Shown in pieces: positions 1 to 64,000 of a stretch of DNA of 64,000 nucleotides. The position numbers were made by a program, and so were the translations under genes. The first letter of the stretch is position 1. Each line of letters starts with the position of its first letter. This stretch comes from a virus. The stretch covers positions 1-64,000 of IMG/VR virus record IMGVR_UViG_3300050821_007696; one strand, given 5' to 3'. A model generated the notes under the pieces. The model saw only the letters and a program-made list of their open reading frames with translations, was not told where the DNA came from and did not search any database.

Positions 1-133
1 TGACGCATTTCTCTCCCTAGCCCCGAAAATCCCCAGCTAAGAGAGCTTTTTCCGCCCCCTCACCAAAAATTCGAAAACGCGTACCGGTAACAAAACGGGG
101 TTGCCTTATTTCTTCGCGCGAATGTAGCGCGTG
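1..133. other. Non-coding left edge
   Basis: No convincing gene is seen here. The stretch is richer in A and T than its surroundings. It holds a weak AGCT-AAGAG-AGCT hairpin followed by five T (about positions 37-55), which could be the end terminator of a rightward unit lying outside the window. Confidence 0.3.
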
Positions 134-139
134 TATAGT
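134..139 (+). promoter_or_regulatory. -10 box TATAGT, leaderless-type promoter
   Basis: TATAGT lies seven bases before the ATG at 147, so transcription would begin at or next to the start codon. No Shine-Dalgarno sequence precedes that ATG. The arrangement recurs at many genes in this window. Confidence 0.5.
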
Positions 140-146
140 CGGGTAC

Positions 147-620
147 ATGCCTGATCCGTATGAGCGTCACGGTCGCGCGAGCGGCTGGGACAGGTGGGGG
201 CCGAATCCGTCCCGTCACCAGCAGCGCGCGGCTGCCGCGGCCGACAGTGCCGCCAAGCGCCCGCCGGCGAAGAAGGACCCGAGTCTGTGCAAAGCAGCGC
301 ACTGGAAGGAGCCGCACCAGCCGAAGTTGCGTATCCGGCCGTACATCTGGCGGCGAATGCCGTTGTGTCAGTGGTCGATTAGCTGGGGCAGGACCGAGCC
401 GTCATGGTCGTGCGCGCACGAGGAGATCTGCGCCGGGTGTGGGAAGACTCTGCGGACGAGTATCGGCGATGCGGAGTGCCCGGATTTTCACCCGATTACC
501 GAGACGCAGCGGCTCGCGCTTGAGCGGGAAATAGCGGAGTGGCAGGCGCGTGTTACCGCAAGGCGGGCACGACGGCCGGTGATCGACGGGCCGCAAGGTT
601 ACCGGAAGAAGAAGGTGTGA
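147..620 (+). CDS. Hypothetical protein with Cys-rich zinc-binding motif
   Basis: The 157-residue product is basic and rich in Arg and Ala at its N-terminus. It carries a Cys/His cluster around residues 88-110 (CAHEEICAGCGK, then AECPDFH) that looks like a small zinc ribbon. The C-terminal 35 residues are helical and very basic. I do not recognise a family; a nucleic-acid-binding role is inference from charge and the Cys motif. The start is supported by the TATAGT box seven bases upstream rather than by a ribosome site. The stop overlaps the GTG of the next gene, so the two are probably co-transcribed. Confidence 0.6.
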   Translation: MPDPYERHGRASGWDRWGPNPSRHQQRAAAAADSAAKRPPAKKDPSLCKAAHWKEPHQPKLRIRPYIWRRMPLCQWSISWGRTEPSWSCAHEEICAGCGKTLRTSIGDAECPDFHPITETQRLALEREIAEWQARVTARRARRPVIDGPQGYRKKKV

Positions 621-1057
621 AGACAGAGCGGAAAAACAGCGGCATGCCGCGATGGGGCGTCAACCGGGACTACTGGGTCCGCGTCGGGGACGAGCCGTTC
701 CTCGACCGGAAGGTTCTGGTGATCTGCCCGTGGTTCGGTGTTTTCCTGACGGAAATTCACAAGCCGGATGCGGGCGACCGGCCACCGCACGATCATTCAC
801 GGAGTTTCGTGTCGCTGATCTTGTCGGGCGGTTATTCCGAGCTGGTGTACAGCGACGACGTACACGGGGCGCGGGCGCGGTTCCACGAGCGGCGGTCGGT
901 GCACCTTATGCCGCGGCGCAAGGCGCATGTGATTACGGAAGTCCGCGGGAAGCTCCGCACGCTGGTCTTTGCGGGCCGCAGTTACGGGTCCTGGTCGTTC
1001 TGGACGCCGGAGGGCAAGGTCGACTGGAAAGCGTATGACACGGGGGTAATTACATAG
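617..1057 (+). CDS. Cupin-like protein
   Basis: The product has 146 residues from GTG 617, which overlaps the preceding TGA. The segment HDHSRSFVSLILSGGYSE, then a Val/His/Met-rich strand and a C-terminal GSWSFWTPEGKVDW block, has the look of a single-domain cupin with a possible metal-binding HDH pair. Cupins of this kind occur in phages and in sugar or small-molecule metabolism, but the substrate cannot be told. It forms a two-gene unit with the zinc-motif gene and is followed by a strong hairpin terminator. An upstream start in the same frame would overlap the neighbour by about 80 bases and is less likely. Confidence 0.6.
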   Translation: MKTERKNSGMPRWGVNRDYWVRVGDEPFLDRKVLVICPWFGVFLTEIHKPDAGDRPPHDHSRSFVSLILSGGYSELVYSDDVHGARARFHERRSVHLMPRRKAHVITEVRGKLRTLVFAGRSYGSWSFWTPEGKVDWKAYDTGVIT

Positions 1058-1158
1058 CGGCGCTTTACCCGGGTTCTGCTGACTTCAGGAGAGTTCGCCG
1101 AAGTTCCTGCGGGCCTGCGGCGGTTCCGGTAGCTTTCACCGGTCACCCGGCGGTGGCA

Positions 1159-1200
1159 GGGGAAAGCCGCCGTTCCCAGTCGGGGGAGCGGCGGCTTCCC
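1159..1200. terminator. Bidirectional hairpin terminator between convergent genes
   Basis: GGGGAAAGCCGCCGTTCCC (1159-1177) pairs with GGGGGAGCGGCGGCTTCCC (1182-1200) around a four-base loop with small mismatches. It lies between the rightward cupin gene and the leftward peptidase gene. Its position and strength fit a terminator usable from both sides. There is no U-tract, as is common in actinobacteria. Confidence 0.7.
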
Positions 1201-1229
1201 TGTTCCCCGTAGCTACCGGGCTTGCGAGT

Positions 1230-2159
1230 CTAGAGCAGGCTCTTCAGCCAGGCAATGACCTTCTCGAAGCCCTGGACGAGTTCGGTGACCAGGGTCTCGG
1301 GGGCGACGGGCGCGGGAACTGGCACTGGGGGCACGGGTTTCGGCGGGGTTACCGCGACCGGGAACGTCTTGCCGGTAATCGCGGTGTAATCCTGGGCGAG
1401 CTGCGCGATGTCGATCCCGGCGAGGAATTCCTTGCTGCCGAGGTGCTCGGGCCAGATGACGACCCAGGCTTCCTCGACGCAGTTCGCCCAGAAGCGGTCG
1501 GTGAAGCTGGTCTCGGCCGCCCAGGTGATGAACCGCTCGTCGCCGCCGAGCGGACCCGGGCCGGGGATGCCGTAGCCGCCGGTAACGATGCTGTGCCCGC
1601 CGTCGACCGGGCTGTTCGGCGCGTAGTCCCACGGCTGGCCGGCACTGAACTCCTGCTGGTTCGCCTCCAGCACGTTGATGCCGGTCCATACGTAGCCGAA
1701 CAGGGCGATCGCGGCCTTCACCTCAGCCGGGTCCTTGTAGTTGACGGACGCGTACCCGGCTGCCCTGACCCCGTCGGGGCCGCCGTTCTCCATCAGGTCT
1801 TCGATAGCGGTCTGGATGTCCATGCCGCCGTCGTACTGCGAGCCCGGCCCGGTCTGCTGGCCGCCGCCTGGGTTGAACTGCGGGTTCTGCGTCTGGTAGA
1901 ACTGCCAGACCTGCGCCTGCGCCGGGTAGTCCGGCACTGACAGCAGCGTGGTGACCAGTCGGCGGACGTTCGCCCAGGTAACCGCGACGCAGTCGCCCGC
2001 CTGGTCGTTGCCGAGCATCTGCCAGCCGCCGCTCAGCTCGGCGAGGTAGTCTTCGGCTGACGGGACCGCTGGTACGGCGCCGGTCAGGTAGTCGCCCAGC
2101 CGCGGGGCCGCTGCCCGCTTCGGGGAACGCCGTCCGTACTTGCCGCCGGTGCGTGCCAT
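1230..2159 (-). CDS. Papain-like cysteine peptidase
   Basis: The product has 309 residues from ATG 2159, preceded on the minus strand by AAAGGA. Three blocks match the order of a papain (C1-type) active site. These are NDQAGDCVAVTWANV with Cys57, VDGGHSIVTGGYG with His189, and FITWAAETSFTDRFWANC, which resembles the Asn/Trp block. A Pro/Val-rich linker (about residues 270-290) leads to a short amphipathic C-terminal helix. No signal peptide is visible. Such peptidases occur in actinomycete phages, where they may act on peptide cross-links or on host proteins; the role here is inferred. It is transcribed alone, opposite to both neighbours. Confidence 0.65.
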   Translation of the reverse strand: MARTGGKYGRRSPKRAAAPRLGDYLTGAVPAVPSAEDYLAELSGGWQMLGNDQAGDCVAVTWANVRRLVTTLLSVPDYPAQAQVWQFYQTQNPQFNPGGGQQTGPGSQYDGGMDIQTAIEDLMENGGPDGVRAAGYASVNYKDPAEVKAAIALFGYVWTGINVLEANQQEFSAGQPWDYAPNSPVDGGHSIVTGGYGIPGPGPLGGDERFITWAAETSFTDRFWANCVEEAWVVIWPEHLGSKEFLAGIDIAQLAQDYTAITGKTFPVAVTPPKPVPPVPVPAPVAPETLVTELVQGFEKVIAWLKSLL

Positions 2160-2225
2160 GTGAGTCCTTTCATCGGATGGCAGTGCACCGGCTCCCAGCT
2201 CTTGGGCCGCGGCTAAAGGCCAGCC

Positions 2226-2231
2226 TACGAT
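2226..2231 (+). promoter_or_regulatory. -10 box TACGAT, leaderless-type promoter
   Basis: TACGAT sits exactly six bases before the GTG at 2238. The block AGCCTACGATG is repeated at the promoter of the gene at 24376. No Shine-Dalgarno sequence is present. Confidence 0.55.
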
Positions 2232-2237
2232 GGTCGT

Positions 2238-2390
2238 GTGAAAGTGACCCTGCTGAACCCGCTTCCGCGGCGTGTTCGTTTCCGGCTGTGGCTCAGCAGG
2301 CAGCGCGACCGCCTGGGAATTGCCCTGTGCGACCACGGGCACGACCGTGCAGCCGAGCGTCTCTGGCAGCTGACCGAAGGCCGGTTCTGA
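2238..2390 (+). CDS. Small basic hypothetical protein
   Basis: This 50-residue protein (VKVTLLNPLPRRVRF and onward) is rich in Arg and has one CDHGHD cluster. It is supported by its leaderless-type promoter and by a 4-base ATGA overlap with the next gene. No family is recognised. It opens a tight three-gene unit that runs to 2988. Confidence 0.55.
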   Translation: MKVTLLNPLPRRVRFRLWLSRQRDRLGIALCDHGHDRAAERLWQLTEGRF

Positions 2391-2563
2391 TGCCGGAGGT
2401 ATGCGGCAAGGTTCCGTACCGGAGCAAGCTGGACGCGAAGCTGGCTCTCGCTCGCATAGGGCATAAGCAGCACGAGCGACGGCCTAAAAGCGAGCAGCGT
2501 GCGTACTGGTGCCTGCAGTGCCGGCGCTGGCACCTGACAAGCCGGAGGGAGTGGAGTACGTGA
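2390..2563 (+). CDS. Small zinc-finger-like protein
   Basis: The product has 57 residues, starting at ATG 2390 inside the preceding stop. It is very basic and ends with YWCLQCRRWHLTS, a CxxC plus His motif; together with Cys5 this could bind zinc. Short proteins of this shape are common beside phage terminase genes. Function is not known. It overlaps the next gene by GTGA. Confidence 0.6.
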   Translation: MPEVCGKVPYRSKLDAKLALARIGHKQHERRPKSEQRAYWCLQCRRWHLTSRREWST

Positions 2564-2988
2564 GCGCGGGCAGGTGGATCGAGGCACGGCGGGACGGCAA
2601 GTGCGCGCACTGCCCGGCGCTGTTCGCCGCGGGCGACGAGATCTGGGTGAAGAGCGCCGGGGTCTACTACTGCCAGGGCTGCGGGCTGCTCGACGAGAAC
2701 GTGACGGACCACGCTGTCGGGGCGTGGGAGGCGTCGGTGATGAAGGACCTCGCGAAGCTCCCGCTGGAGGCAGGCGAGAGCCTGCTCGCGCAGAACATGC
2801 TCGGCCTGGCCCAGGACCTGGACTCCGGTGACGTCCCGCCGCGCGAGCGCCCGCAGTACACCAAGGAAATCAGGATCAACCTGCTGACGCTGCAGGACGC
2901 CTACCCGCCGGACGAGGACGAGGACGAGACCGCGACGGCCCGGCAGAAGCGCGAGCGCCGCGCCCGCGAGTCCGGCAGCGGGTACTGA
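2560..2988 (+). CDS. Zinc-ribbon protein, weak small-terminase candidate
   Basis: The product has 142 residues from GTG 2560, with GGAGGGA at 2543-2549 as ribosome site. The N-terminus carries CAHC (about residue 14) and CQGC (about residue 36), a four-Cys zinc ribbon. A helical middle follows, then an acidic stretch (PDEDEDETA) and a basic tail. Phages of this layout often encode their small terminase just before the large subunit, and no other gene here fits better, but no terminase-small motif is visible, so this is context only. It ends a three-gene overlapping unit. Confidence 0.45.
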   Translation: MSAGRWIEARRDGKCAHCPALFAAGDEIWVKSAGVYYCQGCGLLDENVTDHAVGAWEASVMKDLAKLPLEAGESLLAQNMLGLAQDLDSGDVPPRERPQYTKEIRINLLTLQDAYPPDEDEDETATARQKRERRARESGSGY

Positions 2989-3011
2989 CACCTGCCCGGA
3001 ATAGTCACGGC

Positions 3012-3182
3012 ATGACAGGCGTTACACCCGCCATGGATACCAAGAGCATGGCGAACGGCAGCGGGTCGGCGCTGAACGGCGGCCCCGACACTCCCCAGGG
3101 CAGTCCGGTTCCCCCGCTGCTGCGTGACTGGGAGGTCCTTACCGCCCGCGCGACGACCACCAGTTTCTGGGAGCTGGTGTAA
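3012..3182 (+). CDS. Small hypothetical protein
   Basis: The frame gives 56 residues (MTGVTPAMDTKSMANG and onward), with a Gly/Pro/Ser-rich middle and a Trp-containing C-terminus. Upstream, AATAGT lies six bases from the ATG, an imperfect match to the leaderless pattern used elsewhere. It fills the gap between two better-supported genes. Coding is likely but not certain, and no function is suggested. Confidence 0.4.
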   Translation: MTGVTPAMDTKSMANGSGSALNGGPDTPQGSPVPPLLRDWEVLTARATTTSFWELV

Positions 3183-3212
3183 GCCATCGGCTGAGGAAGA
3201 AAGGAGGAGAGC

Positions 3213-3440
3213 ATGACGATTCAGAAGCTGCCCCGGCGGCGGCACTGCGACGTATGCGGCGACGACGGGTTCCTGCCCGCGGATTGCGTGTTCGACCGCG
3301 ACACGGTGTGCACCTGCGGCGCCGGGCCGGTCGACGCGTGGACCCTGCACGTTCCCGAGTGCGACACGGTCCCGTGCCCGTTCTGCCAGCTGCTGGGCGA
3401 AGCCGCGCTCGTGACCGGGCCGGAGAAGAGCAACGCGTGA
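3213..3440 (+). CDS. Cys-rich zinc-binding protein
   Basis: The product has 75 residues preceded by a strong AAAGGAGGAG ribosome site. It has three CxxC-type pairs or singles (CDVCGDDG, VCTCGAG, CPFCQ) plus HVPEC, enough ligands for two zinc sites. It is probably a small zinc-ribbon adaptor. No enzyme motif is present. Confidence 0.65.
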   Translation: MTIQKLPRRRHCDVCGDDGFLPADCVFDRDTVCTCGAGPVDAWTLHVPECDTVPCPFCQLLGEAALVTGPEKSNA

Positions 3441-3447
3441 CGGAGCG

Positions 3448-3624
3448 GTGACTCACCAGCGGATTAGCCTCTTCGACGGTCCTGACGATCTGCGTGTCGC
3501 CGAGATCGGGCTGCGGGCCGCCATCTACGAGAACGTCGAGAACAGCCCCTGGGCGTACCGCATGTGGTGGATGACAAGCCGCTGGTGGTGGAACGAGGAC
3601 ACCGGGGCGTTTGAGGAGGACTAG
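3448..3624 (+). CDS. Small Trp-rich hypothetical protein
   Basis: The frame opens at GTG 3448 after GGAG and ends at the TAG at 3622-3624. The 58-residue product ends in a Trp- and acid-rich stretch (MWWMTSRWWWNEDTGAFEED). Its stop abuts the 42-bp tandem repeat. No family is recognised; coding is supported by spacing, ribosome site and composition. Confidence 0.5.
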   Translation: MTHQRISLFDGPDDLRVAEIGLRAAIYENVENSPWAYRMWWMTSRWWWNEDTGAFEED

Positions 3625-3707
3625 CGCGGGACATTGTCGGTACGGTCCCCATGGGAACTGCGCCCGCGCGGGACATTGTCGATACGGAAACCAGGCGAAC
3701 TACGCCC
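3624..3707. repeat. 42-bp imperfect tandem repeat upstream of terminase
   Basis: Two consecutive 42-bp units (3624-3665 and 3666-3707) each begin GCGCGGGACATTGTCG and end GAACT(G/A)CGCCC, followed by GCGC. The ends of each unit are complementary (GCGGG/CCCGC). The centres differ. Repeats of this kind next to terminase genes are typical of terminase-binding (pac or cosB) sites, so a packaging site is a reasonable inference. Alternatives are an operator or a pair of RNA hairpins. Confidence 0.6.
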
Positions 3708-3716
3708 GCGCAAAGG

Positions 3717-3804
3717 GCATCCCCGGCGGAACCGGCCCGTTACCCGGAAAAGGCGTCATAGCCGATCTGGAGTAGAGCAGGTTCGACCCCTGCACCGGGG
3801 ATGC
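3717..3804 (+). other. tRNA-like element with extended acceptor stem
   Basis: GCATCCCCGG (3717-3726) pairs perfectly with CCGGGGATGC (3795-3804). Inside is a perfect T-arm: GCAGG, loop TTCGACC, CCTGC (3777-3793). The T-arm block GCAGGTTCGACCCCTGCACC is identical over 20 bases to that of the tRNA-Ser(GCT) at 7555. A D-like arm is weak, and the anticodon stem reduces to GGC/GCC around GTCATA. It looks like a decayed or specialised tRNA mimic rather than a working tRNA. Confidence 0.5.
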
Positions 3805-3872
3805 ACGGCAAGAGCACCCGGCTACTCATCAGGCGAGCGCCAATGCTCCAGCGCCGGGTGCTCTTGCCGTGC
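3803..3872. repeat. 19-bp perfect inverted repeat before terminase
   Basis: GCACGGCAAGAGCACCCGG (3803-3821) is the exact reverse complement of CCGGGTGCTCTTGCCGTGC (3854-3872), separated by 32 bases. It ends five bases before the terminase -10 box, so in RNA from upstream it would form a very stable hairpin. It could stop upstream transcription or, with the tandem repeat, be part of the packaging site. Confidence 0.7.
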
Positions 3873-3876
3873 TCCG

Positions 3877-3882
3877 TAGTAT
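3877..3882 (+). promoter_or_regulatory. -10 box TAGTAT of the terminase gene
   Basis: TAGTAT is followed by six bases (CAGCAT) and then the GTG start at 3889. The same TAGTAT plus six bases precedes the tRNA-Arg gene at 41494. Confidence 0.55.
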
Positions 3883-3888
3883 CAGCAT

Positions 3889-5541
3889 GTGGAAAGTGCT
3901 ACTTCCAGTGCCGTCTTCGGCGCGCAGCGGCCCCGGTTCTTCACCTGCCCGCCGCGGCACACCGAGCGCGTCCAGCACTGCCGCGCGTGCGGTTCCGGCG
4001 GTGACGACTACCCGCCGGAGACCGGCTGCGGCGACCAGCAGGCTCTCGACGTGCTCGGCTGGGCGCAGGACGCCGCCGGGTACGAGCCTGACCCGTGGCA
4101 GTCGTGGTTCCTGACCAACGCGCTTGGCGTGCTGCCCGATGCCACCTGGGCGGCGACCGACGTCGGGCTGATCGTGTCCCGGCAGAACGGCAAGGGCACG
4201 ATCCTCGAAATCCGCGAACTCGGCGGGCTGTTTGTGCTGGGCGAGGAACTGCTGATCCACACCGCCCACGAGTTCAAGACCGCGGCCGAGCACTTCCGCC
4301 GGGTCAAGGCCGTCTTCGACGACCACCCCGCGCTGCGCAAGCGGGTCAAGCGGATCAGCGGGTCGCACGGCGAGGAAGCAATCGAGCTGTTCCCGCAGCC
4401 CACCCTGATCTTCGGTCCCGGGCGCCGGCAGGTCACCAGGCGGGTCGCCGGGCGGCTGCGGTTCCTCGCCCGGTCCAAGGGGTCCGGCCTCGGTTTCTCC
4501 TGTGACTGCCTGGTCTACGACGAGGCGATGATCCTGACCGAAGACCAGGTCGCCGCGTCGCTGCCGACCATGTCCGCCCGGCCTAACCCGCAGATCTGGT
4601 TCACCGGCTCCGCCGGGCGCGAGGACAGCTTCCAGTTCGCCTCCATCCGCAGCCGCATCGTGAAGAACACCTGTGACCTGTGCGGCGCCGAGTGGAGCAT
4701 CGACCCGCATAACGACGGCTGCACCCGCGACGAGCTGCTCGGCCGCGAGTCCAACATGTTCGTCACGTGCGACAGGCACGACGACCGGGACGACCCGCGC
4801 AGCTGGGCGAAGGCCAACCCCGGCTACGGGTACCGGATCAGCGAGAAGTTCACCCGCGACACCGAGCTGCGGAACATGACCGCGCACGTCTTCGACCGCG
4901 AGCGGCTCGGCGTCGGCGACTGGCCGCAGCCTGAGGCCCCCTGGTCGGTCATCAGCGAGATCGCCTGGGAGAAGCTGGCCGTCACCCAGGAGCACGCCGG
5001 GTTCCCCGTCCAGCCGATCGTGTTCGCGTTCGACATCGACGAGGACGGACGTTCCGCTACCATCAGCGCCGCCTGGGACCACCCTGAGGGCCGCATCGTG
5101 CTGGAGATCCCCAAGGGCTGCTCCCGCCAGGGCACCGGCTGGCTGCTGGAGAAGGCCGACCAGCTGTACAAGAAGCGCCAGCCGCTTGCCATGGTCGTGC
5201 CGAAGAGCGGCCCGGCTGCCGCGCTGATCCCCGACGGGAAGAAGCTGTGGCGCGAGCGGCTTGTCGAGATCGGGACCGCGGAGGAGGCAGCCGCCTTCGC
5301 GTGGCTCCTGCAGCAGGCCCGCGGCGAGACCCTGTGGCACTTCGGCCGGGACGGTGCGCCTACCCTGTGGCACGCCGTGGCGACCGCGGCGACCCGGGTT
5401 GTCGGGGACGGCGGCAAGGCATGGTCACGGCGGGACAGCGAAAGTGACATAACCCCGGTGACCAGCGCCACGCTTGCCGCGTTCATCCTCAACCGGGACC
5501 GCCGCAGCTACGACCTGCTTGCGTCTATCGGCGCGCGTTAG
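3889..5541 (+). CDS. terL: Terminase large subunit
   Basis: This is the DNA-packaging motor of the phage, with ATPase and nuclease domains, 550 residues. Visible motifs are the Walker A-type SRQNGKG (97-103), Walker B LVYDEA (208-213) and the acidic nuclease motif FAFDIDEDG (about 379-387). The N-terminus has a His/Cys cluster (residues 20-34). An insert at about 262-294 has CDLC and two more Cys, suggesting an added zinc ribbon. The start is GTG 3889, placed six bases after a TAGTAT box with no Shine-Dalgarno, so the mRNA is likely leaderless. The TAG stop overlaps the palindrome at 5540. It lies right after the candidate packaging repeats and faces the leftward lysis genes. Confidence 0.92.
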   Translation: MESATSSAVFGAQRPRFFTCPPRHTERVQHCRACGSGGDDYPPETGCGDQQALDVLGWAQDAAGYEPDPWQSWFLTNALGVLPDATWAATDVGLIVSRQNGKGTILEIRELGGLFVLGEELLIHTAHEFKTAAEHFRRVKAVFDDHPALRKRVKRISGSHGEEAIELFPQPTLIFGPGRRQVTRRVAGRLRFLARSKGSGLGFSCDCLVYDEAMILTEDQVAASLPTMSARPNPQIWFTGSAGREDSFQFASIRSRIVKNTCDLCGAEWSIDPHNDGCTRDELLGRESNMFVTCDRHDDRDDPRSWAKANPGYGYRISEKFTRDTELRNMTAHVFDRERLGVGDWPQPEAPWSVISEIAWEKLAVTQEHAGFPVQPIVFAFDIDEDGRSATISAAWDHPEGRIVLEIPKGCSRQGTGWLLEKADQLYKKRQPLAMVVPKSGPAAALIPDGKKLWRERLVEIGTAEEAAAFAWLLQQARGETLWHFGRDGAPTLWHAVATAATRVVGDGGKAWSRRDSESDITPVTSATLAAFILNRDRRSYDLLASIGAR

Positions 5542-5555
5542 TGCCAGCTGGCACT
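5540..5555. promoter_or_regulatory. 16-bp palindrome, copy 1 of 5
   Basis: AGTGCCAGCTGGCACT is its own reverse complement and overlaps the TAG stop of the terminase gene. Base T before it and G after it complete the 18-mer shared by all copies. It sits between convergent genes. Possible roles are a short bidirectional terminator (6-bp stem, AGCT loop) or a repressor site. Confidence 0.75.
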
Positions 5556-5557
5556 GA

Positions 5558-5637
5558 AAAGCAGCGCTCCGCCTCCGAGGGGTACTTACGGAACTAGAAC
5601 CTGGCCGTACTTTCCAGGACTGGCGGAGCGCTGCTTT
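5558..5637. terminator. Inverted repeat between terL and leftward lysis genes
   Basis: AAAGCAGCGCTCCGCC (5558-5573) is the exact reverse complement of GGCGGAGCGCTGCTTT (5622-5637). On the minus strand the second arm runs into TTTTC and then the palindrome at 5540, so it looks like the terminator of the leftward lysis operon. On the plus strand it would also stop terminase transcripts. Confidence 0.65.
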
Positions 5638-5644
5638 CCGGAAG

Positions 5645-5776
5645 TTAACTGCACCCGTTGTGGCATCCCATGGAGTGCCGGGCGCAGTGGTCGATGTGCG
5701 ACATCCCACCGCGGCAGATACCGCATGAGCACGAGCACGTTCCCGCGTCGGGGCATTTTCCGCTTTGCTCATTCAT
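5645..5776 (-). CDS. Cys-rich small protein
   Basis: The 43-residue product (MNEQSGKCPDAGTCSCSCGIC and onward) has eight Cys and three His, a likely zinc-binding mini-protein. It starts at ATG 5776, overlapping the stop of the NlpC/P60 gene (TGATG), so it closes the leftward lysis operon. A competing frame starting at 5772 gives an Arg/Ala/Thr-rich product and is less likely. Confidence 0.5.
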   Translation of the reverse strand: MNEQSGKCPDAGTCSCSCGICRGGMSHIDHCARHSMGCHNGCS

Positions 5777-6210
5777 CAGCGCACCTCAAAATACATCGTC
5801 GGGTGCCAGTACCCGTTCCAGGGGTGCATTCCGACGCGGGTGCCCGTGTTCAGCGCGCCGAACGTGACGTCGTGACCGCGGGCGACCAGCTCGACGTGCC
5901 CGGTGCCGTAGAACGCGAGGTCCCCGGCAGCCGGGTGCCAGGTCGGCACCAGGAGCCCGCTGGCGAGCATCGCGTAGGTCGAGTGCGGCAGGCTGATCCC
6001 TTCTTGCCTTTCCGCCCACATCACCAGGCCCGAGCAGTCGAACGCGGACGGGCCTGCGGCGCCGTATACGTACCAGTCGCCGGCGCGGGTCTCCGCGACC
6101 GCTAGGACGCTCGCCGCGCGGCTTGCGGTCGCGGCGCTGGCGGGCACCGCGGCCAGGGTGAGCCCGAGTAGCGAGGCCAGTAGTGCCAGCGCCGCGACCG
6201 CCCGGTTCAC
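5776..6210 (-). CDS. Secreted NlpC/P60-family peptidase
   Basis: The product has 144 residues from GTG 6210. A clear signal peptide (about residues 1-27, ending PASA) precedes a compact NlpC/P60 domain: FDCSGLVMW with catalytic Cys59, then GTGHVELV with His105. Enzymes of this family cut peptide bonds in the stem peptides of the cell wall, so this is probably a lysis or wall-remodelling enzyme acting outside the membrane. It is at the short end for the family, with no separate binding domain. The gene overlaps the membrane-protein gene upstream by four bases, in an operon with the Rpf-like lysin. Confidence 0.8.
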   Translation of the reverse strand: MNRAVAALALLASLLGLTLAAVPASAATASRAASVLAVAETRAGDWYVYGAAGPSAFDCSGLVMWAERQEGISLPHSTYAMLASGLLVPTWHPAAGDLAFYGTGHVELVARGHDVTFGALNTGTRVGMHPWNGYWHPTMYFEVR

Positions 6211-6632
6211 GTCTCGTCCAGCCGGGCGAGGAACGCGGTGTTCTCCGCGCGCATCCGCTCCAGGAACTCGTCGGGGTCGTCGGTCAGCGGCATGACGTGG
6301 TACTCACCGGAGACCTGGCTGTCCGGTACCGGCCCGTCCGGGACGGCAGCGAACTCGGCCGTGTCCGCGACGCCGGGGCCGGCGTACAGGTGCGTGTCGT
6401 CCAGGTACGCGAGCGACTCCGGTGTCCACTCGAAGGTGTCGCCGTTCCAGTCCGGTAGCTTGACGTCGGCCATGTCCTGCTCGAATGCGCGCCGGTTACG
6501 CCGTTCCTCCGCGGCGATCCGGCGGCCGTCGACGAAGTAGTAGGCGGTCGCCGCGATCACGGCGATGCTCAGCAGGATCAGCCCGAAGGCGACGTCGGCC
6601 CAGTTCATTTCGATACGAGGCATGCTCAGCAC
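6207..6632 (-). CDS. Single-pass membrane protein of the lysis operon
   Basis: The frame encodes 141 residues from GTG 6632 (ATG 6623 is an alternative start). One hydrophobic segment (about residues 12-33) is followed by a basic stretch (GRRIAAEERRNRR) and an acidic soluble domain of about 100 residues. It lies between the Rpf-like lysin and the NlpC/P60 peptidase and overlaps both. It could be a spanin- or holin-like accessory, but no family is recognised. Confidence 0.55.
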   Translation of the reverse strand: MLSMPRIEMNWADVAFGLILLSIAVIAATAYYFVDGRRIAAEERRNRRAFEQDMADVKLPDWNGDTFEWTPESLAYLDDTHLYAGPGVADTAEFAAVPDGPVPDSQVSGEYHVMPLTDDPDEFLERMRAENTAFLARLDET

Positions 6633-7324
6633 CCGTCGTAAGGGGTCCAGTCGCTGTAGCCGCGGGCTGCCACGGCGTTAGCGAAGACCTGGTTCTGCTC
6701 GGCGACTGACGCGTGGCCGAAGTCGGCGCCGTTCCCGCCTGACCCGGTCCAGGTTGAGTAGCTGAACTGGTAGAGGCCGTAGTGCCCGCTGGCGTTCATC
6801 ACCTGGCTGTCGCCGCCGGACTCGGCGCGGATGATGCACGACTGCATGCCGCCGCCTCCGGAGTAGCTGGCCGCAGACGGCTGCCGGGTGTACGTGACCT
6901 GCTGCACGGGTGCCTGCACTTGCGGCTGCACGGGCGCGGGAGGCGGGGCGGGGGGCGTGTAGCCGGGGTCGGCGCAGTTAATCTGCAGCTGCTGGCCGGC
7001 TTCGATCAGGTCCGGGCTTGACAGGACGTGCCGGTTGGCAGCGTAGAAGCCGGTCCAGTCGGCCGCGGTCCCGCACATGCCGGCCGCGATCCCGGACAGG
7101 GTCTCGCCCGCCTGCACCGTCACCTTGTTGCTGACGACGGCGGCCCGGGGCTCCTCGCGCAGCGGGGCGTTTACCGCGGCCCGGACAGGATAGGAGGCTA
7201 GTACTGCCGGAGCGGCCGGCGCGAGGGAGAACGCCCCCGCGAAGCAGGTCACGGCGAGTGCTGACGTCCCGGTCAGGAACGCCCGCAGGAAGAGGGGTGA
7301 ACGCACGCTGAAGCAGCGCAGCAT
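6626..7324 (-). CDS. Secreted LysM plus Rpf-like transglycosylase lysin
   Basis: The 232-residue product starts at ATG 7324 with AAGGA upstream. A signal sequence (about 1-50) is followed by a LysM peptidoglycan-binding domain (about 67-117; VTVQAGETLSGIA). A Pro/Gln-rich linker comes next, then an Rpf/lysozyme-like domain (about 160-232; CIIRAESGGD with Glu168, and YGLYQFSYSTW). In actinobacteria this architecture cleaves the glycan strand and wakes dormant cells. In a phage it is probably the glycosidase part of the lysis system. It is the first gene of a leftward operon. The frame stays open for another 40 codons upstream, but that part has no secretory character. Confidence 0.82.
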   Translation of the reverse strand: MLRCFSVRSPLFLRAFLTGTSALAVTCFAGAFSLAPAAPAVLASYPVRAAVNAPLREEPRAAVVSNKVTVQAGETLSGIAAGMCGTAADWTGFYAANRHVLSSPDLIEAGQQLQINCADPGYTPPAPPPAPVQPQVQAPVQQVTYTRQPSAASYSGGGGMQSCIIRAESGGDSQVMNASGHYGLYQFSYSTWTGSGGNGADFGHASVAEQNQVFANAVAARGYSDWTPYDGC

Positions 7325-7451
7325 GTATATCCTTACCTCGTATTGGCACCGTGCGCGGGGAAGGACTTGCCGGTGCTTAGCCCCGCTTCGCGGTCGTTTA
7401 ACAGCCGACGATAACAGCCAGGTCTCGCACATGGCGATAAAAATCGGCAAA

Positions 7452-7486
7452 AAGAGCCTTCCCGGACCGCGGCCGGGGAGGCTCTT
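7452..7486. terminator. Hairpin between divergent lysin and tRNA units
   Basis: AAGAGCCTTCCCGG (7452-7465) pairs with CCGGGGAGGCTCTT (7473-7486) with one wobble. On the minus strand the stem is followed by TTTTTG, the form of an intrinsic terminator. It lies upstream of the leftward lysin gene, so it may block leftward read-through or attenuate lysin expression. Confidence 0.55.
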
Positions 7487-7554
7487 CGCTTGTACGCTGG
7501 GCTTATGACCTCGCGCCGATCACCGTCTAGTACCCGCTCGTAAGAGCGTTTTCT

Positions 7555-7638
7555 GGAGGGTTGGCCGAGAGGCAAGGCGACGGGCTGCTATCCCGTAGTC
7601 ACGGTAAACGTGCGCAGGTTCGACCCCTGCACCCTCCG
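7555..7638 (+). tRNA. tRNA-Ser (anticodon GCT)
   Basis: The acceptor GGAGGGT pairs with ACCCTCC (7631-7637), and the discriminator is G. The anticodon stem ACGGG/CCCGT encloses CTGCTAT with anticodon GCT. A long variable arm typical of serine tRNAs precedes the T-arm GCAGG/TTCGACC/CCTGC. CCA is not encoded. It reads AGC and AGU codons. Confidence 0.9.
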
Positions 7639-7639
7639 C

Positions 7640-7723
7640 GGAAGGTACCGCACACGGGTGCAAACGGCTCTCGAAAAGCCGGGCGGGCAATGCGTCCCGA
7701 GGGTTCGATTCCTTTACCTTCCG
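7640..7723 (+). tRNA. tRNA-Ser (anticodon CGA)
   Basis: The acceptor GGAAGGT pairs with ACCTTCC (7716-7722). The anticodon stem CGGCT/AGCCG encloses CTCGAAA with anticodon CGA, which reads UCG. A long variable arm and a T-arm with two G-T pairs follow. It begins one base after the tRNA-Ser(GCT), so the two are probably cut from one transcript. Confidence 0.85.
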
Positions 7724-7726
7724 CTG

Positions 7727-7732
7727 TACGCT
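7727..7732 (+). promoter_or_regulatory. -10 box TACGCT, leaderless-type promoter
   Basis: TACGCT lies six bases before the ATG at 7739 and is part of the 19-bp repeat. A second copy at 7493-7498 sits before the tRNA genes and could drive them. Confidence 0.5.
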
Positions 7733-7738
7733 GGGCTT

Positions 7739-7999
7739 ATGACGATGACCATGGACGCGACCCGCGTCGACCTGCTCAGTGACGAGGCAGGCCGCATCGC
7801 TGCAGCTAATCCGCCGTCGCGTGTCTTTGCGACCGTCGTGCTAGGTGTCTTCTTCGGCGTCTTCTGGGTCATCGGCCGCACCTGGTTCTATGCGTCCAAG
7901 GGCGTCATCTTCTGCGCCCTCGCCGCCCGCATGGGCTACCGCCGCGGTGCGAAGGTCCCGGTCGAGGCGAAGCCCGCGCAGTCCTCGTACCCGCAGTAA
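7739..7999 (+). CDS. Small membrane protein
   Basis: The product has 86 residues from ATG 7739. A hydrophobic segment (about residues 26-50; VFATVVLGVFFGVFWVI) is followed by a second weaker one and a basic C-terminus. The same frame is open further upstream through the tRNA, but the leaderless-type promoter fixes this start. Function is unknown. Confidence 0.55.
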   Translation: MTMTMDATRVDLLSDEAGRIAAANPPSRVFATVVLGVFFGVFWVIGRTWFYASKGVIFCALAARMGYRRGAKVPVEAKPAQSSYPQ

Positions 8000-8211
8000 G
8001 ATTCAGCCGGGGCTGGCTGCGGTTCCCGTTTTTCAGCGGGTGCTCAGGTGTAGAGGGCCAGCAGTACCGGGGGCGGCAATCCGGTGCACCGCACTACAGC
8101 TGTTCTTGCTGCTTGCGTCCCGGTACGCTTGCCTGGTAGTGGCATGCCTACGGCCAGCTCTGTCGCAGAGTTAGGAGCTAGGAGACCCTTCGCGAAAGGG
8201 CGTCTCCGGCT
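8000..8211 (+). promoter_or_regulatory. Leader region of the portal gene
   Basis: No gene is seen. A TACGCT box (8124-8129) could start a leader of about 75 bases. Just before the portal GTG is a hairpin: GGAGAC (8181-8186) with GTCTCC (8202-8207), extended by CCTT/AAGG with a two-base bulge. It ends four bases before the start codon, so it may control translation. Confidence 0.4.
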
Positions 8212-9984
8212 GTGGGACTGATCGAGAGCGTCCGTGCCTCTGCCGCAGAGCAGCGGGTCATCGGCGGCGTTCCGTGGCGTCCCTGGACTAACCCGTTCTG
8301 GCGGTTCGACGTCGGCGGCCCGGTCCACCCGTCGCGGCAGTTCTTCGGCGCCGAAGAGGCGATGGGCCTGCCCGCGCTGTACGCCGGCGTCAAGCTCCTG
8401 TCGGACAACGCGGCCTCGCTGCCGCTGCGCGTCTACCAGTCCCTGGACGGCGGGGGCGGGTACGGGGCCGGCAAGCACCGGCTGTACGGCGGTCCCACCA
8501 TCTTCGACAAGCCGTCGGTCATCGGCACGTTCTTCGACTGGATGTCGCAGGCGATGGTGTCGGTGCTGCTGCAGGGCAACTGCTGGGGCTTCATCACCGG
8601 CAAGGACGGCTACGGCTTCCCGACGGGCATCGAGTGGATTCCGCCCGAGGACGTCTACGTCATGGAAGCCAAGGACGTCAACAGTGCCAACCCGCTGCGG
8701 TCGCGCGTGTTCGTCTTCGGCCGTGAGGTCCAGTGGTACGGCCCCGACTCCGAGGTGTTCCACGTCCGTGGCATTACCCTGCCCGGCCGGGTCGAGGCGA
8801 TCAGCCCGATGCGCGCCTTCGCGCTGACGATCAGCGCCGGCAAGGAAGCCCAGCGGTACGGCACCAGCTGGTACGAGGGCGGCGGCTTCCCCCCGGGAAC
8901 TTTCCAGAACGCTGAGATGGAAGTTAACGCAGCCCAGGCGGCCGAGATCCGCGCCGAGCTGGTTAAGTCGCTGCGCCGCCGCGAGCCGCTGGTCTACGGC
9001 CGCGACTGGGACTACAAGCCGGTGACCGTACCGCCGAGCGAGGCCCAGTTCATCGAGGCGATGCAGCTGAACGCGACGCAGGTCGCCGCGATCCTCAACC
9101 TGCCCCCGAACAAGCTCGGCGGCCTCGCCGGGGACAACCTGCACTACAGCTCGCAGGAGCAGGACACCCTGGCGATCATCGAGGCGCTGCGCCCGTGGCT
9201 GGTCCGGTTCGAGCAGAGCTTCTTCGACCTGCTGCCCCGCAACCGGTTCACCCGCTTCTACACCGACGCGCTGCTCAAGACCGACCTCGAAGCCCGCATG
9301 AACATGTACCAGGTCATGCGGAACATCGGCATGCGTACCGCCGACGAGATCCGCGAGCTGGAAGACCTGCCCCCGCTAGGGTCCGGGATCGGGGCCGAGG
9401 AAATGCCGCTGACCACGATGAACGCGATGGGTACCAGGGCCGGCGCCATCCCCAAGAGCTTCCTCAAGTCCGTCGTGCTGGAAATCGACGTCGCCGCCGA
9501 CCGGCTGATCAAGCTGGAGAAGACACTGATCTCCCAGGGCAAGCTCCCGCAGGCGGTCGCACCGCAGCCGGGCCAGGGCGGTGCCGGGCAGTCCGGCGGA
9601 GGTGCAGGCGGCGGTGCAACGGGTCCTGGCGCCACTCCCGGCGGACTCGGCGGCGCCCCTGCCGCGCCTGCGGTCACCGGGCCGGTCCCTCCTGCGGGGA
9701 AGGTGCCGATCGGCAAGCCGAACGCGCCGCTCCCCCTGGCCCAGGACCCGGCGTCGTTCCTCGCCTCGCTGATCAGCGTCCAGCGGGACATGGGCGTCGA
9801 TTTCGAGCTGCGCGAGCTGGCCCGGCACATGTACGCGCGCATCGCCGAGCGGGCGCACCAGATTGAGGTTCACGAGGCGGCACTGGGCGAGGAGATTCCG
9901 TCGGAGCACCTGTACGCCCCGTGGGTGCCCGGTCGCGATGACCTCCGCGACGTCGTCCTTTCCGCGAACGGACACCGCAAGTGA
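8212..9984 (+). CDS. Portal protein
   Basis: The 590-residue product matches HK97-type portals in length and in features: an N-terminal segment leading to GLPALYAGVKLLSDNAASLPL, a beta-rich stem, and the block ILNLPPNKLGG. The portal forms the ring through which terminase pumps DNA and to which the neck attaches. The C-terminal third includes a Gly/Pro/Ala-rich linker (about 440-510) and a helical tail. GTG 8212 follows the leader hairpin directly. Its place between terminase and protease is canonical. Confidence 0.88.
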   Translation: MGLIESVRASAAEQRVIGGVPWRPWTNPFWRFDVGGPVHPSRQFFGAEEAMGLPALYAGVKLLSDNAASLPLRVYQSLDGGGGYGAGKHRLYGGPTIFDKPSVIGTFFDWMSQAMVSVLLQGNCWGFITGKDGYGFPTGIEWIPPEDVYVMEAKDVNSANPLRSRVFVFGREVQWYGPDSEVFHVRGITLPGRVEAISPMRAFALTISAGKEAQRYGTSWYEGGGFPPGTFQNAEMEVNAAQAAEIRAELVKSLRRREPLVYGRDWDYKPVTVPPSEAQFIEAMQLNATQVAAILNLPPNKLGGLAGDNLHYSSQEQDTLAIIEALRPWLVRFEQSFFDLLPRNRFTRFYTDALLKTDLEARMNMYQVMRNIGMRTADEIRELEDLPPLGSGIGAEEMPLTTMNAMGTRAGAIPKSFLKSVVLEIDVAADRLIKLEKTLISQGKLPQAVAPQPGQGGAGQSGGGAGGGATGPGATPGGLGGAPAAPAVTGPVPPAGKVPIGKPNAPLPLAQDPASFLASLISVQRDMGVDFELRELARHMYARIAERAHQIEVHEAALGEEIPSEHLYAPWVPGRDDLRDVVLSANGHRK

Positions 9985-9988
9985 CACG

Positions 9989-10017
9989 TTGCACGTCAGG
10001 TAGCAGGTACCTACCCT
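9989..10017 (+). promoter_or_regulatory. Sigma70-type promoter of the capsid protease gene
   Basis: TTGCAC (9989-9994) and TACCCT (10012-10017) are 17 bases apart, the best -35/-10 pair in the window. The region also holds the inverted GGTAG/CTACC pair. It begins just after the portal stop. Confidence 0.55.
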
Positions 10018-10066
10018 GTTTTATAAGCCAGGCACACCCTGCGCTGTCTGAGAAGGAGACCACCAG

Positions 10067-11464
10067 ATGGCTGTTCTGAGCAGCAGCGCGCGGGACAACC
10101 TTCCCGACAGCGCCTTTGCCTACATCGAGCCCGGCGGCAAGAAGGTCAACGGCAAGACCGTTCCCGGCAGCCTCCGGCACTATCCCGTCCACGACGCCGC
10201 CCACGTCCGGAACGCCCTTGCCCGCGCAGGCCAGGGCTCCCGCTTCGCGAAGGAAGCCATGCCAAAGATCCTCGCCGCGGCCAAGCGGCACGGCGTCGAG
10301 CACGACAGCGCCGGCACCGGGCGGTCCCTCGACTCGCTGCTCCCCGAAGTCCGGTTCCTCGCCGACATCCCGGAGATCCGCAGCATCGGCGACGGCCAGC
10401 CCCCGCACATCACCGGGTACGCCGCCGCGTTCGGCAAGCTGTCCCGGCGCCTGGGCGGTTTCGTCGAGCGGGTCATGCCGACCGCTTTCAACGAGTCCCG
10501 CGACGCCGGCTGGCCTGACGTGGTCTGCCGGTACAACCACGACCCCAACATGGTGCTGGGTACCACCGGTTCCGGCACCCTGTCGCTGGCGATCGACGAG
10601 CGCGGTCTGCACTACGACGTGCTCCCCCCGGAGTGCCGCTCCGATGTCGTTGAGTACGTGCAGCGCGGCGACGTCCGCTACAGCTCCTTCGCGTTCCGCT
10701 GCATGGTTCCCGGCGAGGACGACGAGTGGGGCGTCTCCGACTTCGGCTTCCCGATGCGGTCCCTGCACAAGGTGCAGACGGTCGACACCGCGCCTGTCCT
10801 CGACCCCGCCTACCGTGACACCAGCGCCGTCGCCCGCAATATGACCGGCGCCGTGGAGTCCCTGGCCATGTGGGTCGACGCCGAGCCGGCCGAGGTCCGC
10901 AGCATGCTGGAGGCCGGGCAGGCGATCCGGCTGTTCAAGCGCAGCGACCGGCCCGTGCCGAAGCCCGCCCCTGTTCCGGAGACCCGCGAGTCCGGCATGC
11001 TCGACGACCCGCAGGTTGCGCTCCGGCACTGGACTTACGTGGCGGAGGAAGAGGCCGCGGGTGAAGAGCGCGCGGAGCAGGAGGACGAGGAGCAGCGCGA
11101 GCACACCGCCGAGGAAATCCTTGAGCACGCCGAGGAAAGCCGGGCGATGCACAACGCCGACACCATGTGCCGCAAGTACGTGGACGGCGAGCCCTGCGTG
11201 ATGGGTTCCGGGCACGACGGCGACTGCACCGGCCGCTGCTACTCCCGGCCTAACGGCCTGCCCTGCGCGATGGCAGCCGGCCACCACGGCGCGCATACCC
11301 CGATGGAAGTCGACGACGGCGCCGGCCGCGGTCCCGGACGTCCCCGCAACCGCGACGCGGGCGAGACCGAGGCTGCCGCAGAGGCGGAGAAGCGGACCCT
11401 GACCGGCCCGGAAGCCCTGGCGGCTGTGTTCGCGATGCGCGAGCAGCTCACCGTGATTGACTAA
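10067..11464 (+). CDS. HK97-type prohead protease with extra domains
   Basis: The product has 465 residues, with ribosome site GAAGGAG. Residues 1-80 form a small helical domain (HDAAHVRNALARAGQG) often fused to phage proteases. The U35-type protease follows (about 95-280), with catalytic candidates His158 in YNHDPNM and Ser206/207 in RYSSFAF. An acidic helical tract (about 335-365) may serve as scaffold. Unusual Cys/His repeats lie at about 366-410 (CRKYVDGEPC then GHDGDC, and CYSRPNGLPC then GHHGAH). The protease processes the capsid precursor during head maturation. The gene lies directly before the capsid gene block. Confidence 0.85.
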   Translation: MAVLSSSARDNLPDSAFAYIEPGGKKVNGKTVPGSLRHYPVHDAAHVRNALARAGQGSRFAKEAMPKILAAAKRHGVEHDSAGTGRSLDSLLPEVRFLADIPEIRSIGDGQPPHITGYAAAFGKLSRRLGGFVERVMPTAFNESRDAGWPDVVCRYNHDPNMVLGTTGSGTLSLAIDERGLHYDVLPPECRSDVVEYVQRGDVRYSSFAFRCMVPGEDDEWGVSDFGFPMRSLHKVQTVDTAPVLDPAYRDTSAVARNMTGAVESLAMWVDAEPAEVRSMLEAGQAIRLFKRSDRPVPKPAPVPETRESGMLDDPQVALRHWTYVAEEEAAGEERAEQEDEEQREHTAEEILEHAEESRAMHNADTMCRKYVDGEPCVMGSGHDGDCTGRCYSRPNGLPCAMAAGHHGAHTPMEVDDGAGRGPGRPRNRDAGETEAAAEAEKRTLTGPEALAAVFAMREQLTVID

Positions 11465-11468
11465 GCCC

Positions 11469-11792
11469 GTGCAGCGCGGGGAGATCGAGCGCATGCTCCA
11501 GGCGATGGAGCAGCGGCTGACTACGAAACTGGAGAACATCATGGCAGCTCAGGACGACATCAACACGGCGGTAGCGGATCTCACTGCGCTGCTGACCGAC
11601 ATGCAGGCGGACATCACCACTATCGGCACCGGCGTGACCGCGATCCAGGCGGCCCTCGCGGCGCTCCCGGCGTCGGTCGACACCACGGCGCTGAATGCCG
11701 CGGTCGCGCAGATCGCGCAGGCGCAGGTGAACCTGGATGCGTCAGCGGCCTCGGTCGCGAACGTGGTTCCCCCGGCGCCGCCCGCGGGTTAA
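11469..11792 (+). CDS. Small coiled-coil head protein
   Basis: From GTG 11469 it encodes 107 residues. The alternative ATG at 11541 has a GGAG site and gives 83 residues. The sequence is almost entirely Ala/Thr/Asp/Gln helix of coiled-coil type (INTAVADLTALLTDMQADI) with a Pro-rich tail. Small proteins of this kind are frequent next to actinophage capsid genes and may be scaffold or fibre components; the role is inferred. Confidence 0.6.
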   Translation: MQRGEIERMLQAMEQRLTTKLENIMAAQDDINTAVADLTALLTDMQADITTIGTGVTAIQAALAALPASVDTTALNAAVAQIAQAQVNLDASAASVANVVPPAPPAG

Positions 11793-11822
11793 GCTGAAGC
11801 CCTCGTCTGGTAGCGAGGTCTA

Positions 11823-11858
11823 ATAGGCGTCCTGCGGATTCGTCCCCAGGGCGCCTAT
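11823..11858 (+). promoter_or_regulatory. 12-bp hairpin in the capsid gene leader
   Basis: ATAGGCGTCCTG (11823-11834) pairs with CAGGGCGCCTAT (11847-11858) with one wobble. A TAAGCT box (11790-11795) lies upstream and a GGGG-TTTT-CCCC hairpin follows. The arrangement (TAAGCT, hairpin, gene) recurs at 13330. It could be a terminator-like attenuator or an mRNA-stabilising leader for the highly expressed capsid gene. Confidence 0.5.
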
Positions 11859-11959
11859 GCGTTTACCGGGGTTTTCCCCTAGTCTTGAATTTGAGTTATA
11901 GCCACGGCCGCGCGTTCTGCGCTGGAGCTGGTCCCGTCCTGGAACAGGAAGGACCGGCA

Positions 11960-13327
11960 GTGGCATCGGACCTTGCCAACAGCCTTCACGAGCAGGAGCT
12001 GGGGGTCTGGGCGAAGATCCAGTCCCTGGCGATGACTGCCTCGACTGAGAAGCGCAATTTCACCGAAGACGAGCAGCGCTCTTTCAACGCGATGCACGAG
12101 GAGCTGGACGGCGTCGACCAGCGCCTGAAGCAGATCCTCGAAGACGAGAAGCGCACCGCGGCGACCGACGAGATGTACGCCGGCCTTGAGCAGCGCGCTT
12201 CCAACCCGGGCATGAACCGGAAGCTGAACGACTTCGAGGTCGAGATGCGGGCCTTCGCCCGCGGCGAGAAGCGCACCCTCGACATCGTCAGCTCCGAGTC
12301 CCGGATCATGCAGCGGCTCGGCACCGGCCGTCCCATCAGCCCGGCTGAAGTCCGCGTGCTGACCGACGCCTACGTTGCGCCCGGCTCGTTCACCAACCAG
12401 ACCAACGCCGGCATTGTCCCGATTGACTTCTACGACCAGCTGCTCGCCTACCTCATTGAGGTCTCGGGCGTCATGCAGACCGGCCCGACCGTTCTGAACA
12501 CCGCCGGCGGCGAGCCGATCCAGGTTCCCATCGTGCAGCAGCACACCGGCCTGACCTCTGCGGGCGTCCAGGTAGGCGTCTCGGCCGCGCAGTCCGCGAC
12601 CCTGGCGACCGCCGACCCGGTCTTCGCGCAGAAGACCCTGACCGCCAACAAGTTCGGCATCCTGATCCAGGTAGCCCGTGAACTGATCGACGACAGCGGC
12701 GTCAACCTGCTCGGCTACCTCGCCATGTCGGCGGGCCGCGCGATCGGCAACGCGCTCGGCTCCTCGCTGATCAACGGCGGCAACGGCATCTCCGGCAACA
12801 TCATGTCAGCGCCCGTCGCGGTCACCGGCACCAGCTCCACGGCCGCGGGCGCCTCCGCCACCGGCCAGGTTCCCGGCGGCCCGTCGTACTCCAACCTGAT
12901 CGACATGGAGTACTCGGTTATCGCCCCCTACCGTCAGTCGCGCAGCTGCTACTGGCTCGGCGCGGACCGCACCCTCGCGGCCCTGCGGAAGCTGACCGAC
13001 TCCGTCGGCCGCCCCCTGTGGGAGCCCTCGACGGTCCTCGGCTCGCCCGACCTGCTGCTCGGCAAGCCGCTGGTCGCCGATCCGTTCATGAACGCCCTCA
13101 ATACCACGTCCAGCCCGTCGATCGTCTTCGGCGACTTCAGCCAGTACTTCGTCCGGATGGTCGGCGGAGTCCGGTTCGAGCGGTCGGACGACTTCGCCTT
13201 CGGGTCGGACCTGGTGTCCTTCAGGGCCATCATCCGGGCTGACGGCCAGCTGATGAACCCGCCCACCTCGGTTACCCCGCTGCTGAAGGGCCAGCCGCTG
13301 GTCCTGTTCCAGGGCGGCACCAGCTGA
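11960..13327 (+). CDS. Major capsid protein (HK97 fold)
   Basis: The start is GTG 11960 with ribosome site AGGAAGGA, giving 455 residues. The frame is open 25 codons further up, without a site. The N-terminal helical delta-domain (about 1-110; many Glu/Gln/Lys heptads) precedes the shell domain, which starts near SPAEVRVLTDAYVAPGSF. It continues with the typical ANKFGILIQVARELIDDSGVNLLGY block and ends near FRAIIRADGQLMNP. This order is characteristic of HK97-type capsids. It follows the protease and has its own hairpin-containing leader. Confidence 0.9.
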   Translation: MASDLANSLHEQELGVWAKIQSLAMTASTEKRNFTEDEQRSFNAMHEELDGVDQRLKQILEDEKRTAATDEMYAGLEQRASNPGMNRKLNDFEVEMRAFARGEKRTLDIVSSESRIMQRLGTGRPISPAEVRVLTDAYVAPGSFTNQTNAGIVPIDFYDQLLAYLIEVSGVMQTGPTVLNTAGGEPIQVPIVQQHTGLTSAGVQVGVSAAQSATLATADPVFAQKTLTANKFGILIQVARELIDDSGVNLLGYLAMSAGRAIGNALGSSLINGGNGISGNIMSAPVAVTGTSSTAAGASATGQVPGGPSYSNLIDMEYSVIAPYRQSRSCYWLGADRTLAALRKLTDSVGRPLWEPSTVLGSPDLLLGKPLVADPFMNALNTTSSPSIVFGDFSQYFVRMVGGVRFERSDDFAFGSDLVSFRAIIRADGQLMNPPTSVTPLLKGQPLVLFQGGTS

Positions 13328-13329
13328 GT

Positions 13330-13404
13330 TAAGCTGGCGGCACCCTGCGATAGGTGTGCTCTACGGGAAGCCCGTCTTCGGTTTACGCTGAAGGCGGGTT
13401 TTCC
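13330..13404 (+). promoter_or_regulatory. TAAGCT box plus leader hairpin
   Basis: TAAGCT (13330-13335) follows the capsid stop. GGGAAGCCCGTCTTC (13365-13379) pairs with GAAGGCGGGTTTTCC (13390-13404), with mismatches. The second arm contains TTTT, so it may be partly a terminator that reduces read-through after the capsid gene. Confidence 0.45.
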
Positions 13405-13422
13405 GCTGCTTAGGAGGCGTAC

Positions 13423-13923
13423 GTGAAAGCTGTCCGTCTGACCCGGGCCAACGGCCTGAACGAGCGCGTCCAGGGTGACGCCACCGCGATCCGGTACCTG
13501 GAGGACGCGGAAGCGGACCTCATGGTGAACGAGTTGAAGCTCGCCGTGTACGCGCCCGAGCACGACCCGCACCCGTCGTTCACGGCAAGCGGCGTGCAGG
13601 AGATCCCGGTCGTCAAGCGGGAGAACGCGCCGAGCGGCGAGCAGGTTGTCAGCATGATGGAACGCGGGCTCACCCCGGAAGAGGCTGCCCGGGAGCTGGT
13701 GCAGCTGACCGAGGAGTACGGCCTGTACGACGACGACCCGGTGATACTGCCCGGCCGTGCTGCTGACGGGGACGGGCTGACGCAGCCGTGGACGACGCAC
13801 TCGAAGGCGAAGTGGATTGAGTGGGCGCTGCACGGCAGCCACGGCCAGCCCCGTCCCGATCTCGCTGAGGTTGCCGGCCTTACCAAGAACGAGCTGATGT
13901 CCCGCTATGGCGAGCGGCTGTAG
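13423..13923 (+). CDS. Head-associated protein of unknown role
   Basis: The GTG at 13423 has ribosome site AGGAGG; the product has 166 residues. It is acidic, with a helical segment (GLTPEEAARELVQLTEEYGL) and a C-terminal helix (LAEVAGLTKNELMSRYGERL) that resembles a short DNA- or peptide-binding module. Its place right after the capsid gene suggests a head-completion or connector role, but I do not recognise the family. Confidence 0.6.
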   Translation: MKAVRLTRANGLNERVQGDATAIRYLEDAEADLMVNELKLAVYAPEHDPHPSFTASGVQEIPVVKRENAPSGEQVVSMMERGLTPEEAARELVQLTEEYGLYDDDPVILPGRAADGDGLTQPWTTHSKAKWIEWALHGSHGQPRPDLAEVAGLTKNELMSRYGERL

Positions 13924-13928
13924 CACCC

Positions 13929-13934
13929 TACACT
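13929..13934 (+). promoter_or_regulatory. -10 box TACACT
   Basis: The 11-base block GCACCCTACAC/T at 13923-13934 is repeated upstream of the tail tube gene (34235-34246). In both places a leader with a ribosome-site-led gene follows. It is probably a promoter for the small head genes from 14016. Confidence 0.4.
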
Positions 13935-14015
13935 GGGGGTATAAGACACGAAGCATCTGCGGCCTGCTGGTAGCAGCAGGAGCCGGACAGCCTCGCCACC
14001 CGTGAAGGAGACACG

Positions 14016-14543
14016 ATGGCAGCTGTCAGCGACGGCACCAACCCGGGCCGCAGCCCGCGTCCTCAGCGCCAGATGCCGGCCCGGGGGCGCAACGGCGCCG
14101 GCGAGCCCGGTCTCGACCCGACTAACCAGCGGGGCCAGCTCCCCAGCGAGATCTTCGGCTTCGCCCAGCACTATTCCACCGGCGCCCCCGGCAGCGCAGG
14201 CTCCCGCACCAGCGCGTCGACGGACGTCACCGAGTACGACGGCCAGCTCGAAGAGGGCATCACCGGCCTGAGCGGTGCGCCCATTACCTCGACGGGCGCC
14301 CCCGGCAGCAGCGGCGCGTCTAACAGCGGCGGCGGCGAGACAGTCACCTACACCGACTTCTTCGGCTTCATGGGCCAGGAGCACCGCGAGTCTTCGACGA
14401 CCGGGACTATCAGCGGCAACGGCGACTGGACCCAGTTCAACAGCGACGGCTACGCAGGCGGCCCCACGCTGCCGATCCTCCAGAACGCCCGGCCCACCTC
14501 TACCGGTGCCGGCGAAGGCCGCGTCCGGGGGATGCACCCGTAA
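14016..14543 (+). CDS. Gly/Ser-rich head protein
   Basis: The product has 175 residues with ribosome site GAAGGAG. Composition is Gly, Ser, Thr and Pro, with two near-copies of STGAPGS(A/S)G and aromatic islands (FGFAQHYS, TDFFGFMGQ). It looks disordered. Together with the next three genes it forms an overlapping series of low-complexity proteins that may decorate or stiffen the capsid. No family is recognised. Confidence 0.55.
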   Translation: MAAVSDGTNPGRSPRPQRQMPARGRNGAGEPGLDPTNQRGQLPSEIFGFAQHYSTGAPGSAGSRTSASTDVTEYDGQLEEGITGLSGAPITSTGAPGSSGASNSGGGETVTYTDFFGFMGQEHRESSTTGTISGNGDWTQFNSDGYAGGPTLPILQNARPTSTGAGEGRVRGMHP

Positions 14544-14698
14544 TGAAGGACTTCTCCGGGGTCAAGTGGACGGCATGGCCGCTGGCGGGCGCGGTCGGTG
14601 CCGGCCGGCAGGACGAGCTTGCCCCGCCCCCGGAGGGGTTCGGCCTCACGCCGTCCGCGTTCGTCCAGGAGGAGGCGCCTGATGCAGGACCTGAGTGA
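14543..14698 (+). CDS. Small hypothetical protein
   Basis: The 51-residue frame starts at ATG 14543 inside the previous stop (TAATG) and overlaps the next gene. The product (MKDFSGVKWTAWPLAGAVGAG and onward) is Pro/Gly-rich. Spacing supports coding; function is unknown. Confidence 0.5.
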   Translation: MKDFSGVKWTAWPLAGAVGAGRQDELAPPPEGFGLTPSAFVQEEAPDAGPE

Positions 14699-14927
14699 CA
14701 TCGCCCGGGGGACCCTCGTCGGCGACTCGTCGATGCACGCGGGCAACACCGTCAGCGTCGTCCCGCCGTTCAGCCCGGCCGGCAGTGAGTCCGAGGCGAC
14801 CCAGGGCATCCCGTCGCACAGCCGTCCTGAGCCTGACCTCGGTCCTAACAACGACCGCCAGCTCAAAACGCTGATTGGCAGCAGCTCGTTCCACCCGACC
14901 GCCGTGACCTGGAAGAAGGTGCCGTAA
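14682..14927 (+). CDS. Small Ser/Pro-rich protein
   Basis: The 81-residue product has the strong ribosome site AGGAGGAG. It shares the segment IGSSSFHPTAVTWKKVP at its C-terminus and short motifs (HAGNTVS, GDSS) that suggest a surface or linker protein. It overlaps the neighbours on both sides. Confidence 0.55.
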   Translation: MQDLSDIARGTLVGDSSMHAGNTVSVVPPFSPAGSESEATQGIPSHSRPEPDLGPNNDRQLKTLIGSSSFHPTAVTWKKVP

Positions 14928-15208
14928 TGGCAGTAGGCAGCTGGGGGCCGGTCGAGCACCCCACAGGGCGCGGCGGCGAGCCGACCGGCGCCAAGGGCGG
15001 TGAGCCGACCCTGTCGACGCCGTCTTCGCACGAGGGCTCGCCGCGGCACGCGGTCAACTACAACGCCACCGACGGGCGGCACAACCGGGAATCCGGCCTC
15101 GCGCCGTGGGGCTCGATTGACCACTTTTCCGGTCCCACTTCCGACACCGACTTCGGCAGCACGACCGGCTCGTTCGAGGACGGCCCCGGCGTGTGGCGCC
15201 AGACCTAG
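14927..15208 (+). CDS. Small Gly-rich protein
   Basis: The product has 93 residues, starting at ATG 14927 within TAATG. It is Gly/Ser/His/Thr-rich (TGRGGEPTGAKGGEPT) and ends with GVWRQT. It is the last of the four low-complexity head genes. No function can be assigned. Confidence 0.55.
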   Translation: MAVGSWGPVEHPTGRGGEPTGAKGGEPTLSTPSSHEGSPRHAVNYNATDGRHNRESGLAPWGSIDHFSGPTSDTDFGSTTGSFEDGPGVWRQT

Positions 15209-15209
15209 C

Positions 15210-15596
15210 GTGAACAAGACCGCCCGGACGGCCGCCGTGTTCCTTACGGTGGCCGTCGCCGTTTCCGTGCTAGTCGCCTACTGGCCCAAGGTCATGCACT
15301 TCCTCGGGTGGGACGGGCAGACCAGCGACTATTACGCAGCCTGGTCGTCCAGTGTCCCGGCGCTGTTCACCCTGGTGGGCCTGTCGACGCTGATCACCGG
15401 CATGTGGGCGCATGTCAACTGCCATGAGGCGGGCTGCTGGCGGATCGGCAAGCACAAGGTCAGCGGCACGCCCTGGTGCGGTGTCCACCACGACCACGCC
15501 CGGCCCGAGCGGACGGAACGCGAGCTACTAGAGTCGATCGAGGCGAGTCTCGGGCAGCTGGTCGTGCTGCTGAAGACGCGCTCGGGCGACCTGTGA
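15210..15596 (+). CDS. Two-TM membrane protein with Cys/His loop
   Basis: From GTG 15210 the product has 128 residues. Two hydrophobic segments (about 9-25 and 48-66) are followed by a Cys/His cluster (NCHEAGCWRIGKHKVSGTPWCGVHHDH) that could bind metal, and a C-terminal amphipathic helix. It overlaps the potassium-channel gene by four bases, so the two membrane proteins are probably made together and may work together. Confidence 0.6.
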   Translation: MNKTARTAAVFLTVAVAVSVLVAYWPKVMHFLGWDGQTSDYYAAWSSSVPALFTLVGLSTLITGMWAHVNCHEAGCWRIGKHKVSGTPWCGVHHDHARPERTERELLESIEASLGQLVVLLKTRSGDL

Positions 15597-15961
15597 CCTG
15601 GCGGCGGGTTCATGACTTCCTGTGGCAGACGGCCTTGAACCTGCATCACCAGAAGGCTGTGCGGCTGCTCGGTATCGTTGTCGTCCTCGACGTAGCGGGC
15701 GGTGCGGTTTTCGGTGCGGTCGACCACTGCGGGCTGTGGAACGGCCTGTACTTCGGCGTCGTCACCGTGACCACCGTCGGGTACGGGGACGTCACCCCGC
15801 ACGGCTGGGCTGCCCATATAGTCGCCCTGGCCATCATGGTCCTGATCATTCCCACTTGGACGGCAGTGTTCTCGTTTTTCACCACCGGGCTGATGGCCGA
15901 GCACGTCGACGCCAAGACCGACAGGCAGACAGCCGAGCTGAAGGAGCAGATGCCGCTATGA
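15593..15961 (+). CDS. Two-TM potassium channel
   Basis: The start is GTG 15593, overlapping the previous stop, and the product has 122 residues. The first TM helix is at about 24-42. The pore helix and selectivity filter follow (about 51-68), containing TVTTVGYGD, the K+ channel signature at 58-66. TM2 is at about 74-100 and the tail is a short charged helix. This is the minimal Ion_trans_2 (KcsA/Kcv-like) architecture; four copies would form a K+ pore in the host membrane. Minimal K+ channels are known from algal viruses. Here one sits in a membrane-gene pair before the sugar operon. A role in depolarising the host at infection or lysis is inference. Confidence 0.85.
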   Translation: MTWRRVHDFLWQTALNLHHQKAVRLLGIVVVLDVAGGAVFGAVDHCGLWNGLYFGVVTVTTVGYGDVTPHGWAAHIVALAIMVLIIPTWTAVFSFFTTGLMAEHVDAKTDRQTAELKEQMPL

Positions 15962-16245
15962 CGCTGTCAGTTACCCGTGACCGCGCCCGGAAGACTGTCG
16001 TCATCCGCGCTGTTGCCGGGCCGGCCGTCTTCGAGATCGAGGAGCAGCCGGGTCACGCGCTCGCTTTCTGGCACGAGCTGAGCAAGGTAGTCGCCGCTCC
16101 GGATACTGAGGCGCGGGCTGAGGCCGGTTACAGCAGGTATGTGGCGCACTGCGGCGGGGTCTCCGTGCACGGCGAGCCGCTGCCCGCCTGGGGGCTGATG
16201 AACGAGGCCGTCCGCCAGCACTGGATTGCCGCCTTCACGGAGTAG
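15958..16245 (+). CDS. Hypothetical protein
   Basis: The 95-residue product starts at ATG 15958 inside the channel gene's stop. It has a beta-rich N-terminal half (LSVTRDRARKTVVIRAV) and a helical C-terminus. No family is recognised. Overlap places it in the same unit as the channel. Confidence 0.55.
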   Translation: MTLSVTRDRARKTVVIRAVAGPAVFEIEEQPGHALAFWHELSKVVAAPDTEARAEAGYSRYVAHCGGVSVHGEPLPAWGLMNEAVRQHWIAAFTE

Positions 16246-16247
16246 CT

Positions 16248-16457
16248 GTGAACACACGGAAGATGGCCCGCAAGCTCGCCGTGCACGGCAAGACCTGCGC
16301 CGCGGCACGCCGGGCTAACGGGAAGCTCGTCCCCTGCCCGTGCGGCACGTCACTCGGCTGGCTGTGCGGCTGCGGGCAGACCGTCATCCTGCGCGGCGGC
16401 GCGTGCGGCGAACTCCAGGCGAACGACGGGGCGCGCAACGGCCTCGTGACGTACTAA
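16248..16457 (+). CDS. Small Cys-rich basic protein
   Basis: The 69-residue product starts at GTG 16248, two bases after the previous stop. Cys residues in CAAARR, CPCG and LCGCG plus a basic N-terminus point to a zinc-binding mini-protein. It is the last gene before the tRNA-like gap. Confidence 0.5.
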   Translation: MNTRKMARKLAVHGKTCAAARRANGKLVPCPCGTSLGWLCGCGQTVILRGGACGELQANDGARNGLVTY

Positions 16458-16611
16458 CCTGGCGGGCAGGTTTGCAAGCACCCGGTCGCGCCGTTCGAGT
16501 CGGCAGGCTGCCCAGGAAGCCAGTGGCCCCTTCCGGGTGCGGCGGTTCGATTCCGCCGGCGCCGCCCCTCGACCTGGTGACGGGGACGGCGAGCTGGCTA
16601 TGCTGCCCTGC
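16458..16611 (+). other. Intergenic region with two T-arm-like hairpins
   Basis: GCCG/TTCGAGT/CGGC (about 16488-16503) and GGCGG/TTCGATT/CCGCC (16545-16561) are both shaped like tRNA T-arms. GGGCAG (about 16463-16468) can pair with CTGCCC just after the first. No complete cloverleaf or anticodon arm can be drawn, so this looks like remnants of one or two tRNA genes. The region ends in the TATGCT promoter of the next gene. Confidence 0.35.
16599..16604 (+). promoter_or_regulatory. -10 box TATGCT, leaderless-type promoter
   Basis: TATGCT lies seven bases before the ATG at 16612 and is likely the main promoter entering the sugar operon. Confidence 0.5.
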
Positions 16612-16758
16612 ATGGCAGATCAGTACTACGCACAGGTTTACCTCCGCGGCTGCGGCGAGATGATCGGTGTCAGGACCGAAGTTGACCTCGAAACCGATCC
16701 GGTGCTCGGCAAGATGACAATCTGGTTCATCAAGCCGGAAGACGAAGAGGCTGAGTGA
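16612..16758 (+). CDS. Small acidic hypothetical protein
   Basis: The product has 48 residues (MADQYYAQVYLRGCGEMIGV and onward), beta-rich with an acidic tail. It starts behind a leaderless-type promoter and overlaps the glycosyltransferase gene by GTGA. It may be a leader gene of the sugar operon; function is unknown. Confidence 0.5.
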   Translation: MADQYYAQVYLRGCGEMIGVRTEVDLETDPVLGKMTIWFIKPEDEEAE

Positions 16759-17825
16759 AGATCCTTGCATCGCACGACGGCGGCTCCGGTTGCGCCTGGT
16801 ACAGGATTTATGTTCCGCTGACCGCGGTGAACGCCCTGACCCCGGATGTCAGCGTCGCGTTTCGGTCCGGCGGCGCCAAGCTCATGCGGGACGCGCCGCC
16901 CGCGGTGAAGCTGACCGACGCGGACGACGTTGACGTGGTGGTCTCCCAGCGGGCCAGCGCGTACGAGGGCCTCGGCCTGTGGCGCCGGTGGGGCAGTACC
17001 CCGTGGCGGCGCACCGTGTACGAGAACGACGACGACGTCTTCTCCATCACCCGGGAGAACTCAGCCGCCTACGCTTCCTACAAGGAGGGGACTGACGTCC
17101 GCGAGGCGACGCTGCGCTACATCGCTACCGCCAACCTGGTGACCACCACCAGCCCGCACCTCGGTGACCGCTTCCGCGAGATGCTCGGCAACCGGGTCAC
17201 CGTGGAGGTGCTGCCCAACTACGTCCCCGGCTGGGTGCTAGATTTGCCCCGCGACCCGTTCGACCGGCGGCTCCGCATCGGCTGGGCCGGCGGTGCCTCC
17301 CATGCGCGCGACATTCACATGGCGGTACCGTCGGTCCGCCGACTCTTGAAACGGTTCCCGCAGTGGGACCTGTACCTCAACGGCGTCGACTACCGGGACA
17401 AGTTCAAGTGCCCGCCCGAGCGGTCATTCCACATCCCGTGGATACACGTCACCGACGACCCCGAGGTCTACTACCGCGCTATCGACTTCGACATCGGCAT
17501 CTGCCCGCTGCTGTCCACCCAGTTCAGCCGCTCCAAGAGCCATGTCAAGGCACTTGAGTACTTCAGCCGCGGCATCCCCGTCGTCGCGTCCGACGTCGAG
17601 CCGTACCGCCGGTTCATCGACCACGGCGTCAACGGGTTCCTCGCGAAGACGGACCACGAGTGGCTGCGGTACCTGTCCGAGCTGGCGGGCAGCACCGACC
17701 TGCGGCTGAAGATGGGGGCAGCTGCCAAGGAGAAAGCACGTGAGAACACTATCGAGGGCCACTATGGTGAGTGGGTTAACGCGTACCGTATGTTGTTCCC
17801 GGTGGGATGGGAGTACAAAGGCTGA
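16755..17825 (+). CDS. GT4-type glycosyltransferase
   Basis: The product has 356 residues from GTG 16755. The C-terminal half has the GT-B/GT4 pattern: a phosphate-binding GWAGGASHARD block (about 175-185), then SKSHVKALEYFSRGIPVVASDVEPYRRFIDHGVNGFL (about 255-292), where the Glu of ALEYFS contacts the sugar nucleotide. The N-terminus is a Rossmann-like domain starting MKILASHDGGSG. Such enzymes transfer a sugar from a nucleotide donor to a glycan or protein. It heads a run of co-oriented, overlapping sugar genes. Confidence 0.8.
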   Translation: MKILASHDGGSGCAWYRIYVPLTAVNALTPDVSVAFRSGGAKLMRDAPPAVKLTDADDVDVVVSQRASAYEGLGLWRRWGSTPWRRTVYENDDDVFSITRENSAAYASYKEGTDVREATLRYIATANLVTTTSPHLGDRFREMLGNRVTVEVLPNYVPGWVLDLPRDPFDRRLRIGWAGGASHARDIHMAVPSVRRLLKRFPQWDLYLNGVDYRDKFKCPPERSFHIPWIHVTDDPEVYYRAIDFDIGICPLLSTQFSRSKSHVKALEYFSRGIPVVASDVEPYRRFIDHGVNGFLAKTDHEWLRYLSELAGSTDLRLKMGAAAKEKARENTIEGHYGEWVNAYRMLFPVGWEYKG

Positions 17826-18235
17826 TGGCGTCCTGGACTCAGGTTACCCCCGGGTCGGCGTACGTGCAGAACGCGCTGCCGTCATGCCGTAACCAGGGGT
17901 GCCAGGCTCCCGAGCTAGCGGCGCTTGCACGGCACATATCCGATGAAGCGCACAAGACCCTAGAGATGCTGAGCAGGAAAGAGGGGCAGATGGAGCCGAC
18001 GAAGGCGCTGTGGTGCGAGCAGGGCGGGCACTCCTTCAGCGAGAAGGACCCTGACCTCCAGGTGCTCACGATCCAGGGGAAGGACAAGGAGGGCAAGCCG
18101 ATGTCTGAGTCGCGCACTATCTGTGGCCCCTGCGCGGCAAAGACCAAGGTGAACCTCGGCAGCGCCCGGAATGCCCCGGTTACCGAGCTTCCCCCTGGGG
18201 AGGATGTAAAGTCTCGCTTATGCGATACCTGGTGA
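17825..18235 (+). CDS. Cys-containing hypothetical protein
   Basis: From ATG 17825, overlapping the stop of the glycosyltransferase gene, it encodes 136 residues. Cys/His ligands are spread through it (SCRNQGCQAP, CEQGGHSF, CGPCAAK), suggesting one zinc site. A helix (about 30-55) lies between. The gene's tail overlaps the promoter and start of the epimerase gene by 16 bases. Function is unknown. Confidence 0.5.
   Translation: MASWTQVTPGSAYVQNALPSCRNQGCQAPELAALARHISDEAHKTLEMLSRKEGQMEPTKALWCEQGGHSFSEKDPDLQVLTIQGKDKEGKPMSESRTICGPCAAKTKVNLGSARNAPVTELPPGEDVKSRLCDTW
18207..18212 (+). promoter_or_regulatory. -10 box TAAAGT, leaderless-type promoter
   Basis: TAAAGT lies inside the end of the previous gene, seven bases before the ATG at 18220. 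It gives the epimerase and downstream genes their own possible leaderless transcript. Confidence 0.45.
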
Positions 18236-19191
18236 CCGGCGGCGCCGGCTTCCTCGGCAGTAACCTCGTTCGCCGCCTCGTTGCCAGCGGCCATGAGGTC
18301 TGCGTTCTCGACGACCTGTCCCGCGGCAGGCGGTCACGCCTCGACGGGGTGAACTGCGAGCTTGTCTACGGTGACGTCCGCAGCCCCGAAGCGGTCGCCG
18401 TCGCGATGCAGGGCTGCAACGCCGTCGTGCACATGGCCTACCTCCAGGGCACCCAGACGTTCTACGCCGAGCCCCGCCAGGTCCTCGACGTCGCCGTGCG
18501 CGGCATGCTGACCGTGCTCGACGCGTGCCAGGCAACCGGCTGCGCGGACATGCTGCTGGTCTCCTCGTCTGAGGCGTACCAGGTCGCGTCCGTCGTGCCC
18601 ACCCCGGAGACCATCCCGCTGACCGTCCCCGACGTGCTCAACCCCCGCTACTCCTACGGCGGCGGCAAGATCGCCTGCGAGCTGATGGCCCTGGCCTGGC
18701 AGCGGACTGGCGTCCTCGACCGCCTCGTCATCGCCCGGCCGCACAACATCTACGGCCCCGATATGGGCTGGGAGCACGTCATCCCCGAGTTCTGCGAGCG
18801 GATGACCAAGCTCGACCGCGAGCACCCCGAGGGGCTTATCCCGTTCCCCATCCAGGGCACCGGGCTGGAAACCCGGTCGTTCTGCTTCATCGACGACTGC
18901 ATCGACCAGCTTGAGGTCCTTACCCGGCCGGGTACCGAGGGCGGTGTCTATCACGTCGGCACCATGGACGAGTGGCGCATCGAGGACGTCGCCGGGCTGA
19001 CCGCCTGGAACTACGGCCGGGAGATCAAGCTCATGCCCGGCAAGCTCCCCCAGGGGTCGCCGCCCCGCCGCCTGCCCGACACGGCGAAGATTAACCGGGA
19101 ACTGTTCCGCACCCGGCCGCATGTTGAGCAGGTGCCGTTCCGCGAGGGCCTCGCCAAGACGGTTGAGTGGTACCGCGCCAATGAGCGGTGA
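18220..19191 (+). CDS. NAD-dependent sugar epimerase/dehydratase (extended SDR)
   Basis: The 323-residue product has the Rossmann motif TGGAGFLG (6-13), the acidic ribose-binding DDLS (31-34), SSSEAY (115-120) and catalytic YGGGK (Tyr146, Lys150). HNIYGP follows, as in GalE/RmlB-like enzymes. These act on nucleotide-bound sugars. Whether this one epimerises, dehydrates or reduces cannot be told. The next genes are a sugar C-methyltransferase and a sugar cupin, which together suggest tailoring of a keto-deoxysugar nucleotide drawn from the host. It overlaps the next gene by 11 bases. Confidence 0.82.
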   Translation: MRYLVTGGAGFLGSNLVRRLVASGHEVCVLDDLSRGRRSRLDGVNCELVYGDVRSPEAVAVAMQGCNAVVHMAYLQGTQTFYAEPRQVLDVAVRGMLTVLDACQATGCADMLLVSSSEAYQVASVVPTPETIPLTVPDVLNPRYSYGGGKIACELMALAWQRTGVLDRLVIARPHNIYGPDMGWEHVIPEFCERMTKLDREHPEGLIPFPIQGTGLETRSFCFIDDCIDQLEVLTRPGTEGGVYHVGTMDEWRIEDVAGLTAWNYGREIKLMPGKLPQGSPPRRLPDTAKINRELFRTRPHVEQVPFREGLAKTVEWYRANER

Positions 19192-20335
19192 CGTCAAGGA
19201 GTGCGGCGGCTGCGGTTCTGTCTTCCTGGCCTTGCTGTTCGACATGGGCACACAGCCGCTCGCCGAAGGCGGTTCCGCTTCCAGTTACCCGCTCAAGCTA
19301 CTCCGCTGTGATAACTGCGGCCTCGTCCAGCTGTCCTATGTCGTTGACCCGGAGACCGTGTTCCGGCCCGCGCACCCGTACACGACCGGGAACTCGCGGG
19401 TGCTGCGGGAGCACTACAGGTGCCTTGCCCGTCATCTTCAGTACAACCTGCTGGTCGAGGACCTGGTTGTCGATATCGGTGCTAACGACGGCACCCTGCT
19501 CAATTTCTTCGGGCCGGCGCTCCGGCGCGTTGCGGTCGAACCGACGGACCAGGGCAGGAAGATTCCCGAGGGCATCAGCTGGGAGAAGGGTTTCTTCACC
19601 CCGGGCCTTGCCCGCGGCATGCGCGATGGATACGGCCAGGCCAAGGTCATCACCGCCTGCAACGTCCTCGCGCACGCGCCTGATATCCATGGCTTCCTCG
19701 ACGGCGTGCACACTCTGCTCGACGATGACGGGGTGTTCGTCACCGAGAACCATGATCTCGCCAGCATCACCGAGGGCCTTCAGATCGACACGGTTTACCA
19801 CGAGCACCTGCGCTACTACACCCCCGGTACGCTGTGCCGCCTGCTGGAACAGCACGGCCTGCGGGTCACCGGCACCGAGCAGACCCCGGTGCACGGCGGG
19901 TCGTTCCGGGTGACCGCGCGCAGGGCACGGGACGGCTTCCCCGGCCGGGCCAGGGCCGCGGCGACCGCGCTGCGCGCCATGCTGTGGCAGCTGAAAGACA
20001 AGCACCAGGCCGTCTACGGTATCGGCGCCACTACCCGGGCGACCCCGCTGATCCACTACGCCGGCATCAAGGACTTCATCGACTGCGTCTGCGAACGGGC
20101 AGGCAGCGACAAGATCGGCACGCACATCCCCGGCACCGCGATCGAAGTGGTCGACGAGGAACGGCTCATTGCCGACCAGCCCCCCTACGCGCTCGTCCTG
20201 TCCTGGCACATCGCCGGCGACATCCTGCCGAAGCTCCGCGAGCGCGGGTACAAGGGCCAGTTCATCGTCCCGCTGCCCGAGCCGAGGGTAGTCAGCGCCG
20301 CCGACGCGTTCAGGGAAAGGCCCTACCGTGACTGA
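19181..20335 (+). CDS. Nucleotide-sugar C-methyltransferase (NovU/TylC3-like)
   Basis: The start is ATG 19181 and the product has 384 residues. The N-terminal zinc module has Cys8, Cys11, Cys43 and Cys46. The SAM-binding motif VVDIGANDG is at 96-104. A block with ENHDLASI and TVYHEHLRYYTP (about 185-210) and a C-terminal nucleotide-fold domain (YGIGATTRATPLIHYAG) complete the three-domain plan of TDP-hexose C-methyltransferases. These enzymes add a branched methyl to a keto-sugar. Gene order with the SDR and the cupin fits one pathway. Confidence in class is high, in substrate low. Confidence 0.8.
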   Translation: MSGDVKECGGCGSVFLALLFDMGTQPLAEGGSASSYPLKLLRCDNCGLVQLSYVVDPETVFRPAHPYTTGNSRVLREHYRCLARHLQYNLLVEDLVVDIGANDGTLLNFFGPALRRVAVEPTDQGRKIPEGISWEKGFFTPGLARGMRDGYGQAKVITACNVLAHAPDIHGFLDGVHTLLDDDGVFVTENHDLASITEGLQIDTVYHEHLRYYTPGTLCRLLEQHGLRVTGTEQTPVHGGSFRVTARRARDGFPGRARAAATALRAMLWQLKDKHQAVYGIGATTRATPLIHYAGIKDFIDCVCERAGSDKIGTHIPGTAIEVVDEERLIADQPPYALVLSWHIAGDILPKLRERGYKGQFIVPLPEPRVVSAADAFRERPYRD

Positions 20336-20693
20336 CCGCTTCGAGGACGACCGCGGCGTCATCCAGGACCTGCTGAACGACAGCGTCGACAGCATCACCT
20401 ACATCTTCACCCGGCGCGGTGCCGTCCGCGGCAACCACACGCACAACGAGACCACCCAGTGGACCTACGTCATCCAGGGCAGGCTGCTGATGGCGTCCCG
20501 CGTCCCGGGCGGCGTGGTGCTCACCCGGGAACACGGACCCGGCGAGCTGGTCACCGACAGACCCGGCGTCGCGCACGCCTGGGAGGCGCTGGAGGACACC
20601 GAGGTCCTGGTGTTCACCCAAGGGCCGCGGTCGGGAGCGAATTACGAGGACGACGTGCAGCGGCTGCCGCCCGGGGAAAGGCTGATCGGATGA
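20328..20693 (+). CDS. Sugar-nucleotide cupin (WxcM/FdtA-like)
   Basis: The product has 121 residues from GTG 20328. It is a single cupin with RGNHTHNETTQWTYVIQGRLL as metal/active-site block and DRPGVAHAWEA as the second His motif. Proteins of this size and pattern isomerise or epimerise dTDP-keto-deoxyhexoses. It overlaps both neighbours by a few bases, in line with a shared pathway with the SDR and C-methyltransferase. Confidence 0.65.
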   Translation: MTDRFEDDRGVIQDLLNDSVDSITYIFTRRGAVRGNHTHNETTQWTYVIQGRLLMASRVPGGVVLTREHGPGELVTDRPGVAHAWEALEDTEVLVFTQGPRSGANYEDDVQRLPPGERLIG

Positions 20694-21325
20694 TGTCCAC
20701 TTGGCAGGTCCTGATCACCTCGATCCCGCACCGGCACGAGAAGCTGCTGCGGCTCCTTGCCGAGTTCGACCGGCAGCTGCCCCGGACCGGGGTCGGCGTG
20801 CTGCTGTACCGTGACGACCTCGAACTCTGCTACGGCGGCAAGACCCAGGCGCTGATTGAAGCGTCAACCGCTGATTACGTCTGCTGCGCCGACGATGACG
20901 ACATGATCGCCCCGGACTACGTCGAGAAGATCGCTACCGCCCTGGAAGACTTGCCGCAGTACGTCGGCTTCCGGGTCAGGTGGACGCAGAACACCGTTCC
21001 GCAGAAGCCCGTCATCCACTCCCTCGCCTGCGGCGGCTGGCAGGACACCTCCGGCCGTCTGGAACGGGACATTGCCCAGTTCAACCCGATCCGCCGTGAC
21101 ATCGCCCTGCTCGGCACCTGGGAAGGCGGCTGGGAAGCCGAGCGCCGCTGGGGGAACCAGGTCCGGGCTACCGGGGTGCTGCGGTACGAGACCTTCATCG
21201 ACGAGGAGCTGTACTACTACCAGGAATCCACCGGCGACTCCTTCAAGAGCGACCGCCGTCCCCTCGGGCACATGCCGGAACTGCCGGACTACCCGTGGCT
21301 CAGGCAGATAGGACCCTACGCGTGA
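20690..21325 (+). CDS. GT2-type glycosyltransferase
   Basis: ATG codons at 20690 and 20693 are both possible starts; the first overlaps the previous stop. The roughly 210-residue product has the DDDD metal-binding motif in YVCCADDDDMIAPDYV (about residues 60-75) and an N-terminal LITSIPHRHEKLLRLL strand-helix typical of GT-A enzymes. It is shorter than full GT2 enzymes and lacks membrane segments, so it is likely a cytoplasmic transferase. Confidence 0.7.
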   Translation: MMSTWQVLITSIPHRHEKLLRLLAEFDRQLPRTGVGVLLYRDDLELCYGGKTQALIEASTADYVCCADDDDMIAPDYVEKIATALEDLPQYVGFRVRWTQNTVPQKPVIHSLACGGWQDTSGRLERDIAQFNPIRRDIALLGTWEGGWEAERRWGNQVRATGVLRYETFIDEELYYYQESTGDSFKSDRRPLGHMPELPDYPWLRQIGPYA

Positions 21326-21945
21326 TCATCCCCGGCGAACCGGGCCTAGCTGCTGCCTACACCGATGAGCAGCCTGTCCGCGATGCCTACTGGCATCCGG
21401 CACCCGGAGACACCGTCATCGACATCGGCGCGGCGGTCGGCAGCTACACGGTCCCTGCGCTGCTAGCCGGCGCTCGCGTGATCGCCGTCGACCCGGACCG
21501 GGGCGCTACGGCCAAGCTAGAGCGCGTGGCTGCTGCGAATGGCCTGACAGACTTCACGGTCCTCAATGCTGCTGTGTTCGACAGCCCGGGTTACCCGGCG
21601 GACATGCGCGCGGCTCTAGAGGCGTCAGAGTACCCGTACCTGATCCCGCGGCCGGATGTCCTGTGGGCCACACTAGACGAGATCGCTGAGGGCCTGGACA
21701 AGGTAGACCTGATCAAGATCGACGTAGAGGGTGCTGAACTAGGGGTCTTGCGCAGCGGCCCGCGGGTCCTGAACGCATTGCGCCCCCGGCTGTTGATCGA
21801 AGACCATACCGAGGTCTACCCGTACGTAGCCCAGATAGACAGCCGTCGCCTGTGCACCGAGCTGCTCGTGGAAGCGGGCTACACCGTGACGGAAGTGCCC
21901 TGGGGACCGCCCCCGCGCACCTACCTGGTGTGTAGGCCGAACTGA
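21322..21945 (+). CDS. FkbM-family methyltransferase
   Basis: The start is GTG 21322, overlapping the previous stop, and the product has 207 residues. The SAM-binding motif TVIDIGAAVGSYT (about 34-46) and the FkbM hallmark VDLIKIDVEGAELGVL (about 127-142) are present, with the IEDH block after them. FkbM enzymes O-methylate sugars and related hydroxyls. Codon use has more A- and T-ending codons (CTA, GTA) than its neighbours, which may mean recent acquisition. It fits sugar tailoring in this operon. Confidence 0.82.
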   Translation: MIIPGEPGLAAAYTDEQPVRDAYWHPAPGDTVIDIGAAVGSYTVPALLAGARVIAVDPDRGATAKLERVAAANGLTDFTVLNAAVFDSPGYPADMRAALEASEYPYLIPRPDVLWATLDEIAEGLDKVDLIKIDVEGAELGVLRSGPRVLNALRPRLLIEDHTEVYPYVAQIDSRRLCTELLVEAGYTVTEVPWGPPPRTYLVCRPN

Positions 21946-21954
21946 AGGAGAAGA

Positions 21955-22704
21955 GTGAGAGACCTGATGCTTGCCGTGCCCAGCCGCGGCCGTCCGCAGA
22001 ACATCGCCCGGCTGATGTCCACGATGAAGGCGACGTGCGAGATGAAGACAGACCTAGCCGTCGGGCTAGACGAGGACGATCCGGCGCTGCCGGATTACCG
22101 CAGCGTAATGGAAACGAGCCAGCGCCCTGACATCGTCTCCTGGGAAATCCGGAACGACCTGCGTAAAGTCACCGCCTGGACGAACCACCTGGTTAGCTGG
22201 AAAACCTACGACTACCGGGCTTTCGGGCAGGTCGGCGACGACAACGTGTTCAGTACCCCCGGCTGGGATACGCAGATCATGGACGCGCTGGAGAAGACGC
22301 CGTTCGCGTTCGGCAACGACCAGTACCCCTCGCGGGCGCCCGGCACTCTGTCCTGCCACGTCTTCATGCGCGCCGAGGTCGTCAAGGCGCTCGGGTACTT
22401 CGGGCCGCCGTCGATCGCGCACATGTACGTGGACGTCGCCTGGTACGCCTGGGGCACCGCCTGCGGCATCACCTACCTGCACGACGTGCTGATCCCGCAC
22501 CTGCACTACACCTCCGGCGGCGCCCCGCACGACGCCACCTACCAGAGTTCCTATTCCGGCACCGGCGAGGACCTGCGCGCCTGGCACGCCTACTGCCGCG
22601 ACGGCAGCCTCAACGCCGATATCCGCAAGCTCGGCGGCACCGAGTTCAGCCCGCTCGCGCTCGCGCAGTTCAACAGCGACCTGTTCGTCCCGGAGGTCTG
22701 GTGA
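21955..22704 (+). CDS. Phage-type glycosyltransferase (GT-A fold)
   Basis: The 249-residue product starts at GTG 21955 with ribosome site GAAGGAGAAG. The N-terminus AVPSRGRPQNIARLM and the central GQVGDDNVFSTPGWD, whose GDDN acts as metal motif, match the small GT-A proteins often found in actinophages. C-terminal His residues (PHLHYTSGGAPHD) may complete the site. The acceptor is unknown. Confidence 0.7.
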   Translation: MRDLMLAVPSRGRPQNIARLMSTMKATCEMKTDLAVGLDEDDPALPDYRSVMETSQRPDIVSWEIRNDLRKVTAWTNHLVSWKTYDYRAFGQVGDDNVFSTPGWDTQIMDALEKTPFAFGNDQYPSRAPGTLSCHVFMRAEVVKALGYFGPPSIAHMYVDVAWYAWGTACGITYLHDVLIPHLHYTSGGAPHDATYQSSYSGTGEDLRAWHAYCRDGSLNADIRKLGGTEFSPLALAQFNSDLFVPEVW

Positions 22705-22979
22705 GCGGTCACGACCTGGTCCGCGAGATTATCGCCAAGCACGGCGCGGACCGTTATCCCACGGTAGAGCTTGCTGCGATGAAGGTCGCGGAAGAGCTAG
22801 GGGAACTGATGGCGGAGCTGCTGCGCGGGCTGTACGTGCCGATGCCCAGCGACGGGACGCGCAAGGAGTACGCCGACGTCGGGCTTGCCCTGTACGGGCT
22901 GGGTAACATCCTCGGCCTTGACCTGGAGGCTGAGATGCGCCGGGTCGTAGCGAACGAGACACGGAGGTTCGACCGGTGA
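22701..22979 (+). CDS. MazG-like nucleotide pyrophosphohydrolase
   Basis: The product has 92 residues from GTG 22701. KVAEELGELMAELL (EExxE type, about 28-41) and KEYADVGLALYGL (ExxD type, about 55-67) are the two metal-binding helices of the all-alpha NTP pyrophosphatase fold. Phage MazG-like proteins hydrolyse nucleotides or alarmones; here one may also turn over nucleotide sugars. It overlaps both neighbours by four bases. Confidence 0.7.
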   Translation: MSGHDLVREIIAKHGADRYPTVELAAMKVAEELGELMAELLRGLYVPMPSDGTRKEYADVGLALYGLGNILGLDLEAEMRRVVANETRRFDR

Positions 22980-23611
22980 GCAAGCCCCTGGTTTCGGTGA
23001 TCACCCCGACCTGGGGCCAGCGGCACGAGAAGCTGGTCAACCGGTGCATCCCGTCGGTTCAGGCACAGGCGTACCCGAAGGTCGAGCACGTCATCGTGTC
23101 TGACGGCCCGGACTACAAGCTGTCGAGCCTGATGCTTGAGCTGATGTCCGGAAGCGCCTTCACTCACCGGACCGAGTTCTCCTCGCTGAAGGAGCACGAC
23201 CCGGAGCCTCACTGGGGGCATCACGCCCGGCTGCGGGGCATCGAGATGTCCGCGGGCGAGTACATCGCCTACTGCGACGACGACGACGCGCTGCGCCCCG
23301 ACCACGTGCGGCTGCTCGCCGGGGTGCTGAGCGACGACCCGTCCGTCGGCTGGGCGTACTCGGTGATGGCCAGCCACAGCCGGTCCGGGGAGTGGTTCCA
23401 CGTGGGGGCCGGGGCCGGCGCTCCCATGGGCGGGCAGATCGGCACCCCGATGATCATGCACCGGCGCAGCGTCCTGGAGCACGGCACCTGGGGGCCGGCG
23501 TCGGCGACGGAAGACTGGGAGCTGGTGCAGCGGTGGCTCGCCGCGGGCGTCACTTACGGGCGCGTGCACGAGGTGACAGTTGACGTCTGGCCTTCTTCGT
23601 ACTGGAGTTAA
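22976..23611 (+). CDS. GT2-type glycosyltransferase
   Basis: The 211-residue product opens with PLVSVITPTWGQRHEKLVNRC. The DDDD motif lies in YIAYCDDDDALRPDHV (about 95-110), and TEDWELVQRWLAAG (about 180-193) is the acceptor-side ED motif. This is a complete small GT2 enzyme without membrane segments. It is the last transferase of the operon and overlaps the MazG-like gene. Confidence 0.8.
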   Translation: MSKPLVSVITPTWGQRHEKLVNRCIPSVQAQAYPKVEHVIVSDGPDYKLSSLMLELMSGSAFTHRTEFSSLKEHDPEPHWGHHARLRGIEMSAGEYIAYCDDDDALRPDHVRLLAGVLSDDPSVGWAYSVMASHSRSGEWFHVGAGAGAPMGGQIGTPMIMHRRSVLEHGTWGPASATEDWELVQRWLAAGVTYGRVHEVTVDVWPSSYWS

Positions 23612-23618
23612 CGCGTGG

Positions 23619-23624
23619 TAGCGT
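23619..23624 (+). promoter_or_regulatory. -10 box TAGCGT, leaderless-type promoter
   Basis: TAGCGT is followed by six bases and the ATG at 23631. No ribosome site is present. Confidence 0.5.
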
Positions 23625-23630
23625 GACGCC

Positions 23631-23795
23631 ATGACTACTCCAGAGCCCCTTGACGAGCAGCCGGGCGGCGGCGTGGAGATCCGCGGCGGCAACAGCCCGG
23701 CCGACTGGAACCAGCCGCTGCCGTTCGTCGAGGAAGACCTGCGGCGCGAACAGGCACGCTGCGGCCCGGACTGCGACTGCGAAGAGGACGAGTGA
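23631..23795 (+). CDS. Small acidic protein with Cys-rich tail
   Basis: The 54-residue product (MTTPEPLDEQPGGGVEIRGG and onward) ends with CGPDCDCEEDE. It has a leaderless-type promoter and overlaps the methyltransferase gene by GTGA. No family is recognised. Confidence 0.5.
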   Translation: MTTPEPLDEQPGGGVEIRGGNSPADWNQPLPFVEEDLRREQARCGPDCDCEEDE

Positions 23796-24379
23796 CCGGA
23801 GTCCAGGCGCTCACTATCACCCCCGACCCTGACCTGCCGTTCCTGTCAGCTGCCGCGGTGATCCGCGACGTCCAGAAGACCGAGCACCAGTGGTTCAGCC
23901 AGGGTGACCCGGCGTCCCCGACCCTGCCCTGGATGCCGTTCCAGCCGGCTGACTTCCTGTCGATCCTCTTCGAGTGCATCCCCGAGCTGACGGGCCGGGG
24001 CTTCCTTGACGTCGGGTGCGGCCCCGGCACCAAGATGCTCCTGGCCCGTCACTTTTACGGGCTGAACGCCTGCGGCATCGAGATCGTGCCGGCGATGGCG
24101 AAGGCGGCTGGGCAGTACGGCGACGTCTGGAACGACGACGCTCTCCAGATGCCTCCCGGCGCCTACGCCTCGTGGGACCTGGTCTGGCTGTACCGGCCGT
24201 TCCGCGACCGGCTGCTGGAAGAGCAGCTCGAAGCTCGCATCATGGACGAGATGCAGCCCGGCGCGATCCTGGCCGGCGGAGGCTGGGAGCTGTGCCCGGC
24301 GGCGGTCGGCTGGCCGCCCGTGATGGATGACTGGGAACTGCGGCGCGGTGCCTGGATGAAGCCTACGATGCAGTCATGA
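23792..24379 (+). CDS. Class I SAM-dependent methyltransferase
   Basis: The product has 195 residues from GTG 23792. GFLDVGCGPGTKMLLARHF (about 69-87) is motif I and CGIEIVPAMAKAAGQYG (about 92-108) is motif II. DLVWLYRPFRDRLLEEQL takes the place of motif IV, giving a complete but short Rossmann methyltransferase. The substrate is unknown; context next to the sugar operon suggests sugar or lipid. Confidence 0.75.
   Translation: MTGVQALTITPDPDLPFLSAAAVIRDVQKTEHQWFSQGDPASPTLPWMPFQPADFLSILFECIPELTGRGFLDVGCGPGTKMLLARHFYGLNACGIEIVPAMAKAAGQYGDVWNDDALQMPPGAYASWDLVWLYRPFRDRLLEEQLEARIMDEMQPGAILAGGGWELCPAAVGWPPVMDDWELRRGAWMKPTMQS
24364..24369 (+). promoter_or_regulatory. -10 box TACGAT, leaderless-type promoter
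   Basis: TACGAT lies within the end of the methyltransferase gene, six bases before the ATG at 24376. It shares AGCCTACGATG with the promoter at 2226. Confidence 0.5.
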
Positions 24380-24627
24380 CTCCCCGTCGTTACGTTTCAG
24401 TGCCGCACGAGCTGTCCGTGCTGACCTGGCCGGAAGACTCCCCGGCTGACTTCGAGGCCATGATCGGCGCCGAGAACGTGAACGCCTTCCCCGGTGGTAT
24501 CCAGGTCCGCAACGACGAAGGCGAGTGGTTCACCCTGCGGGACGGGTGGGCCGTCAGCCTCGACAGCAACGGTATCCGGTCGGTGGAAAGCCGCGCGGTT
24601 ATAGGCCAGAAGTACCGTCCTGCCTGA
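24376..24627 (+). CDS. Hypothetical protein
   Basis: The 83-residue product is beta-rich (GIQVRNDEGEWFTLRDGWAVS) and acidic. It is set by a leaderless-type promoter. No family is recognised; a small beta-barrel or SH3-like fold would be consistent. Confidence 0.5.
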   Translation: MTPRRYVSVPHELSVLTWPEDSPADFEAMIGAENVNAFPGGIQVRNDEGEWFTLRDGWAVSLDSNGIRSVESRAVIGQKYRPA

Positions 24628-24635
24628 CCCAGGCT

Positions 24636-24641
24636 TATCCT
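24636..24641 (+). promoter_or_regulatory. -10 box TATCCT, leaderless-type promoter
   Basis: TATCCT is six bases before the ATG at 24648, which fixes that start against longer open-frame alternatives. Confidence 0.5.
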
Positions 24642-24647
24642 GCCGGT

Positions 24648-24926
24648 ATGAGCCTGCTGGAGTTCGTCAAGCACTTCCGGGTCACCGGGGCCGGCTGGTA
24701 CTGGATCGTCTGGTTCTTCGGCGGTTTCGGCGTCTACGAAGGCTGGGGTCTAGCCTTCAATACCCAGGACACCCTGTCGTGGCAGTTCTGGGGCCTGGAG
24801 CAGATCAACTTCGCCGACCCTATGGACTTCGCCGAGTGGACCCCTGTTCACTGGGTTATAGCAACGATGATCTTCGGCCTGCTCTTCTGGCTGGCGTTTC
24901 ACCTCGTCTTCGGCATCTGGCGGTAG
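24648..24926 (+). CDS. Two-TM membrane protein
   Basis: The product has 92 residues with aromatic-rich hydrophobic segments at about 16-37 and 66-92 and an acidic loop between them. Its C-terminus ends in the second membrane segment. Function is unknown; holin-like size, but the surroundings are not lysis genes. Confidence 0.6.
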   Translation: MSLLEFVKHFRVTGAGWYWIVWFFGGFGVYEGWGLAFNTQDTLSWQFWGLEQINFADPMDFAEWTPVHWVIATMIFGLLFWLAFHLVFGIWR

Positions 24927-24934
24927 GAGCGTTC

Positions 24935-25237
24935 ATGGCGATGTTCGGGCAGCTGAGTCCCGGCGCGACCGTCCAGCTGATCACGCAGAAGCTCGCTGCG
25001 CTGCGGTCCGCGTTCGAGGACTGCGAGGACGTCTACCAGTGGCTGTCGGCCTATTCCCTGTCTGATATGGAAGCTGCGCCGCTGAGCCTGTCCGCCGGCG
25101 ACGGGCAGGATATCCTCAACGCCCTCGGCGACGCCCACGACCTGTGGATGACCGCCCAGGGCGAGGCCGGGTTCCCCACCGCATCCCTGCCCTACAACTT
25201 TTTCGCGTCCATGAGGATGATCACCGGCGCGCGCTAG
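24935..25237 (+). CDS. Small helical hypothetical protein
   Basis: The 100-residue product starts at ATG 24935 with ribosome site GGAG. It is mainly helical, with acidic segments. Its TAG stop overlaps the second copy of the palindrome. No family is recognised. Confidence 0.5.
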   Translation: MAMFGQLSPGATVQLITQKLAALRSAFEDCEDVYQWLSAYSLSDMEAAPLSLSAGDGQDILNALGDAHDLWMTAQGEAGFPTASLPYNFFASMRMITGAR

Positions 25238-25251
25238 TGCCAGCTGGCACT
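25236..25251. promoter_or_regulatory. 16-bp palindrome, copy 2 of 5
   Basis: AGTGCCAGCTGGCACT overlaps the TAG stop of the preceding gene. A TAGTCT box (25269-25274) lies 17 bases downstream, so here the palindrome covers the -35 region of a possible promoter. Confidence 0.75.
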
Positions 25252-25268
25252 GGGAAGCGCTGGCCAGC

Positions 25269-25329
25269 TAGTCTGTAGCTGACGCCTGAGGCCGCACGCG
25301 GAGCCGGGCACGCCTACGAAAGGTGTGCC
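25269..25329 (+). promoter_or_regulatory. TAGTCT box and start-codon hairpin
   Basis: TAGTCT (25269-25274) is a likely -10 box. GGCACGCCT (25307-25315) pairs with AGGTGTGCC (25321-25329), one G-U pair, loop ACGAA. The stem ends one base before GTG 25331, like the hairpin before the portal start. Confidence 0.45.
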
Positions 25330-25330
25330 T

Positions 25331-25648
25331 GTGTTCGACCCCCCGCTGTTCAGTCGGCCTGACGAGTGGTACTGCCCCAACTGCGCAGTCACCGACGTCA
25401 CCGCGCCCCTCCCTCCCGGCACGTCCCGGTACCACCCGTGCGCCGGGCTGCACGGCCTCAACGCCCCATTGGTCCGGGTCGGCACCCGCGCCAAGGTCGA
25501 GGCTCATACCCGTGAGGACTACCTCAACGGCGACCAGCAGCAGCTCGGGGACGATGGCAAGGTCTACATGAACGTCGAAGTCACCCGCGACGAGGGCACC
25601 GACGTCACCGTGTTCGCGGGCCTCGCCCACGCAGAGATGAGGAGCTGA
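25331..25648 (+). CDS. Hypothetical protein with N-terminal zinc ribbon
   Basis: From GTG 25331 (GTG 25325 is in frame but inside the hairpin) the product has 105 residues. YCPNC near the N-terminus and a later Cys/His pair (HPCAGLHG) suggest zinc binding. The rest is beta-rich with VYMNVEVTRDEGTDVTVFAG. It may be a small virion or assembly protein at the start of the surface-protein block. Confidence 0.55.
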   Translation: MFDPPLFSRPDEWYCPNCAVTDVTAPLPPGTSRYHPCAGLHGLNAPLVRVGTRAKVEAHTREDYLNGDQQQLGDDGKVYMNVEVTRDEGTDVTVFAGLAHAEMRS

Positions 25649-25651
25649 TTA

Positions 25652-25981
25652 ATGGGAACCATGGGGACTGCTGCTGTCTTCTGGACGGCGCATGTTACGT
25701 CGGGGAACGAGGACCAAGTAAGCCTTTACGACAACACGCGAGAAGTTCAGATAACAGCGCTAGTAGGCGATTGCTATGTTTCGCCGAATGCCCTTACGCA
25801 CCCGCCGGCGCTAGATGCGATGTCAACCAGCGACCACTGGGATGGAGCGATTGTTCTTGAGGGACAGACACGGGTTCTCAAGCTCCGGGACTGTGATGTT
25901 CCTGACAACGTCCTTTACGTAGGGCCTGTTACCCCGTCTTCGGGCGCATGCACCTTGAGCGTTATTGCGACGGTGAACTGA
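25652..25981 (+). CDS. Hypothetical beta-rich protein
   Basis: The 109-residue product (MGTMGTAAVFWTAHVTSGNED and onward) is beta-rich. Its codons are more A/T-rich than the flanks, and this continues into the next gene, so the segment may have been acquired. Ribosome site GGAG precedes the start. A virion surface role is inferred only from its place. Confidence 0.5.
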   Translation: MGTMGTAAVFWTAHVTSGNEDQVSLYDNTREVQITALVGDCYVSPNALTHPPALDAMSTSDHWDGAIVLEGQTRVLKLRDCDVPDNVLYVGPVTPSSGACTLSVIATVN

Positions 25982-25982
25982 C

Positions 25983-26492
25983 ATGGGTTGGTCCGCGAGT
26001 GCGATTTTTCAGCAGGCGATGCTGAACCCGATGCTCGGCCGCCTCTGGACGACTGCTGCCCCGACCTCGTTCTCCAGCCTGTCGGCCGACACGATTAACT
26101 GCGCGCTCTACAACACTACGCCGACGCCGAATAAGGCTGACACTCTCGCCAATACGCTTTACCTTGCTGGCCAGTGGGTGACAGGCAACGAAATCACGGG
26201 TACGGGCTACACCGCTGGCGGCGCAACTCTAGGCACCAAGACGTTCGCCATCGACACCGGTTCTAGCTCAATTTGCTTCACCACGGCTAACCCATCCTGG
26301 ACAGGCGCGACCTTGTCTGGCGTGTTCGGCGACCTGGTCTACGACGCTACGACTACGAGCACTTATCTCAAGCAGGGGCTTTGTTACAACTACTTCGGCG
26401 GTTCCCAGTCGGTCACAGCCGGCACCTTCACCGTCCAGTGGGCCACGCCGGCCGGCGCCGCCGTCACCGCAGTCTTCAACGTCTCGGTGTAA
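25983..26492 (+). CDS. Putative virion surface protein
   Basis: The 169-residue product is Thr/Ser/Ala/Gly-rich, beta-strand type (GYTAGGATLGTKTFAIDTGSS). Such proteins before connector genes are often capsid decorations or head fibres. No specific family is recognised. The 5' half keeps the lower GC seen in the previous gene. Confidence 0.5.
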   Translation: MGWSASAIFQQAMLNPMLGRLWTTAAPTSFSSLSADTINCALYNTTPTPNKADTLANTLYLAGQWVTGNEITGTGYTAGGATLGTKTFAIDTGSSSICFTTANPSWTGATLSGVFGDLVYDATTTSTYLKQGLCYNYFGGSQSVTAGTFTVQWATPAGAAVTAVFNVSV

Positions 26493-26501
26493 GGGGAAGC
26501 C

Positions 26502-27083
26502 GTGTCCGGTTACACGCTGACCCAGGGGGAGCTGTTCTACTGCCTCCCGGCGGCCGTTACCAAGAACACCTACACCTCGCAGGCGCCGATCTCGGCGATC
26601 GCGTCCACTTCGGTGCCCCGGTGCATGATCCCGGCGCTGTACTTCAGCCTCATCGGCAAGTCCGCCCGCTTCACGGCCTGGGGAACCATTGCCAATACCT
26701 CAGCGGCTACGTTCATCTTCGCCGCAGGACTGGACGCGGCAGCCGGGACGATCGGCGGGACAGGCGGCGGCACGCTGTTCACGTCAGCGTCCCTGACGCC
26801 GACCGCGTCGGTGACCGCCCAGTGGATGATGCAGGGCGACGTCACCTGCCAGGCAGTCGGCAACCTGGGCACTACCCTCCAGGTCAACGCTGAGATCAGG
26901 GTCAGCAACGTCGCCTCGGCCGGCGCCTGGAGCACGAGCTTCCAGGACGAGATGCTGGCCACCACCCTGACCGGCCTGAACAACGAGATCCCGCTGTTCC
27001 TGGAGCTGTTCGGCACGTGGTCGGCCAGCGCGGCGGGCAACACCACCACGCTCCAGCAGTTCAAGGTCTACCTGGACAACTAA
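26502..27083 (+). CDS. Putative virion decoration protein
   Basis: The product has 193 residues from GTG 26502 with ribosome site AAGGGG. It has a jelly-roll-like strand pattern (SARFTAWGTIANTSAATFIFAAGLD, then AEIRVSNVASAGAWSTSFQ) resembling phage capsid or fibre beta-sandwich domains. It lies in the run of surface-type genes at 25-30 kb. Confidence 0.5.
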   Translation: MSGYTLTQGELFYCLPAAVTKNTYTSQAPISAIASTSVPRCMIPALYFSLIGKSARFTAWGTIANTSAATFIFAAGLDAAAGTIGGTGGGTLFTSASLTPTASVTAQWMMQGDVTCQAVGNLGTTLQVNAEIRVSNVASAGAWSTSFQDEMLATTLTGLNNEIPLFLELFGTWSASAAGNTTTLQQFKVYLDN

Positions 27084-27127
27084 GCGGGGGGGCGCATCCC
27101 GGAGGCCGACGGCGGAGGCGGTGAGCA

Positions 27128-29710
27128 GTGAGCTGGTCATTCGTCGGCTCCGTCACCACCGGGAACGTAGTCAGTGGCACAACCGGCACCATCTCGCTGC
27201 CGGCCGGGACCAACGGCGGCGACCTGATCGTCGTCGCCTGCTGCTTCTACAACACCACGTTCACCCAGGCGTCGTTCACCACCCAGCAGAACAGCTCCGG
27301 CTCGCAAGGCGCCAAAGACGCGTTCTGGCTCGGCACGCGAATCGCCGGGGGCACAGCCGGCAGCGGCACGACAGACTCCACGTTCACCATCACCTTCGGT
27401 GCCACCACCTGGGGCGAGTGGGTCGTCAGCGTGTACCGCGCCACCAACGGCGTCGGCTCGGTTGTCGGGTCGGCGGAGTACCACACCTCGTCCGGGTACG
27501 TCACCGCCTGCCCTGACGCGACCTACACCCCGACCGCGGGGAACCTGAACGTCTGGGGCTATGCCGGCCAGAACTCCACCGTCGGCACCACTGCCACCAC
27601 GTTCAGCGGCACCGCGCCGACGGCCCTGACGAACTTCGTCCAGCAGGGCACCACCGGCAACGGCGGCGGCGTCGGATTCGGCTGGAAGACCACCAGCGGC
27701 TCACCCGGCGGCGCCACCGCCAACCAGGCCGTCGACCCGACTGACTTCGCCCTGGAAGCCCAGGAAGCAGCAGGCGGCAGCGTTACGGGCAGTCCCCAGC
27801 CGCAGCCGGGCAGCCCGCTCTTCCGGAGGCGGTTCCGCCCGGTCCAGCAGTATCCCCTGGTCCCGGTTATCCCGGTAACCGTCGCGAACGCGGGGCTCGC
27901 CTCGGGTACCGGCAGCGTCCCGGCCCTCACCGTCGCGAGCGCCGGACTCGCTACGGGCACCGGCACCGCGACCACGACCAACCCGGCGTTCACCAACGTC
28001 ACGGCGTTCTTCGACCCGGTCGTCACGTCCAAGCAGTTCACGCTGGCGCCGACTGCCGTCGGGGACTTCATCCTGGCGGCAATTCTCTGCCCGACAACCA
28101 ACGCCGACTGGGCGACGGCCCTGTCCAGCGCGGGCGGGAACGTGCTGTGGTCGTCGATCGGGTCGCCCGCGCACCTGGCTTCCAGCGTCAACACTGCGAC
28201 GGCGGCGTTGTTCATCGGCCAGGTGATCACCGCCGCCTCTCATACGGTGACGATCACCACGAATACCGGCTCGCCGACGCTGCGGATGCTCGGGTCGGAA
28301 TTCAACTGCGCGAACGGGTTCAGCGCGGTCACGGTCGACGCCTCCGGTACCGAGGACGTCTCCTCTAGCGGACACTTCCCCGCTGTCACGCCGACGCGCA
28401 CCGGGGACCTCTACTGGTCAGCCTGTTACGACTTCGGCAGCGGCTCCACCGGCACGACCGCGGGCTACACCTACGAGGTCGATGCCAACGGGAACGTGCT
28501 GTGCTTCAACATCAGCTGCCCGAACAGCACGCAGACCCCGAACATCGGCAACACCGACGGCATCACCGGCATCGGCATCATGCTGTACAGCGCCGGGACC
28601 TTCGCCAGTGCCGGCCTTGCCACGGGCACCGGAACCGCCCAGCCCCCCGGACTGGCGCAGGCAGCTCTCGCCGCAGGTACCGGCACTGCGCAGCCGCCGT
28701 CCGCCCCCGGCCCGTTCCTCGCCGGGCTCGCCTCCGGCACGGGTACCGCTCCCCCGTTCGGTCTCGCCCAGGCGGCCCTCGCCCACGGCACCGGCACGGT
28801 CACGCAGGCTGCCCTCGCGCAGGCTGCCCTCGCCGCGGGCACGGGTGCCGCCTCTTCCCTTACTGTTGCCCCGGCGGGCCTCGCCACGGGCACGGGTACT
28901 GCCCAGCCGGGACAGTTCTTCGCGGCGGCCCAGCTGGCGCATGCTACGGGCACCGCCTCCCAGTCCCCGTCTAAGGCCGGGCTGGCGACCGCGGCGGGCA
29001 CGGCCCAGGCTCCGTCTGCCCCCGGCCCGGTCGCGGCCGGGCTCGCACACGGTACCGGCACGGCACTGTCGACGTCGTCACCCAACGCCGGGCTCGCGCA
29101 CGGCACCGGCACGGCAGGACCGCCGCCTTTCCCCGCTCCCCTGAACCACTTCGCCGTCGCCTTCACCGAGCCGGGCCCGTCTGCGGTCCTGAGCGGGAAC
29201 AGCTTCGGCGGGACACTTGCCGTGCCGAACTTCGGTGCTGCCCTGACCCCGGCCGTGAACCTCGGCGCGGCTCTCACCCTGGCAAACCTCAGCGCTGCCT
29301 TGGCCGCCCCCGGCCTGGGCGCTACCCTTGTGCTACCGGCCTTTGGCGCCGCCGTCACCGGAGGGACCATGCAGCAGGCCAGCCTGACCCTCAGTGAGTT
29401 TAACGACATGACGGTCAACATCGCGGTCACGAACAACGGCGTCGCGTTCAACCTCACCGGGTACAACCTCAACCTGCTGCTGAAGTCCGCGGCGGGCGTT
29501 CCCGACTCCAGCGCGCTGACCTTCTCCTCCACCGGTGGTTCCCCGGCGATCACCATTACCAGCCCGTCGGGCGGCCTTGCTGTTGCGCAGCTGCCTAACG
29601 CCGACCTGGATGCGGAAACTTACAGCTTCTACCGCCTGGACGTCGTCCAGACCTCCACCAGTTACCAGCAGACGACCGTCTACGGGCCGATCACCTGGAT
29701 CACGCTGTGA
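27128..29710 (+). CDS. Large repeat protein, putative head fibre or decoration
   Basis: This 860-residue protein has beta-rich N-terminal domains (about 1-215) and a basic linker (RRRFRPVQQYPLVPV). A second beta domain lies at about 285-495. A tract of about 12 nine-residue repeats of type (G/A)LA(T/S/H/A)GTGTA spans about 495-670, with two more at about 255-280. Then come six NLGAALTL-like repeats (about 690-740). The C-terminal Ig-like domain (about 745-860; VNIAVTNNGVAFNLTGYNLNLLLK) resembles the N-domain of baseplate upper proteins. I infer a fibre or surface display protein. The start is GTG 27128. Confidence 0.55.
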   Translation: MSWSFVGSVTTGNVVSGTTGTISLPAGTNGGDLIVVACCFYNTTFTQASFTTQQNSSGSQGAKDAFWLGTRIAGGTAGSGTTDSTFTITFGATTWGEWVVSVYRATNGVGSVVGSAEYHTSSGYVTACPDATYTPTAGNLNVWGYAGQNSTVGTTATTFSGTAPTALTNFVQQGTTGNGGGVGFGWKTTSGSPGGATANQAVDPTDFALEAQEAAGGSVTGSPQPQPGSPLFRRRFRPVQQYPLVPVIPVTVANAGLASGTGSVPALTVASAGLATGTGTATTTNPAFTNVTAFFDPVVTSKQFTLAPTAVGDFILAAILCPTTNADWATALSSAGGNVLWSSIGSPAHLASSVNTATAALFIGQVITAASHTVTITTNTGSPTLRMLGSEFNCANGFSAVTVDASGTEDVSSSGHFPAVTPTRTGDLYWSACYDFGSGSTGTTAGYTYEVDANGNVLCFNISCPNSTQTPNIGNTDGITGIGIMLYSAGTFASAGLATGTGTAQPPGLAQAALAAGTGTAQPPSAPGPFLAGLASGTGTAPPFGLAQAALAHGTGTVTQAALAQAALAAGTGAASSLTVAPAGLATGTGTAQPGQFFAAAQLAHATGTASQSPSKAGLATAAGTAQAPSAPGPVAAGLAHGTGTALSTSSPNAGLAHGTGTAGPPPFPAPLNHFAVAFTEPGPSAVLSGNSFGGTLAVPNFGAALTPAVNLGAALTLANLSAALAAPGLGATLVLPAFGAAVTGGTMQQASLTLSEFNDMTVNIAVTNNGVAFNLTGYNLNLLLKSAAGVPDSSALTFSSTGGSPAITITSPSGGLAVAQLPNADLDAETYSFYRLDVVQTSTSYQQTTVYGPITWITL

Positions 29711-29772
29711 CCCCGTCTGGCGTTGACCCCATGGGGCTCCGTTATGTCTATGGCCAGCGGGGTGTGTGACAG

Positions 29773-30801
29773 ATGTCAGCTCAAGTGTATTACGACAACC
29801 CAGCGGAAGCATCCGCGGTCGTTCCGGTCACGTTCACGACCGCGACGGGCGCTGTCGCCGATCCCACGTCGATCAGCTGCGTAGTCATCGACCCTACGGG
29901 CGTGCAGACCACCTACACGTACGGCATCACGCCGCCGAACAACACGATCGTCCGGGCGTCCCTCGGCAACTACACGCTGAGCCTCACCGGCATCACCCTC
30001 GCGGGCCTGTACACGACCATCTGGATCGGCACCGGCAACAGCGTCCAGCAGACGTCGCCGTATACCGTGCGGATCGTGCCGCTGTCGGCGGTCGGTACCG
30101 GGATGCAGTACTGGTACACCGGCCGGGAAGAGCTTAAGTCACGGCTGAACATCGTGGACAACAACAGCGACTACGAGATCCAGCTGGCAATCCAGGCCGT
30201 CACCAACTGGATTAACGCTTACTGCGGCCGAACTTTTTACCAGCTAACGGAGACCCGGACGTTCTGCCCGGACAACATCTGGGAGCTGCCGATTGACGAC
30301 CTGGTGTCTACGCCCGCGGTCGCCGCGAACACCCAGGTGAACCTCGACTACGACGGCGACGGGATCTTCGAGACCGCCTGGGGCAACCCGGCTTCGCCGG
30401 TCGGCACCGGCCTGAACTACGTGCTGAAGCTCGGCACGCCCGGCGGCTACGAGGACAACTACAACGTCAACGCGGCCGGCGTGCCCCGCCCCTACACCCA
30501 GCTCCAGGCACTCATGGCCGGGCAGGGGCAGAACCCCGCAGGCGGCGGCTGGCTCCCGTTCATCTGGCCCTACACCCACCTCAACCGGGTGCAGGTCACC
30601 GGCACCTGGGGCTGGAACACCGTCCCGCCGTCCGTCCAGCAGGCGTCCCTGCTGCTGTGCACCGACGTTTTCAAAAGCAAAGACGCGCCGTGGGGTGTCG
30701 CGGGTACCGCCGAGACCGGGCTGATGCGCGTTTCCTCCAACCCGTGGGCGGTCGAGTTTTTGCATGACTTCATCAATACGAGGCGCAAGGTCGGCGTGTA
30801 G
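29773..30801 (+). CDS. Head-tail connector with N-terminal Ig-like domain
   Basis: The 342-residue product begins with a beta-sandwich (about 1-105; VPVTFTTATGAVADPTSISCVVIDP) similar in style to the previous gene's C-terminus. The rest (about 115-342) has YWYTGREELKSRLNIVDNNSDYEIQLAIQAVTNWI and a late VQQASLLLCTDVFKSKDAP block, which fits the HK97 gp6/adaptor connector. That protein plugs the portal and holds DNA in. Fusion to an Ig-like domain is unusual. Confidence 0.7.
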   Translation: MSAQVYYDNPAEASAVVPVTFTTATGAVADPTSISCVVIDPTGVQTTYTYGITPPNNTIVRASLGNYTLSLTGITLAGLYTTIWIGTGNSVQQTSPYTVRIVPLSAVGTGMQYWYTGREELKSRLNIVDNNSDYEIQLAIQAVTNWINAYCGRTFYQLTETRTFCPDNIWELPIDDLVSTPAVAANTQVNLDYDGDGIFETAWGNPASPVGTGLNYVLKLGTPGGYEDNYNVNAAGVPRPYTQLQALMAGQGQNPAGGGWLPFIWPYTHLNRVQVTGTWGWNTVPPSVQQASLLLCTDVFKSKDAPWGVAGTAETGLMRVSSNPWAVEFLHDFINTRRKVGV

Positions 30802-30804
30802 GTT
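30799..30804 (+). promoter_or_regulatory. -10 box TAGGTT, leaderless-type promoter
   Basis: TAGGTT overlaps the end of the connector gene and lies six bases before the ATG at 30811. Confidence 0.5.
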
Positions 30805-30810
30805 CCTGTT

Positions 30811-32028
30811 ATGGCACCTAAGCCGAAGGCCCCGGTCAAGGCTCCCCAGCCGACGAAGCACACGGCGGCGCCGACGGGCCTGCAGCTGTCCGCAGCGCAG
30901 TGGAAGGCGTACAACGCGGCCTACAACGCCTACGCCACCGCCGCCTACCGGACCCTGGCGCTCGCCCAGCGCCGCGCCGCGCTGAGCGCCGCCGTGCTGA
31001 ACCTGCGCAAGAGCCGGCTGAGCGCCGCCTACTCGATGGCGAAGATAACCGCTGCCTCGCACGCCGTCGCCCGGACCGCCGCCATCGCCGCGTTCGCTAC
31101 CCGCATGTCCTACCGGCAGTCGGTCCTCGCCCACCAGAACGCCGCGCTCCGCAACCGGGTCTACGCGAACTTCGAGCACCACATGGCCCTGGCAGGCCGC
31201 GCGCAGTTCGTCTACAAGGGCGAGCGGGTCTACGCGCACACCGCCGTCATGCGCACCCTGACCACCCGCCAGGCGACGACGATCGAGCAGGCGCTGTTCG
31301 CGAAGGCCGTCAAGACCGCCAAGCGCGCGACAGCCTCGACTACCACGGCTCCGTCCGCCGCGACCAAGCTGATCCAGGCGGGCGCCCGCGCGGCGGGACT
31401 CGCTGCTGCCGAGGCACTGCCGGGACCGCAGCTGACCGCCCGCCAGAAGGCGCACAACACCGCTAGCAAGCACGCTAAGGCGACGGCGAGTGCTACCGCT
31501 AAGGCGACCGCTGCACGCAACCGCGCGGCGAAGAAGAAGGGGGTAAAGACCGTCGCGTCCGCACCTCGCACCGCCCCGCGTCCGGACGGCACCGCCGCAG
31601 CCGAGAGCTGGCAGGAGTCCCCGTGGTGCGGGGCCTGGCGCGGTGACCCGGACGGGTACGACTGCGTTGCCGCGGCGGTCGCCAACCAGCTGCTGTTCTC
31701 GCAGCGCCTCTACCACTCCGACGTCCAGTACACGGTCCTGAAAGAGGAACTCGGGTACGCGCCGTCCATCGCGCGGGCACTGGGATACGTCGAGGACCAC
31801 TGGCAGTTCGTCGGCTGGCCCCGGCTCGACGGGCACGAGCCTGTCCTGTTCGACGCGGTGCCGCAGGCAGGCGAGATCATCGGCTTCACTACCAGGAAAG
31901 GGCCGCATGCCGCGCTGTACCTGGGGAACGGGCTGATCGCCAGCTGGGGCGAAGTCCTGCTCCTAGACGACGTCATGACCGGGGAAGTCGAGGAAGCCTG
32001 GACACTGACCTGGGGAGCTGTAGTCTGA
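30811..32028 (+). CDS. Histone-like N-terminus fused to papain-like peptidase
   Basis: The product has 405 residues. About residues 1-260 are Lys/Ala/Arg helix with long runs such as KAKATASATAKATAARNRAAKKKG, much like histone H1 or HU-type tails. The C-terminal about 140 residues hold DGYDCVAAAVANQLL (Cys285), GPHAALYLGNGLIASWGE (His366) and an acidic end. That is the Cys-then-His layout of papain-like or NlpC-like peptidases. A basic DNA-binding arm with a peptidase suggests a packaged internal protein that is cleaved, or that acts in the host on ejection; this is inference. It sits between connector genes. Confidence 0.55.
   Translation: MAPKPKAPVKAPQPTKHTAAPTGLQLSAAQWKAYNAAYNAYATAAYRTLALAQRRAALSAAVLNLRKSRLSAAYSMAKITAASHAVARTAAIAAFATRMSYRQSVLAHQNAALRNRVYANFEHHMALAGRAQFVYKGERVYAHTAVMRTLTTRQATTIEQALFAKAVKTAKRATASTTTAPSAATKLIQAGARAAGLAAAEALPGPQLTARQKAHNTASKHAKATASATAKATAARNRAAKKKGVKTVASAPRTAPRPDGTAAAESWQESPWCGAWRGDPDGYDCVAAAVANQLLFSQRLYHSDVQYTVLKEELGYAPSIARALGYVEDHWQFVGWPRLDGHEPVLFDAVPQAGEIIGFTTRKGPHAALYLGNGLIASWGEVLLLDDVMTGEVEEAWTLTWGAVV
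32021..32026 (+). promoter_or_regulatory. -10 box TAGTCT, leaderless-type promoter
   Basis: TAGTCT lies six bases before the GTG at 32033, inside the end of the previous gene. Confidence 0.5.
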
Positions 32029-32032
32029 CCCC

Positions 32033-32509
32033 GTGACGACCAACATGACGCTGGTGCGGACGGCGCTCGCCGCCCAGATCGGCAGGCTCGCCGTGCCCGC
32101 GCTGCGGTCACTGCCCCAGCCCGAGGACCAGATCAACCCGCCGGTCGGGATCGTCATGCCAGGACGTCCGTACCTGACCTACGGCACCACGCTCCAGGGC
32201 GAGACCGGGTTCCTCGGCGAGCCGTCTGCAGCCGGCAGCCAGCTGGCGTCAGTCGACTTCAACCTGGACTACCTGATCATCGTGTCGCACGCCTCAACGC
32301 TTGAGCGCATCGAGGTCAACCTGGACGCGTGGCTCGGCTTCGAGGACGACGCGTCCATCGTGTCGGTGCCGGCTGCCGTCGCTGCCGACCCGACCCTCGG
32401 CGGAGTCGTCGACTGGTGCATCCCGATCACCGCCGACCCGCCCGGCCCCCTTTCCTGGAGCGGTCCCGAGGCGTTCGGCACCCGCATCCACTTCAACTTC
32501 TCCGCCTGA
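32033..32509 (+). CDS. Putative tail terminator or neck protein
   Basis: The 158-residue product has an N-terminal helix (LVRTALAAQIGRL), a beta-rich core (SVDFNLDYLIIVSHASTLERIEVNLDAWLG) and a C-terminal strand. Size and layout match minor neck/tail-terminator proteins that lie between the connector and tail tube genes. The start rests on the leaderless-type promoter. The assignment rests mainly on position. Confidence 0.5.
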   Translation: MTTNMTLVRTALAAQIGRLAVPALRSLPQPEDQINPPVGIVMPGRPYLTYGTTLQGETGFLGEPSAAGSQLASVDFNLDYLIIVSHASTLERIEVNLDAWLGFEDDASIVSVPAAVAADPTLGGVVDWCIPITADPPGPLSWSGPEAFGTRIHFNFSA

Positions 32510-32607
32510 TGGGCGACACTGGCGACTGCGGCCCGCACTGCCCGCCCGCCGGGTCCCCGAAGCCGCACTGCTCCTGCAAGCACTGCCACGGAAAGCCGGT
32601 GAAGTAA
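32509..32607 (+). CDS. Tiny Cys/His-rich protein
   Basis: The 32-residue product MGDTGDCGPHCPPAGSPKPH continues with CSCKHC. Its ATG overlaps the previous stop and its stop overlaps the next ATG, which supports translation. It is a likely zinc-binding peptide. Confidence 0.5.
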   Translation: MGDTGDCGPHCPPAGSPKPHCSCKHCHGKPVK

Positions 32608-32765
32608 TGAGCCTTAACGACCGGGAAGAGAAGCTACGGCAGGCGCGAGAGTGGCTAGACGCACCGGATGCGTCGCTGGAACAGGCACAGGCCGCCGCGG
32701 AGTACCTGCTCTACCGGATGCGGGAACAGCGGGAGGAGCTGCCGTGGCGGCGCGCTCTCTCGTAA
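32607..32765 (+). CDS. Small charged helical protein
   Basis: The product has 52 residues (MSLNDREEKLRQAREWLDAP and onward), almost wholly charged helix. It overlaps the genes on both sides. No function is suggested. Confidence 0.5.
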   Translation: MSLNDREEKLRQAREWLDAPDASLEQAQAAAEYLLYRMREQREELPWRRALS

Positions 32766-32935
32766 CTGTCCCGTGGCGAACCGGGCGCAGCCTCGGCCGT
32801 ACCCTGTACGCGCGCACCGGCGGAGACGACTGGAAAGCGGACACGTTCATCGGGATCATGGAAACCCCGGAGCTGGCGCTCGCCGTCGCCGAGTGGCACA
32901 ACCAGAAGCTGGGTGACCTGTGGCGCGCATCCTGA
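32744..32935 (+). CDS. Small hypothetical protein
   Basis: The 63-residue product starts at GTG 32744 with ribosome site GGAGGAG. A basic N-terminus (RSLVTVPWRTGRSLGRTLYART) is followed by an acidic helix. It overlaps the next glycosyltransferase gene by 16 bases. Confidence 0.5.
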   Translation: MAARSLVTVPWRTGRSLGRTLYARTGGDDWKADTFIGIMETPELALAVAEWHNQKLGDLWRAS

Positions 32936-34035
32936 TCGTTCACCCCGGGCCCGATTTTTCGGTTGCCGACGTGTACCGCGGCTGGCAGAAGGCGCTGTCG
33001 AAGCTCGGCCACACGGTGATGACGTACAACACCAACGACCGGCTCACCTTCTACGGGCACCTGCGGATGGCCGAGCACGGCAAGCCCGCGTGCGAGGCGT
33101 GCGGGGAGGTGCCGACGCGCAAGGCGCTGGACAACGACGGCATCCTCCAGCTGGGCATGGACGGCCTGTACGCCGACCTGAACAAGTTCTGGCCCGACGT
33201 GGTGCTGTTCGTCTCGGCGTTCTACATGTCCCCGGCGCTGCTCCAGTTCATCCGGACCCGGCGGCACAAGATCGTGATGCTGCACACCGAGAGCCCGTAC
33301 GAGGACACCGCGCAGATGGAGCGCGGCCAGTTCGCCGACCTGAACCTGCTCAACGACCCGGTGAACCTGGAGGCGTGGCGCGACCTGGAAGTGCCCGCCG
33401 CCTACATGCCGCACGCTTACGACCCGGACGTGCACTACCCCGACTGGCGTCCCGGCCGTTACGAGTCCGACTTCGCGTTCGTCGGGACGATCTTCAAGTC
33501 GCGGGCCGAGTTCTTCTCCAAGATGGACTTCACCGGCATCGACGCTGCGCTCGGCGGGGCCGGCTGGGACCTGGCGATGAAGCAGTACCCCGAGCTGGTC
33601 ACGGCGGTGGTGGACGCGCAGCGGCGGACCCGGCTGGTGGACTACGTCGGGCACCCGCTGGGCGCCTGCGTCGGCAACGACGAGACCGCCCGCGTCTACC
33701 GCGGCGCCAGGTGCGGGATCAACTTCTACCGCCGCGAGGCCGAGGACGCGCACACGGGCGAGGGCTGGGCGATGGGGCCGCGCGAGGTGGAGATGGCCGC
33801 GTGCGGGCTGTTCTTCCTGCGCGACCCGCGGCCGGAGAGCGACGAGGTGTTCGGGCACATCCTGCCGTCGTTCAGCTCGCCGGAGGAGGCTTCGCAGCTG
33901 CTGCACAACTGGCTCGGCTACGGGACGCGGCGGGAGTACGCAGCCGAGCGCGCCTACCAGGCGATCGCGGCGCGCACATTCGACAATAACGCCCGTGCGG
34001 CACTGAACCTGATGGAAGAGGCAGGGATTCTGTGA
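32920..34035 (+). CDS. CgeB-like glycosyltransferase
   Basis: The product has 371 residues from GTG 32920. The N-terminal Rossmann half (ILIVHPGPDFSVADVYRGWQKALSKLGH) and C-terminal half (ARCGINFYRREAEDAHTGEGWAMGPREVEMAACGLFFLRD) match the GT-B CgeB/maturation-type transferases, whose C-terminal domain contacts the sugar nucleotide through Arg-Glu. It also carries CEACGE (about 51-56). It stands apart from the main sugar operon, among neck genes, so it may modify a virion protein. Confidence 0.72.
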   Translation: MARILIVHPGPDFSVADVYRGWQKALSKLGHTVMTYNTNDRLTFYGHLRMAEHGKPACEACGEVPTRKALDNDGILQLGMDGLYADLNKFWPDVVLFVSAFYMSPALLQFIRTRRHKIVMLHTESPYEDTAQMERGQFADLNLLNDPVNLEAWRDLEVPAAYMPHAYDPDVHYPDWRPGRYESDFAFVGTIFKSRAEFFSKMDFTGIDAALGGAGWDLAMKQYPELVTAVVDAQRRTRLVDYVGHPLGACVGNDETARVYRGARCGINFYRREAEDAHTGEGWAMGPREVEMAACGLFFLRDPRPESDEVFGHILPSFSSPEEASQLLHNWLGYGTRREYAAERAYQAIAARTFDNNARAALNLMEEAGIL

Positions 34036-34193
34036 TCTGCAAAACGTGCCGTGCGGCTGCTTACGTCGCTGCGGGCAAGGATGCGAACGCGAACGTCACC
34101 GGGCCGCCCTTGCTGCGTCAGGCGGACCTGCTGCACATGCAGTGCCCGGGAGACACCTGGTGCGACTGCCAGCACTATCCGGTGCGTTCTTAG
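34032..34193 (+). CDS. Small zinc-ribbon protein
   Basis: The 53-residue product has CKTC near the N-terminus and CPGDTWCDCQHY near the C-terminus, four Cys plus His. Its GTG overlaps the previous stop. Its TAG overlaps the third palindrome copy. It is probably a zinc mini-protein. Confidence 0.6.
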   Translation: MICKTCRAAAYVAAGKDANANVTGPPLLRQADLLHMQCPGDTWCDCQHYPVRS

Positions 34194-34207
34194 TGCCAGC
34201 TGGCACT
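34192..34207. promoter_or_regulatory. 16-bp palindrome, copy 3 of 5
   Basis: AGTGCCAGCTGGCACT overlaps the TAG stop of the zinc-ribbon gene and lies 33 bases before the TACACT box of the tail tube unit. It marks the boundary between the head/neck and tail transcription units. Confidence 0.75.
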
Positions 34208-34240
34208 GGGCTGCCCTATCCAGGCAGGCAGCGGGCACCC

Positions 34241-34320
34241 TACACTTAGGTAGAGTAGCCGAGGCCACGTGTAAGCCACGTCGGAGCCGGACCCGTTCCT
34301 TTTTTTGGAAAAGGGGTCTG
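34241..34320 (+). promoter_or_regulatory. TACACT box and leader hairpin of the tail tube gene
   Basis: TACACT (34241-34246) is preceded by GCACCC as at 13923. GACCC (34290-34294) and TTCC (34296-34299) pair with GGAA (34307-34310) and GGGTC (34114+200, i.e. 34314-34318) around a loop of seven T. The stem ends five bases before GTG 34323. Confidence 0.45.
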
Positions 34321-34322
34321 AC

Positions 34323-34775
34323 GTGGGGCGTATCCACGGCCGCAACGGCATGGTCTACATGGCGATCCTGTCTGGCGGTACCGCTCAGCCGCTCGCCTAT
34401 GTTTCCGACTGGACGATGAACTTCAACGTCGCCAAGGTCGATGTCACGGCGCTCGGCGACACCAACCTCGTCTGGGTTGCGGGCCTGCCTGACGCCTCCG
34501 GTGACTTCACCGGCTTCATGGACACGGCGACCAGCCAGACCTACCAGTCCGCGGTCGACGGCCAGCCGCGCAACTTCTACCTGTACCCGACGCTGATCGC
34601 CGTCAACGGCGGTCCAGGCAACGCGCAGGTCTCGGTCGGCCAGTACTTCTTCGGAGCCATCCTTCCTGACTTCAGCGCGGCGGGCGGCGTCGCAGCCGCG
34701 GTCACCATGAAGAGCACCTGGAATGCTGCGTCGCAGGTACAGCGGTACCCGGCCCTGGGTGTTCCTGGCACGTAA
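34323..34775 (+). CDS. Major tail (tube) protein
   Basis: From GTG 34323 (AAGGGG upstream) the product has 150 residues. The pattern VYMAILSGGTAQPLAYVSDWTMNFNVAKVDVTALGD, then a long beta-hairpin and FGAILPDFSAAGGVAAAVTMKSTWNA, is typical of lambda/HK97-type tube subunits. Copies stack into the tail tube. It is followed directly by the two tail-chaperone frames and the tape measure, the usual order. Its own leader and promoter suggest strong late expression. Confidence 0.85.
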   Translation: MGRIHGRNGMVYMAILSGGTAQPLAYVSDWTMNFNVAKVDVTALGDTNLVWVAGLPDASGDFTGFMDTATSQTYQSAVDGQPRNFYLYPTLIAVNGGPGNAQVSVGQYFFGAILPDFSAAGGVAAAVTMKSTWNAASQVQRYPALGVPGT

Positions 34776-34906
34776 CCCTGACACGGCGACGGCCGCTTTC
34801 CAGTGCGCGGAAAGCGGCCGTCTGCCAGGGCCGTACATGGAAATGGGGTTCCGAGACTTCATTGGGCACTGACATCCCCGACCTTATATCGAAACCGGAG
34901 ATTTCA
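34776..34906 (+). terminator. Gap with hairpin after the tail tube gene
   Basis: ACGGCGACGGCCGCTTTCC and GGAAAGCGGCCGTC (about 34787-34820) form a strong stem (GACGGCCGCTTTCC with GGAAAGCGGCCGTC, loop AGTGCGC). It lies between the tube gene and the chaperone gene and probably lowers read-through. The rest of the gap shows no gene. Confidence 0.6.
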
Positions 34907-35398
34907 ATGCCCCCAGCTGCAACGCGGCGTGCCCGTACTGCCCGTCCCGTCGAAGACGCGCGCCCGGTCGACGAACTCGGCGCTGCCTTCGGCATCGAGG
35001 AGCCGCCCCGGGTGAAGGCCCGGCGCCAGGCCCGCCGCATCCAGTCGGCGACGGCCGACCCGAAGGTACGGCTGCCCGAGAACGAGCGCGCCGTCGAGGT
35101 TGCCGACGGGGAACTGTCCGCGCCGCTCGCCGGGCACTACTTCCGGCTTCAGGAGTCCATCGGCCTGATGCCGCTGATGGAGTGGGCCGCGGCGACCGCC
35201 GAAGTAGACCCCGACAACCAGGTGCAGCTCGCCGGGCTGTTCAACCTGCTCAAGGACCTGGTTGACCCGGAGGACTGGGCGGAGTTCCGGAAGGTCTCCC
35301 GCGAGGCCAAGTGCAACGACGAGGACTTCGTCAAGTTCGTCAACGCCGCGATGGAGGCAATCGCGGCCCGCCCTACCGCGGCGCCCGCAACCTCCTGA
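34907..35398 (+). CDS. Tail assembly chaperone, upstream frame
   Basis: The start is ATG 34907 with GGAG and the product has 163 residues. A basic disordered N-terminus precedes a helical domain (about 75-150; HYFRLQESIGLMPLMEWAAATAEVD, then LKDLVDPEDWAEFRKVSREAK) typical of lambda gpG-like chaperones. These bind the tape measure during tail assembly. A second frame overlaps its last 29 codons and continues downstream in the -1 frame, as in the classical G/GT pair. Confidence 0.8.
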   Translation: MPPAATRRARTARPVEDARPVDELGAAFGIEEPPRVKARRQARRIQSATADPKVRLPENERAVEVADGELSAPLAGHYFRLQESIGLMPLMEWAAATAEVDPDNQVQLAGLFNLLKDLVDPEDWAEFRKVSREAKCNDEDFVKFVNAAMEAIAARPTAAPATS

Positions 35399-35859
35399 CC
35401 TGGGTACTCGCGCACTTCGCGAAGGTTAACGGCGACTTCCTGCGCACTCACGGGCACGGCATCGAGCAGCTGAGCCCGCGGGAGCTGTGCGACGTCGCCT
35501 ACTCCTCGATCGTCGCTGACATGGAACGCCACTACTATGCCCTGGTCGCGGCCGGGGCAAAGTGGGAGGACGTCAGCGACCCGCTCGGCGACGACATCCA
35601 GCGGTTCGAGGAGCGTATCGGGCTGCGCGACGACCCCGAGGCCATCGCCCTCGCGATGCACCGGCAGTTCCTGAAGGACCAGGGCAAGGAGTGGGACGAC
35701 ACGCCGGTCGGCGCGGGCACCGGGCAGTGGTGGGAGCAGGACACCGAGTTCACCAGCATGTCCGACCTGGACCAGGCGTCGAAGCGCAGGCAGGCTGTAG
35801 AAAAGAACCGCGGGCTGTTCGCGAAGAACAAGGCGCCAGCGGACAAGGAGGTGCTGTAA
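35311..35859 (+). CDS. Tail assembly chaperone, frameshifted extension
   Basis: This frame is -1 relative to the upstream chaperone and overlaps it at 35311-35398. It has no good start of its own. The well-formed protein part begins about NLLTWVLAHFAKVNGDFLRTH (near 35385) and runs for about 155 residues (helical, then acidic and basic tail). Expression by programmed -1 frameshifting, giving a fused G-T type protein, is the usual rule for this gene pair. No canonical XXXYYYZ heptamer is visible in the overlap, so the slip site is unknown. Confidence 0.7.
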   Translation: MQRRGLRQVRQRRDGGNRGPPYRGARNLLTWVLAHFAKVNGDFLRTHGHGIEQLSPRELCDVAYSSIVADMERHYYALVAAGAKWEDVSDPLGDDIQRFEERIGLRDDPEAIALAMHRQFLKDQGKEWDDTPVGAGTGQWWEQDTEFTSMSDLDQASKRRQAVEKNRGLFAKNKAPADKEVL

Positions 35860-36245
35860 TGGCTGTCTCCGTCGAGGTCAACCTTGACCCGGTGGCGATC
35901 GACTGGCTGCTGAACAACCCCGACGGGCCGGTCGGCGCGGTCATCGAGGAGCTGTCGGTCAAGGCAGCGGCAATCGCCAAAGCCGCCGCGCCCGTTATCA
36001 CCCCCGGCCACTTCTCGCACTGGGGCCGCCAGTTCGACCCGAGGTACCAGTACGGCAGCCGCCCCGGGTCGACCAGGGCCAGTGTCCGCCCGTCCGGGTT
36101 CCGGTTCAACGCGCTCGGCCAGATGTACTCCGGCGTCAACGTCAACTACGGGTCGACCCTGTTCCTTGAGCAGGGCGGCGGACGGTACGGGCGCGCGGAA
36201 CTGCACCCGTTCATGTCTGTCGCGCTTGACACCGTGGAGCTGTAG
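35859..36245 (+). CDS. Putative neck or tail-completion protein
   Basis: The 128-residue product starts at ATG 35859 within TAATG. An N-terminal helical part (VAIDWLLNNPDGPVGAVIEELSVKAAAIAKAA) and a beta-rich end (MYSGVNVNYGSTLFLEQGGGRYGRAELHPFM) resemble HK97 gp10-type minor head/tail proteins. That family normally lies before the tube gene, so its place after the chaperones is unusual and the call is tentative. Confidence 0.5.
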   Translation: MAVSVEVNLDPVAIDWLLNNPDGPVGAVIEELSVKAAAIAKAAAPVITPGHFSHWGRQFDPRYQYGSRPGSTRASVRPSGFRFNALGQMYSGVNVNYGSTLFLEQGGGRYGRAELHPFMSVALDTVEL

Positions 36246-36399
36246 CAGCGCTGCCGGGCGTTCGCCAATTGGCATTCGTGCTTACATTGGCCCGGCGGCG
36301 CTGTCTCATGCAGCACCAGTCCCCGTAGTGTTTGTTCCGAACGCCGCGGCCTGACCTCAGGAGCCGGTCCGATCCAGCTTTTGAGGAGATGGCGGCGGC
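36246..36399. other. Gap before the tape measure gene
   Basis: No gene is supported. A short open frame (PIGIRAYIGPAALSHAAPVP to 36354) lacks a start of its own. The region is lower in GC than its flanks. A TTTTGAGGAG tract at 36379-36388 is the ribosome site for the tape measure GTG, with a nearby GGAGATGG. Confidence 0.35.
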
Positions 36400-39300
36400 G
36401 TGGCGAGGCTAATCGGGGACGCGTACATCGTCATCTATCCCCAGGGCGACCAGTTCGGTCCCCAAGCTGAGGCGATCGTCAAGAAGGGCCTCGCCGCGAT
36501 CCGGCCGACGGTGCCGGTCAGGCCGCAGCTGGACAAGGCCGCCGCCGCCGCGGTCGAGGCGCAGCTGAAGGCCCTGACCGACGACGTTCCCATTTCCGCG
36601 CACCTTGACCCGGCTGCCGCCGCCAAGATCGAGGCGCAGCTGAAGAGCTTCGCCGGCAACGCGCTGAACCTCGACGTCAACCTCAGCAACCTGGCGGCAC
36701 TGCGGGCGGCCACGGAGACGTACTTCCGCGGCATCCCGCTAGGTTTCGGCATCGACCCGGCGCAGCTCGCCGCCATCAAGACGAGCATCGACGCCTTCAT
36801 GAAGAGCGGCATCGGGACCGCCAACGTCCCGGTAGCGATCAGCCCCGCGCAGCTCGCGGCGATGAAAGCCACGCTCAACGCCTACATGAAGAGCGGCATC
36901 GGGACCGTCAGCGTTCCGGTGAGCTTCAACGCGGTGCAGATCGCCGCGATGGCACAGGCACTGAAGACGTACCTGGCGGCCCCGGTCCCGGTGAACGTGA
37001 GCACGGCCGGGGCGATGGCGAAGGTCACCGCCCTGGCGGCGTACACCAAGGCGGCGCTGGGCAGCGGCCTGTCCGTCGGCCTTAACTTCGGCGCCGCCAT
37101 CGGGCAGGCGCTGACGCTCCAGGCGGTGCTGTCCAGTCTCCAGGCGACGTGGGGCAAGCTGGGCAACACCACGGCGGCGACGGCGGCCCTCGCGACGGCG
37201 GCCATGCTGAAGACCAGTGCCTCGTTCATCAACATGAGCACGGCCGGCGGCGGCGCGTTCGGGTTCCTCAGCGCCCAGATCACCCTGTTCGCCGGGGTGT
37301 TCAACAAGATCCTGCCCAAGGTGCTGTCCAGCGTGTCCGTGTGGCACCTGGCCGCCGACTGGGTCGTCGAGTTCGGGGCCGTCTTCATCCCGGCGACCCT
37401 CGCCATAACCGCATTCGGCATTGCGGTTGCCCCGGTCCTGCTAGACGCCAAGAACCGGCTCCAGGCCATGTCCCAGGCCGCGTCTGCGCTCGGTGTCTCC
37501 ATCGGCATCTTCAACTACAACGCCAAGGGCGCCGTCGGCCCGATGCAGCAGCTGCAGAACGCGCTCCAGCCGGCCGTCTGGGAGGTGACCGGCGACGCCA
37601 TCAAGGTGATGACGGCGAACACCGGAGGCTTCCAGGCGATCGTCAGGTCGGTCACTACCGTGGTGGAGAACCTGGCCGCCCGGATGACTGCTGCGTTCAG
37701 CTCCCCCGGTGCCAGCCAGGTCATGAAGAACGGCGCCCTTGACTTCCAGCGGTTCGGCACCATCATCGGCAACCTCGGCGGCGCACTGGGGAACTTCATC
37801 AAGGACGTCCCCGGCTACGCGGAGATCATCCAGGAACTGTTCGTCAAGATCTCCGCCGGGATCGAGGCGTTCACCGCGGTGGCCGGGCCGGTCATCAAGG
37901 CCGGGCTCGCCCTGCACGGGTTCTTCCTTTACACCGGCCTCGCCGTGACCGCCGGCGTCGCGCTGATCGGCATGCTGGCCCGCGGCGCGACCGCGCTGTT
38001 CACCTTCGCCGCCGGAGCGGTCGACTTCGAGACCGTCGCCATGAGCCTCGGGGCCTCGATTGAGGCGCTGCGCCTGTCGATGATCAGCTTCGGCAAGTCG
38101 ATGGGCGCGCTGCTGATCAACCCGTACGTGCTGGCGATCGCCGCTCTCGGTCTCGCCATCTACGACACCGTCAGCTACTGGAACGCGGCGTCGGCGTCGG
38201 TCAGCAAGTTCACCACCAACCTGGTGACGTCGATCGACGCGATGAAGGGCGGCGACGCCCTCCAGGCGATCCCCGACGCGATCGGGCAGATTACCGACCA
38301 GCTGAAGATCGCCGCCTCGTCGCAGGCGTTCTCGGATATCCAGAAGAACTTCTTCAATCTGGGTAACACCGGCAACGCGTTCGCAAAGGAAACCCAGGTC
38401 CAGCTCCAGCAGGTCGGCGAGGCGTTCAAGTCGCTGGGCAGCGGCCCGATCGGCGGCGAGTTGCAAGGGTTCTTCAGCCACATGGGCGCGGCGATCAAGG
38501 ACATCTTCTCGCCTGCCGCCGCCGAGGAGCAGCAGCAGGTCTCCAACACCAAGAACCTCCAGTCGGCGTTCCAGCAGCTGACCAGCCAGCAGCAGAACCT
38601 GCTGACCGTCACCGGCGACCTGATGACCGGGCAGAAGCTCGGCAATACGGCAACGTTCACCTGGGCGCAGTCGCTCGGCATCCTCGACGCGGCCGGGGTC
38701 CAGGCGAGCGACAGCCTCCAGCTGATGGAGACGAAGGTCGAGGGCTTCCTGGCCGGCTGGTCGCAGTTCGGGCTGAACGCCTCCCAGATCGGCAACGCGG
38801 TCAACGCGCTGTCACTCCAGACGGAGATGGGCCAGACGTCGGTTTCCAAGCTGACCAGCGCCTACTCGAATTTCATCTCCACGGTGACCGGCGGTGAGTC
38901 TGCGTTCACCACCTTCGGCGAGGGCCTGAGCACTCTTAACCAGGCGTTCAGCTCGGCGGGCGCGAGCGGCGTGACGTTCAGCGACTCTCTCGGCAAGTTC
39001 AGCGTCAAGGGCACGGCTGCGGGCGCGTCGATGAACGGCCTGACGCAGGCGTCGCTGAATGCCCGCGGCGCGTTCGCGACCGAGGTGACCAATGCGACCG
39101 GGCTGTACAACTCGCTGCTGACCCTGTCGTCGGTGTCCGCGGCCGGCGCCCAGGGGCAGAACCTGCTCGCGCAGGCAGGCAAGGACATGGTCGCGGTGCT
39201 GCTCCCGCTGGCCAAGGGCAGCCAGACGGCGATGGCCGAGGTGTCCGCGCTGGCGCAGCTGGCGGGCGGCCCTGCGACTACCTCGTTCCAGGCGCTGAGC

Positions 39301-41415
39301 AAGTGGGTCGGCAATACCAAGAACCCGATGCAGGACCTCAACAAGATCGAGCAGCAGCTGACCGTCGCGTCTTCCAACCTGCTGAAGGACACGCAGAACC
39401 TGGCCGGGGCGATGGGGCAGACGCTGACCACCGCGATTGCCGGGGCGGTCTTCGCCGCGGAGAAGGGACCGCAGGCACTGCAGACGCTTGCTAACGCGAT
39501 GGCCGCGCTCGCTAACGGCAAGGGCTCGGTGACCGGCGTCGAGCAGGCGCTCCAGGCGACCATCCCGGCGCTGGTGCTGATGACGGGCAGCAGCAAGAAC
39601 GCCGAGGCCGAGTTCCTGGCGATGGCCGGGTCGATGCACATCAGCCAGAAGGAGGCGACGGCGCTGTGGAACGCCGTCATGCCCGGGGCGAACTCGCTGG
39701 CGCAGATCACCAAGGCGTCGCAGGCGCTGACCAATGCGACCAATGCGAACTTCACCGCGTTCTCGCACCTTCCCGGCGCCCTGTCCATCAGCACCGCCGG
39801 GTACGCCCAGGTGTGGGCGGCGATCCTCAAGACGGACGCCGGCCTGGTCAACAACCAGGGGTACACGAACGGCGCTAAGAACGCGTTCATCAGCTTCGCG
39901 GTGAACGGCCTGAAGTTCACCGCGGGCGAGGCGACCCGGCTGTGGCAGACGAACCAGGCGCAGAACCTCGTTTCGCTGGCCGGCAAGGCGGGGACCACGG
40001 AAAGCGCTTTCGTCGCCCTGGCCAAGAGCGGCCTCGGGCTGACCACGACGGGCGCGCAGCAGCTGTGGGCGACGCTGCGGCTGCAGTACCTTGACACCCT
40101 GGTCGCCAAGGGCAAGGGCGCGGAAAGCCAGTTCATCGCACTGGCCAAGTCCGGCCTGGACCTGACTACCAGCGCTGCGCAGTCGCTGTGGAACACGATG
40201 CGCAACCAGTACCTGGACACCCTGGGCAGCAAGGCGAACATCACCACCGGCCAGTTCGTCGCGCTGGCCAAGCAGCTCGGCGTGTCGCAGACCGCAGCCA
40301 TCAACCTGTGGCTGTCGCTCCAGAAGCTGCCGCCGGTGGTGAAGGTCGCCGTGGACGAGACGATCGCCGGCGGCGGCAAGATCGTCGTGCAGGGCAACAT
40401 CGTCGCCAACCAGTCGACGGGCATCGCGACCTCGACGATCACCGGCGAGCAGACGTTCAACGGTTACGCCTACGCGGCGGGCGGCGTCGTCCCGGCCGGC
40501 GGCGGCCCGGCGGGCAGGGACAGCAGGCTGGCGATGGTCGCGCCCGGCGAGCTGATCATCCCGACGGCGCACGCGCCCAAGTTCAGCGACATGGCCAGGC
40601 GGTCGGGCATCCCCGGTTTCGCGGCGGGCGGCGTAGTCGGGCAGAGCGACGCTGTGGCGGCGATGAACGCGGCGATCCTGCCCAGCGCCAGCAAGACCAG
40701 CGCCACGATCGTCGGGATGGCGGGCGAGGCGCTGGTCTCGGCGATGGCGGCGCAGCTCAAGACCATCGCTGCGGCGACGGCCGCGATTTCGCTGGCCGGG
40801 GTGTCCAACGCCTCCTCGATGGCGGCGCTTCAGTCGGCCGCGGCGAAGGCCGGGTGGACGGGTGCGCAGTGGACGGCGCTGTTCAATGTCGAGATGCGCG
40901 AGGCCGGGTTCTCGACGACCGCGCAGAACCCGAGCAGCGGCGCCTACGGCATGGCCCAGTTCATTAACGGCCCGAGCGAGTACGCCCTGTACGGGGGCAA
41001 CAGCACCACCGCTGCCGGGCAGGCCGTGGCGATGGTCAACTACATCAAGTCAAGGTACGGGACGCCGTCCGCTGCATGGGCGCACGAGCAGGCGTTCGGC
41101 TGGTACAACCAGGGCGGCGTCGTCCCGCATTCAGCCGGCGGCATGGTCAGCGAGCCGGTGTTCGGCTACGGCAAGTTCTCCGGCATGCCCTACTCGTTCG
41201 CCGAGCGCGGTCCCGAGCAGGTCATTCCCGGCGGCGCGGCCAGCGTGCAGAACCAGCAGCTGCCCGGCATGACTACGTACCAGGCGAACACGCTGATCAG
41301 CCTGATGCAGCAGCAGAACAAGCTCCTGGCCCAGATGCCGTACTCGCAGGCACAGGCCATCAACCAGGCGAACGCCGCCGGAGTCAGGCGCGGGTACTTC
41401 GCGACGAGCGGATGA
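36400..41415 (+). CDS. Tape measure protein with transglycosylase domain
   Basis: The 1671-residue product sets tail length (about 250 nm at 1.5 angstrom per residue, by the family rule) and lies inside the tube. N-terminal Ala/Leu-rich repeats (AAMKATLNAYMKSGIGTV and near-copies, about 30-210) are followed by hydrophobic segments (about 260-350 and 500-600) and long helical stretches with repeated LAKSGLGLTT(T/S)-type units (about 1130-1290). Near the C-terminus an SLT/Rpf-like domain (about 1470-1570; NVEMREAGFSTTAQNPSSGAYGMAQF) probably cuts the wall during entry. GTG start after GAGGAG. Confidence 0.92.
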   Translation: MARLIGDAYIVIYPQGDQFGPQAEAIVKKGLAAIRPTVPVRPQLDKAAAAAVEAQLKALTDDVPISAHLDPAAAAKIEAQLKSFAGNALNLDVNLSNLAALRAATETYFRGIPLGFGIDPAQLAAIKTSIDAFMKSGIGTANVPVAISPAQLAAMKATLNAYMKSGIGTVSVPVSFNAVQIAAMAQALKTYLAAPVPVNVSTAGAMAKVTALAAYTKAALGSGLSVGLNFGAAIGQALTLQAVLSSLQATWGKLGNTTAATAALATAAMLKTSASFINMSTAGGGAFGFLSAQITLFAGVFNKILPKVLSSVSVWHLAADWVVEFGAVFIPATLAITAFGIAVAPVLLDAKNRLQAMSQAASALGVSIGIFNYNAKGAVGPMQQLQNALQPAVWEVTGDAIKVMTANTGGFQAIVRSVTTVVENLAARMTAAFSSPGASQVMKNGALDFQRFGTIIGNLGGALGNFIKDVPGYAEIIQELFVKISAGIEAFTAVAGPVIKAGLALHGFFLYTGLAVTAGVALIGMLARGATALFTFAAGAVDFETVAMSLGASIEALRLSMISFGKSMGALLINPYVLAIAALGLAIYDTVSYWNAASASVSKFTTNLVTSIDAMKGGDALQAIPDAIGQITDQLKIAASSQAFSDIQKNFFNLGNTGNAFAKETQVQLQQVGEAFKSLGSGPIGGELQGFFSHMGAAIKDIFSPAAAEEQQQVSNTKNLQSAFQQLTSQQQNLLTVTGDLMTGQKLGNTATFTWAQSLGILDAAGVQASDSLQLMETKVEGFLAGWSQFGLNASQIGNAVNALSLQTEMGQTSVSKLTSAYSNFISTVTGGESAFTTFGEGLSTLNQAFSSAGASGVTFSDSLGKFSVKGTAAGASMNGLTQASLNARGAFATEVTNATGLYNSLLTLSSVSAAGAQGQNLLAQAGKDMVAVLLPLAKGSQTAMAEVSALAQLAGGPATTSFQALSKWVGNTKNPMQDLNKIEQQLTVASSNLLKDTQNLAGAMGQTLTTAIAGAVFAAEKGPQALQTLANAMAALANGKGSVTGVEQALQATIPALVLMTGSSKNAEAEFLAMAGSMHISQKEATALWNAVMPGANSLAQITKASQALTNATNANFTAFSHLPGALSISTAGYAQVWAAILKTDAGLVNNQGYTNGAKNAFISFAVNGLKFTAGEATRLWQTNQAQNLVSLAGKAGTTESAFVALAKSGLGLTTTGAQQLWATLRLQYLDTLVAKGKGAESQFIALAKSGLDLTTSAAQSLWNTMRNQYLDTLGSKANITTGQFVALAKQLGVSQTAAINLWLSLQKLPPVVKVAVDETIAGGGKIVVQGNIVANQSTGIATSTITGEQTFNGYAYAAGGVVPAGGGPAGRDSRLAMVAPGELIIPTAHAPKFSDMARRSGIPGFAAGGVVGQSDAVAAMNAAILPSASKTSATIVGMAGEALVSAMAAQLKTIAAATAAISLAGVSNASSMAALQSAAAKAGWTGAQWTALFNVEMREAGFSTTAQNPSSGAYGMAQFINGPSEYALYGGNSTTAAGQAVAMVNYIKSRYGTPSAAWAHEQAFGWYNQGGVVPHSAGGMVSEPVFGYGKFSGMPYSFAERGPEQVIPGGAASVQNQQLPGMTTYQANTLISLMQQQNKLLAQMPYSQAQAINQANAAGVRRGYFATSG

Positions 41416-41481
41416 CCGCTGCGGGCGTATCCGTTGTAGGTTGCGTGAGTATTGTGGCCCGCGTGACAGCCAGCGTGACTG

Positions 41482-41487
41482 TAGTAT
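41482..41487 (+). promoter_or_regulatory. -10 box TAGTAT of the tRNA-Arg/Phe unit
   Basis: TAGTAT lies exactly six bases before the first base of the tRNA-Arg, so transcription may start at the mature 5' end without need for RNase P trimming. Confidence 0.45.
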
Positions 41488-41493
41488 ATGTGT

Positions 41494-41565
41494 GCGCCCG
41501 TAGCTCAGCGGATAGAGCACCTGCCTACGGAGCAGATGGCGAGGGTTCGAGTCCCTCCGGGCGCA
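41494..41565 (+). tRNA. tRNA-Arg (anticodon ACG)
   Basis: The acceptor GCGCCCG pairs with CGGGCGC (41558-41564), discriminator A. The D-stem is GCTC/GAGC, and the anticodon loop CTACGGA carries ACG. The T-arm is GAGGG/TTCGAGT/CCCTC. The first pair of the anticodon stem is C-A. CCA is not encoded. It reads CGU and, with A34 edited to inosine, CGC, frequent codons in this genome. Confidence 0.88.
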
Positions 41566-41566
41566 C

Positions 41567-41639
41567 GTGCCTGTAGCTCAGGCGGGAGAGCGGTCCCCTG
41601 AAAAGGGACAGGGCGGCGGTCCGATTCCGTCCGGGCACA
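41567..41639 (+). tRNA. tRNA-Phe (anticodon GAA)
   Basis: The acceptor GTGCCTG pairs with CGGGCAC (41632-41638), discriminator A. The anticodon stem GTCCC/GGGAC encloses CTGAAAA with GAA. The T-loop reads TCCGATT, a departure from the usual TTCGANT, so it may be slightly degenerate. It begins one base after the tRNA-Arg. Confidence 0.8.
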
Positions 41640-41644
41640 CGGCC

Positions 41645-41660
41645 AGTGCCAGCTGGCACT
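41645..41660. promoter_or_regulatory. 16-bp palindrome, copy 4 of 5
   Basis: AGTGCCAGCTGGCACT lies five bases after the tRNA-Phe. On the minus strand it overlaps the TAG stop of the small leftward gene at 41659-41856, in the same way as copies 1-3 overlap stops on the plus strand. Confidence 0.75.
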
Positions 41661-41856
41661 ACGGTTCCGGGCGGCACCCGCAGCCGGGCACCTGGTAGCC
41701 GTCATCCGGCGCCGACGGCTCGGCCGATACGTACATGACGCTGACGGTGCCGCGCGGGCAGCGGTGCTGCACCAGGGGGGATGCCGTCGCGTTCTCCTGC
41801 ACTCGTGAACTGCAGGCGGCGGCAGAGTGGGTTCCGTCTCCAAAGATGGCCCGCAC
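41659..41856 (-). CDS. Small leftward protein with Cys-rich tail
   Basis: The 65-residue frame from GTG 41856 ends HRCPRGTVSVMYVSAEPSAP, then GCGCRPEP. A later GTG could shorten it to 47. Three Cys and a His could bind metal. Its TAG stop overlaps the palindrome exactly as in three better-supported genes, which is the main argument that it is real. It faces the tRNA genes. Confidence 0.4.
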   Translation of the reverse strand: MRAIFGDGTHSAAACSSRVQENATASPLVQHRCPRGTVSVMYVSAEPSAPDDGYQVPGCGCRPEP

Positions 41857-41969
41857 AGCGGTAACCCGTGTAACTCCTGAGTAGCGGCGCGTATTCCGCC
41901 GGGATAGAGTCCTGACAAGGAGCGCCCAGTACTCGCTGAGCTGGCCTGAAGTACCGACACGGAGGACGT
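41857..41969 (+). other. Leader before the first large tail gene
   Basis: No gene is seen. GGATAGAGTCCTGACAAGGAG (about 41900) includes a TAGAGT box, and ACGGAGG precedes GTG 41970 as ribosome site. Confidence 0.35.
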
Positions 41970-44900
41970 GTGCCGGCCTACTCAGGCTCTGCTTTCCCGT
42001 ACTGGATGACGATCGCCGGCAACGGCTCTGTCGCCAACCCCGGGGCGGTGTCCGAGAATATCCCGGTCACGGTCGGTACCAGCTACACGCTCACCGCGGA
42101 CGCGTCGTTCTCCGGGTTCTTCGCCGGCGGCATGAAGCTGACGCTGACCTGGTTCCAGTCGAACGGCACGCAGATCAGCCAGGTCACCGCGACCAGCGGC
42201 GCGATGTCACCGAACCAGATCGTCTCCCTGTCGACCACCCCGACGGCGGCCCCTGCTACCGCGGCCTACGCGGTCGCCACGGTCGCTGCCGCCGGGCTGC
42301 CCGGGGCTTCGAACGTGCTGTCGGTGTACGCGGCCTCGGTTGCCCCGCAGGGCAGTGTCAGCATCAACGTCAACTACGCCTTCACCTGGACTTTCTGGCC
42401 GTGGACGGCGGTCAATAGCGCGTCGCTTGGCTGGCAGGCGAGCCAGTTCCTGCCGCAGAACTCCGACTCCCTGGTCCTGGCGCAGACGATCGAGCTGATG
42501 GGCGGCGCGGGCGGCGTGCCCTGCCAGGCGGTCCCGTCCCTGCTCGACTCCAACGGCACGGGACCGCGGTTCCGGGTGCTGGCGCCGCCGTCGATGAACA
42601 GCGCGGCCTACGGGTACGAGGGCAGCTACGACTTGAACGCGCCGCAGCCGACCCAGGACGTCGTGGCGTCGATGCTGCTCGACGGCGAGCGGCCTTTCGG
42701 GACAAGAGCGGCAAACCGGACGATGACTATCCCGGTCATTATCTTCGGCACGCTCGCCGGCGGCATGCGCCAGGTGCTGGCCGCCCGCGAGTACCTCATG
42801 AGCCTGATCGACCGGCAGACCTGGCAGATCACCTGGACGCCGGCCGATACCGGCAAGCCGCTGATCTACGACTGCTTCCGCGCGCTGCCGTCCGTCCCGG
42901 TGTACGGCTTCAACTACAGCGCAGGCGGCAGCGCGTCGGGCTCCGCGGTTGGACGGCCTAACTACCCGGTCGCCCTGATCACCTTGTCGATCCAGGCGCT
43001 GCCCTACGGCCGGTCCGACATCGACGGCATCCAGTCACTGCCGTTCTCCAACAGCCTGCTCAGCTCCCCCGTGCCTCCCGGCTCGGTCAGCATCGACACC
43101 TTTTCCTCGGTGACCGGCGGCCAGGGCTGGGTGCAGGACAGCACCAAGTTCGTCCAGGGCGGCACCGCGTCCATCCGCTACGACGCGCCCGTGCCTGTTG
43201 CCAGTCCCTACCCGGCGGCCGTCTACTCCCGCACCCTGGGCGCGGCGGCGAGCATCATCGGGCTGCCCGCCCTGTCGGTGTGGCTCGGGCAGGCGTACGA
43301 CACGCAGTGGCCCGCGTCCCCGTCGTTCGCCTCCAACGTCACCCTCGCCTGGACGCTGACCGACGGGCTCGGCCGCACCCTGTCGTTCTCTAAGACGCAG
43401 AACGCCGCCGCCTGGGGCGCCACCCCGTCCACGCCCAAGTGGACCCTGGTCACCGCCGCGATCCCGCAGGGCACGGCGAACTTCTCCTACGGCGACGTCA
43501 CCGCCTACAGCGTGCGCGTCACCAACTGGGCCGGCTCGGGCACCACCGGCCTGGTGCGGATGCACGCCTGGCTCAACGACCTGGTCGCCAACCCGCAGAC
43601 CGTCGCCAACCAGGCGTCCCCGCGCGGCACGCTGTACAACCTGTTCTCACTGCCCGGCAGCGCCCGCGCCCCGGTCAACGTGCAGGCGCAGCTGCCCGCC
43701 ACCGCCCCGGTCACCCAGGAGATCACCACCCCGTCCTCGGGTACCTGGATCGTCCCGCCCGCCGTCTACCAGCTGCAGGGCGAGTGCTGGGGCGCAGGCG
43801 GCGCGGGCGCAACCGTCAACCAGTCCCGGCCGACCGCGGGCGGCGGCGGGGGCGGCGGCGAGTACGCAGCCGAGCCTGTCCTGAACGTGCTGCCCGGCAT
43901 GCAGGTGCCCTACAGCCTCGGCGCCGGCGGCACCCCGTCGCAGATCCAGCAGACGGTCATCGACCAGACGGTACCCGGCCTGCACAGCTGGCTCTGCCCG
44001 GCGAACGTCACCAGCGCCCTGGTGGAGTGTTGGGGCGGCGGCGCAGCGGGAGCCGCGGGAGCAGGCGGTGGCGGGGCCGGCGGTTACGCCTCGGCGAACA
44101 TCAGCGTAATCCCCGGCACGTCCTACCTGCTGTCCGTCGGGGCCGGCGGCCAGGCCAACACCGGCACCACCTCAGCGGACAACGCGGCCCGCAACGGCGG
44201 CTCTACCTGGTTCGGCGGTCCCGGCACGACGGGTACCGGCAACGCGCTGATCGTCGCGACCGGCGGCATCTCGCCGCAGACCGGCACCGCAGGCGGCGGC
44301 ACCGGCGGCACCGGCGCGGTATCCGGCCTCGGCATCGCCGACGGCACCTTCGAGAGCGGCGTCAGCCAGTGGACCCCGGTGAATGCCGCCGTCGTGCGGT
44401 CCTCGGCGCAGGCGCACAGCGGCACCTACAGCGCGCAGGTCACCGTGTCGGGTTCCCCGGCGTCGGCGTCCCTGCAAGACGGCATTTCCTACATGGTCTC
44501 GGTCAGCCCCGGCGTGCAGTACACCACCACCCTGTGGGTGTACACCGCGACGGCCGGGCAGACGATGCACGCGTCGGTCTTCTGGTACGACAAGAACTTC
44601 AACCCCCTGTCCACCTCCGCGGCCAGCGGCACCGGGATCAGCGCGAGCACCTGGACCCTGCTGAGCGAGACCGCCACGGCGCCGGCCGGGGCCGTGTACG
44701 CCGCGTACGGCCCGGTGGTCACGTCGCCTGCTGCGAACCTGGTGTTCTACACCGACGACGTGTTCCTGAACTACGCCGTCACCACGACCTACCCCGGCGG
44801 CAACGGCGGCCACGCTCCCGGCGGGGGCGGCGGCGGAGGCGGCGGCTGCGGCGACCATACAGGCCGCGGCCATCACGGGCACCCCCCGGCGTCCAACGGG

Positions 44901-47660
44901 AACGGCGCGGCCTGGTGCGGCTCCGGGCAGGGCGGCAGCGCGCAGGGCCAGGGCGGCGGCGGCGGCAGCGGCGCGTCGGCTCCCGGTACGCCGTCAGGCG
45001 GAAGTTCCCCCGGCGGCGGCGGAGGCGGCGGTTTCTGCGGTGCCTACTTCCAGTACGCCGCGCAGGCCGCCCAGGCGACGCCGGGCCAGGCGCAAGTCAA
45101 CTACATGGGCGCTAACGGCGCCAACGGCCTGGTGCAGCTCACCTACGCCATCGGCAACGGCAGCCCGGTCAACGGCGGCAGCACCACCTTCGGGTCGTCG
45201 AGTACTACCGGGACCGTGGTGACCGCGAACGGCGGCCAGTCGGTCGCGCTGAATTCCGCGACGGGAGCAGTCGGCGGCAGCGGTTCCTCGAACACCCTGC
45301 ACACCCCCGGCGGCGCAGGCGGCCTCGACACCGGCACGTCGATGGGCTCGTGGATGCTCGGCCCGTCAGTCAGCTCGCTGTTCCAGACGCTGTCCTCGTT
45401 CAGCTACAGCGCGGCCAGCCACACCTCCGGCGCCGCGGCCAGCTCGTGCGCGCAGGGCGGCGCCGTCGTGCTCGTGCAGTCGGCGGCCCCTGTATTCGAC
45501 CTGACCGTCACCGACTCCGCGGGCAACACCTACCTGAACCAGGGGCAGCAGGGCGGCGGCGCCGGCGGATCGACTGGCTGCATCTACGTGTTCACCTCGC
45601 CGCTGGTCTTCCCGGTCACGACGAGCACCACCCTGACCGTAAGCTCGGCGACCAGCCAGCAGTACGGCGCCATCTGGTACGCCAGCCCGTGGATCACCGA
45701 CTCCACCGGGAGCAACACCGGGCAGGGTAACGGCACCGGCACTGCGGTCAGCGGCCAGTTCGGGGTCACCGACAATGTCTCGGCGCAGTACGAGCTGGTG
45801 CTGGCGTTCAACGCCACCAACCAGAGCTTCGGCACCCCGACGTTCGGCGGCAAGCTCTGGTACGCGCCCGGCTCGACGGCTTCCCTGCTGTCCGGCAGCC
45901 TGTCGATGCAGGCGTACGTCGGCCTGAACGAGGGCGGCGGCACCGGCACGGCGAACGGCGACCAGTTCGCGCTGACCCTCGGCGGCAGCTCGTCGTGGGC
46001 GGTGCTGTGCATCCCGCTGATGGCCGCCAGCCAGCAGGCGTACACGCCCAAGCTCGACTGGCGGGCCGGCACCACGCCGGGAGCATCGACCACGTGGGGC
46101 ATCGACGCCTCCGTCTCCGCCGAGGGCATGATCGCCGTCGTCGGCATGGCAGGCAGTGGCTCGTCAATCACCGCCGGGCCGAGCGCGTTCAGCGACCAGG
46201 GAGGCAACGCCTACACCGTCCGGAGCACAGTCGTCCTGCCGTCTAACGGCGGCGTGGTGTTCCTGGCGACCGCCCCGGTCACCGCGGCGATGGTGCAGGG
46301 CGCGTCGGGCACGGTCAGCTGGGGCCACGCCTCGGCCGCGCCGAACTACTGGACCGCCGCGTACTGGATTCCTAACGCCACCGGCTTCGACGGCGTGTCG
46401 GCGGTAACCGGCAGCAGCTCGGCTCCGGCCGCGGTGTACGCCCCGTCGGCCAGCAACACCATGGCTTTCGCTGTGTTCGGTAACGCCGTGACAGGCACTG
46501 CTGCGGTGAGCGGGGCTGCCGCGCCGTGGAACTACATCGACACCAATACCCAGTCGTACCTGGACGCTCAGACATGGGCTTGCCAGGTGACCGACGTCAA
46601 CCCGGTAACCGCGTCGGGTTCGCTCGGTATCTCCGCCCCGTGGGCCGTGCTCGTATTCGGGCTCCAGATGAGCGTGCGGGCAGCGGGCGGCGGCGCGGCG
46701 GGCGGTCCCGGCAATGCGGGCTACCCGTCTACTTTCTACGGGGGCGGTCCAGGCTACTCCGGCGGCGGCAAGGGCGGTCTCGGTGCGCAGTCCCTGAATA
46801 CCAACGGCGGGGGCGCCAGCCTGCCTGGCGGAGGCGGGGGCGGCTCGTTCGGCTCGACGACGACCTCGATTCCCGGCGGCCAGGGCGGGCAGGGCGCGGT
46901 ACGGGTAACTTACAGCCCGCCGCTGACTCCGTTCAACACGCTGATCGTGCACCGGCCGGGGCAGGGGGCTAACCAGAATCTCAGCCCGCTGCTGTCCATT
47001 CCGTTCTCTGACGTGCCCAATAACACTGAGTACACCGTCGTGAACGCTTCCCAGCCGTCGGTGAACGCGGTGTTCAACAGCACCTACACGGTCATCCTGG
47101 TCAACCACGCCTGGGACTCGGCGAACCTCGGCAGCGCCCGGACGATCACCGTGACCGTCTCGCAGTACGAGTACCCCGGCGGCCCGGCCAGCTCCGTCCA
47201 GGTCAGCCGGTCGGTGACGCCGTCGACGGACGTGGTGAACGGCATCCTCAACATGGGCGAGGTCACCCTGCCCATCAAGGACTACGCCAAGTTCAACGAC
47301 CAGTCGCACTTCACCGTGTCGGTCAACGATACCGACCAGAACGACCGGTTCATGGACGTGCTGTTCCTCGACACGACCGGGCAGACCGTGATGATCAACA
47401 TCGACCCCAGCCAGCCGGGCTACAACACCTACGTCAACTACTACATCGACGAGCCGACCGCCGACCGCGACCTGGGCTTCGTCGGTGGCACCTGCCAGGA
47501 CCGGCAGCACAACGTGAGCCTGATGGAGTACACGTTCATCTCCGGCGGCCCGCTGTACATCGGCGCGGGTGACAACCTGCTGCTGACCTACTCCCCGTCA
47601 GGTGCGCCGAGCCTCGGGCTGTCCTATAGCCCTCGCTGGTACCTAGATAGAATTGTGTGA
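41970..47660 (+). CDS. Giant minor tail protein (distal tail/Gly-rich)
   Basis: The 1896-residue product has an N-terminal beta-domain (about 1-135), then a part resembling distal tail proteins (about 140-350; MTIPVIIFGTLAGGMRQVLAAREYLMSLIDRQTWQITW). Carbohydrate-binding-like beta-sandwiches follow (about 370-545 and 790-940). Several Gly-rich tracts (about 620-780, 950-1090 and 1560-1650; TAGGGGGGGEYAAEP) look like collagen- or spider-silk-type sheets that hold loops. The C-terminal part is beta-rich. It follows the tape measure, where Dit and Tal-type proteins lie. A host-binding role is likely. Confidence 0.72.
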   Translation: MPAYSGSAFPYWMTIAGNGSVANPGAVSENIPVTVGTSYTLTADASFSGFFAGGMKLTLTWFQSNGTQISQVTATSGAMSPNQIVSLSTTPTAAPATAAYAVATVAAAGLPGASNVLSVYAASVAPQGSVSINVNYAFTWTFWPWTAVNSASLGWQASQFLPQNSDSLVLAQTIELMGGAGGVPCQAVPSLLDSNGTGPRFRVLAPPSMNSAAYGYEGSYDLNAPQPTQDVVASMLLDGERPFGTRAANRTMTIPVIIFGTLAGGMRQVLAAREYLMSLIDRQTWQITWTPADTGKPLIYDCFRALPSVPVYGFNYSAGGSASGSAVGRPNYPVALITLSIQALPYGRSDIDGIQSLPFSNSLLSSPVPPGSVSIDTFSSVTGGQGWVQDSTKFVQGGTASIRYDAPVPVASPYPAAVYSRTLGAAASIIGLPALSVWLGQAYDTQWPASPSFASNVTLAWTLTDGLGRTLSFSKTQNAAAWGATPSTPKWTLVTAAIPQGTANFSYGDVTAYSVRVTNWAGSGTTGLVRMHAWLNDLVANPQTVANQASPRGTLYNLFSLPGSARAPVNVQAQLPATAPVTQEITTPSSGTWIVPPAVYQLQGECWGAGGAGATVNQSRPTAGGGGGGGEYAAEPVLNVLPGMQVPYSLGAGGTPSQIQQTVIDQTVPGLHSWLCPANVTSALVECWGGGAAGAAGAGGGGAGGYASANISVIPGTSYLLSVGAGGQANTGTTSADNAARNGGSTWFGGPGTTGTGNALIVATGGISPQTGTAGGGTGGTGAVSGLGIADGTFESGVSQWTPVNAAVVRSSAQAHSGTYSAQVTVSGSPASASLQDGISYMVSVSPGVQYTTTLWVYTATAGQTMHASVFWYDKNFNPLSTSAASGTGISASTWTLLSETATAPAGAVYAAYGPVVTSPAANLVFYTDDVFLNYAVTTTYPGGNGGHAPGGGGGGGGGCGDHTGRGHHGHPPASNGNGAAWCGSGQGGSAQGQGGGGGSGASAPGTPSGGSSPGGGGGGGFCGAYFQYAAQAAQATPGQAQVNYMGANGANGLVQLTYAIGNGSPVNGGSTTFGSSSTTGTVVTANGGQSVALNSATGAVGGSGSSNTLHTPGGAGGLDTGTSMGSWMLGPSVSSLFQTLSSFSYSAASHTSGAAASSCAQGGAVVLVQSAAPVFDLTVTDSAGNTYLNQGQQGGGAGGSTGCIYVFTSPLVFPVTTSTTLTVSSATSQQYGAIWYASPWITDSTGSNTGQGNGTGTAVSGQFGVTDNVSAQYELVLAFNATNQSFGTPTFGGKLWYAPGSTASLLSGSLSMQAYVGLNEGGGTGTANGDQFALTLGGSSSWAVLCIPLMAASQQAYTPKLDWRAGTTPGASTTWGIDASVSAEGMIAVVGMAGSGSSITAGPSAFSDQGGNAYTVRSTVVLPSNGGVVFLATAPVTAAMVQGASGTVSWGHASAAPNYWTAAYWIPNATGFDGVSAVTGSSSAPAAVYAPSASNTMAFAVFGNAVTGTAAVSGAAAPWNYIDTNTQSYLDAQTWACQVTDVNPVTASGSLGISAPWAVLVFGLQMSVRAAGGGAAGGPGNAGYPSTFYGGGPGYSGGGKGGLGAQSLNTNGGGASLPGGGGGGSFGSTTTSIPGGQGGQGAVRVTYSPPLTPFNTLIVHRPGQGANQNLSPLLSIPFSDVPNNTEYTVVNASQPSVNAVFNSTYTVILVNHAWDSANLGSARTITVTVSQYEYPGGPASSVQVSRSVTPSTDVVNGILNMGEVTLPIKDYAKFNDQSHFTVSVNDTDQNDRFMDVLFLDTTGQTVMINIDPSQPGYNTYVNYYIDEPTADRDLGFVGGTCQDRQHNVSLMEYTFISGGPLYIGAGDNLLLTYSPSGAPSLGLSYSPRWYLDRIV

Positions 47661-47674
47661 CGGGTGGTGACTGA

Positions 47675-50600
47675 GTGACCGCGACCCCCCCGAAGCCGTC
47701 CCTGGTCAAGTCTTCCGCGCTGTCGATGACGCAGGCGGTGACCAACCGGCTCAACAACCTGCTGCCGACGGTGCTGTCCCCCGAGTCCCCTGTTACCGTC
47801 TACCAGGCGGGCACGATCGGCGTCGGCGGGCAGCTGAACGCTCCCACGTCGGTGTTCCCGGCGGGCGCCGGCTACTACGGCGTGTGGACCGCGCCCGACC
47901 TGAACAACGGCAAGGACTACACGGTCCAGGTTGAGTGCTTCGGCGGCGGCGGCGGCGGCGGAGGCGGCTCGGCGACCACAGGCGGGGGCGGCGGGGGCGG
48001 CGGCGAGTACGCCGCGGAGACCTATTACCCGGTCAAGCCGGGCACCGACTACGTCTGGGTGGTCGGCGTCCCCGGCAGCGCCGGCACCGCCAACAGCAAC
48101 AACAACCAGGGCGCGACCGCGGGCGGCACCGGCGGCCTAACCGTATTCGACATCGCCGGGACCGGCGTCGCAGGCGGTGTTTCCGCGCACGGCGGGCAGG
48201 GCGGCGACACCGGGAATACCGGCATCGGCGGCACTGGCGGCACCGGCAGCTTCAATACCACCGAGTACTCCGGTGGCGCGGGCGGTACCGACCTGCCGGG
48301 CGGCGGGGGCGGGTCAGGCGGCCAGGGCGGTACCGACAATCCCATCGCCCTGTACATCGCCGGGCTGCTGAGCGCGCCGGTGCAGGCGTGGTACGTCCTC
48401 AACGACGCGTCGTCAACCGGCCTGGTCAACGACAACTCGGGGAACGATAACCCGGCTTCCCTGGCGGGGGTCAACGGCAACAACCTCGCGTTCGGGCTGC
48501 CGGGGGCGCCGTCCCAGGTTCCCGCTTACCAGCTGGCGGCTAATCCGCCGAGTTCGCCGAACCCGGCAGACGCCGGAGCGCAGGTGCAGTTCCCGCTGAG
48601 TTCGCTCAACCAGGCGGCCGGATGCCTCCTCACGCCGGGAATCTTCTTCCAGGGGCACCACGCCACTATTTCCGGGTGGATCACTCCCGACCCGAGCGGC
48701 ACCTGGGGCAATACGGCGACCAGCTCGTACGCGGTTGTCGCCGCGAACACGACCGGTTACCGCCAGTTCTACCCGAACTACGCCGGCGCCGCCGTGTTCC
48801 TGCTGAACACCGGCACGCCTTCGCGCCCCGCCTGGACGCTCAACTTCTACTGTGGCAACGGCACTCTGTTCCAGCAGGTCAGCACACCGCTCGCACCCGT
48901 GGCGGGCACTGCGGTCTACGTTGCCGCCACGTTCAGCAGCGGCACCATGACCCTGTACGTCAACGGCACCAGTGCAGGCACTGCCACCGCCGCGTTTTCG
49001 TCGCTGCCCGGCGGCGCGTACAGCATGACCATCGGCATGAGCCCGGTGACGAACGGCGACTGGTTTTTCGGGAACATGTCGAATCTCTGGTTCGCTGACG
49101 GTGTTCTCAGTTCTCCGGGTGTCACCCAGGCGTACTCTGGCTCCGGCGGGGGCTCCACTGAGGGCGGGGCAGGGGGCGGGGCCTCCGGGGGACCTGCTGC
49201 CGTTGGCGGGGCTGGCGCGGCAGGCAGCGGGTCCTCCGGGGGGGCGGGCGGCGTTCCGGCGACCCAGCCGGCCGCGGACATCGGGCTGAACACCCCCGCG
49301 TCGGCGGGCATCGCGGGCGCGGCCGGCAACGCGGGCAACAGCGGCATCACCGGCGCGGCGGGCGCGGGCGGCGGCGGGGCGGGCAGCTCCACGTCCCCGC
49401 CGAACATCATCACCATCCAGGTGCCGTTCACCACTGCCGCGTCCTACTGCGGGACCGACGCGACGGGCGGCGCCGCGGGCGCGGTCTACAACCCGGTCAT
49501 CCAGGGCACCACCGGTCGGCTGTTCACCGGCGGCCAGTCGCAGGACAGTGCCAGCGGCTCAAAGAACTCGCTGCTGATCCTGCCGCCGAATCTCGCCGCC
49601 GGGCTGCAGAGCGGCAGTTACACGGTCCTGCGGGTGACCCTCACCGTCACCAACGCCAACCCGCAGGCCGCCCAGAACGCCCTGATGCAGGTCAGCTGGA
49701 GCACGGACACGTTCCTGCCAATCACCTACGCCGCAGGCGACCTGGCCGGCTCGGCCGGCGTGGTAGAGATCCCCGTCGGGGCCTACCAGGTCACCGCCGA
49801 CCTGACCGAGTCCCAGCTAGGCAGCTACCTGCAGAGCGGCGGCGCGACTGCCCTGGTCCTCGGCCCCGGGCCTGCGCCCACCTTCGCCGCCTACAGCGCA
49901 GCTACCGCGGCGGACTTCTACACCGCCGTCTACGGGCCGGGCGCTGCCGACAACGCGGGCAACAGCCTCGCGCCGTACCTGACGATTACCTACGCGCAGT
50001 CCACCACCGTGCAGCAGGGCTCCCCCGGCGGGGCCGGCGCGGTCCTGCTCACCTACCTCAACCAGGCGCAGACCCTGGTCGGGAACTGGACCTCTACCGC
50101 GGGCCTCAACGCCCAGGGCGGCCAGCTCACCGAGACGTCGGTAGTGCTCGGCTCGGCCAACGTCACCGACGGGCTCCCGTTCCGCCTGTCCCCGGACCTG
50201 ACCGACGCCCAGCGGGACGCTATCAGTACTGCGATCCGGGAACAGTTCACGGCTGCCCTTGGCGCGGAGTTCGGCAGGCGGCTGGGCGGCGGCATCGCCG
50301 GGGCGCCGGGCATCATCGCCGGCTACACCGCGGGCACTACCACGACCACGCAGTCAACGCCGGGCACCTACACCTTCACCGTGCCCGCCGGGGTCACCTC
50401 CCTCAACGTCCAGTGCTGGGGCGCAGGCGCCGGCGGCACCGGCGGTAACAGCAGCAACGGCCAGGGGGCCGGCGGCGGCGGTGCGTACGCGGGCGAGCCG
50501 AATTACGCGGTCACCCCGGGCCAGGTCATCAGCTACACCGTCGGCGCGGGCGGGACCGGCGACGCGGTCGGGTCCAGCAGCGGCCCGTCCGGCGGCCCCA

Positions 50601-51577
50601 CTACGTTCGACACCACGCACGTCGCGGGCAGCGGCGTCAACGCCAACGGCGGGCAGTACTACCAGAGCAGCTTCAACTACGGTCCCGGCGGCTCGACGTC
50701 CGGCAACACGGTCGCCTTCTCCGGCGGCAACGGCGGCCCTCTCAACCACGGCCAGCCGAACGGGTCGGGCGGCGGCGGATCGGCCGGGTCGGCGGGCAAC
50801 GGCGGCGGCGGTTCCCAGGGCGGTACGGCGGGCGCGGCGGGCAACGGGGGCGGCGCGGCCGGCGGCCAGGGCTCCAACACGAGTTCGGGAAGCAACGGCG
50901 TGGCTCCCGGCGGAGGCGGCGGCGGCGCAGTGCACGGGTCGTCGGGCAACCACGGCGGCAACGGCGGCAACGGCAAGATCAACATCGTCTACGCCTCGTC
51001 CACGGCCCTGGCCACCTCGGTAGCCACCGCTCCCGGCACCGACGGCGCGGGCAACCCCTACCCGACCGGCGTGATGACCCCGGCGCTCCAGGTCAACGGC
51101 ACCACCACCACCACGACGGCCACCGTGTCCGGTACGACCACGACAGGCGTGCTGAGCGTATCGGGTACCGGCACAGTCGGCGGGGCACTGACCGCCAACA
51201 CCCAGGTGCTGATCAACGCCACCGGCTCCGCTGCCCTGGAAGTCGGCGGCAACGCGCACGTGACCAGCAGTCTCCAGGCGGACGGCGGCTTCACCACCGC
51301 GGCTTCCCTGAATGCCGGCTCCCAGGTGCTGGTCAACGCTACCGGCGCCGCGGCCCTTGAGGTCGGCGGCAACGGCCACATCACCGGCGGCCTGCAAGTC
51401 GACGGCAGCATCGTCACCTCGTCCGGCGGTTCCATTCCGCAGGCGGTGCCGAGTACCGCGGGCTCGCCGGCCGCGCAGGGCACCTGGAGCAGCGGGCAGC
51501 AAGCCTGGGCGGCCTCGGTCACCACGATCGTCAACGACATCCGTGCCCAGCTGCTCCTGGCCGGCGTACTTCAGTAG
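47675..51577 (+). CDS. Large minor tail protein with LamG domain and Gly-rich tracts
   Basis: The 1300-residue product starts at GTG 47675. An N-terminal anchor (about 1-80) precedes a Gly-rich tract with GGGGGGGGEYAAETYYPVKPG (about 100-230). A LamG/concanavalin-like domain follows (about 230-490; WYVLNDASSTGLVNDNSGNDNPASL, then FSSGTMTLYVNGTSAGTA). A second Gly tract, a beta domain, a third Gly tract (about 890-1110) and a C-terminal repeated fibre (NATGSAALEVGGNAHVTSSL and its near-copy) complete it. The fibre repeats resemble phage tail-fibre shafts. It probably binds glycans on the host surface. Confidence 0.72.
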   Translation: MTATPPKPSLVKSSALSMTQAVTNRLNNLLPTVLSPESPVTVYQAGTIGVGGQLNAPTSVFPAGAGYYGVWTAPDLNNGKDYTVQVECFGGGGGGGGGSATTGGGGGGGGEYAAETYYPVKPGTDYVWVVGVPGSAGTANSNNNQGATAGGTGGLTVFDIAGTGVAGGVSAHGGQGGDTGNTGIGGTGGTGSFNTTEYSGGAGGTDLPGGGGGSGGQGGTDNPIALYIAGLLSAPVQAWYVLNDASSTGLVNDNSGNDNPASLAGVNGNNLAFGLPGAPSQVPAYQLAANPPSSPNPADAGAQVQFPLSSLNQAAGCLLTPGIFFQGHHATISGWITPDPSGTWGNTATSSYAVVAANTTGYRQFYPNYAGAAVFLLNTGTPSRPAWTLNFYCGNGTLFQQVSTPLAPVAGTAVYVAATFSSGTMTLYVNGTSAGTATAAFSSLPGGAYSMTIGMSPVTNGDWFFGNMSNLWFADGVLSSPGVTQAYSGSGGGSTEGGAGGGASGGPAAVGGAGAAGSGSSGGAGGVPATQPAADIGLNTPASAGIAGAAGNAGNSGITGAAGAGGGGAGSSTSPPNIITIQVPFTTAASYCGTDATGGAAGAVYNPVIQGTTGRLFTGGQSQDSASGSKNSLLILPPNLAAGLQSGSYTVLRVTLTVTNANPQAAQNALMQVSWSTDTFLPITYAAGDLAGSAGVVEIPVGAYQVTADLTESQLGSYLQSGGATALVLGPGPAPTFAAYSAATAADFYTAVYGPGAADNAGNSLAPYLTITYAQSTTVQQGSPGGAGAVLLTYLNQAQTLVGNWTSTAGLNAQGGQLTETSVVLGSANVTDGLPFRLSPDLTDAQRDAISTAIREQFTAALGAEFGRRLGGGIAGAPGIIAGYTAGTTTTTQSTPGTYTFTVPAGVTSLNVQCWGAGAGGTGGNSSNGQGAGGGGAYAGEPNYAVTPGQVISYTVGAGGTGDAVGSSSGPSGGPTTFDTTHVAGSGVNANGGQYYQSSFNYGPGGSTSGNTVAFSGGNGGPLNHGQPNGSGGGGSAGSAGNGGGGSQGGTAGAAGNGGGAAGGQGSNTSSGSNGVAPGGGGGGAVHGSSGNHGGNGGNGKINIVYASSTALATSVATAPGTDGAGNPYPTGVMTPALQVNGTTTTTTATVSGTTTTGVLSVSGTGTVGGALTANTQVLINATGSAALEVGGNAHVTSSLQADGGFTTAASLNAGSQVLVNATGAAALEVGGNGHITGGLQVDGSIVTSSGGSIPQAVPSTAGSPAAQGTWSSGQQAWAASVTTIVNDIRAQLLLAGVLQ

Positions 51578-51593
51578 GCAGAGGAGGTGAGGC

Positions 51594-53318
51594 ATGGCAC
51601 TGGAGAAGCTGGACGCCACCCAGCTGTGCACCTGGGCGCCGCCGCTGCCGGCCCGCGCGTTCCCCATCCAGGCGGCCGGAGTGACCAGCGACGGGGTGAG
51701 CCTCGGCGGCACCGCGGTCAACGGCGTGCGCTACGGGTACTTCCTGCTCAACACCAGCCAGTGGGGGGTCAGCGCCAGCCTTAACCTGCCGCCGGTCAAC
51801 GCGGGCGAGCGGTTCCAGCTGTGGACGGCGGCGAGCGGCAGCACTTTCCTCATGCCGAGCGCTTTCGCCACCGCGCAGGCACTGCCGCCTTCGCTGTCCC
51901 CGGTGGGCAGCACGAACGGCGCGTCGGCGCCGGACCTGTTCAACGTCTTCATGATGTCGCCCACCGAGTGGACACTGAAGGACGCTACCTTGTGCTCGGT
52001 GGTGTCGACCCGGCAGAGCAGCGCGAACTCCTGGTACGTTTACTACTCGCCGTACAACCCGGCTGTTACCGTCACGCCGGGCAGGGACGGCCTGCGCACA
52101 GTCCCGGAACTGTCGGACCCGCGGTGGCTCGGCCAGGTCGGGCACGTAGCCGGCGTCGACTACACCTATTCGATTCCCGGCGGCCCCGACCAGCTGACCT
52201 GCGTGCTGCAGACCGAGCCGGACTACCGGACCAGCGCGATCAACCCCGGCCGGGTCGTCACCGCGCACCGCGGCGGGTCGTGCATCTGGGAGGGCACGCT
52301 GACGGAGCCGGTTCCGGCGCCGACCGGCTGGACGCTGACGGCCAACGGGTGCGGTACCTACGGGACCAACTTCGGCGCCTGGTGGCAGCCGGACGCTCCC
52401 GGCACCTGGAACGTCGACGCGCCGCTCGACTTCGCGATCGGCCGCGGGCTGCGCTGGACGAACCTCGGGCTGAACGCGCCCGGCGGTGCCTACCTGGGAC
52501 CGGTGCAGAACCCGGGTTCCCTGACTATCACGGATTTCATGAACCTGCTGTGCACCGGCGGCGCCCTGTCCTGGCAGCTGGTGCAGCCGCCGTCGGCCAG
52601 CTCGTTCCCGCCCGGCCCGTGGGTGCTCGACCTGTTCCCGCTGCCGACCGACACCTCCGGCAACCCGATCGAGTCAGCGCCCAGCAACGTCCTGTCGTCC
52701 CAGCTGTTCACCTTCAACCGGTGGTCCCGGTCAGACTTGTCGTCCACCTTGTCCAGACGGCCGCCGGACCTGTACATCGTCAACACCAACCCGGTAGGCC
52801 GGACTATCACCGCCGACATCAACACGATCATCATCTACTACCAGGTCACCGCCGACACGGTGGCGACGGCGACGGTCCCGGCGGTCGCGGCGACCTACAG
52901 CACCACGTTCGCCGACATCCCGGCCTCGGTCGCGCTGCACGGGCGGCTGGAGTACTACCTGGACGTGTCGAGTGCGGGAGTGATGACTCAGCCGCAGGCG
53001 GCGGCGATCGCAGCGAACGTACTGGCCAAGTACGTTCGTGCCAACTTCAGCGGCACCTTCACCGTGCAGCCGGGCCAGCTGCTCAACGTCGGCGGCCACC
53101 CTGTCGACCTGGGCTGCAACTGGGGCGGGTACATGGCGTCGGTGCAGGTGGAGAACTTCGCGGCCGGCGGCGAGGTGGGCTTCGGCCCGATCACGTTCCA
53201 GATCGGCGAGTACGAGTTCAGCGACGACACGCAGACCGCGACGATCACGCCGTACCAGAATGCCCGCACCGATCTGGCGTCGGTGATCGCCCAGCTGTAT
53301 CCGGGGAAGTTTTCATGA
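51594..53318 (+). CDS. Minor tail protein
   Basis: The 574-residue product starts at ATG 51594 with ribosome site GAGGTGAGG. It is beta-rich throughout, with YTYSIPGGPDQLTCVLQTEPDYRTSAINPGRVV (about 180-215) typical of tail-hub-like proteins that follow the distal tail gene. Its C-terminal half contains QPGQLLNVGGHPVDLG and a helical strand. It probably belongs to the tip complex. Its stop overlaps the tiny gene at 53315. Confidence 0.7.
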   Translation: MALEKLDATQLCTWAPPLPARAFPIQAAGVTSDGVSLGGTAVNGVRYGYFLLNTSQWGVSASLNLPPVNAGERFQLWTAASGSTFLMPSAFATAQALPPSLSPVGSTNGASAPDLFNVFMMSPTEWTLKDATLCSVVSTRQSSANSWYVYYSPYNPAVTVTPGRDGLRTVPELSDPRWLGQVGHVAGVDYTYSIPGGPDQLTCVLQTEPDYRTSAINPGRVVTAHRGGSCIWEGTLTEPVPAPTGWTLTANGCGTYGTNFGAWWQPDAPGTWNVDAPLDFAIGRGLRWTNLGLNAPGGAYLGPVQNPGSLTITDFMNLLCTGGALSWQLVQPPSASSFPPGPWVLDLFPLPTDTSGNPIESAPSNVLSSQLFTFNRWSRSDLSSTLSRRPPDLYIVNTNPVGRTITADINTIIIYYQVTADTVATATVPAVAATYSTTFADIPASVALHGRLEYYLDVSSAGVMTQPQAAAIAANVLAKYVRANFSGTFTVQPGQLLNVGGHPVDLGCNWGGYMASVQVENFAAGGEVGFGPITFQIGEYEFSDDTQTATITPYQNARTDLASVIAQLYPGKFS

Positions 53319-53389
53319 TACTTCCCCGGTGGGAGACACAGCCTCCCGGCTGGACACCGTGGAAAGCACACCGGGGGAACCGGGAGTAG
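53315..53389 (+). CDS. Tiny Pro/Trp-rich peptide
   Basis: The frame starts at ATG 53315 inside the preceding stop (ATGA) and gives 24 residues (MILPRWETQPPGWTPWKAHR and onward). Four-base overlap supports translation. Function is unknown. Confidence 0.35.
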   Translation: MILPRWETQPPGWTPWKAHRGNRE

Positions 53390-53397
53390 CTAGCGCA

Positions 53398-53901
53398 GTG
53401 CACGAGTCAGAGTCGCAGCCGGTCCCTCCGTGGTGGACCGACCCCACGGTCAACGTGCAGGCGCTGGTCGAAGCGGCGATGAAGCGGCAGGACGACCTGC
53501 GCGACGCCGAGAGGTACCACATCAGGGAGATTATGACTCTGCGCGCGCAGCACTATTCGGAGCTGCGGCAGGCCGAGGCGGACAGGATCAACGCCATCCA
53601 GACGCGCAGCGACCTGACCGTGCAGCGTGCGGCCGAAGTGCAGGCAGCCCAGGCGCAGACCCTGGCGAACCAGGTAGCCACGACGGCGGATGCCTTCCGC
53701 GCATCGCTTGCAGCAGCTCTCGCGCCCATCATGGCGTCAATTGAAGACCTGCGGCGAGCGCAGTACGAGGCACAGGGGCAGAAAACGCAGGTAGTCGAGT
53801 CGCGCGGGAGCAGCCAGTTCACTGCTACCACTGTTATCGCTGCTACCGTAGCCGTTGCCACGATCCTCACCCTGATCCTGCTGTACGTAACGAAGAAGTA
53901 G
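53398..53901 (+). CDS. Coiled-coil membrane protein
   Basis: From GTG 53398 (GTG 53329 is an earlier option that would overlap the tiny gene) the product has 167 residues. A long coiled coil (about 20-130; RQDDLRDAERYHIREIMTLRAQH) ends in a C-terminal TM helix (about 143-163; ATVAVATILTLILLYVTKK). Such tail-anchored helical proteins lie between tail and lysis genes in actinophages. It could be a holin partner or spanin-like protein. Confidence 0.55.
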   Translation: MHESESQPVPPWWTDPTVNVQALVEAAMKRQDDLRDAERYHIREIMTLRAQHYSELRQAEADRINAIQTRSDLTVQRAAEVQAAQAQTLANQVATTADAFRASLAAALAPIMASIEDLRRAQYEAQGQKTQVVESRGSSQFTATTVIAATVAVATILTLILLYVTKK

Positions 53902-53906
53902 CCGCA

Positions 53907-54227
53907 GTGGACAGCTCCCTTATCGACTACCTCCTCGGCAGCGGCGGGGCAGCCGGCCTCGCGCTGCTGCTGATCCTCACGGGTGTCCTGGTTCCCAAGC
54001 CGTACCATAAGAGGCTAGAGGAGGAAATCGAGCAGCTGAAGCAGGCCAACGACACGCTTGCCAAGGCGAACGAGCAGCTGCGCGAGTCCAACAACCAGCT
54101 CGCGTCCAGCGGGCAGCTCACCAACCAGGTGATGACGGCCCTGGTGAGCCTGGCTGCCGGGCAGCGAACCGCAGTCCCTCTGCCCGCTGCCCCGGATACC
54201 ACGGGGCAGCCGGGGAAGGTCCCGTGA
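53907..54227 (+). CDS. Holin-like membrane protein
   Basis: The 106-residue product starts at GTG 53907. One TM helix (about 12-30; AAGLALLLILTGVLV) is followed by a coiled coil (about 36-68; LEEEIEQLKQANDTLAKANEQL) and a Pro-rich tail. The N-terminal TM plus coil layout is common for actinophage holin-type proteins downstream of the tail genes. Lysis role is inferred. Confidence 0.55.
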   Translation: MDSSLIDYLLGSGGAAGLALLLILTGVLVPKPYHKRLEEEIEQLKQANDTLAKANEQLRESNNQLASSGQLTNQVMTALVSLAAGQRTAVPLPAAPDTTGQPGKVP

Positions 54228-54460
54228 TGTGGGTGCCCAAGATCATCAGGGAACGCCGTAAGCGCCTCGCCGACATGGCGTCAGACACCGCTGCGCGGAC
54301 CCGCCACGCGGACAAGGCCGTCGCCCAGGCGAAAACGCAATCTGCCAGGTCAGCGGTAATCGCGCAGCGTTCAGCGGAACTTGCCGAGGCGAATAACATT
54401 GCAGCGATACTCGCAGGCTCCCTGCGTATCGAGGGCACCCCCAACGGGCGTGAAAGGTAA
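54224..54460 (+). CDS. Small basic helical protein
   Basis: The start is GTG 54224 (or ATG 54227), overlapping the holin-like gene; the product has 78 residues. It is helical and Ala/Arg-rich (RERRKRLADMASDTAARTRHAD), similar in plan to small proteins found next to holins in mycobacteriophages. Function is unknown. Confidence 0.5.
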   Translation: MMWVPKIIRERRKRLADMASDTAARTRHADKAVAQAKTQSARSAVIAQRSAELAEANNIAAILAGSLRIEGTPNGRER

Positions 54461-54463
54461 ATT

Positions 54464-54874
54464 ATGCTCCGGTCCGTTACCTGGCGCCTGTACACGGGAA
54501 TCGCCCTGTTCCTGGGGGCCGACATCGGGGCCGGCTTCTGGTTTGCGAACAACGGCAACGTCGAAGAGTGGATCTACCGCGTCGGGCTGGTCATGCTGGT
54601 GTTCTCGCCGCTGGTCCTGGTCGCGGTCTACACGATGCTGCGCCAGCAGTGGTGGAAGAACGACCTGGGGACCGCCCTGGTCTGGTGCTGCGTCACTTAC
54701 ATCCCGATCGCGATCCCGCTCGCCTGGGTGTTCGTATTCGACGGCGGGATACTGACCAACACCTGGCTCGCCTGGTTCGAGGTGTCCGGCCCGGTGCTGT
54801 CGTCGCTGTCGCTACTGCGCCTGGCCTACGTGTTCGCACGGATCGGCCGGGACAAGAAGAACGGAACGCACTGA
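54464..54874 (+). CDS. Four-TM membrane protein, holin candidate
   Basis: The 136-residue product has hydrophobic segments at about 9-27, 38-60, 70-92 and 100-120, with a basic C-terminus (RIGRDKKNGTH). Ribosome site GAAAGG precedes ATG 54464. It is the last gene of the late rightward unit and could be the main holin. The lysins lie elsewhere (5.8-7.3 kb), which is unusual but not rare. Confidence 0.6.
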   Translation: MLRSVTWRLYTGIALFLGADIGAGFWFANNGNVEEWIYRVGLVMLVFSPLVLVAVYTMLRQQWWKNDLGTALVWCCVTYIPIAIPLAWVFVFDGGILTNTWLAWFEVSGPVLSSLSLLRLAYVFARIGRDKKNGTH

Positions 54875-54960
54875 AGGCCCGCCCGTAACGTGTGGAAAGT
54901 CGCTGCGGACGGGCCTCCGCTTCCGGTCGCGATACTCCGGTGGACGCGCCGGAAGTTTTC
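54875..54960 (+). terminator. Double terminator of the late rightward unit
   Basis: The first stem is AGGCCCGCCCG (54875-54885) with CGGACGGGCCT (54906-54916), one mismatch. The second is CTTCCGGTCGCG (54920-54931) with CGCGCCGGAAG (54945-54955), followed by TTTTC. The second is a textbook intrinsic terminator and runs straight into the palindrome. Confidence 0.8.
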
Positions 54961-54976
54961 AGTGCCAGCTGGCACT
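54961..54976. promoter_or_regulatory. 16-bp palindrome, copy 5 of 5
   Basis: AGTGCCAGCTGGCACT lies between convergent units. On the plus side it is preceded by TTTTC of a terminator. On the minus side it begins six bases after the TAA of the leftward gene at 54983 and is preceded by T, giving the same 18-mer. Copy 1 has the same TTTTC next to it on the minus strand. Confidence 0.75.
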
Positions 54977-54982
54977 AACCGG

Positions 54983-55123
54983 TTACGGCTGCACGTCCCA
55001 GCTGGTCGTGATGACTGCACGGGCGTCGAGGTACGCGGCGCCCATTACCTTCATCAGTCCTGTCGGGCCGGCGCCGGGACTGCCGCTGGCGTGGCCTTCG
55101 ATGTGCACGCACCGTTCTGTCAT
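54983..55123 (-). CDS. Small hypothetical protein
   Basis: The 46-residue product (MTERCVHIEGHASGSPGAGP and onward) starts at ATG 55123 with GGAG upstream. It is the last gene of the leftward operon. No family is recognised. Confidence 0.45.
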   Translation of the reverse strand: MTERCVHIEGHASGSPGAGPTGLMKVMGAAYLDARAVITTSWDVQP

Positions 55124-55140
55124 GGTTTTTCTCCTGACGG

Positions 55141-55308
55141 TCAGAGGCTGGCGACGAGCTTCTGGATCTCGGCCTTGATCGCGGCGAACGTGCCGGCGAA
55201 CACCTTCAGCAGGGCGGCGGCCTCTGTCTTGCCCGCGGCCTCCAGTTCGATGACCGTGTCCTTGATCTCCGTGATCAGTTCGTCGAGGGTAGTGACGATC
55301 TCGTTCAC
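55141..55308 (-). CDS. Small coiled-coil protein
   Basis: The 55-residue product is one amphipathic helix (VNEIVTTLDELITEIKDTV, then AAIKAEIQKLVASL) with ribosome site GGAGG. It could be a small structural or holin-type helper. It lies within the leftward operon. Confidence 0.5.
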   Translation of the reverse strand: MNEIVTTLDELITEIKDTVIELEAAGKTEAAALLKVFAGTFAAIKAEIQKLVASL

Positions 55309-55320
55309 GTGGGTTCCTCC

Positions 55321-55470
55321 TTAGTTAGACGAGCACGTGCCGCAGACGTGGGTGTGGGCCTGGCCGGGGTAGATCCACTCGCCGCAGACATGGGAGACGG
55401 TCCTTCCCCGGCGGCCGGGACTGCACTGTCCCCAGGTGTGCCCGCATATGACCTTGCCCGGTTCCGCCAC
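55321..55470 (-). CDS. Small Cys/His-rich protein
   Basis: The 49-residue product has CGHTWGQCSPG, HVCGEW and HTHVCGTC, five Cys and several His, so likely two linked zinc sites. The gene starts at GTG 55470, one base from the DUF397 stop. Confidence 0.5.
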   Translation of the reverse strand: MAEPGKVICGHTWGQCSPGRRGRTVSHVCGEWIYPGQAHTHVCGTCSSN

Positions 55471-55704
55471 TTAGCTGCGGGCCTTCAGGTCCCGGACGAA
55501 CCTGCCCCAGGACACCCCGGAGAACCGCAGTTCGGTCCGGTCCGGCTGGCCCGCCTGCTTAGTGTCCCGGACACCGATCTCACTGCCGGCGCCGACCTCG
55601 ACGCACGCGCCGTTGTTGACGCTGTAACTCGCCTTGCGGTAATTGCCGACTTCGACGCACTCGCCGTTGGCGCCGCTGTAACTTGACGTGCGCGGGCTGT
55701 TCAT
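55471..55704 (-). CDS. DUF397-family protein
   Basis: The 77-residue product carries the DUF397 pattern: SSYSGANGECVEVG, a second SYSVNNGACVEVG, then IGVRDTKQ and FSGVSWGRFVRDLK. DUF397 proteins are almost confined to actinomycetes. There they are encoded next to WhiJ/AbaA-type helix-turn-helix regulators and affect development or antibiotic production. The doubled SYS-CVEVG half-motif is typical. Here no regulator gene is adjacent; the neighbour is a lipoprotein gene overlapping by one base. A phage copy might interfere with host development. This gene is strong evidence for an actinomycete host. Confidence 0.8.
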   Translation of the reverse strand: MNSPRTSSYSGANGECVEVGNYRKASYSVNNGACVEVGAGSEIGVRDTKQAGQPDRTELRFSGVSWGRFVRDLKARS

Positions 55705-56669
55705 TACTTGCCTCCTGCCGCCGCCGGCACGGTGCCGGGGTTGCCGATGACGATCGAGCAGTGCGGGCAGTCGGCGGCCTCGTCCTGGAGCATCAGGGCG
55801 TAGTTGGCGTACGGCCCGTACAGGAGCTTAGCCTGGGTCAGCCGCGCGGCATTGGCGGCAGCGGACTGCTCGGCTGCGACCTCCTGGTTGTACGAGGTGA
55901 TGACGGCCGGGTCCTGCGGGGTGACGCCGGTGACGACCACGGTCATGCCGGGGCAGGTGAACGTCGTAGGCCCGGAGCCGCCCGCCGCCCCGGTCGCCGT
56001 CTCGCCGTCACCGCAGAAGTACGGCACGCTCGACCCGGTCTCGGTGGCCAGCGGCGCGTTCAGGTCCGCGGCGATGTCCTTGCCGAGCTGAGTCCAGTCC
56101 TGCTGGGTGCGCCACAAGTCCGGGCCAAAGTTGGCTACTGCCGTTTCCGACGCCAGGTCGACGGCCGGCCCCATGTTCTCCAGCAGCATGTTCTCCCAGC
56201 CGACTGTCGAGGAATGTGCCGTACCGGAGATGGACGCGTCGGTCTGCGCGTCGTTGGTGGCACAGCCGTACTTGAGGCAGAACGGGAGGAACTTCGCCAT
56301 CACCGTGTTGTTCTGGTTGGCGGTGAAGTACACGCGTGTCCAGACGTAGACCGGCATGCCCGGCGTCGCCCCGCTGGCCGCGGTACGCACGGCGAGGGGG
56401 TCGTTCCGGTCGCCACCTGACTTCGCGGTCACGAAGTTCCGGGCGTTGCACGGGTAGTACCAGGGGGTGTCGCCGCTGCCGTAATTCACCTGGTAACCGG
56501 GGTGCACGGTATCGGTGATGCCCTGGTTGCCGCTGCCGAAGCCGCCGTTGGTGACCATGGCGCACTCCGACAGCGCCGGGGTGCTGGTGCCGCAGCCGGC
56601 TAGCGCGGCCCCGCCCAGGACGACCGCTGCGGTCGCTGTTCCCAGGGTCCTGCTGATCTTGTGCTTCAC
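55704..56669 (-). CDS. Lipoprotein, Band-7/SPFH-like
   Basis: The 321-residue product has a lipoprotein signal (about 1-26; GGAALAGCGTS with lipobox Cys). The mature part has VHPGYQVNYGSGD, an N-terminal beta-rich unit, FVTAKSGGDRNDPLAVRTASG-like blocks, and a helical end with SYNQEVAAEQSAAANAARLTQAK. The order resembles SPFH (prohibitin/Band 7) proteins annotated in several actinophages. These often form membrane rings; in a phage they may guard the membrane or act in superinfection control. Confidence in family is moderate. Confidence 0.55.
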   Translation of the reverse strand: MKHKISRTLGTATAAVVLGGAALAGCGTSTPALSECAMVTNGGFGSGNQGITDTVHPGYQVNYGSGDTPWYYPCNARNFVTAKSGGDRNDPLAVRTAASGATPGMPVYVWTRVYFTANQNNTVMAKFLPFCLKYGCATNDAQTDASISGTAHSSTVGWENMLLENMGPAVDLASETAVANFGPDLWRTQQDWTQLGKDIAADLNAPLATETGSSVPYFCGDGETATGAAGGSGPTTFTCPGMTVVVTGVTPQDPAVITSYNQEVAAEQSAAANAARLTQAKLLYGPYANYALMLQDEAADCPHCSIVIGNPGTVPAAAGGK

Positions 56670-56944
56670 GTAGGGTTTTTCTCCTTGGTCAGTGCCCGGG
56701 TTACCGCGTCGTACGCGGTCATGACCTGGTTCCGGTTAGCGTCTCCGAGCCCCGGGTCCGAAATGGCTGCGGCGAGCCCGTCCCGGGCCTGGGACAATGC
56801 TGTCCGTGCCCCGTCGATCCTGCGCCGTTTCGCTGCGTACAGCCGCAGTTTGCCTGCTGCCCACCAGACCGCGGCAGCAGACAGGACCGCGGCGAGGCCG
56901 AGCAGCAGGAGCGGGGGCAGGACGACGTCGAGGAAGTTGTTCAC
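56666..56944 (-). CDS. Single-pass membrane protein
   Basis: The 92-residue product has one TM helix (about 8-32; LPPLLLLGLAAVLSAAAVWWAAG) and a basic, helical C-terminal part. It overlaps the lipoprotein gene by four bases, suggesting that both work at the membrane. Confidence 0.55.
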   Translation of the reverse strand: MNNFLDVVLPPLLLLGLAAVLSAAAVWWAAGKLRLYAAKRRRIDGARTALSQARDGLAAAISDPGLGDANRNQVMTAYDAVTRALTKEKNPT

Positions 56945-57192
56945 GGCCCTGCGGCGTCCTCAAGCTTGCCCTGCCCGGCGAGGTACGTCTCGATGGCGCC
57001 GCCTCTTGGCAGGTCAACGGGTGCGCCCCGGTGCCGCCCGGCAGGCGGGTCGCGGAGGATCTCGGCGGCCAGCTGCCGGAGAACCCCGGCCATGTGGTCG
57101 TCGTGGCTGCGGCAGACCAGCTGCGTACTGCCGTCTTCGCTCAGTACCAGGAGGAACTCCTCCCCCTGGCACTCGGCACAGCGAATGTGCAC
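56941..57192 (-). CDS. Small zinc-ribbon protein
   Basis: The 83-residue product begins MHIRCAECQGEEFLLVLSED, with another Cys and His (VCRSHDDH) about 20 residues later, a CxxC...CxxH ribbon. A helical, basic tail follows. It overlaps the membrane-protein gene. Confidence 0.55.
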   Translation of the reverse strand: MHIRCAECQGEEFLLVLSEDGSTQLVCRSHDDHMAGVLRQLAAEILRDPPAGRHRGAPVDLPRGGAIETYLAGQGKLEDAAGP

Positions 57193-57206
57193 GCGTTCTC
57201 CTTCGC

Positions 57207-57356
57207 CTAGTTCTGCTCGTCGCCCTCGGGGAACAGGAGCTGGTGCGTGCGCGTGCCCAGGACGGACTGCTGGAACTGCCAGTCTTTCCGCCAGATAACC
57301 GGGACTGACGCCCCCTGGCTGTTGCTCGCGCCGCCGTTGGCGAAACTGTTCTTCAT
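57207..57356 (-). CDS. Small hypothetical protein, first gene of the leftward operon
   Basis: The 49-residue product (MKNSFANGGASNSQGASVPV and onward) starts at ATG 57356 behind ribosome site GGAAGGA. It is polar and shows no known motif. The frame is open further upstream but lacks a site there. Confidence 0.5.
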   Translation of the reverse strand: MKNSFANGGASNSQGASVPVIWRKDWQFQQSVLGTRTHQLLFPEGDEQN

Positions 57357-57502
57357 GACGGTTCCTTCCGGTAGGTGTACGTGACCTAACTTACGCCACA
57401 TACGAAGTATTCCGCCACCGGAAGGGGATACCGCGCCCTGGCGTGCTGACTTTAGGTCCCGCTGGGACAGTTGGCCGGGCACGGAATGTCAGGCCCCCAA
57501 GT
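57357..57502 (-). promoter_or_regulatory. Divergent promoter region
   Basis: The 158-base gap between divergent units holds, on the minus strand, GTAAGTTAGGTCACG with TAAGTT as a possible -10 box for the leftward operon. On the plus strand it ends in the TAGGCT box of the gene at 57515. No other gene is seen. Confidence 0.4.
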
Positions 57503-57508
57503 TAGGCT
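57503..57508 (+). promoter_or_regulatory. -10 box TAGGCT, leaderless-type promoter
   Basis: TAGGCT is followed by six bases and the ATG at 57515. No ribosome site is seen. Confidence 0.55.
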
Positions 57509-57514
57509 GCCTGC

Positions 57515-57937
57515 ATGACTACTGTTGACCGGGCGATCGCCAACGCGCTCACCGCGCAGGTCCAGGCACAGCCGTCCCCGACTGACCGTCCCGAGACCGT
57601 GATCGTCGAGGTGCCGAAGGACAGCCGGCTAGAGGCGCTGCTGTGCCTGGAGGAAACGCGCCGGGCCGAGATGGAGGCCGCCAAAGCCGCGTGGGACGAG
57701 CTGAAAGGCGGCGTCACCGCGGAACTTGAGCGCATGTACCCCGGCAATGCCGCGCCTACCAAGGGCTTCGAGATCCCGGCCGGCCCGATGTGGAAGGCGA
57801 TCTCGGTCAGCTGGCGCGACGGTAAGGAGTACCTGCCGACCGACTTGATCAAGCAGCACATCCCGCAGGTGTGGGACGCGTTCAAGAAGCGGGGCAGCGG
57901 CTACTGGGACTTCCGCCGGATGGGCAAGCGGTCGTGA
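57515..57937 (+). CDS. Helical protein upstream of Cas4-like exonuclease
   Basis: The product has 140 residues. A helical segment (about 45-75; EALLCLEETRRAEMEAAKAAWDELKG) is followed by MWKAISVSWRDGKEYLPTDLIKQHIPQVW (about 90-118). Not recognised. As the first gene of a four-base-overlapping unit with a PD-(D/E)XK nuclease it may be a recombination or repair partner. Confidence 0.55.
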   Translation: MTTVDRAIANALTAQVQAQPSPTDRPETVIVEVPKDSRLEALLCLEETRRAEMEAAKAAWDELKGGVTAELERMYPGNAAPTKGFEIPAGPMWKAISVSWRDGKEYLPTDLIKQHIPQVWDAFKKRGSGYWDFRRMGKRS

Positions 57938-58053
57938 GCAAGGAGCAGCGACCGCCGAAGCCTGCTGTCACCTGCGGGAACGGGTGCGCGTACGACTGGG
58001 TGAACGGGATCGGCTGGGTGCTGCGCCCTGATGTGAACTGCCCGGTCCACTGA
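57934..58053 (+). CDS. Tiny Cys-containing protein
   Basis: The 39-residue product (MSKEQRPPKPAVTCGNGCAY and onward) has three Cys and a terminal His. It overlaps both neighbours (GTGA, TGATG), which supports coding. Confidence 0.5.
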   Translation: MSKEQRPPKPAVTCGNGCAYDWVNGIGWVLRPDVNCPVH

Positions 58054-58865
58054 TGGACAAGCTGGCGGAGTTCATGCGGAACGTGCCGCACACCACCGGG
58101 GCCAGCGACCCGTGGGCGGAGCGGTACGGGATGGAGCTGCGCGGCATCGTCACCCGGTACGCGAACCAGCAGCCGCGGTCGGTGCAGAAGCACCTCGGCC
58201 CGTCGGAGCTGGGGCACGAGTGCGACCGGCAGGTGGTCGCGAAGATGTCCGGGGCGAAGATGACCAACCACGTCGCGGACCCGTGGGCGTCGATCATGGG
58301 CACGGCCGGGCACGCGTACGTGGCGGGCGCGTTCGAGTGGGACAACGTGCACAACGACTACCTGCGGTGGCTGACCGAGGCGCGGGTCACCCCGGACCCC
58401 GGACCCGACCCGCACCCCGGCACCGCTGACCTGTACGACGCGCACAGCCGCTGCGTGGTGGACCATAAGTTCCAGGGCGACTCGACCCGGGCGAAGCTGA
58501 AGTCGAAGGGGCCGCCGCGGCACTACTACGTGCAGCTGCTGCTGTACCGGCAGGGGTACCTGAACCTGGGGCTGCCCGTCGAGCGGGTGGTGATCGCGAG
58601 CTGGCCGCGGACCAAGTCGTCGCTGGACGACATGTACGTGTGGGCGCACGTGCCGACCCCGGCCGACGACCAGCTGGTCCGCGACGTCCTGGTGCAGACC
58701 TCCTACCGGCAGCTGGTCGCCGACGCGGTGCGCGCGGGCCGGTTCGACCTGATGGACGTGCCCGCCGTGCCGGAGGACAGCGAGTGCTACTTCTGCGGGC
58801 TGTACCGGCCGCAGGCCGCCTACGACAGCCTCTACGGCTGCCCCGGCACGCTGATGCGCAAGTGA
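58053..58865 (+). CDS. Cas4-like PD-(D/E)XK exonuclease with Fe-S cysteines
   Basis: The 270-residue product has the Cas4/AddB-type layout: LGPSELGHECDRQ (Cys57), His87, GTADLYD (Asp126), VVDHKF (Asp137 and Lys139) and the QxxxY motif QLLLY (161-165). Three C-terminal cysteines follow (Cys245, Cys248, Cys263; ECYFCG and YGCPG). Cys57 plus the three C-terminal ones would hold a 4Fe-4S cluster. Enzymes of this family resect DNA ends for recombination. In phages they often act with a single-strand annealing protein, which is not visible here. Confidence 0.82.
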   Translation: MDKLAEFMRNVPHTTGASDPWAERYGMELRGIVTRYANQQPRSVQKHLGPSELGHECDRQVVAKMSGAKMTNHVADPWASIMGTAGHAYVAGAFEWDNVHNDYLRWLTEARVTPDPGPDPHPGTADLYDAHSRCVVDHKFQGDSTRAKLKSKGPPRHYYVQLLLYRQGYLNLGLPVERVVIASWPRTKSSLDDMYVWAHVPTPADDQLVRDVLVQTSYRQLVADAVRAGRFDLMDVPAVPEDSECYFCGLYRPQAAYDSLYGCPGTLMRK

Positions 58866-58869
58866 TGTG

Positions 58870-58875
58870 TATATT
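58870..58875 (+). promoter_or_regulatory. -10 box TATATT, leaderless-type promoter
   Basis: TATATT lies six bases before the ATG at 58882, just after the nuclease stop. It is the closest match to the consensus in the window. Confidence 0.6.
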
Positions 58876-58881
58876 GCAGGC

Positions 58882-59100
58882 ATGAGACGCATCAATGTCG
58901 TATTCACCGACAGGACCGTTAAGTGCCTCGAACTGCTGATGGAAGGCGGCGACTCCCAGACCGATATCGTCAACCAGTCGGTGCAGAAGAACGCTTACCT
59001 GGAGTGGAGGGTCAGGCAGGGCAGCAGGATCTTGGTAGCGCACCCGGACGGCACGCAGCAGGAAGTGGTCTTCAGCTACCGGATACCGGAGGAAGCGTGA
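58882..59100 (+). CDS. Ribbon-helix-helix-like DNA-binding protein
   Basis: The 72-residue product begins with a short strand (RRINVVFTDRTVKCLELL) followed by a helix, a turn (EGGDSQTDIVNQSVQKNAYLEW) and a C-terminal strand pair. The size and pattern fit an RHH/CopG-type transcription factor, which binds DNA palindromes as dimers. The independent promoter suits a regulator. It could be the protein that reads the 16-bp palindrome, but this is only a hypothesis. Confidence 0.55.
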   Translation: MRRINVVFTDRTVKCLELLMEGGDSQTDIVNQSVQKNAYLEWRVRQGSRILVAHPDGTQQEVVFSYRIPEEA

Positions 59101-59246
59101 GCAAGGGGAACTCGGGGAACCGGGCTCCGAATCCCGGCCGCATGATCGAGGTGGACTGCCCGACGTGCGGGGGCAGCGGGCGGCGGGGCAATAGCGCCTG
59201 CGGGCTGTGCAAGGGAAAGGGGAAGATCAAGGTGCCGGCAACGTGA
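59097..59246 (+). CDS. DnaJ-type zinc-finger protein
   Basis: The 49-residue product has CPTCGGSGRRG and CGLCKGKGKI, two halves of the CxxCxGxG zinc motif known from DnaJ. Alone it would be a small zinc-binding or chaperone-like adaptor. It overlaps both neighbours by four bases. Confidence 0.65.
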   Translation: MSKGNSGNRAPNPGRMIEVDCPTCGGSGRRGNSACGLCKGKGKIKVPAT

Positions 59247-59530
59247 CCGAGGTAGCCGGGGTGCCGATCATGCCGGCGCTGCGGGCGCGCGTCCGCCTGT
59301 CCGTGCTCGGCAGCACCGCCGACGGCGACGTTTTCTACCTGGTGAGCGACACGGCTACGGTATGGACTATCCGGCCCAGCCGTTACGGGGACAAGTACAT
59401 GTTCCTCGCGATGGAAGCTGACGTCTGGCGGACGATCGAGCACGTCGGCACCGGCGAGCGCGGCCAGCGGGTGGTCATCTTGCACAACACGAGGAAATTC
59501 AGCGCGGTGCCTGCCGAGCCGGAGGACTGA
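59243..59530 (+). CDS. Small beta-rich hypothetical protein
   Basis: The 95-residue product from GTG 59243 is beta-rich (VRLSVLGSTADGDVFYLVSDTATVWTI). No family is recognised. Last gene of the 58.9 kb unit. Confidence 0.5.
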   Translation: MTEVAGVPIMPALRARVRLSVLGSTADGDVFYLVSDTATVWTIRPSRYGDKYMFLAMEADVWRTIEHVGTGERGQRVVILHNTRKFSAVPAEPED

Positions 59531-59776
59531 GTGCTAAGGTTTTCAACACGGGGCACCCTGAGCCCACTTGCCGAAAAGCGCAACGTACGCATACATGCGG
59601 CATAAGAGCCAGGCAAAGCCCCCAGGCGAGGCAGCATCCCCAGTGCGATGACAGCGCACCAGGGCTCGGAAGTCCTCAGGAAGCCGTGACAAGGACAGTT
59701 AGGGGGCACCGGCAGCTGGCTGGTGCCCCCGCCATGACCATGACCTCTCTCATGACAATGACCATGACAAGGACCC
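59531..59776 (+). ncRNA. Structured leader RNA candidate
   Basis: A TAAGGT box (59535-59540) would start a leader of about 230 bases. GGGGGCACC (59702-59710) pairs perfectly with GGTGCCCCC (59722-59730) just before the gene. An upstream GGGGCACC (59550-59557) could pair with the same second arm instead. TTGCC/GGCAA and CCTGAG/CTCAGG pairs enclose the middle. Two exclusive folds suggest a switch or attenuator. It does not match any riboswitch I know. Confidence 0.4.
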
Positions 59777-60991
59777 ATGACCGTGACCTCTCCCTATCCT
59801 TCTCAGCCTTACCAGCCTCAGCAGGGATACCCCGCGCAGCAGCCGAGTTACGCATCGCAGCCGGGGTACCCTGCCCAGCCGCAGTACCAGCAGCCCGTGC
59901 AGCAAGGCGGCTTCCCGCCCGGTACCTTCCAGCAGCCCCCGCCTGCTCAGCCAGTTCAGCCCGGTCCGGCGGTCGCGCCGCCGTCGCTGCGGGAGTTCAT
60001 GAACCAGCCCGCCGGCGGCGGCAACTCCCTGTCTTTCATGCAGGTCGGCACCCGGTACTCGGGCACCGTCATCCGCACCGTGACAGGCGCGGACGTCGAC
60101 TTCGCCTACGACATGCAGGACCGCACCAAGATCTCGAAGTTCAACGACGGCCGCGAGAAGCTGATCCTGAAGGTGCCGATTCTCCTCGACCAGCCGAACG
60201 CGCAGTACCCGGACGGTACCGCCATCTGGGTGCTGAAGAGCAACGACCGCAACGAGCTGATGCGCGCGATGGAAGCGGCCGGCGCCCAGTCTGACCCGGA
60301 GCTGGGCTTCTTCCGTCCCCAGGCGGGCGACTGGCTGTCAGTCACCTACACGCACGACCAGCCGAGCCGCAACGGGATGAACCCGCGGAAGGTCAAGGCC
60401 GTCGAGTACCGCGTCGGGAACGGCGTGCCCCCGCAGATGCCGCAGGCTCAGGTACCGCAGCCGGTGCAGTACGCCCAGCCCCAGCAGCAGGTGTGGAACC
60501 CGCAGGTTCCCGGTAACACCGCCTGGCAGCAGCCTCAGTACCAGCAGAATCCAGTCGCCACGCCCCAGCCGCAGCCGCCTCAGTGGGCACACGAGCAGCT
60601 GTACCAGCAGGCAAACGGGTGGGCGCCGTCTAACGCCCCGATGGCCGCCGCGGGCCTCGCGGCACCGCAGTACCGGGTAGGAGACGGACCGCATCTTGAC
60701 GCGCCTGCGCCGCAGCCCCCGCAGTTCGACCCGGCGCAGGCGCAGCAGTTCCAGCAGCAGTACCAGCAGCCGTCGTTCCCGCAGCCGCAGGGCGGCGGCT
60801 TCCCCCCTACCCAGGGTGCGCCCGCTGCTCAGCCCGGCTCTACCCCTGGTGCGCCGCCAACGGGACCTGCATCCCCTTCTAATGTCCCGCCGCCCGACTG
60901 GCCCGCGGACGTGCCTTTCGTCCAGGGGCTGACCCCGGCGATGGCGCGTACGGCGCAGGCGCTGCGCGTTATGAACCAGCAGCCTCAGTAG
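59777..60991 (+). CDS. Pro/Gln-rich protein, possible ssDNA-binding
   Basis: The 404-residue product has Pro/Gln/Tyr-rich ends (YPSQPYQPQQGYPAQQ and a long C-terminal tract, about 215-380) around a folded core (about 75-210; SFMQVGTRYSGTVIRTVTGADVDFAYD, then LILKVPILLD and WLSVTYTHDQPS). The core looks like an OB-fold beta-barrel. A disordered acidic or Gln-rich tail is common in single-strand DNA-binding proteins, and position next to a Cas4-like nuclease agrees. ATG codons are repeated before the start. Confidence 0.45.
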   Translation: MTVTSPYPSQPYQPQQGYPAQQPSYASQPGYPAQPQYQQPVQQGGFPPGTFQQPPPAQPVQPGPAVAPPSLREFMNQPAGGGNSLSFMQVGTRYSGTVIRTVTGADVDFAYDMQDRTKISKFNDGREKLILKVPILLDQPNAQYPDGTAIWVLKSNDRNELMRAMEAAGAQSDPELGFFRPQAGDWLSVTYTHDQPSRNGMNPRKVKAVEYRVGNGVPPQMPQAQVPQPVQYAQPQQQVWNPQVPGNTAWQQPQYQQNPVATPQPQPPQWAHEQLYQQANGWAPSNAPMAAAGLAAPQYRVGDGPHLDAPAPQPPQFDPAQAQQFQQQYQQPSFPQPQGGGFPPTQGAPAAQPGSTPGAPPTGPASPSNVPPPDWPADVPFVQGLTPAMARTAQALRVMNQQPQ

Positions 60992-61008
60992 GCTTAGGAC
61001 CAGTAGCA

Positions 61009-61067
61009 CCGGAATACCCTGGACGCGGTTGAAGTTACACCTGTCGCGACCGGGGTATTCCGGTGTC
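61009..61067. terminator. 13-bp perfect inverted repeat before the glycan genes
   Basis: CACCGGAATACCC (61009-61021) and GGGTATTCCGGTG (61055-61067) are exact complements with 33 bases between. It lies after the Pro/Gln-rich gene and ends 10 bases before the ribosome site of the next gene. It could be a terminator or a leader hairpin. Confidence 0.6.
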
Positions 61068-61089
61068 TTGCGTAATAAGGAGTTAACGC

Positions 61090-62433
61090 ATGAATAATGA
61101 TGATTACTCGTGGATGGCGCGCTCCGGTCATCCCGCCGCGGGGCAGCGCCCGCCGTGGGACATCGAGACGGTGCCCCACGCCTGGGCCGACACCGACACG
61201 ATGACCGCCCCGCCCCCCGTGCCCGCCCGCTACACGCCGACCGCCGTCAGCCCGGCAGTAAAGGAAGACCGAGATGATGATCATGATTCCCGTCGGGGTG
61301 ACGATCCTGGCCTACGCCGGGCTCGGGCTCGGGCTTCTCGTCCGCGGCGCAGTCCGGTGGTCACGCCGGATGTGGCAGCCCTCACCCTGACCGCTGTCGT
61401 CCCGGTGTACAACGGGGCACTCGGCCTGGCAGAGACCCTGCACGCGCTGCGCTCCCAGACCACGGCCCCGGACCGGGTCATCGTCATCGACGACGGCAGC
61501 ACGGACAACACGTCCGAGATCGCGCGCTCGTTCGGGGTCGAGGTCTTCCGCCGCGAGCAGCGGTCGGGCAGCAAGTCCCGCGCGCTCAACCACGTGCTGA
61601 TGGAAATCGGCACCGACCTGGTCCTGAACGTCGACGACGACACCGTGCTCTGCGAGGACTACGTCAAGCGGATCAAGTGCGCGTTCGCCGACCCGCAGGT
61701 AGCAGTCGCCGCGGGCATCGTCCAGGTGTGGAACCCTAAAGGCGTCCTCCAGCGCGGGCGCCAGGTCGAGTACCTGCTCGGCCAGCACCTGTACCGGCCC
61801 ATCCAGAACTTCTGGTCCTCGCCCACCGTGTGCCCCGGTGCCGCCTGCGCCTACCGCCGCGCCCCGCTCGCCGCCGCCGGCGGTTTCCCTGACGACACCG
61901 TCGCCGAGGACATGGCCTACACCTGGCAGATGATGCTCACCGGGTACAAGGCGGTGTACGTGGCCGGCGCCGAGTGCTACGTCATCGACCCGCGCACGCC
62001 GCAGGAGCTGGGCACCCAGCTGTGGCGGTGGATGTCCGGCTACTTCCAGTGCGTGCGGCTGAACTGGCGCGAGGTAACCCGGCGCAAGAAGGTGCTGGCG
62101 CTGCTGATCCTGGCGAGCATGTGGGACATCGTGTCGCTGCCGCTGTGGCTGGTTTCCCCGCTAGTGCTGGCCGGGTCGCACGGCCGGTCGTTCCTTGAGG
62201 TGATGCTGATCGCCCTGTTCGGCACCGACCTGGCCGTCACCGTGCCCGTCGTGGCGGTCGCCGCGGTCCGGCGCGGCATCAACCCGCTGCGGGCGCTGGC
62301 GAACGTCCCGCTTATCTGGGTGATGCGGGCGTTCAACTTCTGGTACTCCGGCAAGGCAATGCTGTACGAGCTGGTCCTGGTCCCGTGCCAGTGGAAGGCC
62401 AGCCTGTCCGTCTTCAAGAAGGGGCACGCGTGA
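61090..62433 (+). CDS. Processive GT2 polysaccharide synthase (NodC/PgaC-like)
   Basis: The 447-residue product has GT2 synthase motifs: VVPVYNG (103-109), IDDGS (133-137), VDDD (181-184, metal), AED (272-274, catalytic base) and QLWRW (310-314, the QxxRW signature of processive synthases). Three to four C-terminal TM helices follow (about 329-436). This is the plan of NodC, IcaA/PgaC and hyaluronan synthases, which make and export beta-linked polymers. The strong AAGGAG site supports ATG 61090. The first 90 residues are disordered and overlap a separate frame, so GTG 61357 is a possible start of the catalytic part. It overlaps the deacetylase gene by four bases. Confidence 0.82.
   Translation: MNNDDYSWMARSGHPAAGQRPPWDIETVPHAWADTDTMTAPPPVPARYTPTAVSPAVKEDRDDDHDSRRGDDPGLRRARARASRPRRSPVVTPDVAALTLTAVVPVYNGALGLAETLHALRSQTTAPDRVIVIDDGSTDNTSEIARSFGVEVFRREQRSGSKSRALNHVLMEIGTDLVLNVDDDTVLCEDYVKRIKCAFADPQVAVAAGIVQVWNPKGVLQRGRQVEYLLGQHLYRPIQNFWSSPTVCPGAACAYRRAPLAAAGGFPDDTVAEDMAYTWQMMLTGYKAVYVAGAECYVIDPRTPQELGTQLWRWMSGYFQCVRLNWREVTRRKKVLALLILASMWDIVSLPLWLVSPLVLAGSHGRSFLEVMLIALFGTDLAVTVPVVAVAAVRRGINPLRALANVPLIWVMRAFNFWYSGKAMLYELVLVPCQWKASLSVFKKGHA
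61274..61390 (+). CDS. Embedded small membrane protein
   Basis: In another frame inside the synthase gene, ATG 61274 with ribosome site AAGGAAG opens 38 residues (MMIMIPVGVTILAYAGLGLG and onward), one TM helix with a basic tail. The overlapping synthase frame is low-complexity Arg/Asp there, as expected of a shadow. A small synthase partner is possible. Alternatively the synthase begins downstream. Confidence 0.4.
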   Translation: MMIMIPVGVTILAYAGLGLGLLVRGAVRWSRRMWQPSP

Positions 62434-63335
62434 ACGCGAAACTGTTCTTCCGGCGCCTGGCCGTCATCGCCGTCGCCGTGCTCCTGCTGGCCGGCATCGG
62501 CTCTGCTGCCGCATGGCGGGCCGGGGCGTTCAGCACAGCGGGCAGCACTGCCGCCGGGCTTGCCGTGACCGGAAGGTCGCAGGCGGTCCGGGTTACCCTG
62601 CCCCCGGCGCCGAAGGGCCTGCCCGTCCTGGCGAACAGCTGCTCGGCCGGGTACGTCACCTTTACCTTCGACGACGGGCCGGACAAGGACACCCTCGCGC
62701 TGGCCAGCGAGCTGCTCGCCGAGCACGTGCCCGCGGTGTTCTTCGAGATCGGCGACAAGGTCGCGGCGACTCCGGGCATCACGAGGCTGCTCGCGCAGCG
62801 CCACTTCGTGATCGGGGACCACACCTGGGACCACGCGTCGCTGACCGGCGCGAGCACCAAGACGAAGCCGCTGACCGACGCCCAGGTGAAGACCGAGCTG
62901 ACCCGGGCGATGGCGGCGGTCAGCGCAGCCGGGGCACCCAGGCCGAAGCTGTGGCGGGCACCGTACGACGACGTCAGCCAGCACGACGTCTCCATTGCCG
63001 CCTCACTCGGGCTGCGGCTGGTCATGAGCTACGGCCTGGCCCAGGGCGGCAACATCGACGACAGCCAGGACTGGTCCGGCAACTCGGCCGCGTCCGTCGC
63101 CGCGCACGTCGACACCGGCTACACCCTGGACGGCTCGTCGTTCCCCGGCATGCGCAACCAGACGATCCTGTCCTTCCACGACGGGATCAACGCGACCGCG
63201 CCGAACACGATCAAGGCCATTCCCGTGATCGTCGCCTTCATGAACCGGCACCACCTGTGCGCGACCAGCACGGTACGCCCGGACGCGACCGGCGGCGTGG
63301 TCAGCCAGACTTCGGTCGCGGCAGGCGGCGAGTAA
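62430..63335 (+). CDS. NodB-type polysaccharide deacetylase
   Basis: The start is GTG 62430, overlapping the synthase stop, and the product has 301 residues. An N-terminal membrane anchor or signal (about 8-28) precedes the NodB domain: TFTFDDGPD (Asp81, Asp82; motif 1), DHTWDHASL (His131, His135; motif 2, metal ligands), LWRAPYDD (motif 3, about 171-178), and ILSFHDG near the end (motif 5). These enzymes remove N-acetyl groups from GlcNAc polymers outside the membrane. The pairing with a QxxRW synthase mirrors NodC/NodB and PgaC/PgaB. Confidence 0.88.
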   Translation: MNAKLFFRRLAVIAVAVLLLAGIGSAAAWRAGAFSTAGSTAAGLAVTGRSQAVRVTLPPAPKGLPVLANSCSAGYVTFTFDDGPDKDTLALASELLAEHVPAVFFEIGDKVAATPGITRLLAQRHFVIGDHTWDHASLTGASTKTKPLTDAQVKTELTRAMAAVSAAGAPRPKLWRAPYDDVSQHDVSIAASLGLRLVMSYGLAQGGNIDDSQDWSGNSAASVAAHVDTGYTLDGSSFPGMRNQTILSFHDGINATAPNTIKAIPVIVAFMNRHHLCATSTVRPDATGGVVSQTSVAAGGE

Positions 63336-63462
63336 GGCAGCAGCCCGTCAGCGGGGCCTCACCCGGCGCAGCTTCATCGTCGCCGCGGCGGCCTTGCTGG
63401 CGGGCTGCACGACAGGTAACCATGAGACCAGGCCCAGCAGCCCGCCTCCGGAAGGACAGTCC

Positions 63463-64000
63463 GTGACAGGTCACCACCACCCGCACCCGAAGCCGCCGAA
63501 GCCCCCCGTCCCCCCGTCCCCGCCCGTGACCGGCAAGTACCTGTTCGAGGACGAGTTCACCGGGCCGGCCGGCGCGTCCCCGGACGAGGGCACCTCGCCG
63601 TCGTCGAAGCTGTGGACGCTGCGCAGCGGCTTCACCAACAACGGCGCCTACGTGACCGGCAGCCCGGCGGTCGCCTACCTGGACGGCAGCGCGCAGGGCA
63701 ACCTGGTGCTGGCCGTCGGGAAGGCGGGCTCCCTCGGGGCGAAGGCGGGCTTCTTCCCGGCCCCGATCCTCGACACCGGCGGCGGCCCTGCTTCGCAGCA
63801 GTACCCGAGCGACGGCAGCCCGGTGAACTTCGCGCTCCAGCCGGGCATGTCCTGCGAGATGCGGGTCGCGGTCAACACGGTTGCCGGCACCTGGCCCGCG
63901 GCGTGGTTCGTGCCGGTTCTCGCCGGGGCGAACTACCCGGAGGGCTGGTCCGAGATCGACATGGAGGAGAGCTACGGGACCGGTTTCGCGGACTCCTCGA
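63463..64000 (+). CDS. GH16-type glycoside hydrolase (cut by window end)
   Basis: From GTG 63463 (ribosome site GGAAGGA) 179 residues are visible. A His/Pro-rich linker precedes a concanavalin-like GH16 domain: FEDEFTG at the start, WPAAWFVPVL, and the catalytic EIDMEE (Glu164 nucleophile, Asp166, Glu168/169). GH16 enzymes cut beta-1,3/1,4-glucans and related galactans. In the same frame, upstream of the GTG, lies TRRSFIVAAAALLAGC, a twin-arginine lipoprotein signal, but no ATG, GTG or TTG precedes it back to the stop at about 63241. The true start may thus lie upstream. The rest of the gene is outside the window. Confidence 0.75.
   Translation, partial: MTGHHHPHPKPPKPPVPPSPPVTGKYLFEDEFTGPAGASPDEGTSPSSKLWTLRSGFTNNGAYVTGSPAVAYLDGSAQGNLVLAVGKAGSLGAKAGFFPAPILDTGGGPASQQYPSDGSPVNFALQPGMSCEMRVAVNTVAGTWPAAWFVPVLAGANYPEGWSEIDMEESYGTGFADSS

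Follow-up and report, generated by a model that had tools for sequence, protein, structure and literature searches.

A potassium-channel-type pore gene paired with a CCCH membrane protein gene in the late gene clusters of uncultivated tailed phages, with and without a potassium selectivity filter

What use could a tailed phage make of a small K+-channel pore encoded among its structural genes, and does the membrane protein gene that overlaps the pore gene belong to the same device? This question was raised by positions 15210–15961 of the window, which is here the whole stretch of 64,000 nucleotides that was analysed (positions 1–64,000 of the 84,235-b IMG/VR virus record IMGVR_UViG_3300050821_007696).

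The pore gene (15593–15961, plus strand) starts with GTG at 15593, stops with TGA at 15959–15961 and encodes 122 aa; in the alignment, the relatives begin at the position of an alternative TTG start near 15635. The product matched Pfam PF07885 (Ion_trans_2) with 41 bits (E 1.8e-10; curated cut-off 22.5 bits), and residues 23–120 of 122 matched phrog_14690, annotated as 'cAMP-dependent Kef-type K+ transporter' (E 7.2e-13). A phmmer search of the PDB retrieved NaK, MthK, K2P and KCNQ pores. An AlphaFold2 monomer, for which 20 aligned relatives were used as input, reached a pLDDT of 91.6 and showed an N-terminal amphipathic helix, TM1, a pore helix, the filter and a long TM2 helix, and in Foldseek this model matched KcsA, NaK and KCNQ with a probability of 1.00 (E values of about 1e-3 to 2e-3). 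Hydropathy placed TM1 at residues 25–43 (15665–15721; helix 17–44 in the model) and TM2 at residues 76–94 (15818–15874; helix 72–119 in the model). The pore helix was located in the model at residues 48–60 (15734–15772), and the selectivity filter TVTTVGYGD corresponds to residues 58–66 (15764–15790). The charge distribution indicated that the N-terminus is inside, and alignment showed a near-invariant proline in TM2 (Pro87) near the usual glycine-hinge position. The original prediction of a 122-residue product with TM1, pore helix, full filter and TM2 was borne out by the Pfam, PHROG, PDB, AlphaFold2 and Foldseek results. The match of this ORF to K+-channel pores is far beyond chance, and we are confident that the window protein is a K+-selective pore. 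It shares the fold, the TxTTVGYGD filter and the aromatic pair ending the pore helix with KcsA, MthK and NaK, but it has no long cytosolic domain and is accompanied by an upstream CCCH partner; unlike KcsA, it has V57 at the place of E71 and a proline instead of a glycine near the hinge.

The partner gene (15210–15596, plus strand) encodes a protein of 128 aa with two hydrophobic helices, as shown by hydropathy, a CCCH finger (C71-x4-C76-x13-C90-x2-H93; 15420–15488) and a C-terminal helix. All four CCCH residues were invariant in an alignment of 24 sequences, with slightly variable spacing in more distant members. The protein belonged to no Pfam, PHROG or NCBIfam family, had no sequence match in the PDB and no significant fold match in the PDB or BFVD; its finger part gave only non-significant treble-clef or HNH-like fold matches. 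It is treated here as a new family of putative Zn-finger membrane proteins. Over 26 partners, the net charge averaged +1.6 for the N-terminus and −0.3 for the loop, which places the N-terminus inside, and according to the positive-inside rule the finger should therefore face the cytoplasm. The two genes share a 4-nt stop/start overlap (GTGA, 15593–15596), from which translational coupling is expected.

The terminase, portal, prohead protease and HK97-type major head protein genes were found upstream of the pair in the same orientation (portal to major head protein, 8212–13327), in agreement with the phage origin that had been claimed for this DNA. The portal was closest to those of Mycobacterium phages (29% identity) and the GC content is 68%; the host is likely actinobacterial. 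GC3 of the pore gene was 0.84 compared to 0.90 for the capsid and portal genes, with a similar codon-position composition, and the range given for the pair (0.84–0.89) was comparable to portal and capsid. The next gene (15958–16245, plus strand, 95 aa) overlaps the channel stop by ATGA and has a homologue after the channel in locus L022; it is probably a mere neighbour of the pair. Small soluble proteins of this type (91–104 aa, FWxxLGRLI-type core) were encoded 3′ of the pair in several phages (window 15958–16245; L022:8329–8604; L117:9264–9578). Further downstream, between the head and tail genes, a sugar-modification cassette (16755–23611) contained genes for glycosyltransferases, an epimerase, a C-methyltransferase and an FkbM methyltransferase; L022 and L025 had a glycosyltransferase at this place. 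Two pairs of adjacent tRNA genes were located amid the structural genes of the window, tRNA-Ser (GCT) and tRNA-Ser (CGA) at 7555–7724 and tRNA-Arg and tRNA-Phe at 41494–41640.

Relatives were searched for in IMG/VR, with the TVTTVGYGD pattern and a profile and thereafter with the partner. The filter and profile scans detected eight contigs encoding short channels with 31–62% identity to the window protein, and in all eight contigs with a short TVTTVGYGD 2TM protein of the window family the partner was present directly upstream. These contigs were selected by TVTTVGYGD and the presence of the filter in them carries no weight, hence the search by partner. In this reverse search, a pore homologue lay downstream of the partner in 20 of the 24 contigs that could be resolved; no pore followed the partner, or a shorter partner relative, in L128, L129, L134 and L146, and L150 was left out of the count because the contig ends too soon. 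Three pattern matches in sequences with a GC content of 0.38–0.40 (L135, L138 and L141) were located inside a long unrelated ORF and were rejected as chance matches. Both genes were thus found in 22 loci of uncultivated phages, including the window and with L026 and L027 counted as one locus. The channel homologue was positioned directly after the partner in 21 of these and closely after it in L143, and the overlap was exactly 4 nt (ATGA, GTGA or TTGA) in 19, the exceptions being L026, L120 and L143. The pairing by overlap with a two-TM Cys/His protein, which had been proposed for the window, is therefore real and recurs in 21 further phage loci. In L143 (minus strand), the partner and the filter-less pore were separated by an inserted gene for a small membrane protein with an (AREVAAEV)n repeat (6265–6540 in reverse-complement coordinates).

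An ordinary host K+ channel gene that was acquired by the phage and is drifting as cargo next to a chance neighbour would be another explanation, since channel genes are common in bacteria and have been gained several times by phages (Greiner et al., 2018; PMC6163359). However, identity to the closest cellular channel relatives did not exceed about 32% across the whole protein or 46% in partial alignments, the partner motif was present in none of 80 distant cellular channel loci fetched, and the pair recurs with overlap in 22 loci with dN/dS below 1. The conserved pairing largely refutes the chance neighbour, and we regard this explanation as very improbable. A survey of 396 Actinomycetota genomes yielded four shorter or distant partner-like proteins and one poor match, and no pore was seen adjoining any of them. 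Actinomycetota genomes encoded shorter membrane proteins that carry a related C/H motif (YxFxSGFGSD...CHxxxCxR...C.KHHP; L174:1399–1746, L175:1507–1785 and L176:1498–1824); they are possibly encoded by prophages, and the scanned proteins with this motif matched no PHROG family.

Our preferred reading, with a probability of roughly 50%, is that the pair constitutes a two-component membrane cation-channel module that tailed phages, probably those infecting actinobacteria, carry as cargo among their late genes. Within this module, we lean towards the partner being a functional subunit. Across the 22 loci, the pair occupied several positions within the late genes: between capsid-associated genes and a sugar-modification cassette (window, L022, L024 and L025), just 5′ of the terminase genes (L023, L009 and L127; similarly L004, L117, L133, L148 and L149), at the head-tail connector (L026, L121 and L124–L126), and between a holin-like and an endolysin-like gene (L132). 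This distribution is best read as that of movable cargo, and gene order alone suggests that the pair is expressed late. In eight loci, the pair was adjoined by a gene for a minimal VIT1-type (PF01988) membrane protein of about 150 aa (L024:4288–4770, L025:8380–8832, L121:5342–5977, L124:5798–6253, L125:7537–7995, L126:5944–6402, L127:34–657 and, on the minus strand just upstream of the partner, L132); no VIT1 gene was detected in the window record. In those VIT1-type proteins in which both ends match, the PF01988 profile aligned only at positions 1–57 and about 133–213, so that the cytosolic metal-binding part appears to be missing.

The arrangement in L132 (4318–6652, minus strand; holin-like, VIT1-like, partner, pore-like and endolysin-like gene) suggests another function, namely that of a holin- or pinholin-like accessory that collapses the membrane potential and times lysis, with the filter-less pores acting as non-selective leaks. 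The endolysin-like gene of L132 contains PG_binding_1 (E 2.4e-13), whereas its holin-like gene (Holin_2-like, PF23778) scored 27 bits, below the cut-off; a partner-like gene in L128 was also located near a PG_binding_1 gene, and the late gene position would suit such a role. On the other hand, L132 is the one clear case among 22 loci, the pair being located by terminase, capsid or connector genes elsewhere, and several records contained a separate holin-like gene roughly 5–8 kb away. No lysis gene was found near the window pair, and neither the partner nor the pore matched a holin family in Pfam, PHROGs or NCBIfam. A lysis function of the pair is therefore considered unlikely.

The K+ filter was canonical in 9 of the 22 pore homologues (window, L022, L023, L024, L025, L004, L009, L026 and L140), of which L140 was retrieved via the partner and not via the filter, and it was replaced in the other 13 (L117, L120, L121, L124, L125, L126, L127, L132, L133, L143, L147, L148 and L149). 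Nine of these 13 proteins contained YC..G..(T/S)T-x-G-C instead of YF..V..TTVGYGD, i.e., F54 was replaced by Cys, V57 by Gly and Y64-G65 by a single Cys. Gly57 was present in 11 of the 13 filter-less proteins, while neither Cys54 nor Gly57 was found in any of the nine canonical ones. Cys54 co-occurred with the filter Cys (Fisher p 0.018 for 12 sequences, relatedness ignored), and L148, which was found after the pattern had been noticed, showed all three changes. When the signatures were aligned to KcsA, F54, V57 and Y64 corresponded to W68, E71 and Y78; W68 and Y78 of KcsA are part of the aromatic cuff. As judged from sequence, the cysteines at the F54 and Y64 positions might be joined by a disulphide bond. 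Otherwise the pore protein was conserved in the filter-less members, which also retained the TM2 proline. A tree with the filter columns suggested a single origin of the degenerate filter, but trees without these columns indicated at least two changes of filter state, with moderate branch support, and a single clade of filter-less members was disfavoured (AU p 0.033 and 0.023). In L121, L124, L125 and L126, the filter-less pore had a C-terminal extension of ~90 residues (HVIMQ.HIERVVAGHCAD...), and the partner had a long C-terminal extension as well.

Pairwise comparisons of the channel genes from filter-less loci gave dN 0.016 and dS 0.198 for L121/L126 and dN 0.053 and dS 0.509 for L125/L126 (listed as L145/L126); for the partner, L024/L025 gave dN 0.127 and dS 0.796. 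The filter-less pores that are close enough to be compared are thus under purifying selection. No second PF07885 channel was detected in the records of the filter-less phages. In a mirror-tree test, the partner and pore distance matrices were weakly correlated (Spearman 0.19; 154 of 2000 permutations as high), which suggests that partners and pores have been exchanged between lineages and argues against a tightly co-evolved interface. With 13 of 22 pore homologues lacking the K+ filter, K+ selectivity is not required across the family, and explanations that rest on K+ selectivity alone are weakened.

An alternative is a module that works independently of conduction. The channel fold would then serve in the membrane as a scaffold for holding or displaying the CCCH partner, or as a dominant-negative subunit, or would join host channels, and K+ conduction would be a leftover in members such as that of the window. 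The loss of the filter in at least two changes (AU p 0.023 against a single clade), the retention of the remaining pore protein with its TM2 proline, purifying selection on the measurable filter-less members and the lack of a second PF07885 channel in their records all fit this explanation. Against it stand the nine members in which the filter has stayed intact despite 47–62% identity elsewhere (31% in L026), among them L140, which is canonical although it was found via the partner, so that the filter is actively kept there. We consider a conduction-independent role somewhat unlikely. Returning to the cation-channel module, we tentatively propose a more specific form of it, in which a pore with the K+-channel fold and a 2TM CCCH subunit make up a hetero-complex that is specific to phages. 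Its K+ filter may have been shortened repeatedly, with the aromatic F54/Y64 contact exchanged for a Cys pair, likely a disulphide, and a Gly placed at the E71 position. If this is true, the same device would exist in K+-selective and in non-selective or non-conducting versions among related phages.

K+ channels in phages as such are not new. A survey described a 2TM channel of 119 aa in Mycobacterium phages Myrna and Phabba and K+ channels in at least nine Vibrio phages and Lactobacillus phage PLE, discussed K+ fluxes in T4 and T5 injection, and termed the function of phage K+ channels speculative (Greiner et al., 2018; PMC6163359). No established function for any phage K+ channel was found in the literature (2018 survey only). 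In INPHARED, 41 phage records matched the channel of Streptomyces phage Wakanda. The original statement that a phage version is rarely described is thus only partly right, since phage K+ channels were already known (PMC6163359); neither the conserved pair nor the filter-less relatives were found described in the literature searched. The phrog_14690 channels of isolate phages (Mycobacterium Myrna and Phabba; Streptomyces BillNye, Wakanda, Muntaha and Circinus; Aeromonas LAh phages) are likewise short 2TM pores with a G(Y/F)GD filter in tailed phages (about 119–126 aa in Myrna, Phabba and Wakanda). However, the window channel belonged to a different lineage in the tree, and it is located among structural genes, whereas channels of the phrog_14690 type are found among tRNA or nucleotide-metabolism genes. 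No CCCH motif was present beside the channel in the four isolate phages examined (Myrna, Wakanda, BillNye and PLE2), and no filter-less relatives have been reported for the isolate channels. Searches of isolate phages by tblastn with the window channel and several partner-type queries gave no match even at permissive E-values, and neither did a protein search with the window channel as sole query.

Chlorovirus Kcv is, like the window channel, a stand-alone viral pore module. Unlike Kcv, the window channel has longer N- and C-terminal helices and a partner gene, and it is encoded by a tailed phage and not by an algal NCLDV. A Kcv-style role at entry, which had been suggested for this gene, is contradicted by the setting: the neighbours are late structural genes, and tailed virions lack a membrane that could bring in a channel, so that delivery with the particle is unlikely and the protein can act only after expression. 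One such action would be superinfection exclusion, in which a K+ conductance alters membrane potential or turgor and blocks injection by a second phage. The precedent of Kcv in chloroviruses, the K+ fluxes in T4 and T5 injection and the placement of the pair, which resembles that of cargo and is common to glycosyltransferase and methyltransferase genes, are in line with exclusion. The pair does not, however, occupy an early or lysogenic position, the window record contains no tyrosine or large serine integrase, and nothing ties the pair specifically to exclusion, which makes this role improbable.

Under the preferred reading of a cation-channel module, the pore protein would form a tetramer in the host membrane and the partner would lie beside it as an assembly or gating subunit, which may respond to metal or redox state through its cytoplasmic finger. 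K+ conduction by the window pore would draw the membrane potential to the equilibrium potential of K+; a K+-selective conductance would be expected to clamp a bacterial membrane near this potential and not to abolish it. Once the cell is depolarised, K+ would leave and turgor would drop, and the host would thereby be prepared for the final phase of infection. A less selective leak through a shortened filter would suit such a device as well. Such a late conditioning of the host membrane via K+ conductance is a possible but doubtful role. What distinguishes the non-selective pores of CNG channels from K+ pores is a filter that has lost YG, and YG is also lost in the 13 degenerate relatives. By this functional analogy, those relatives whose filter is shortened (YG to C) may be non-K+-selective leaks or non-conducting; unlike CNG channels, they are 2TM proteins without a nucleotide-binding domain and frequently have a Cys in the filter.

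The two-gene cassette can be expressed as a whole, which makes the function of a phage K+ channel testable, and the naturally occurring pairs with and without the filter provide built-in controls. For channel biophysics, the family provides a naturally occurring series of rewritten K+ filters alongside a retained pore helix, TM2 and partner. For phage biology, the repertoire of late genes would gain a device for ion conductance.
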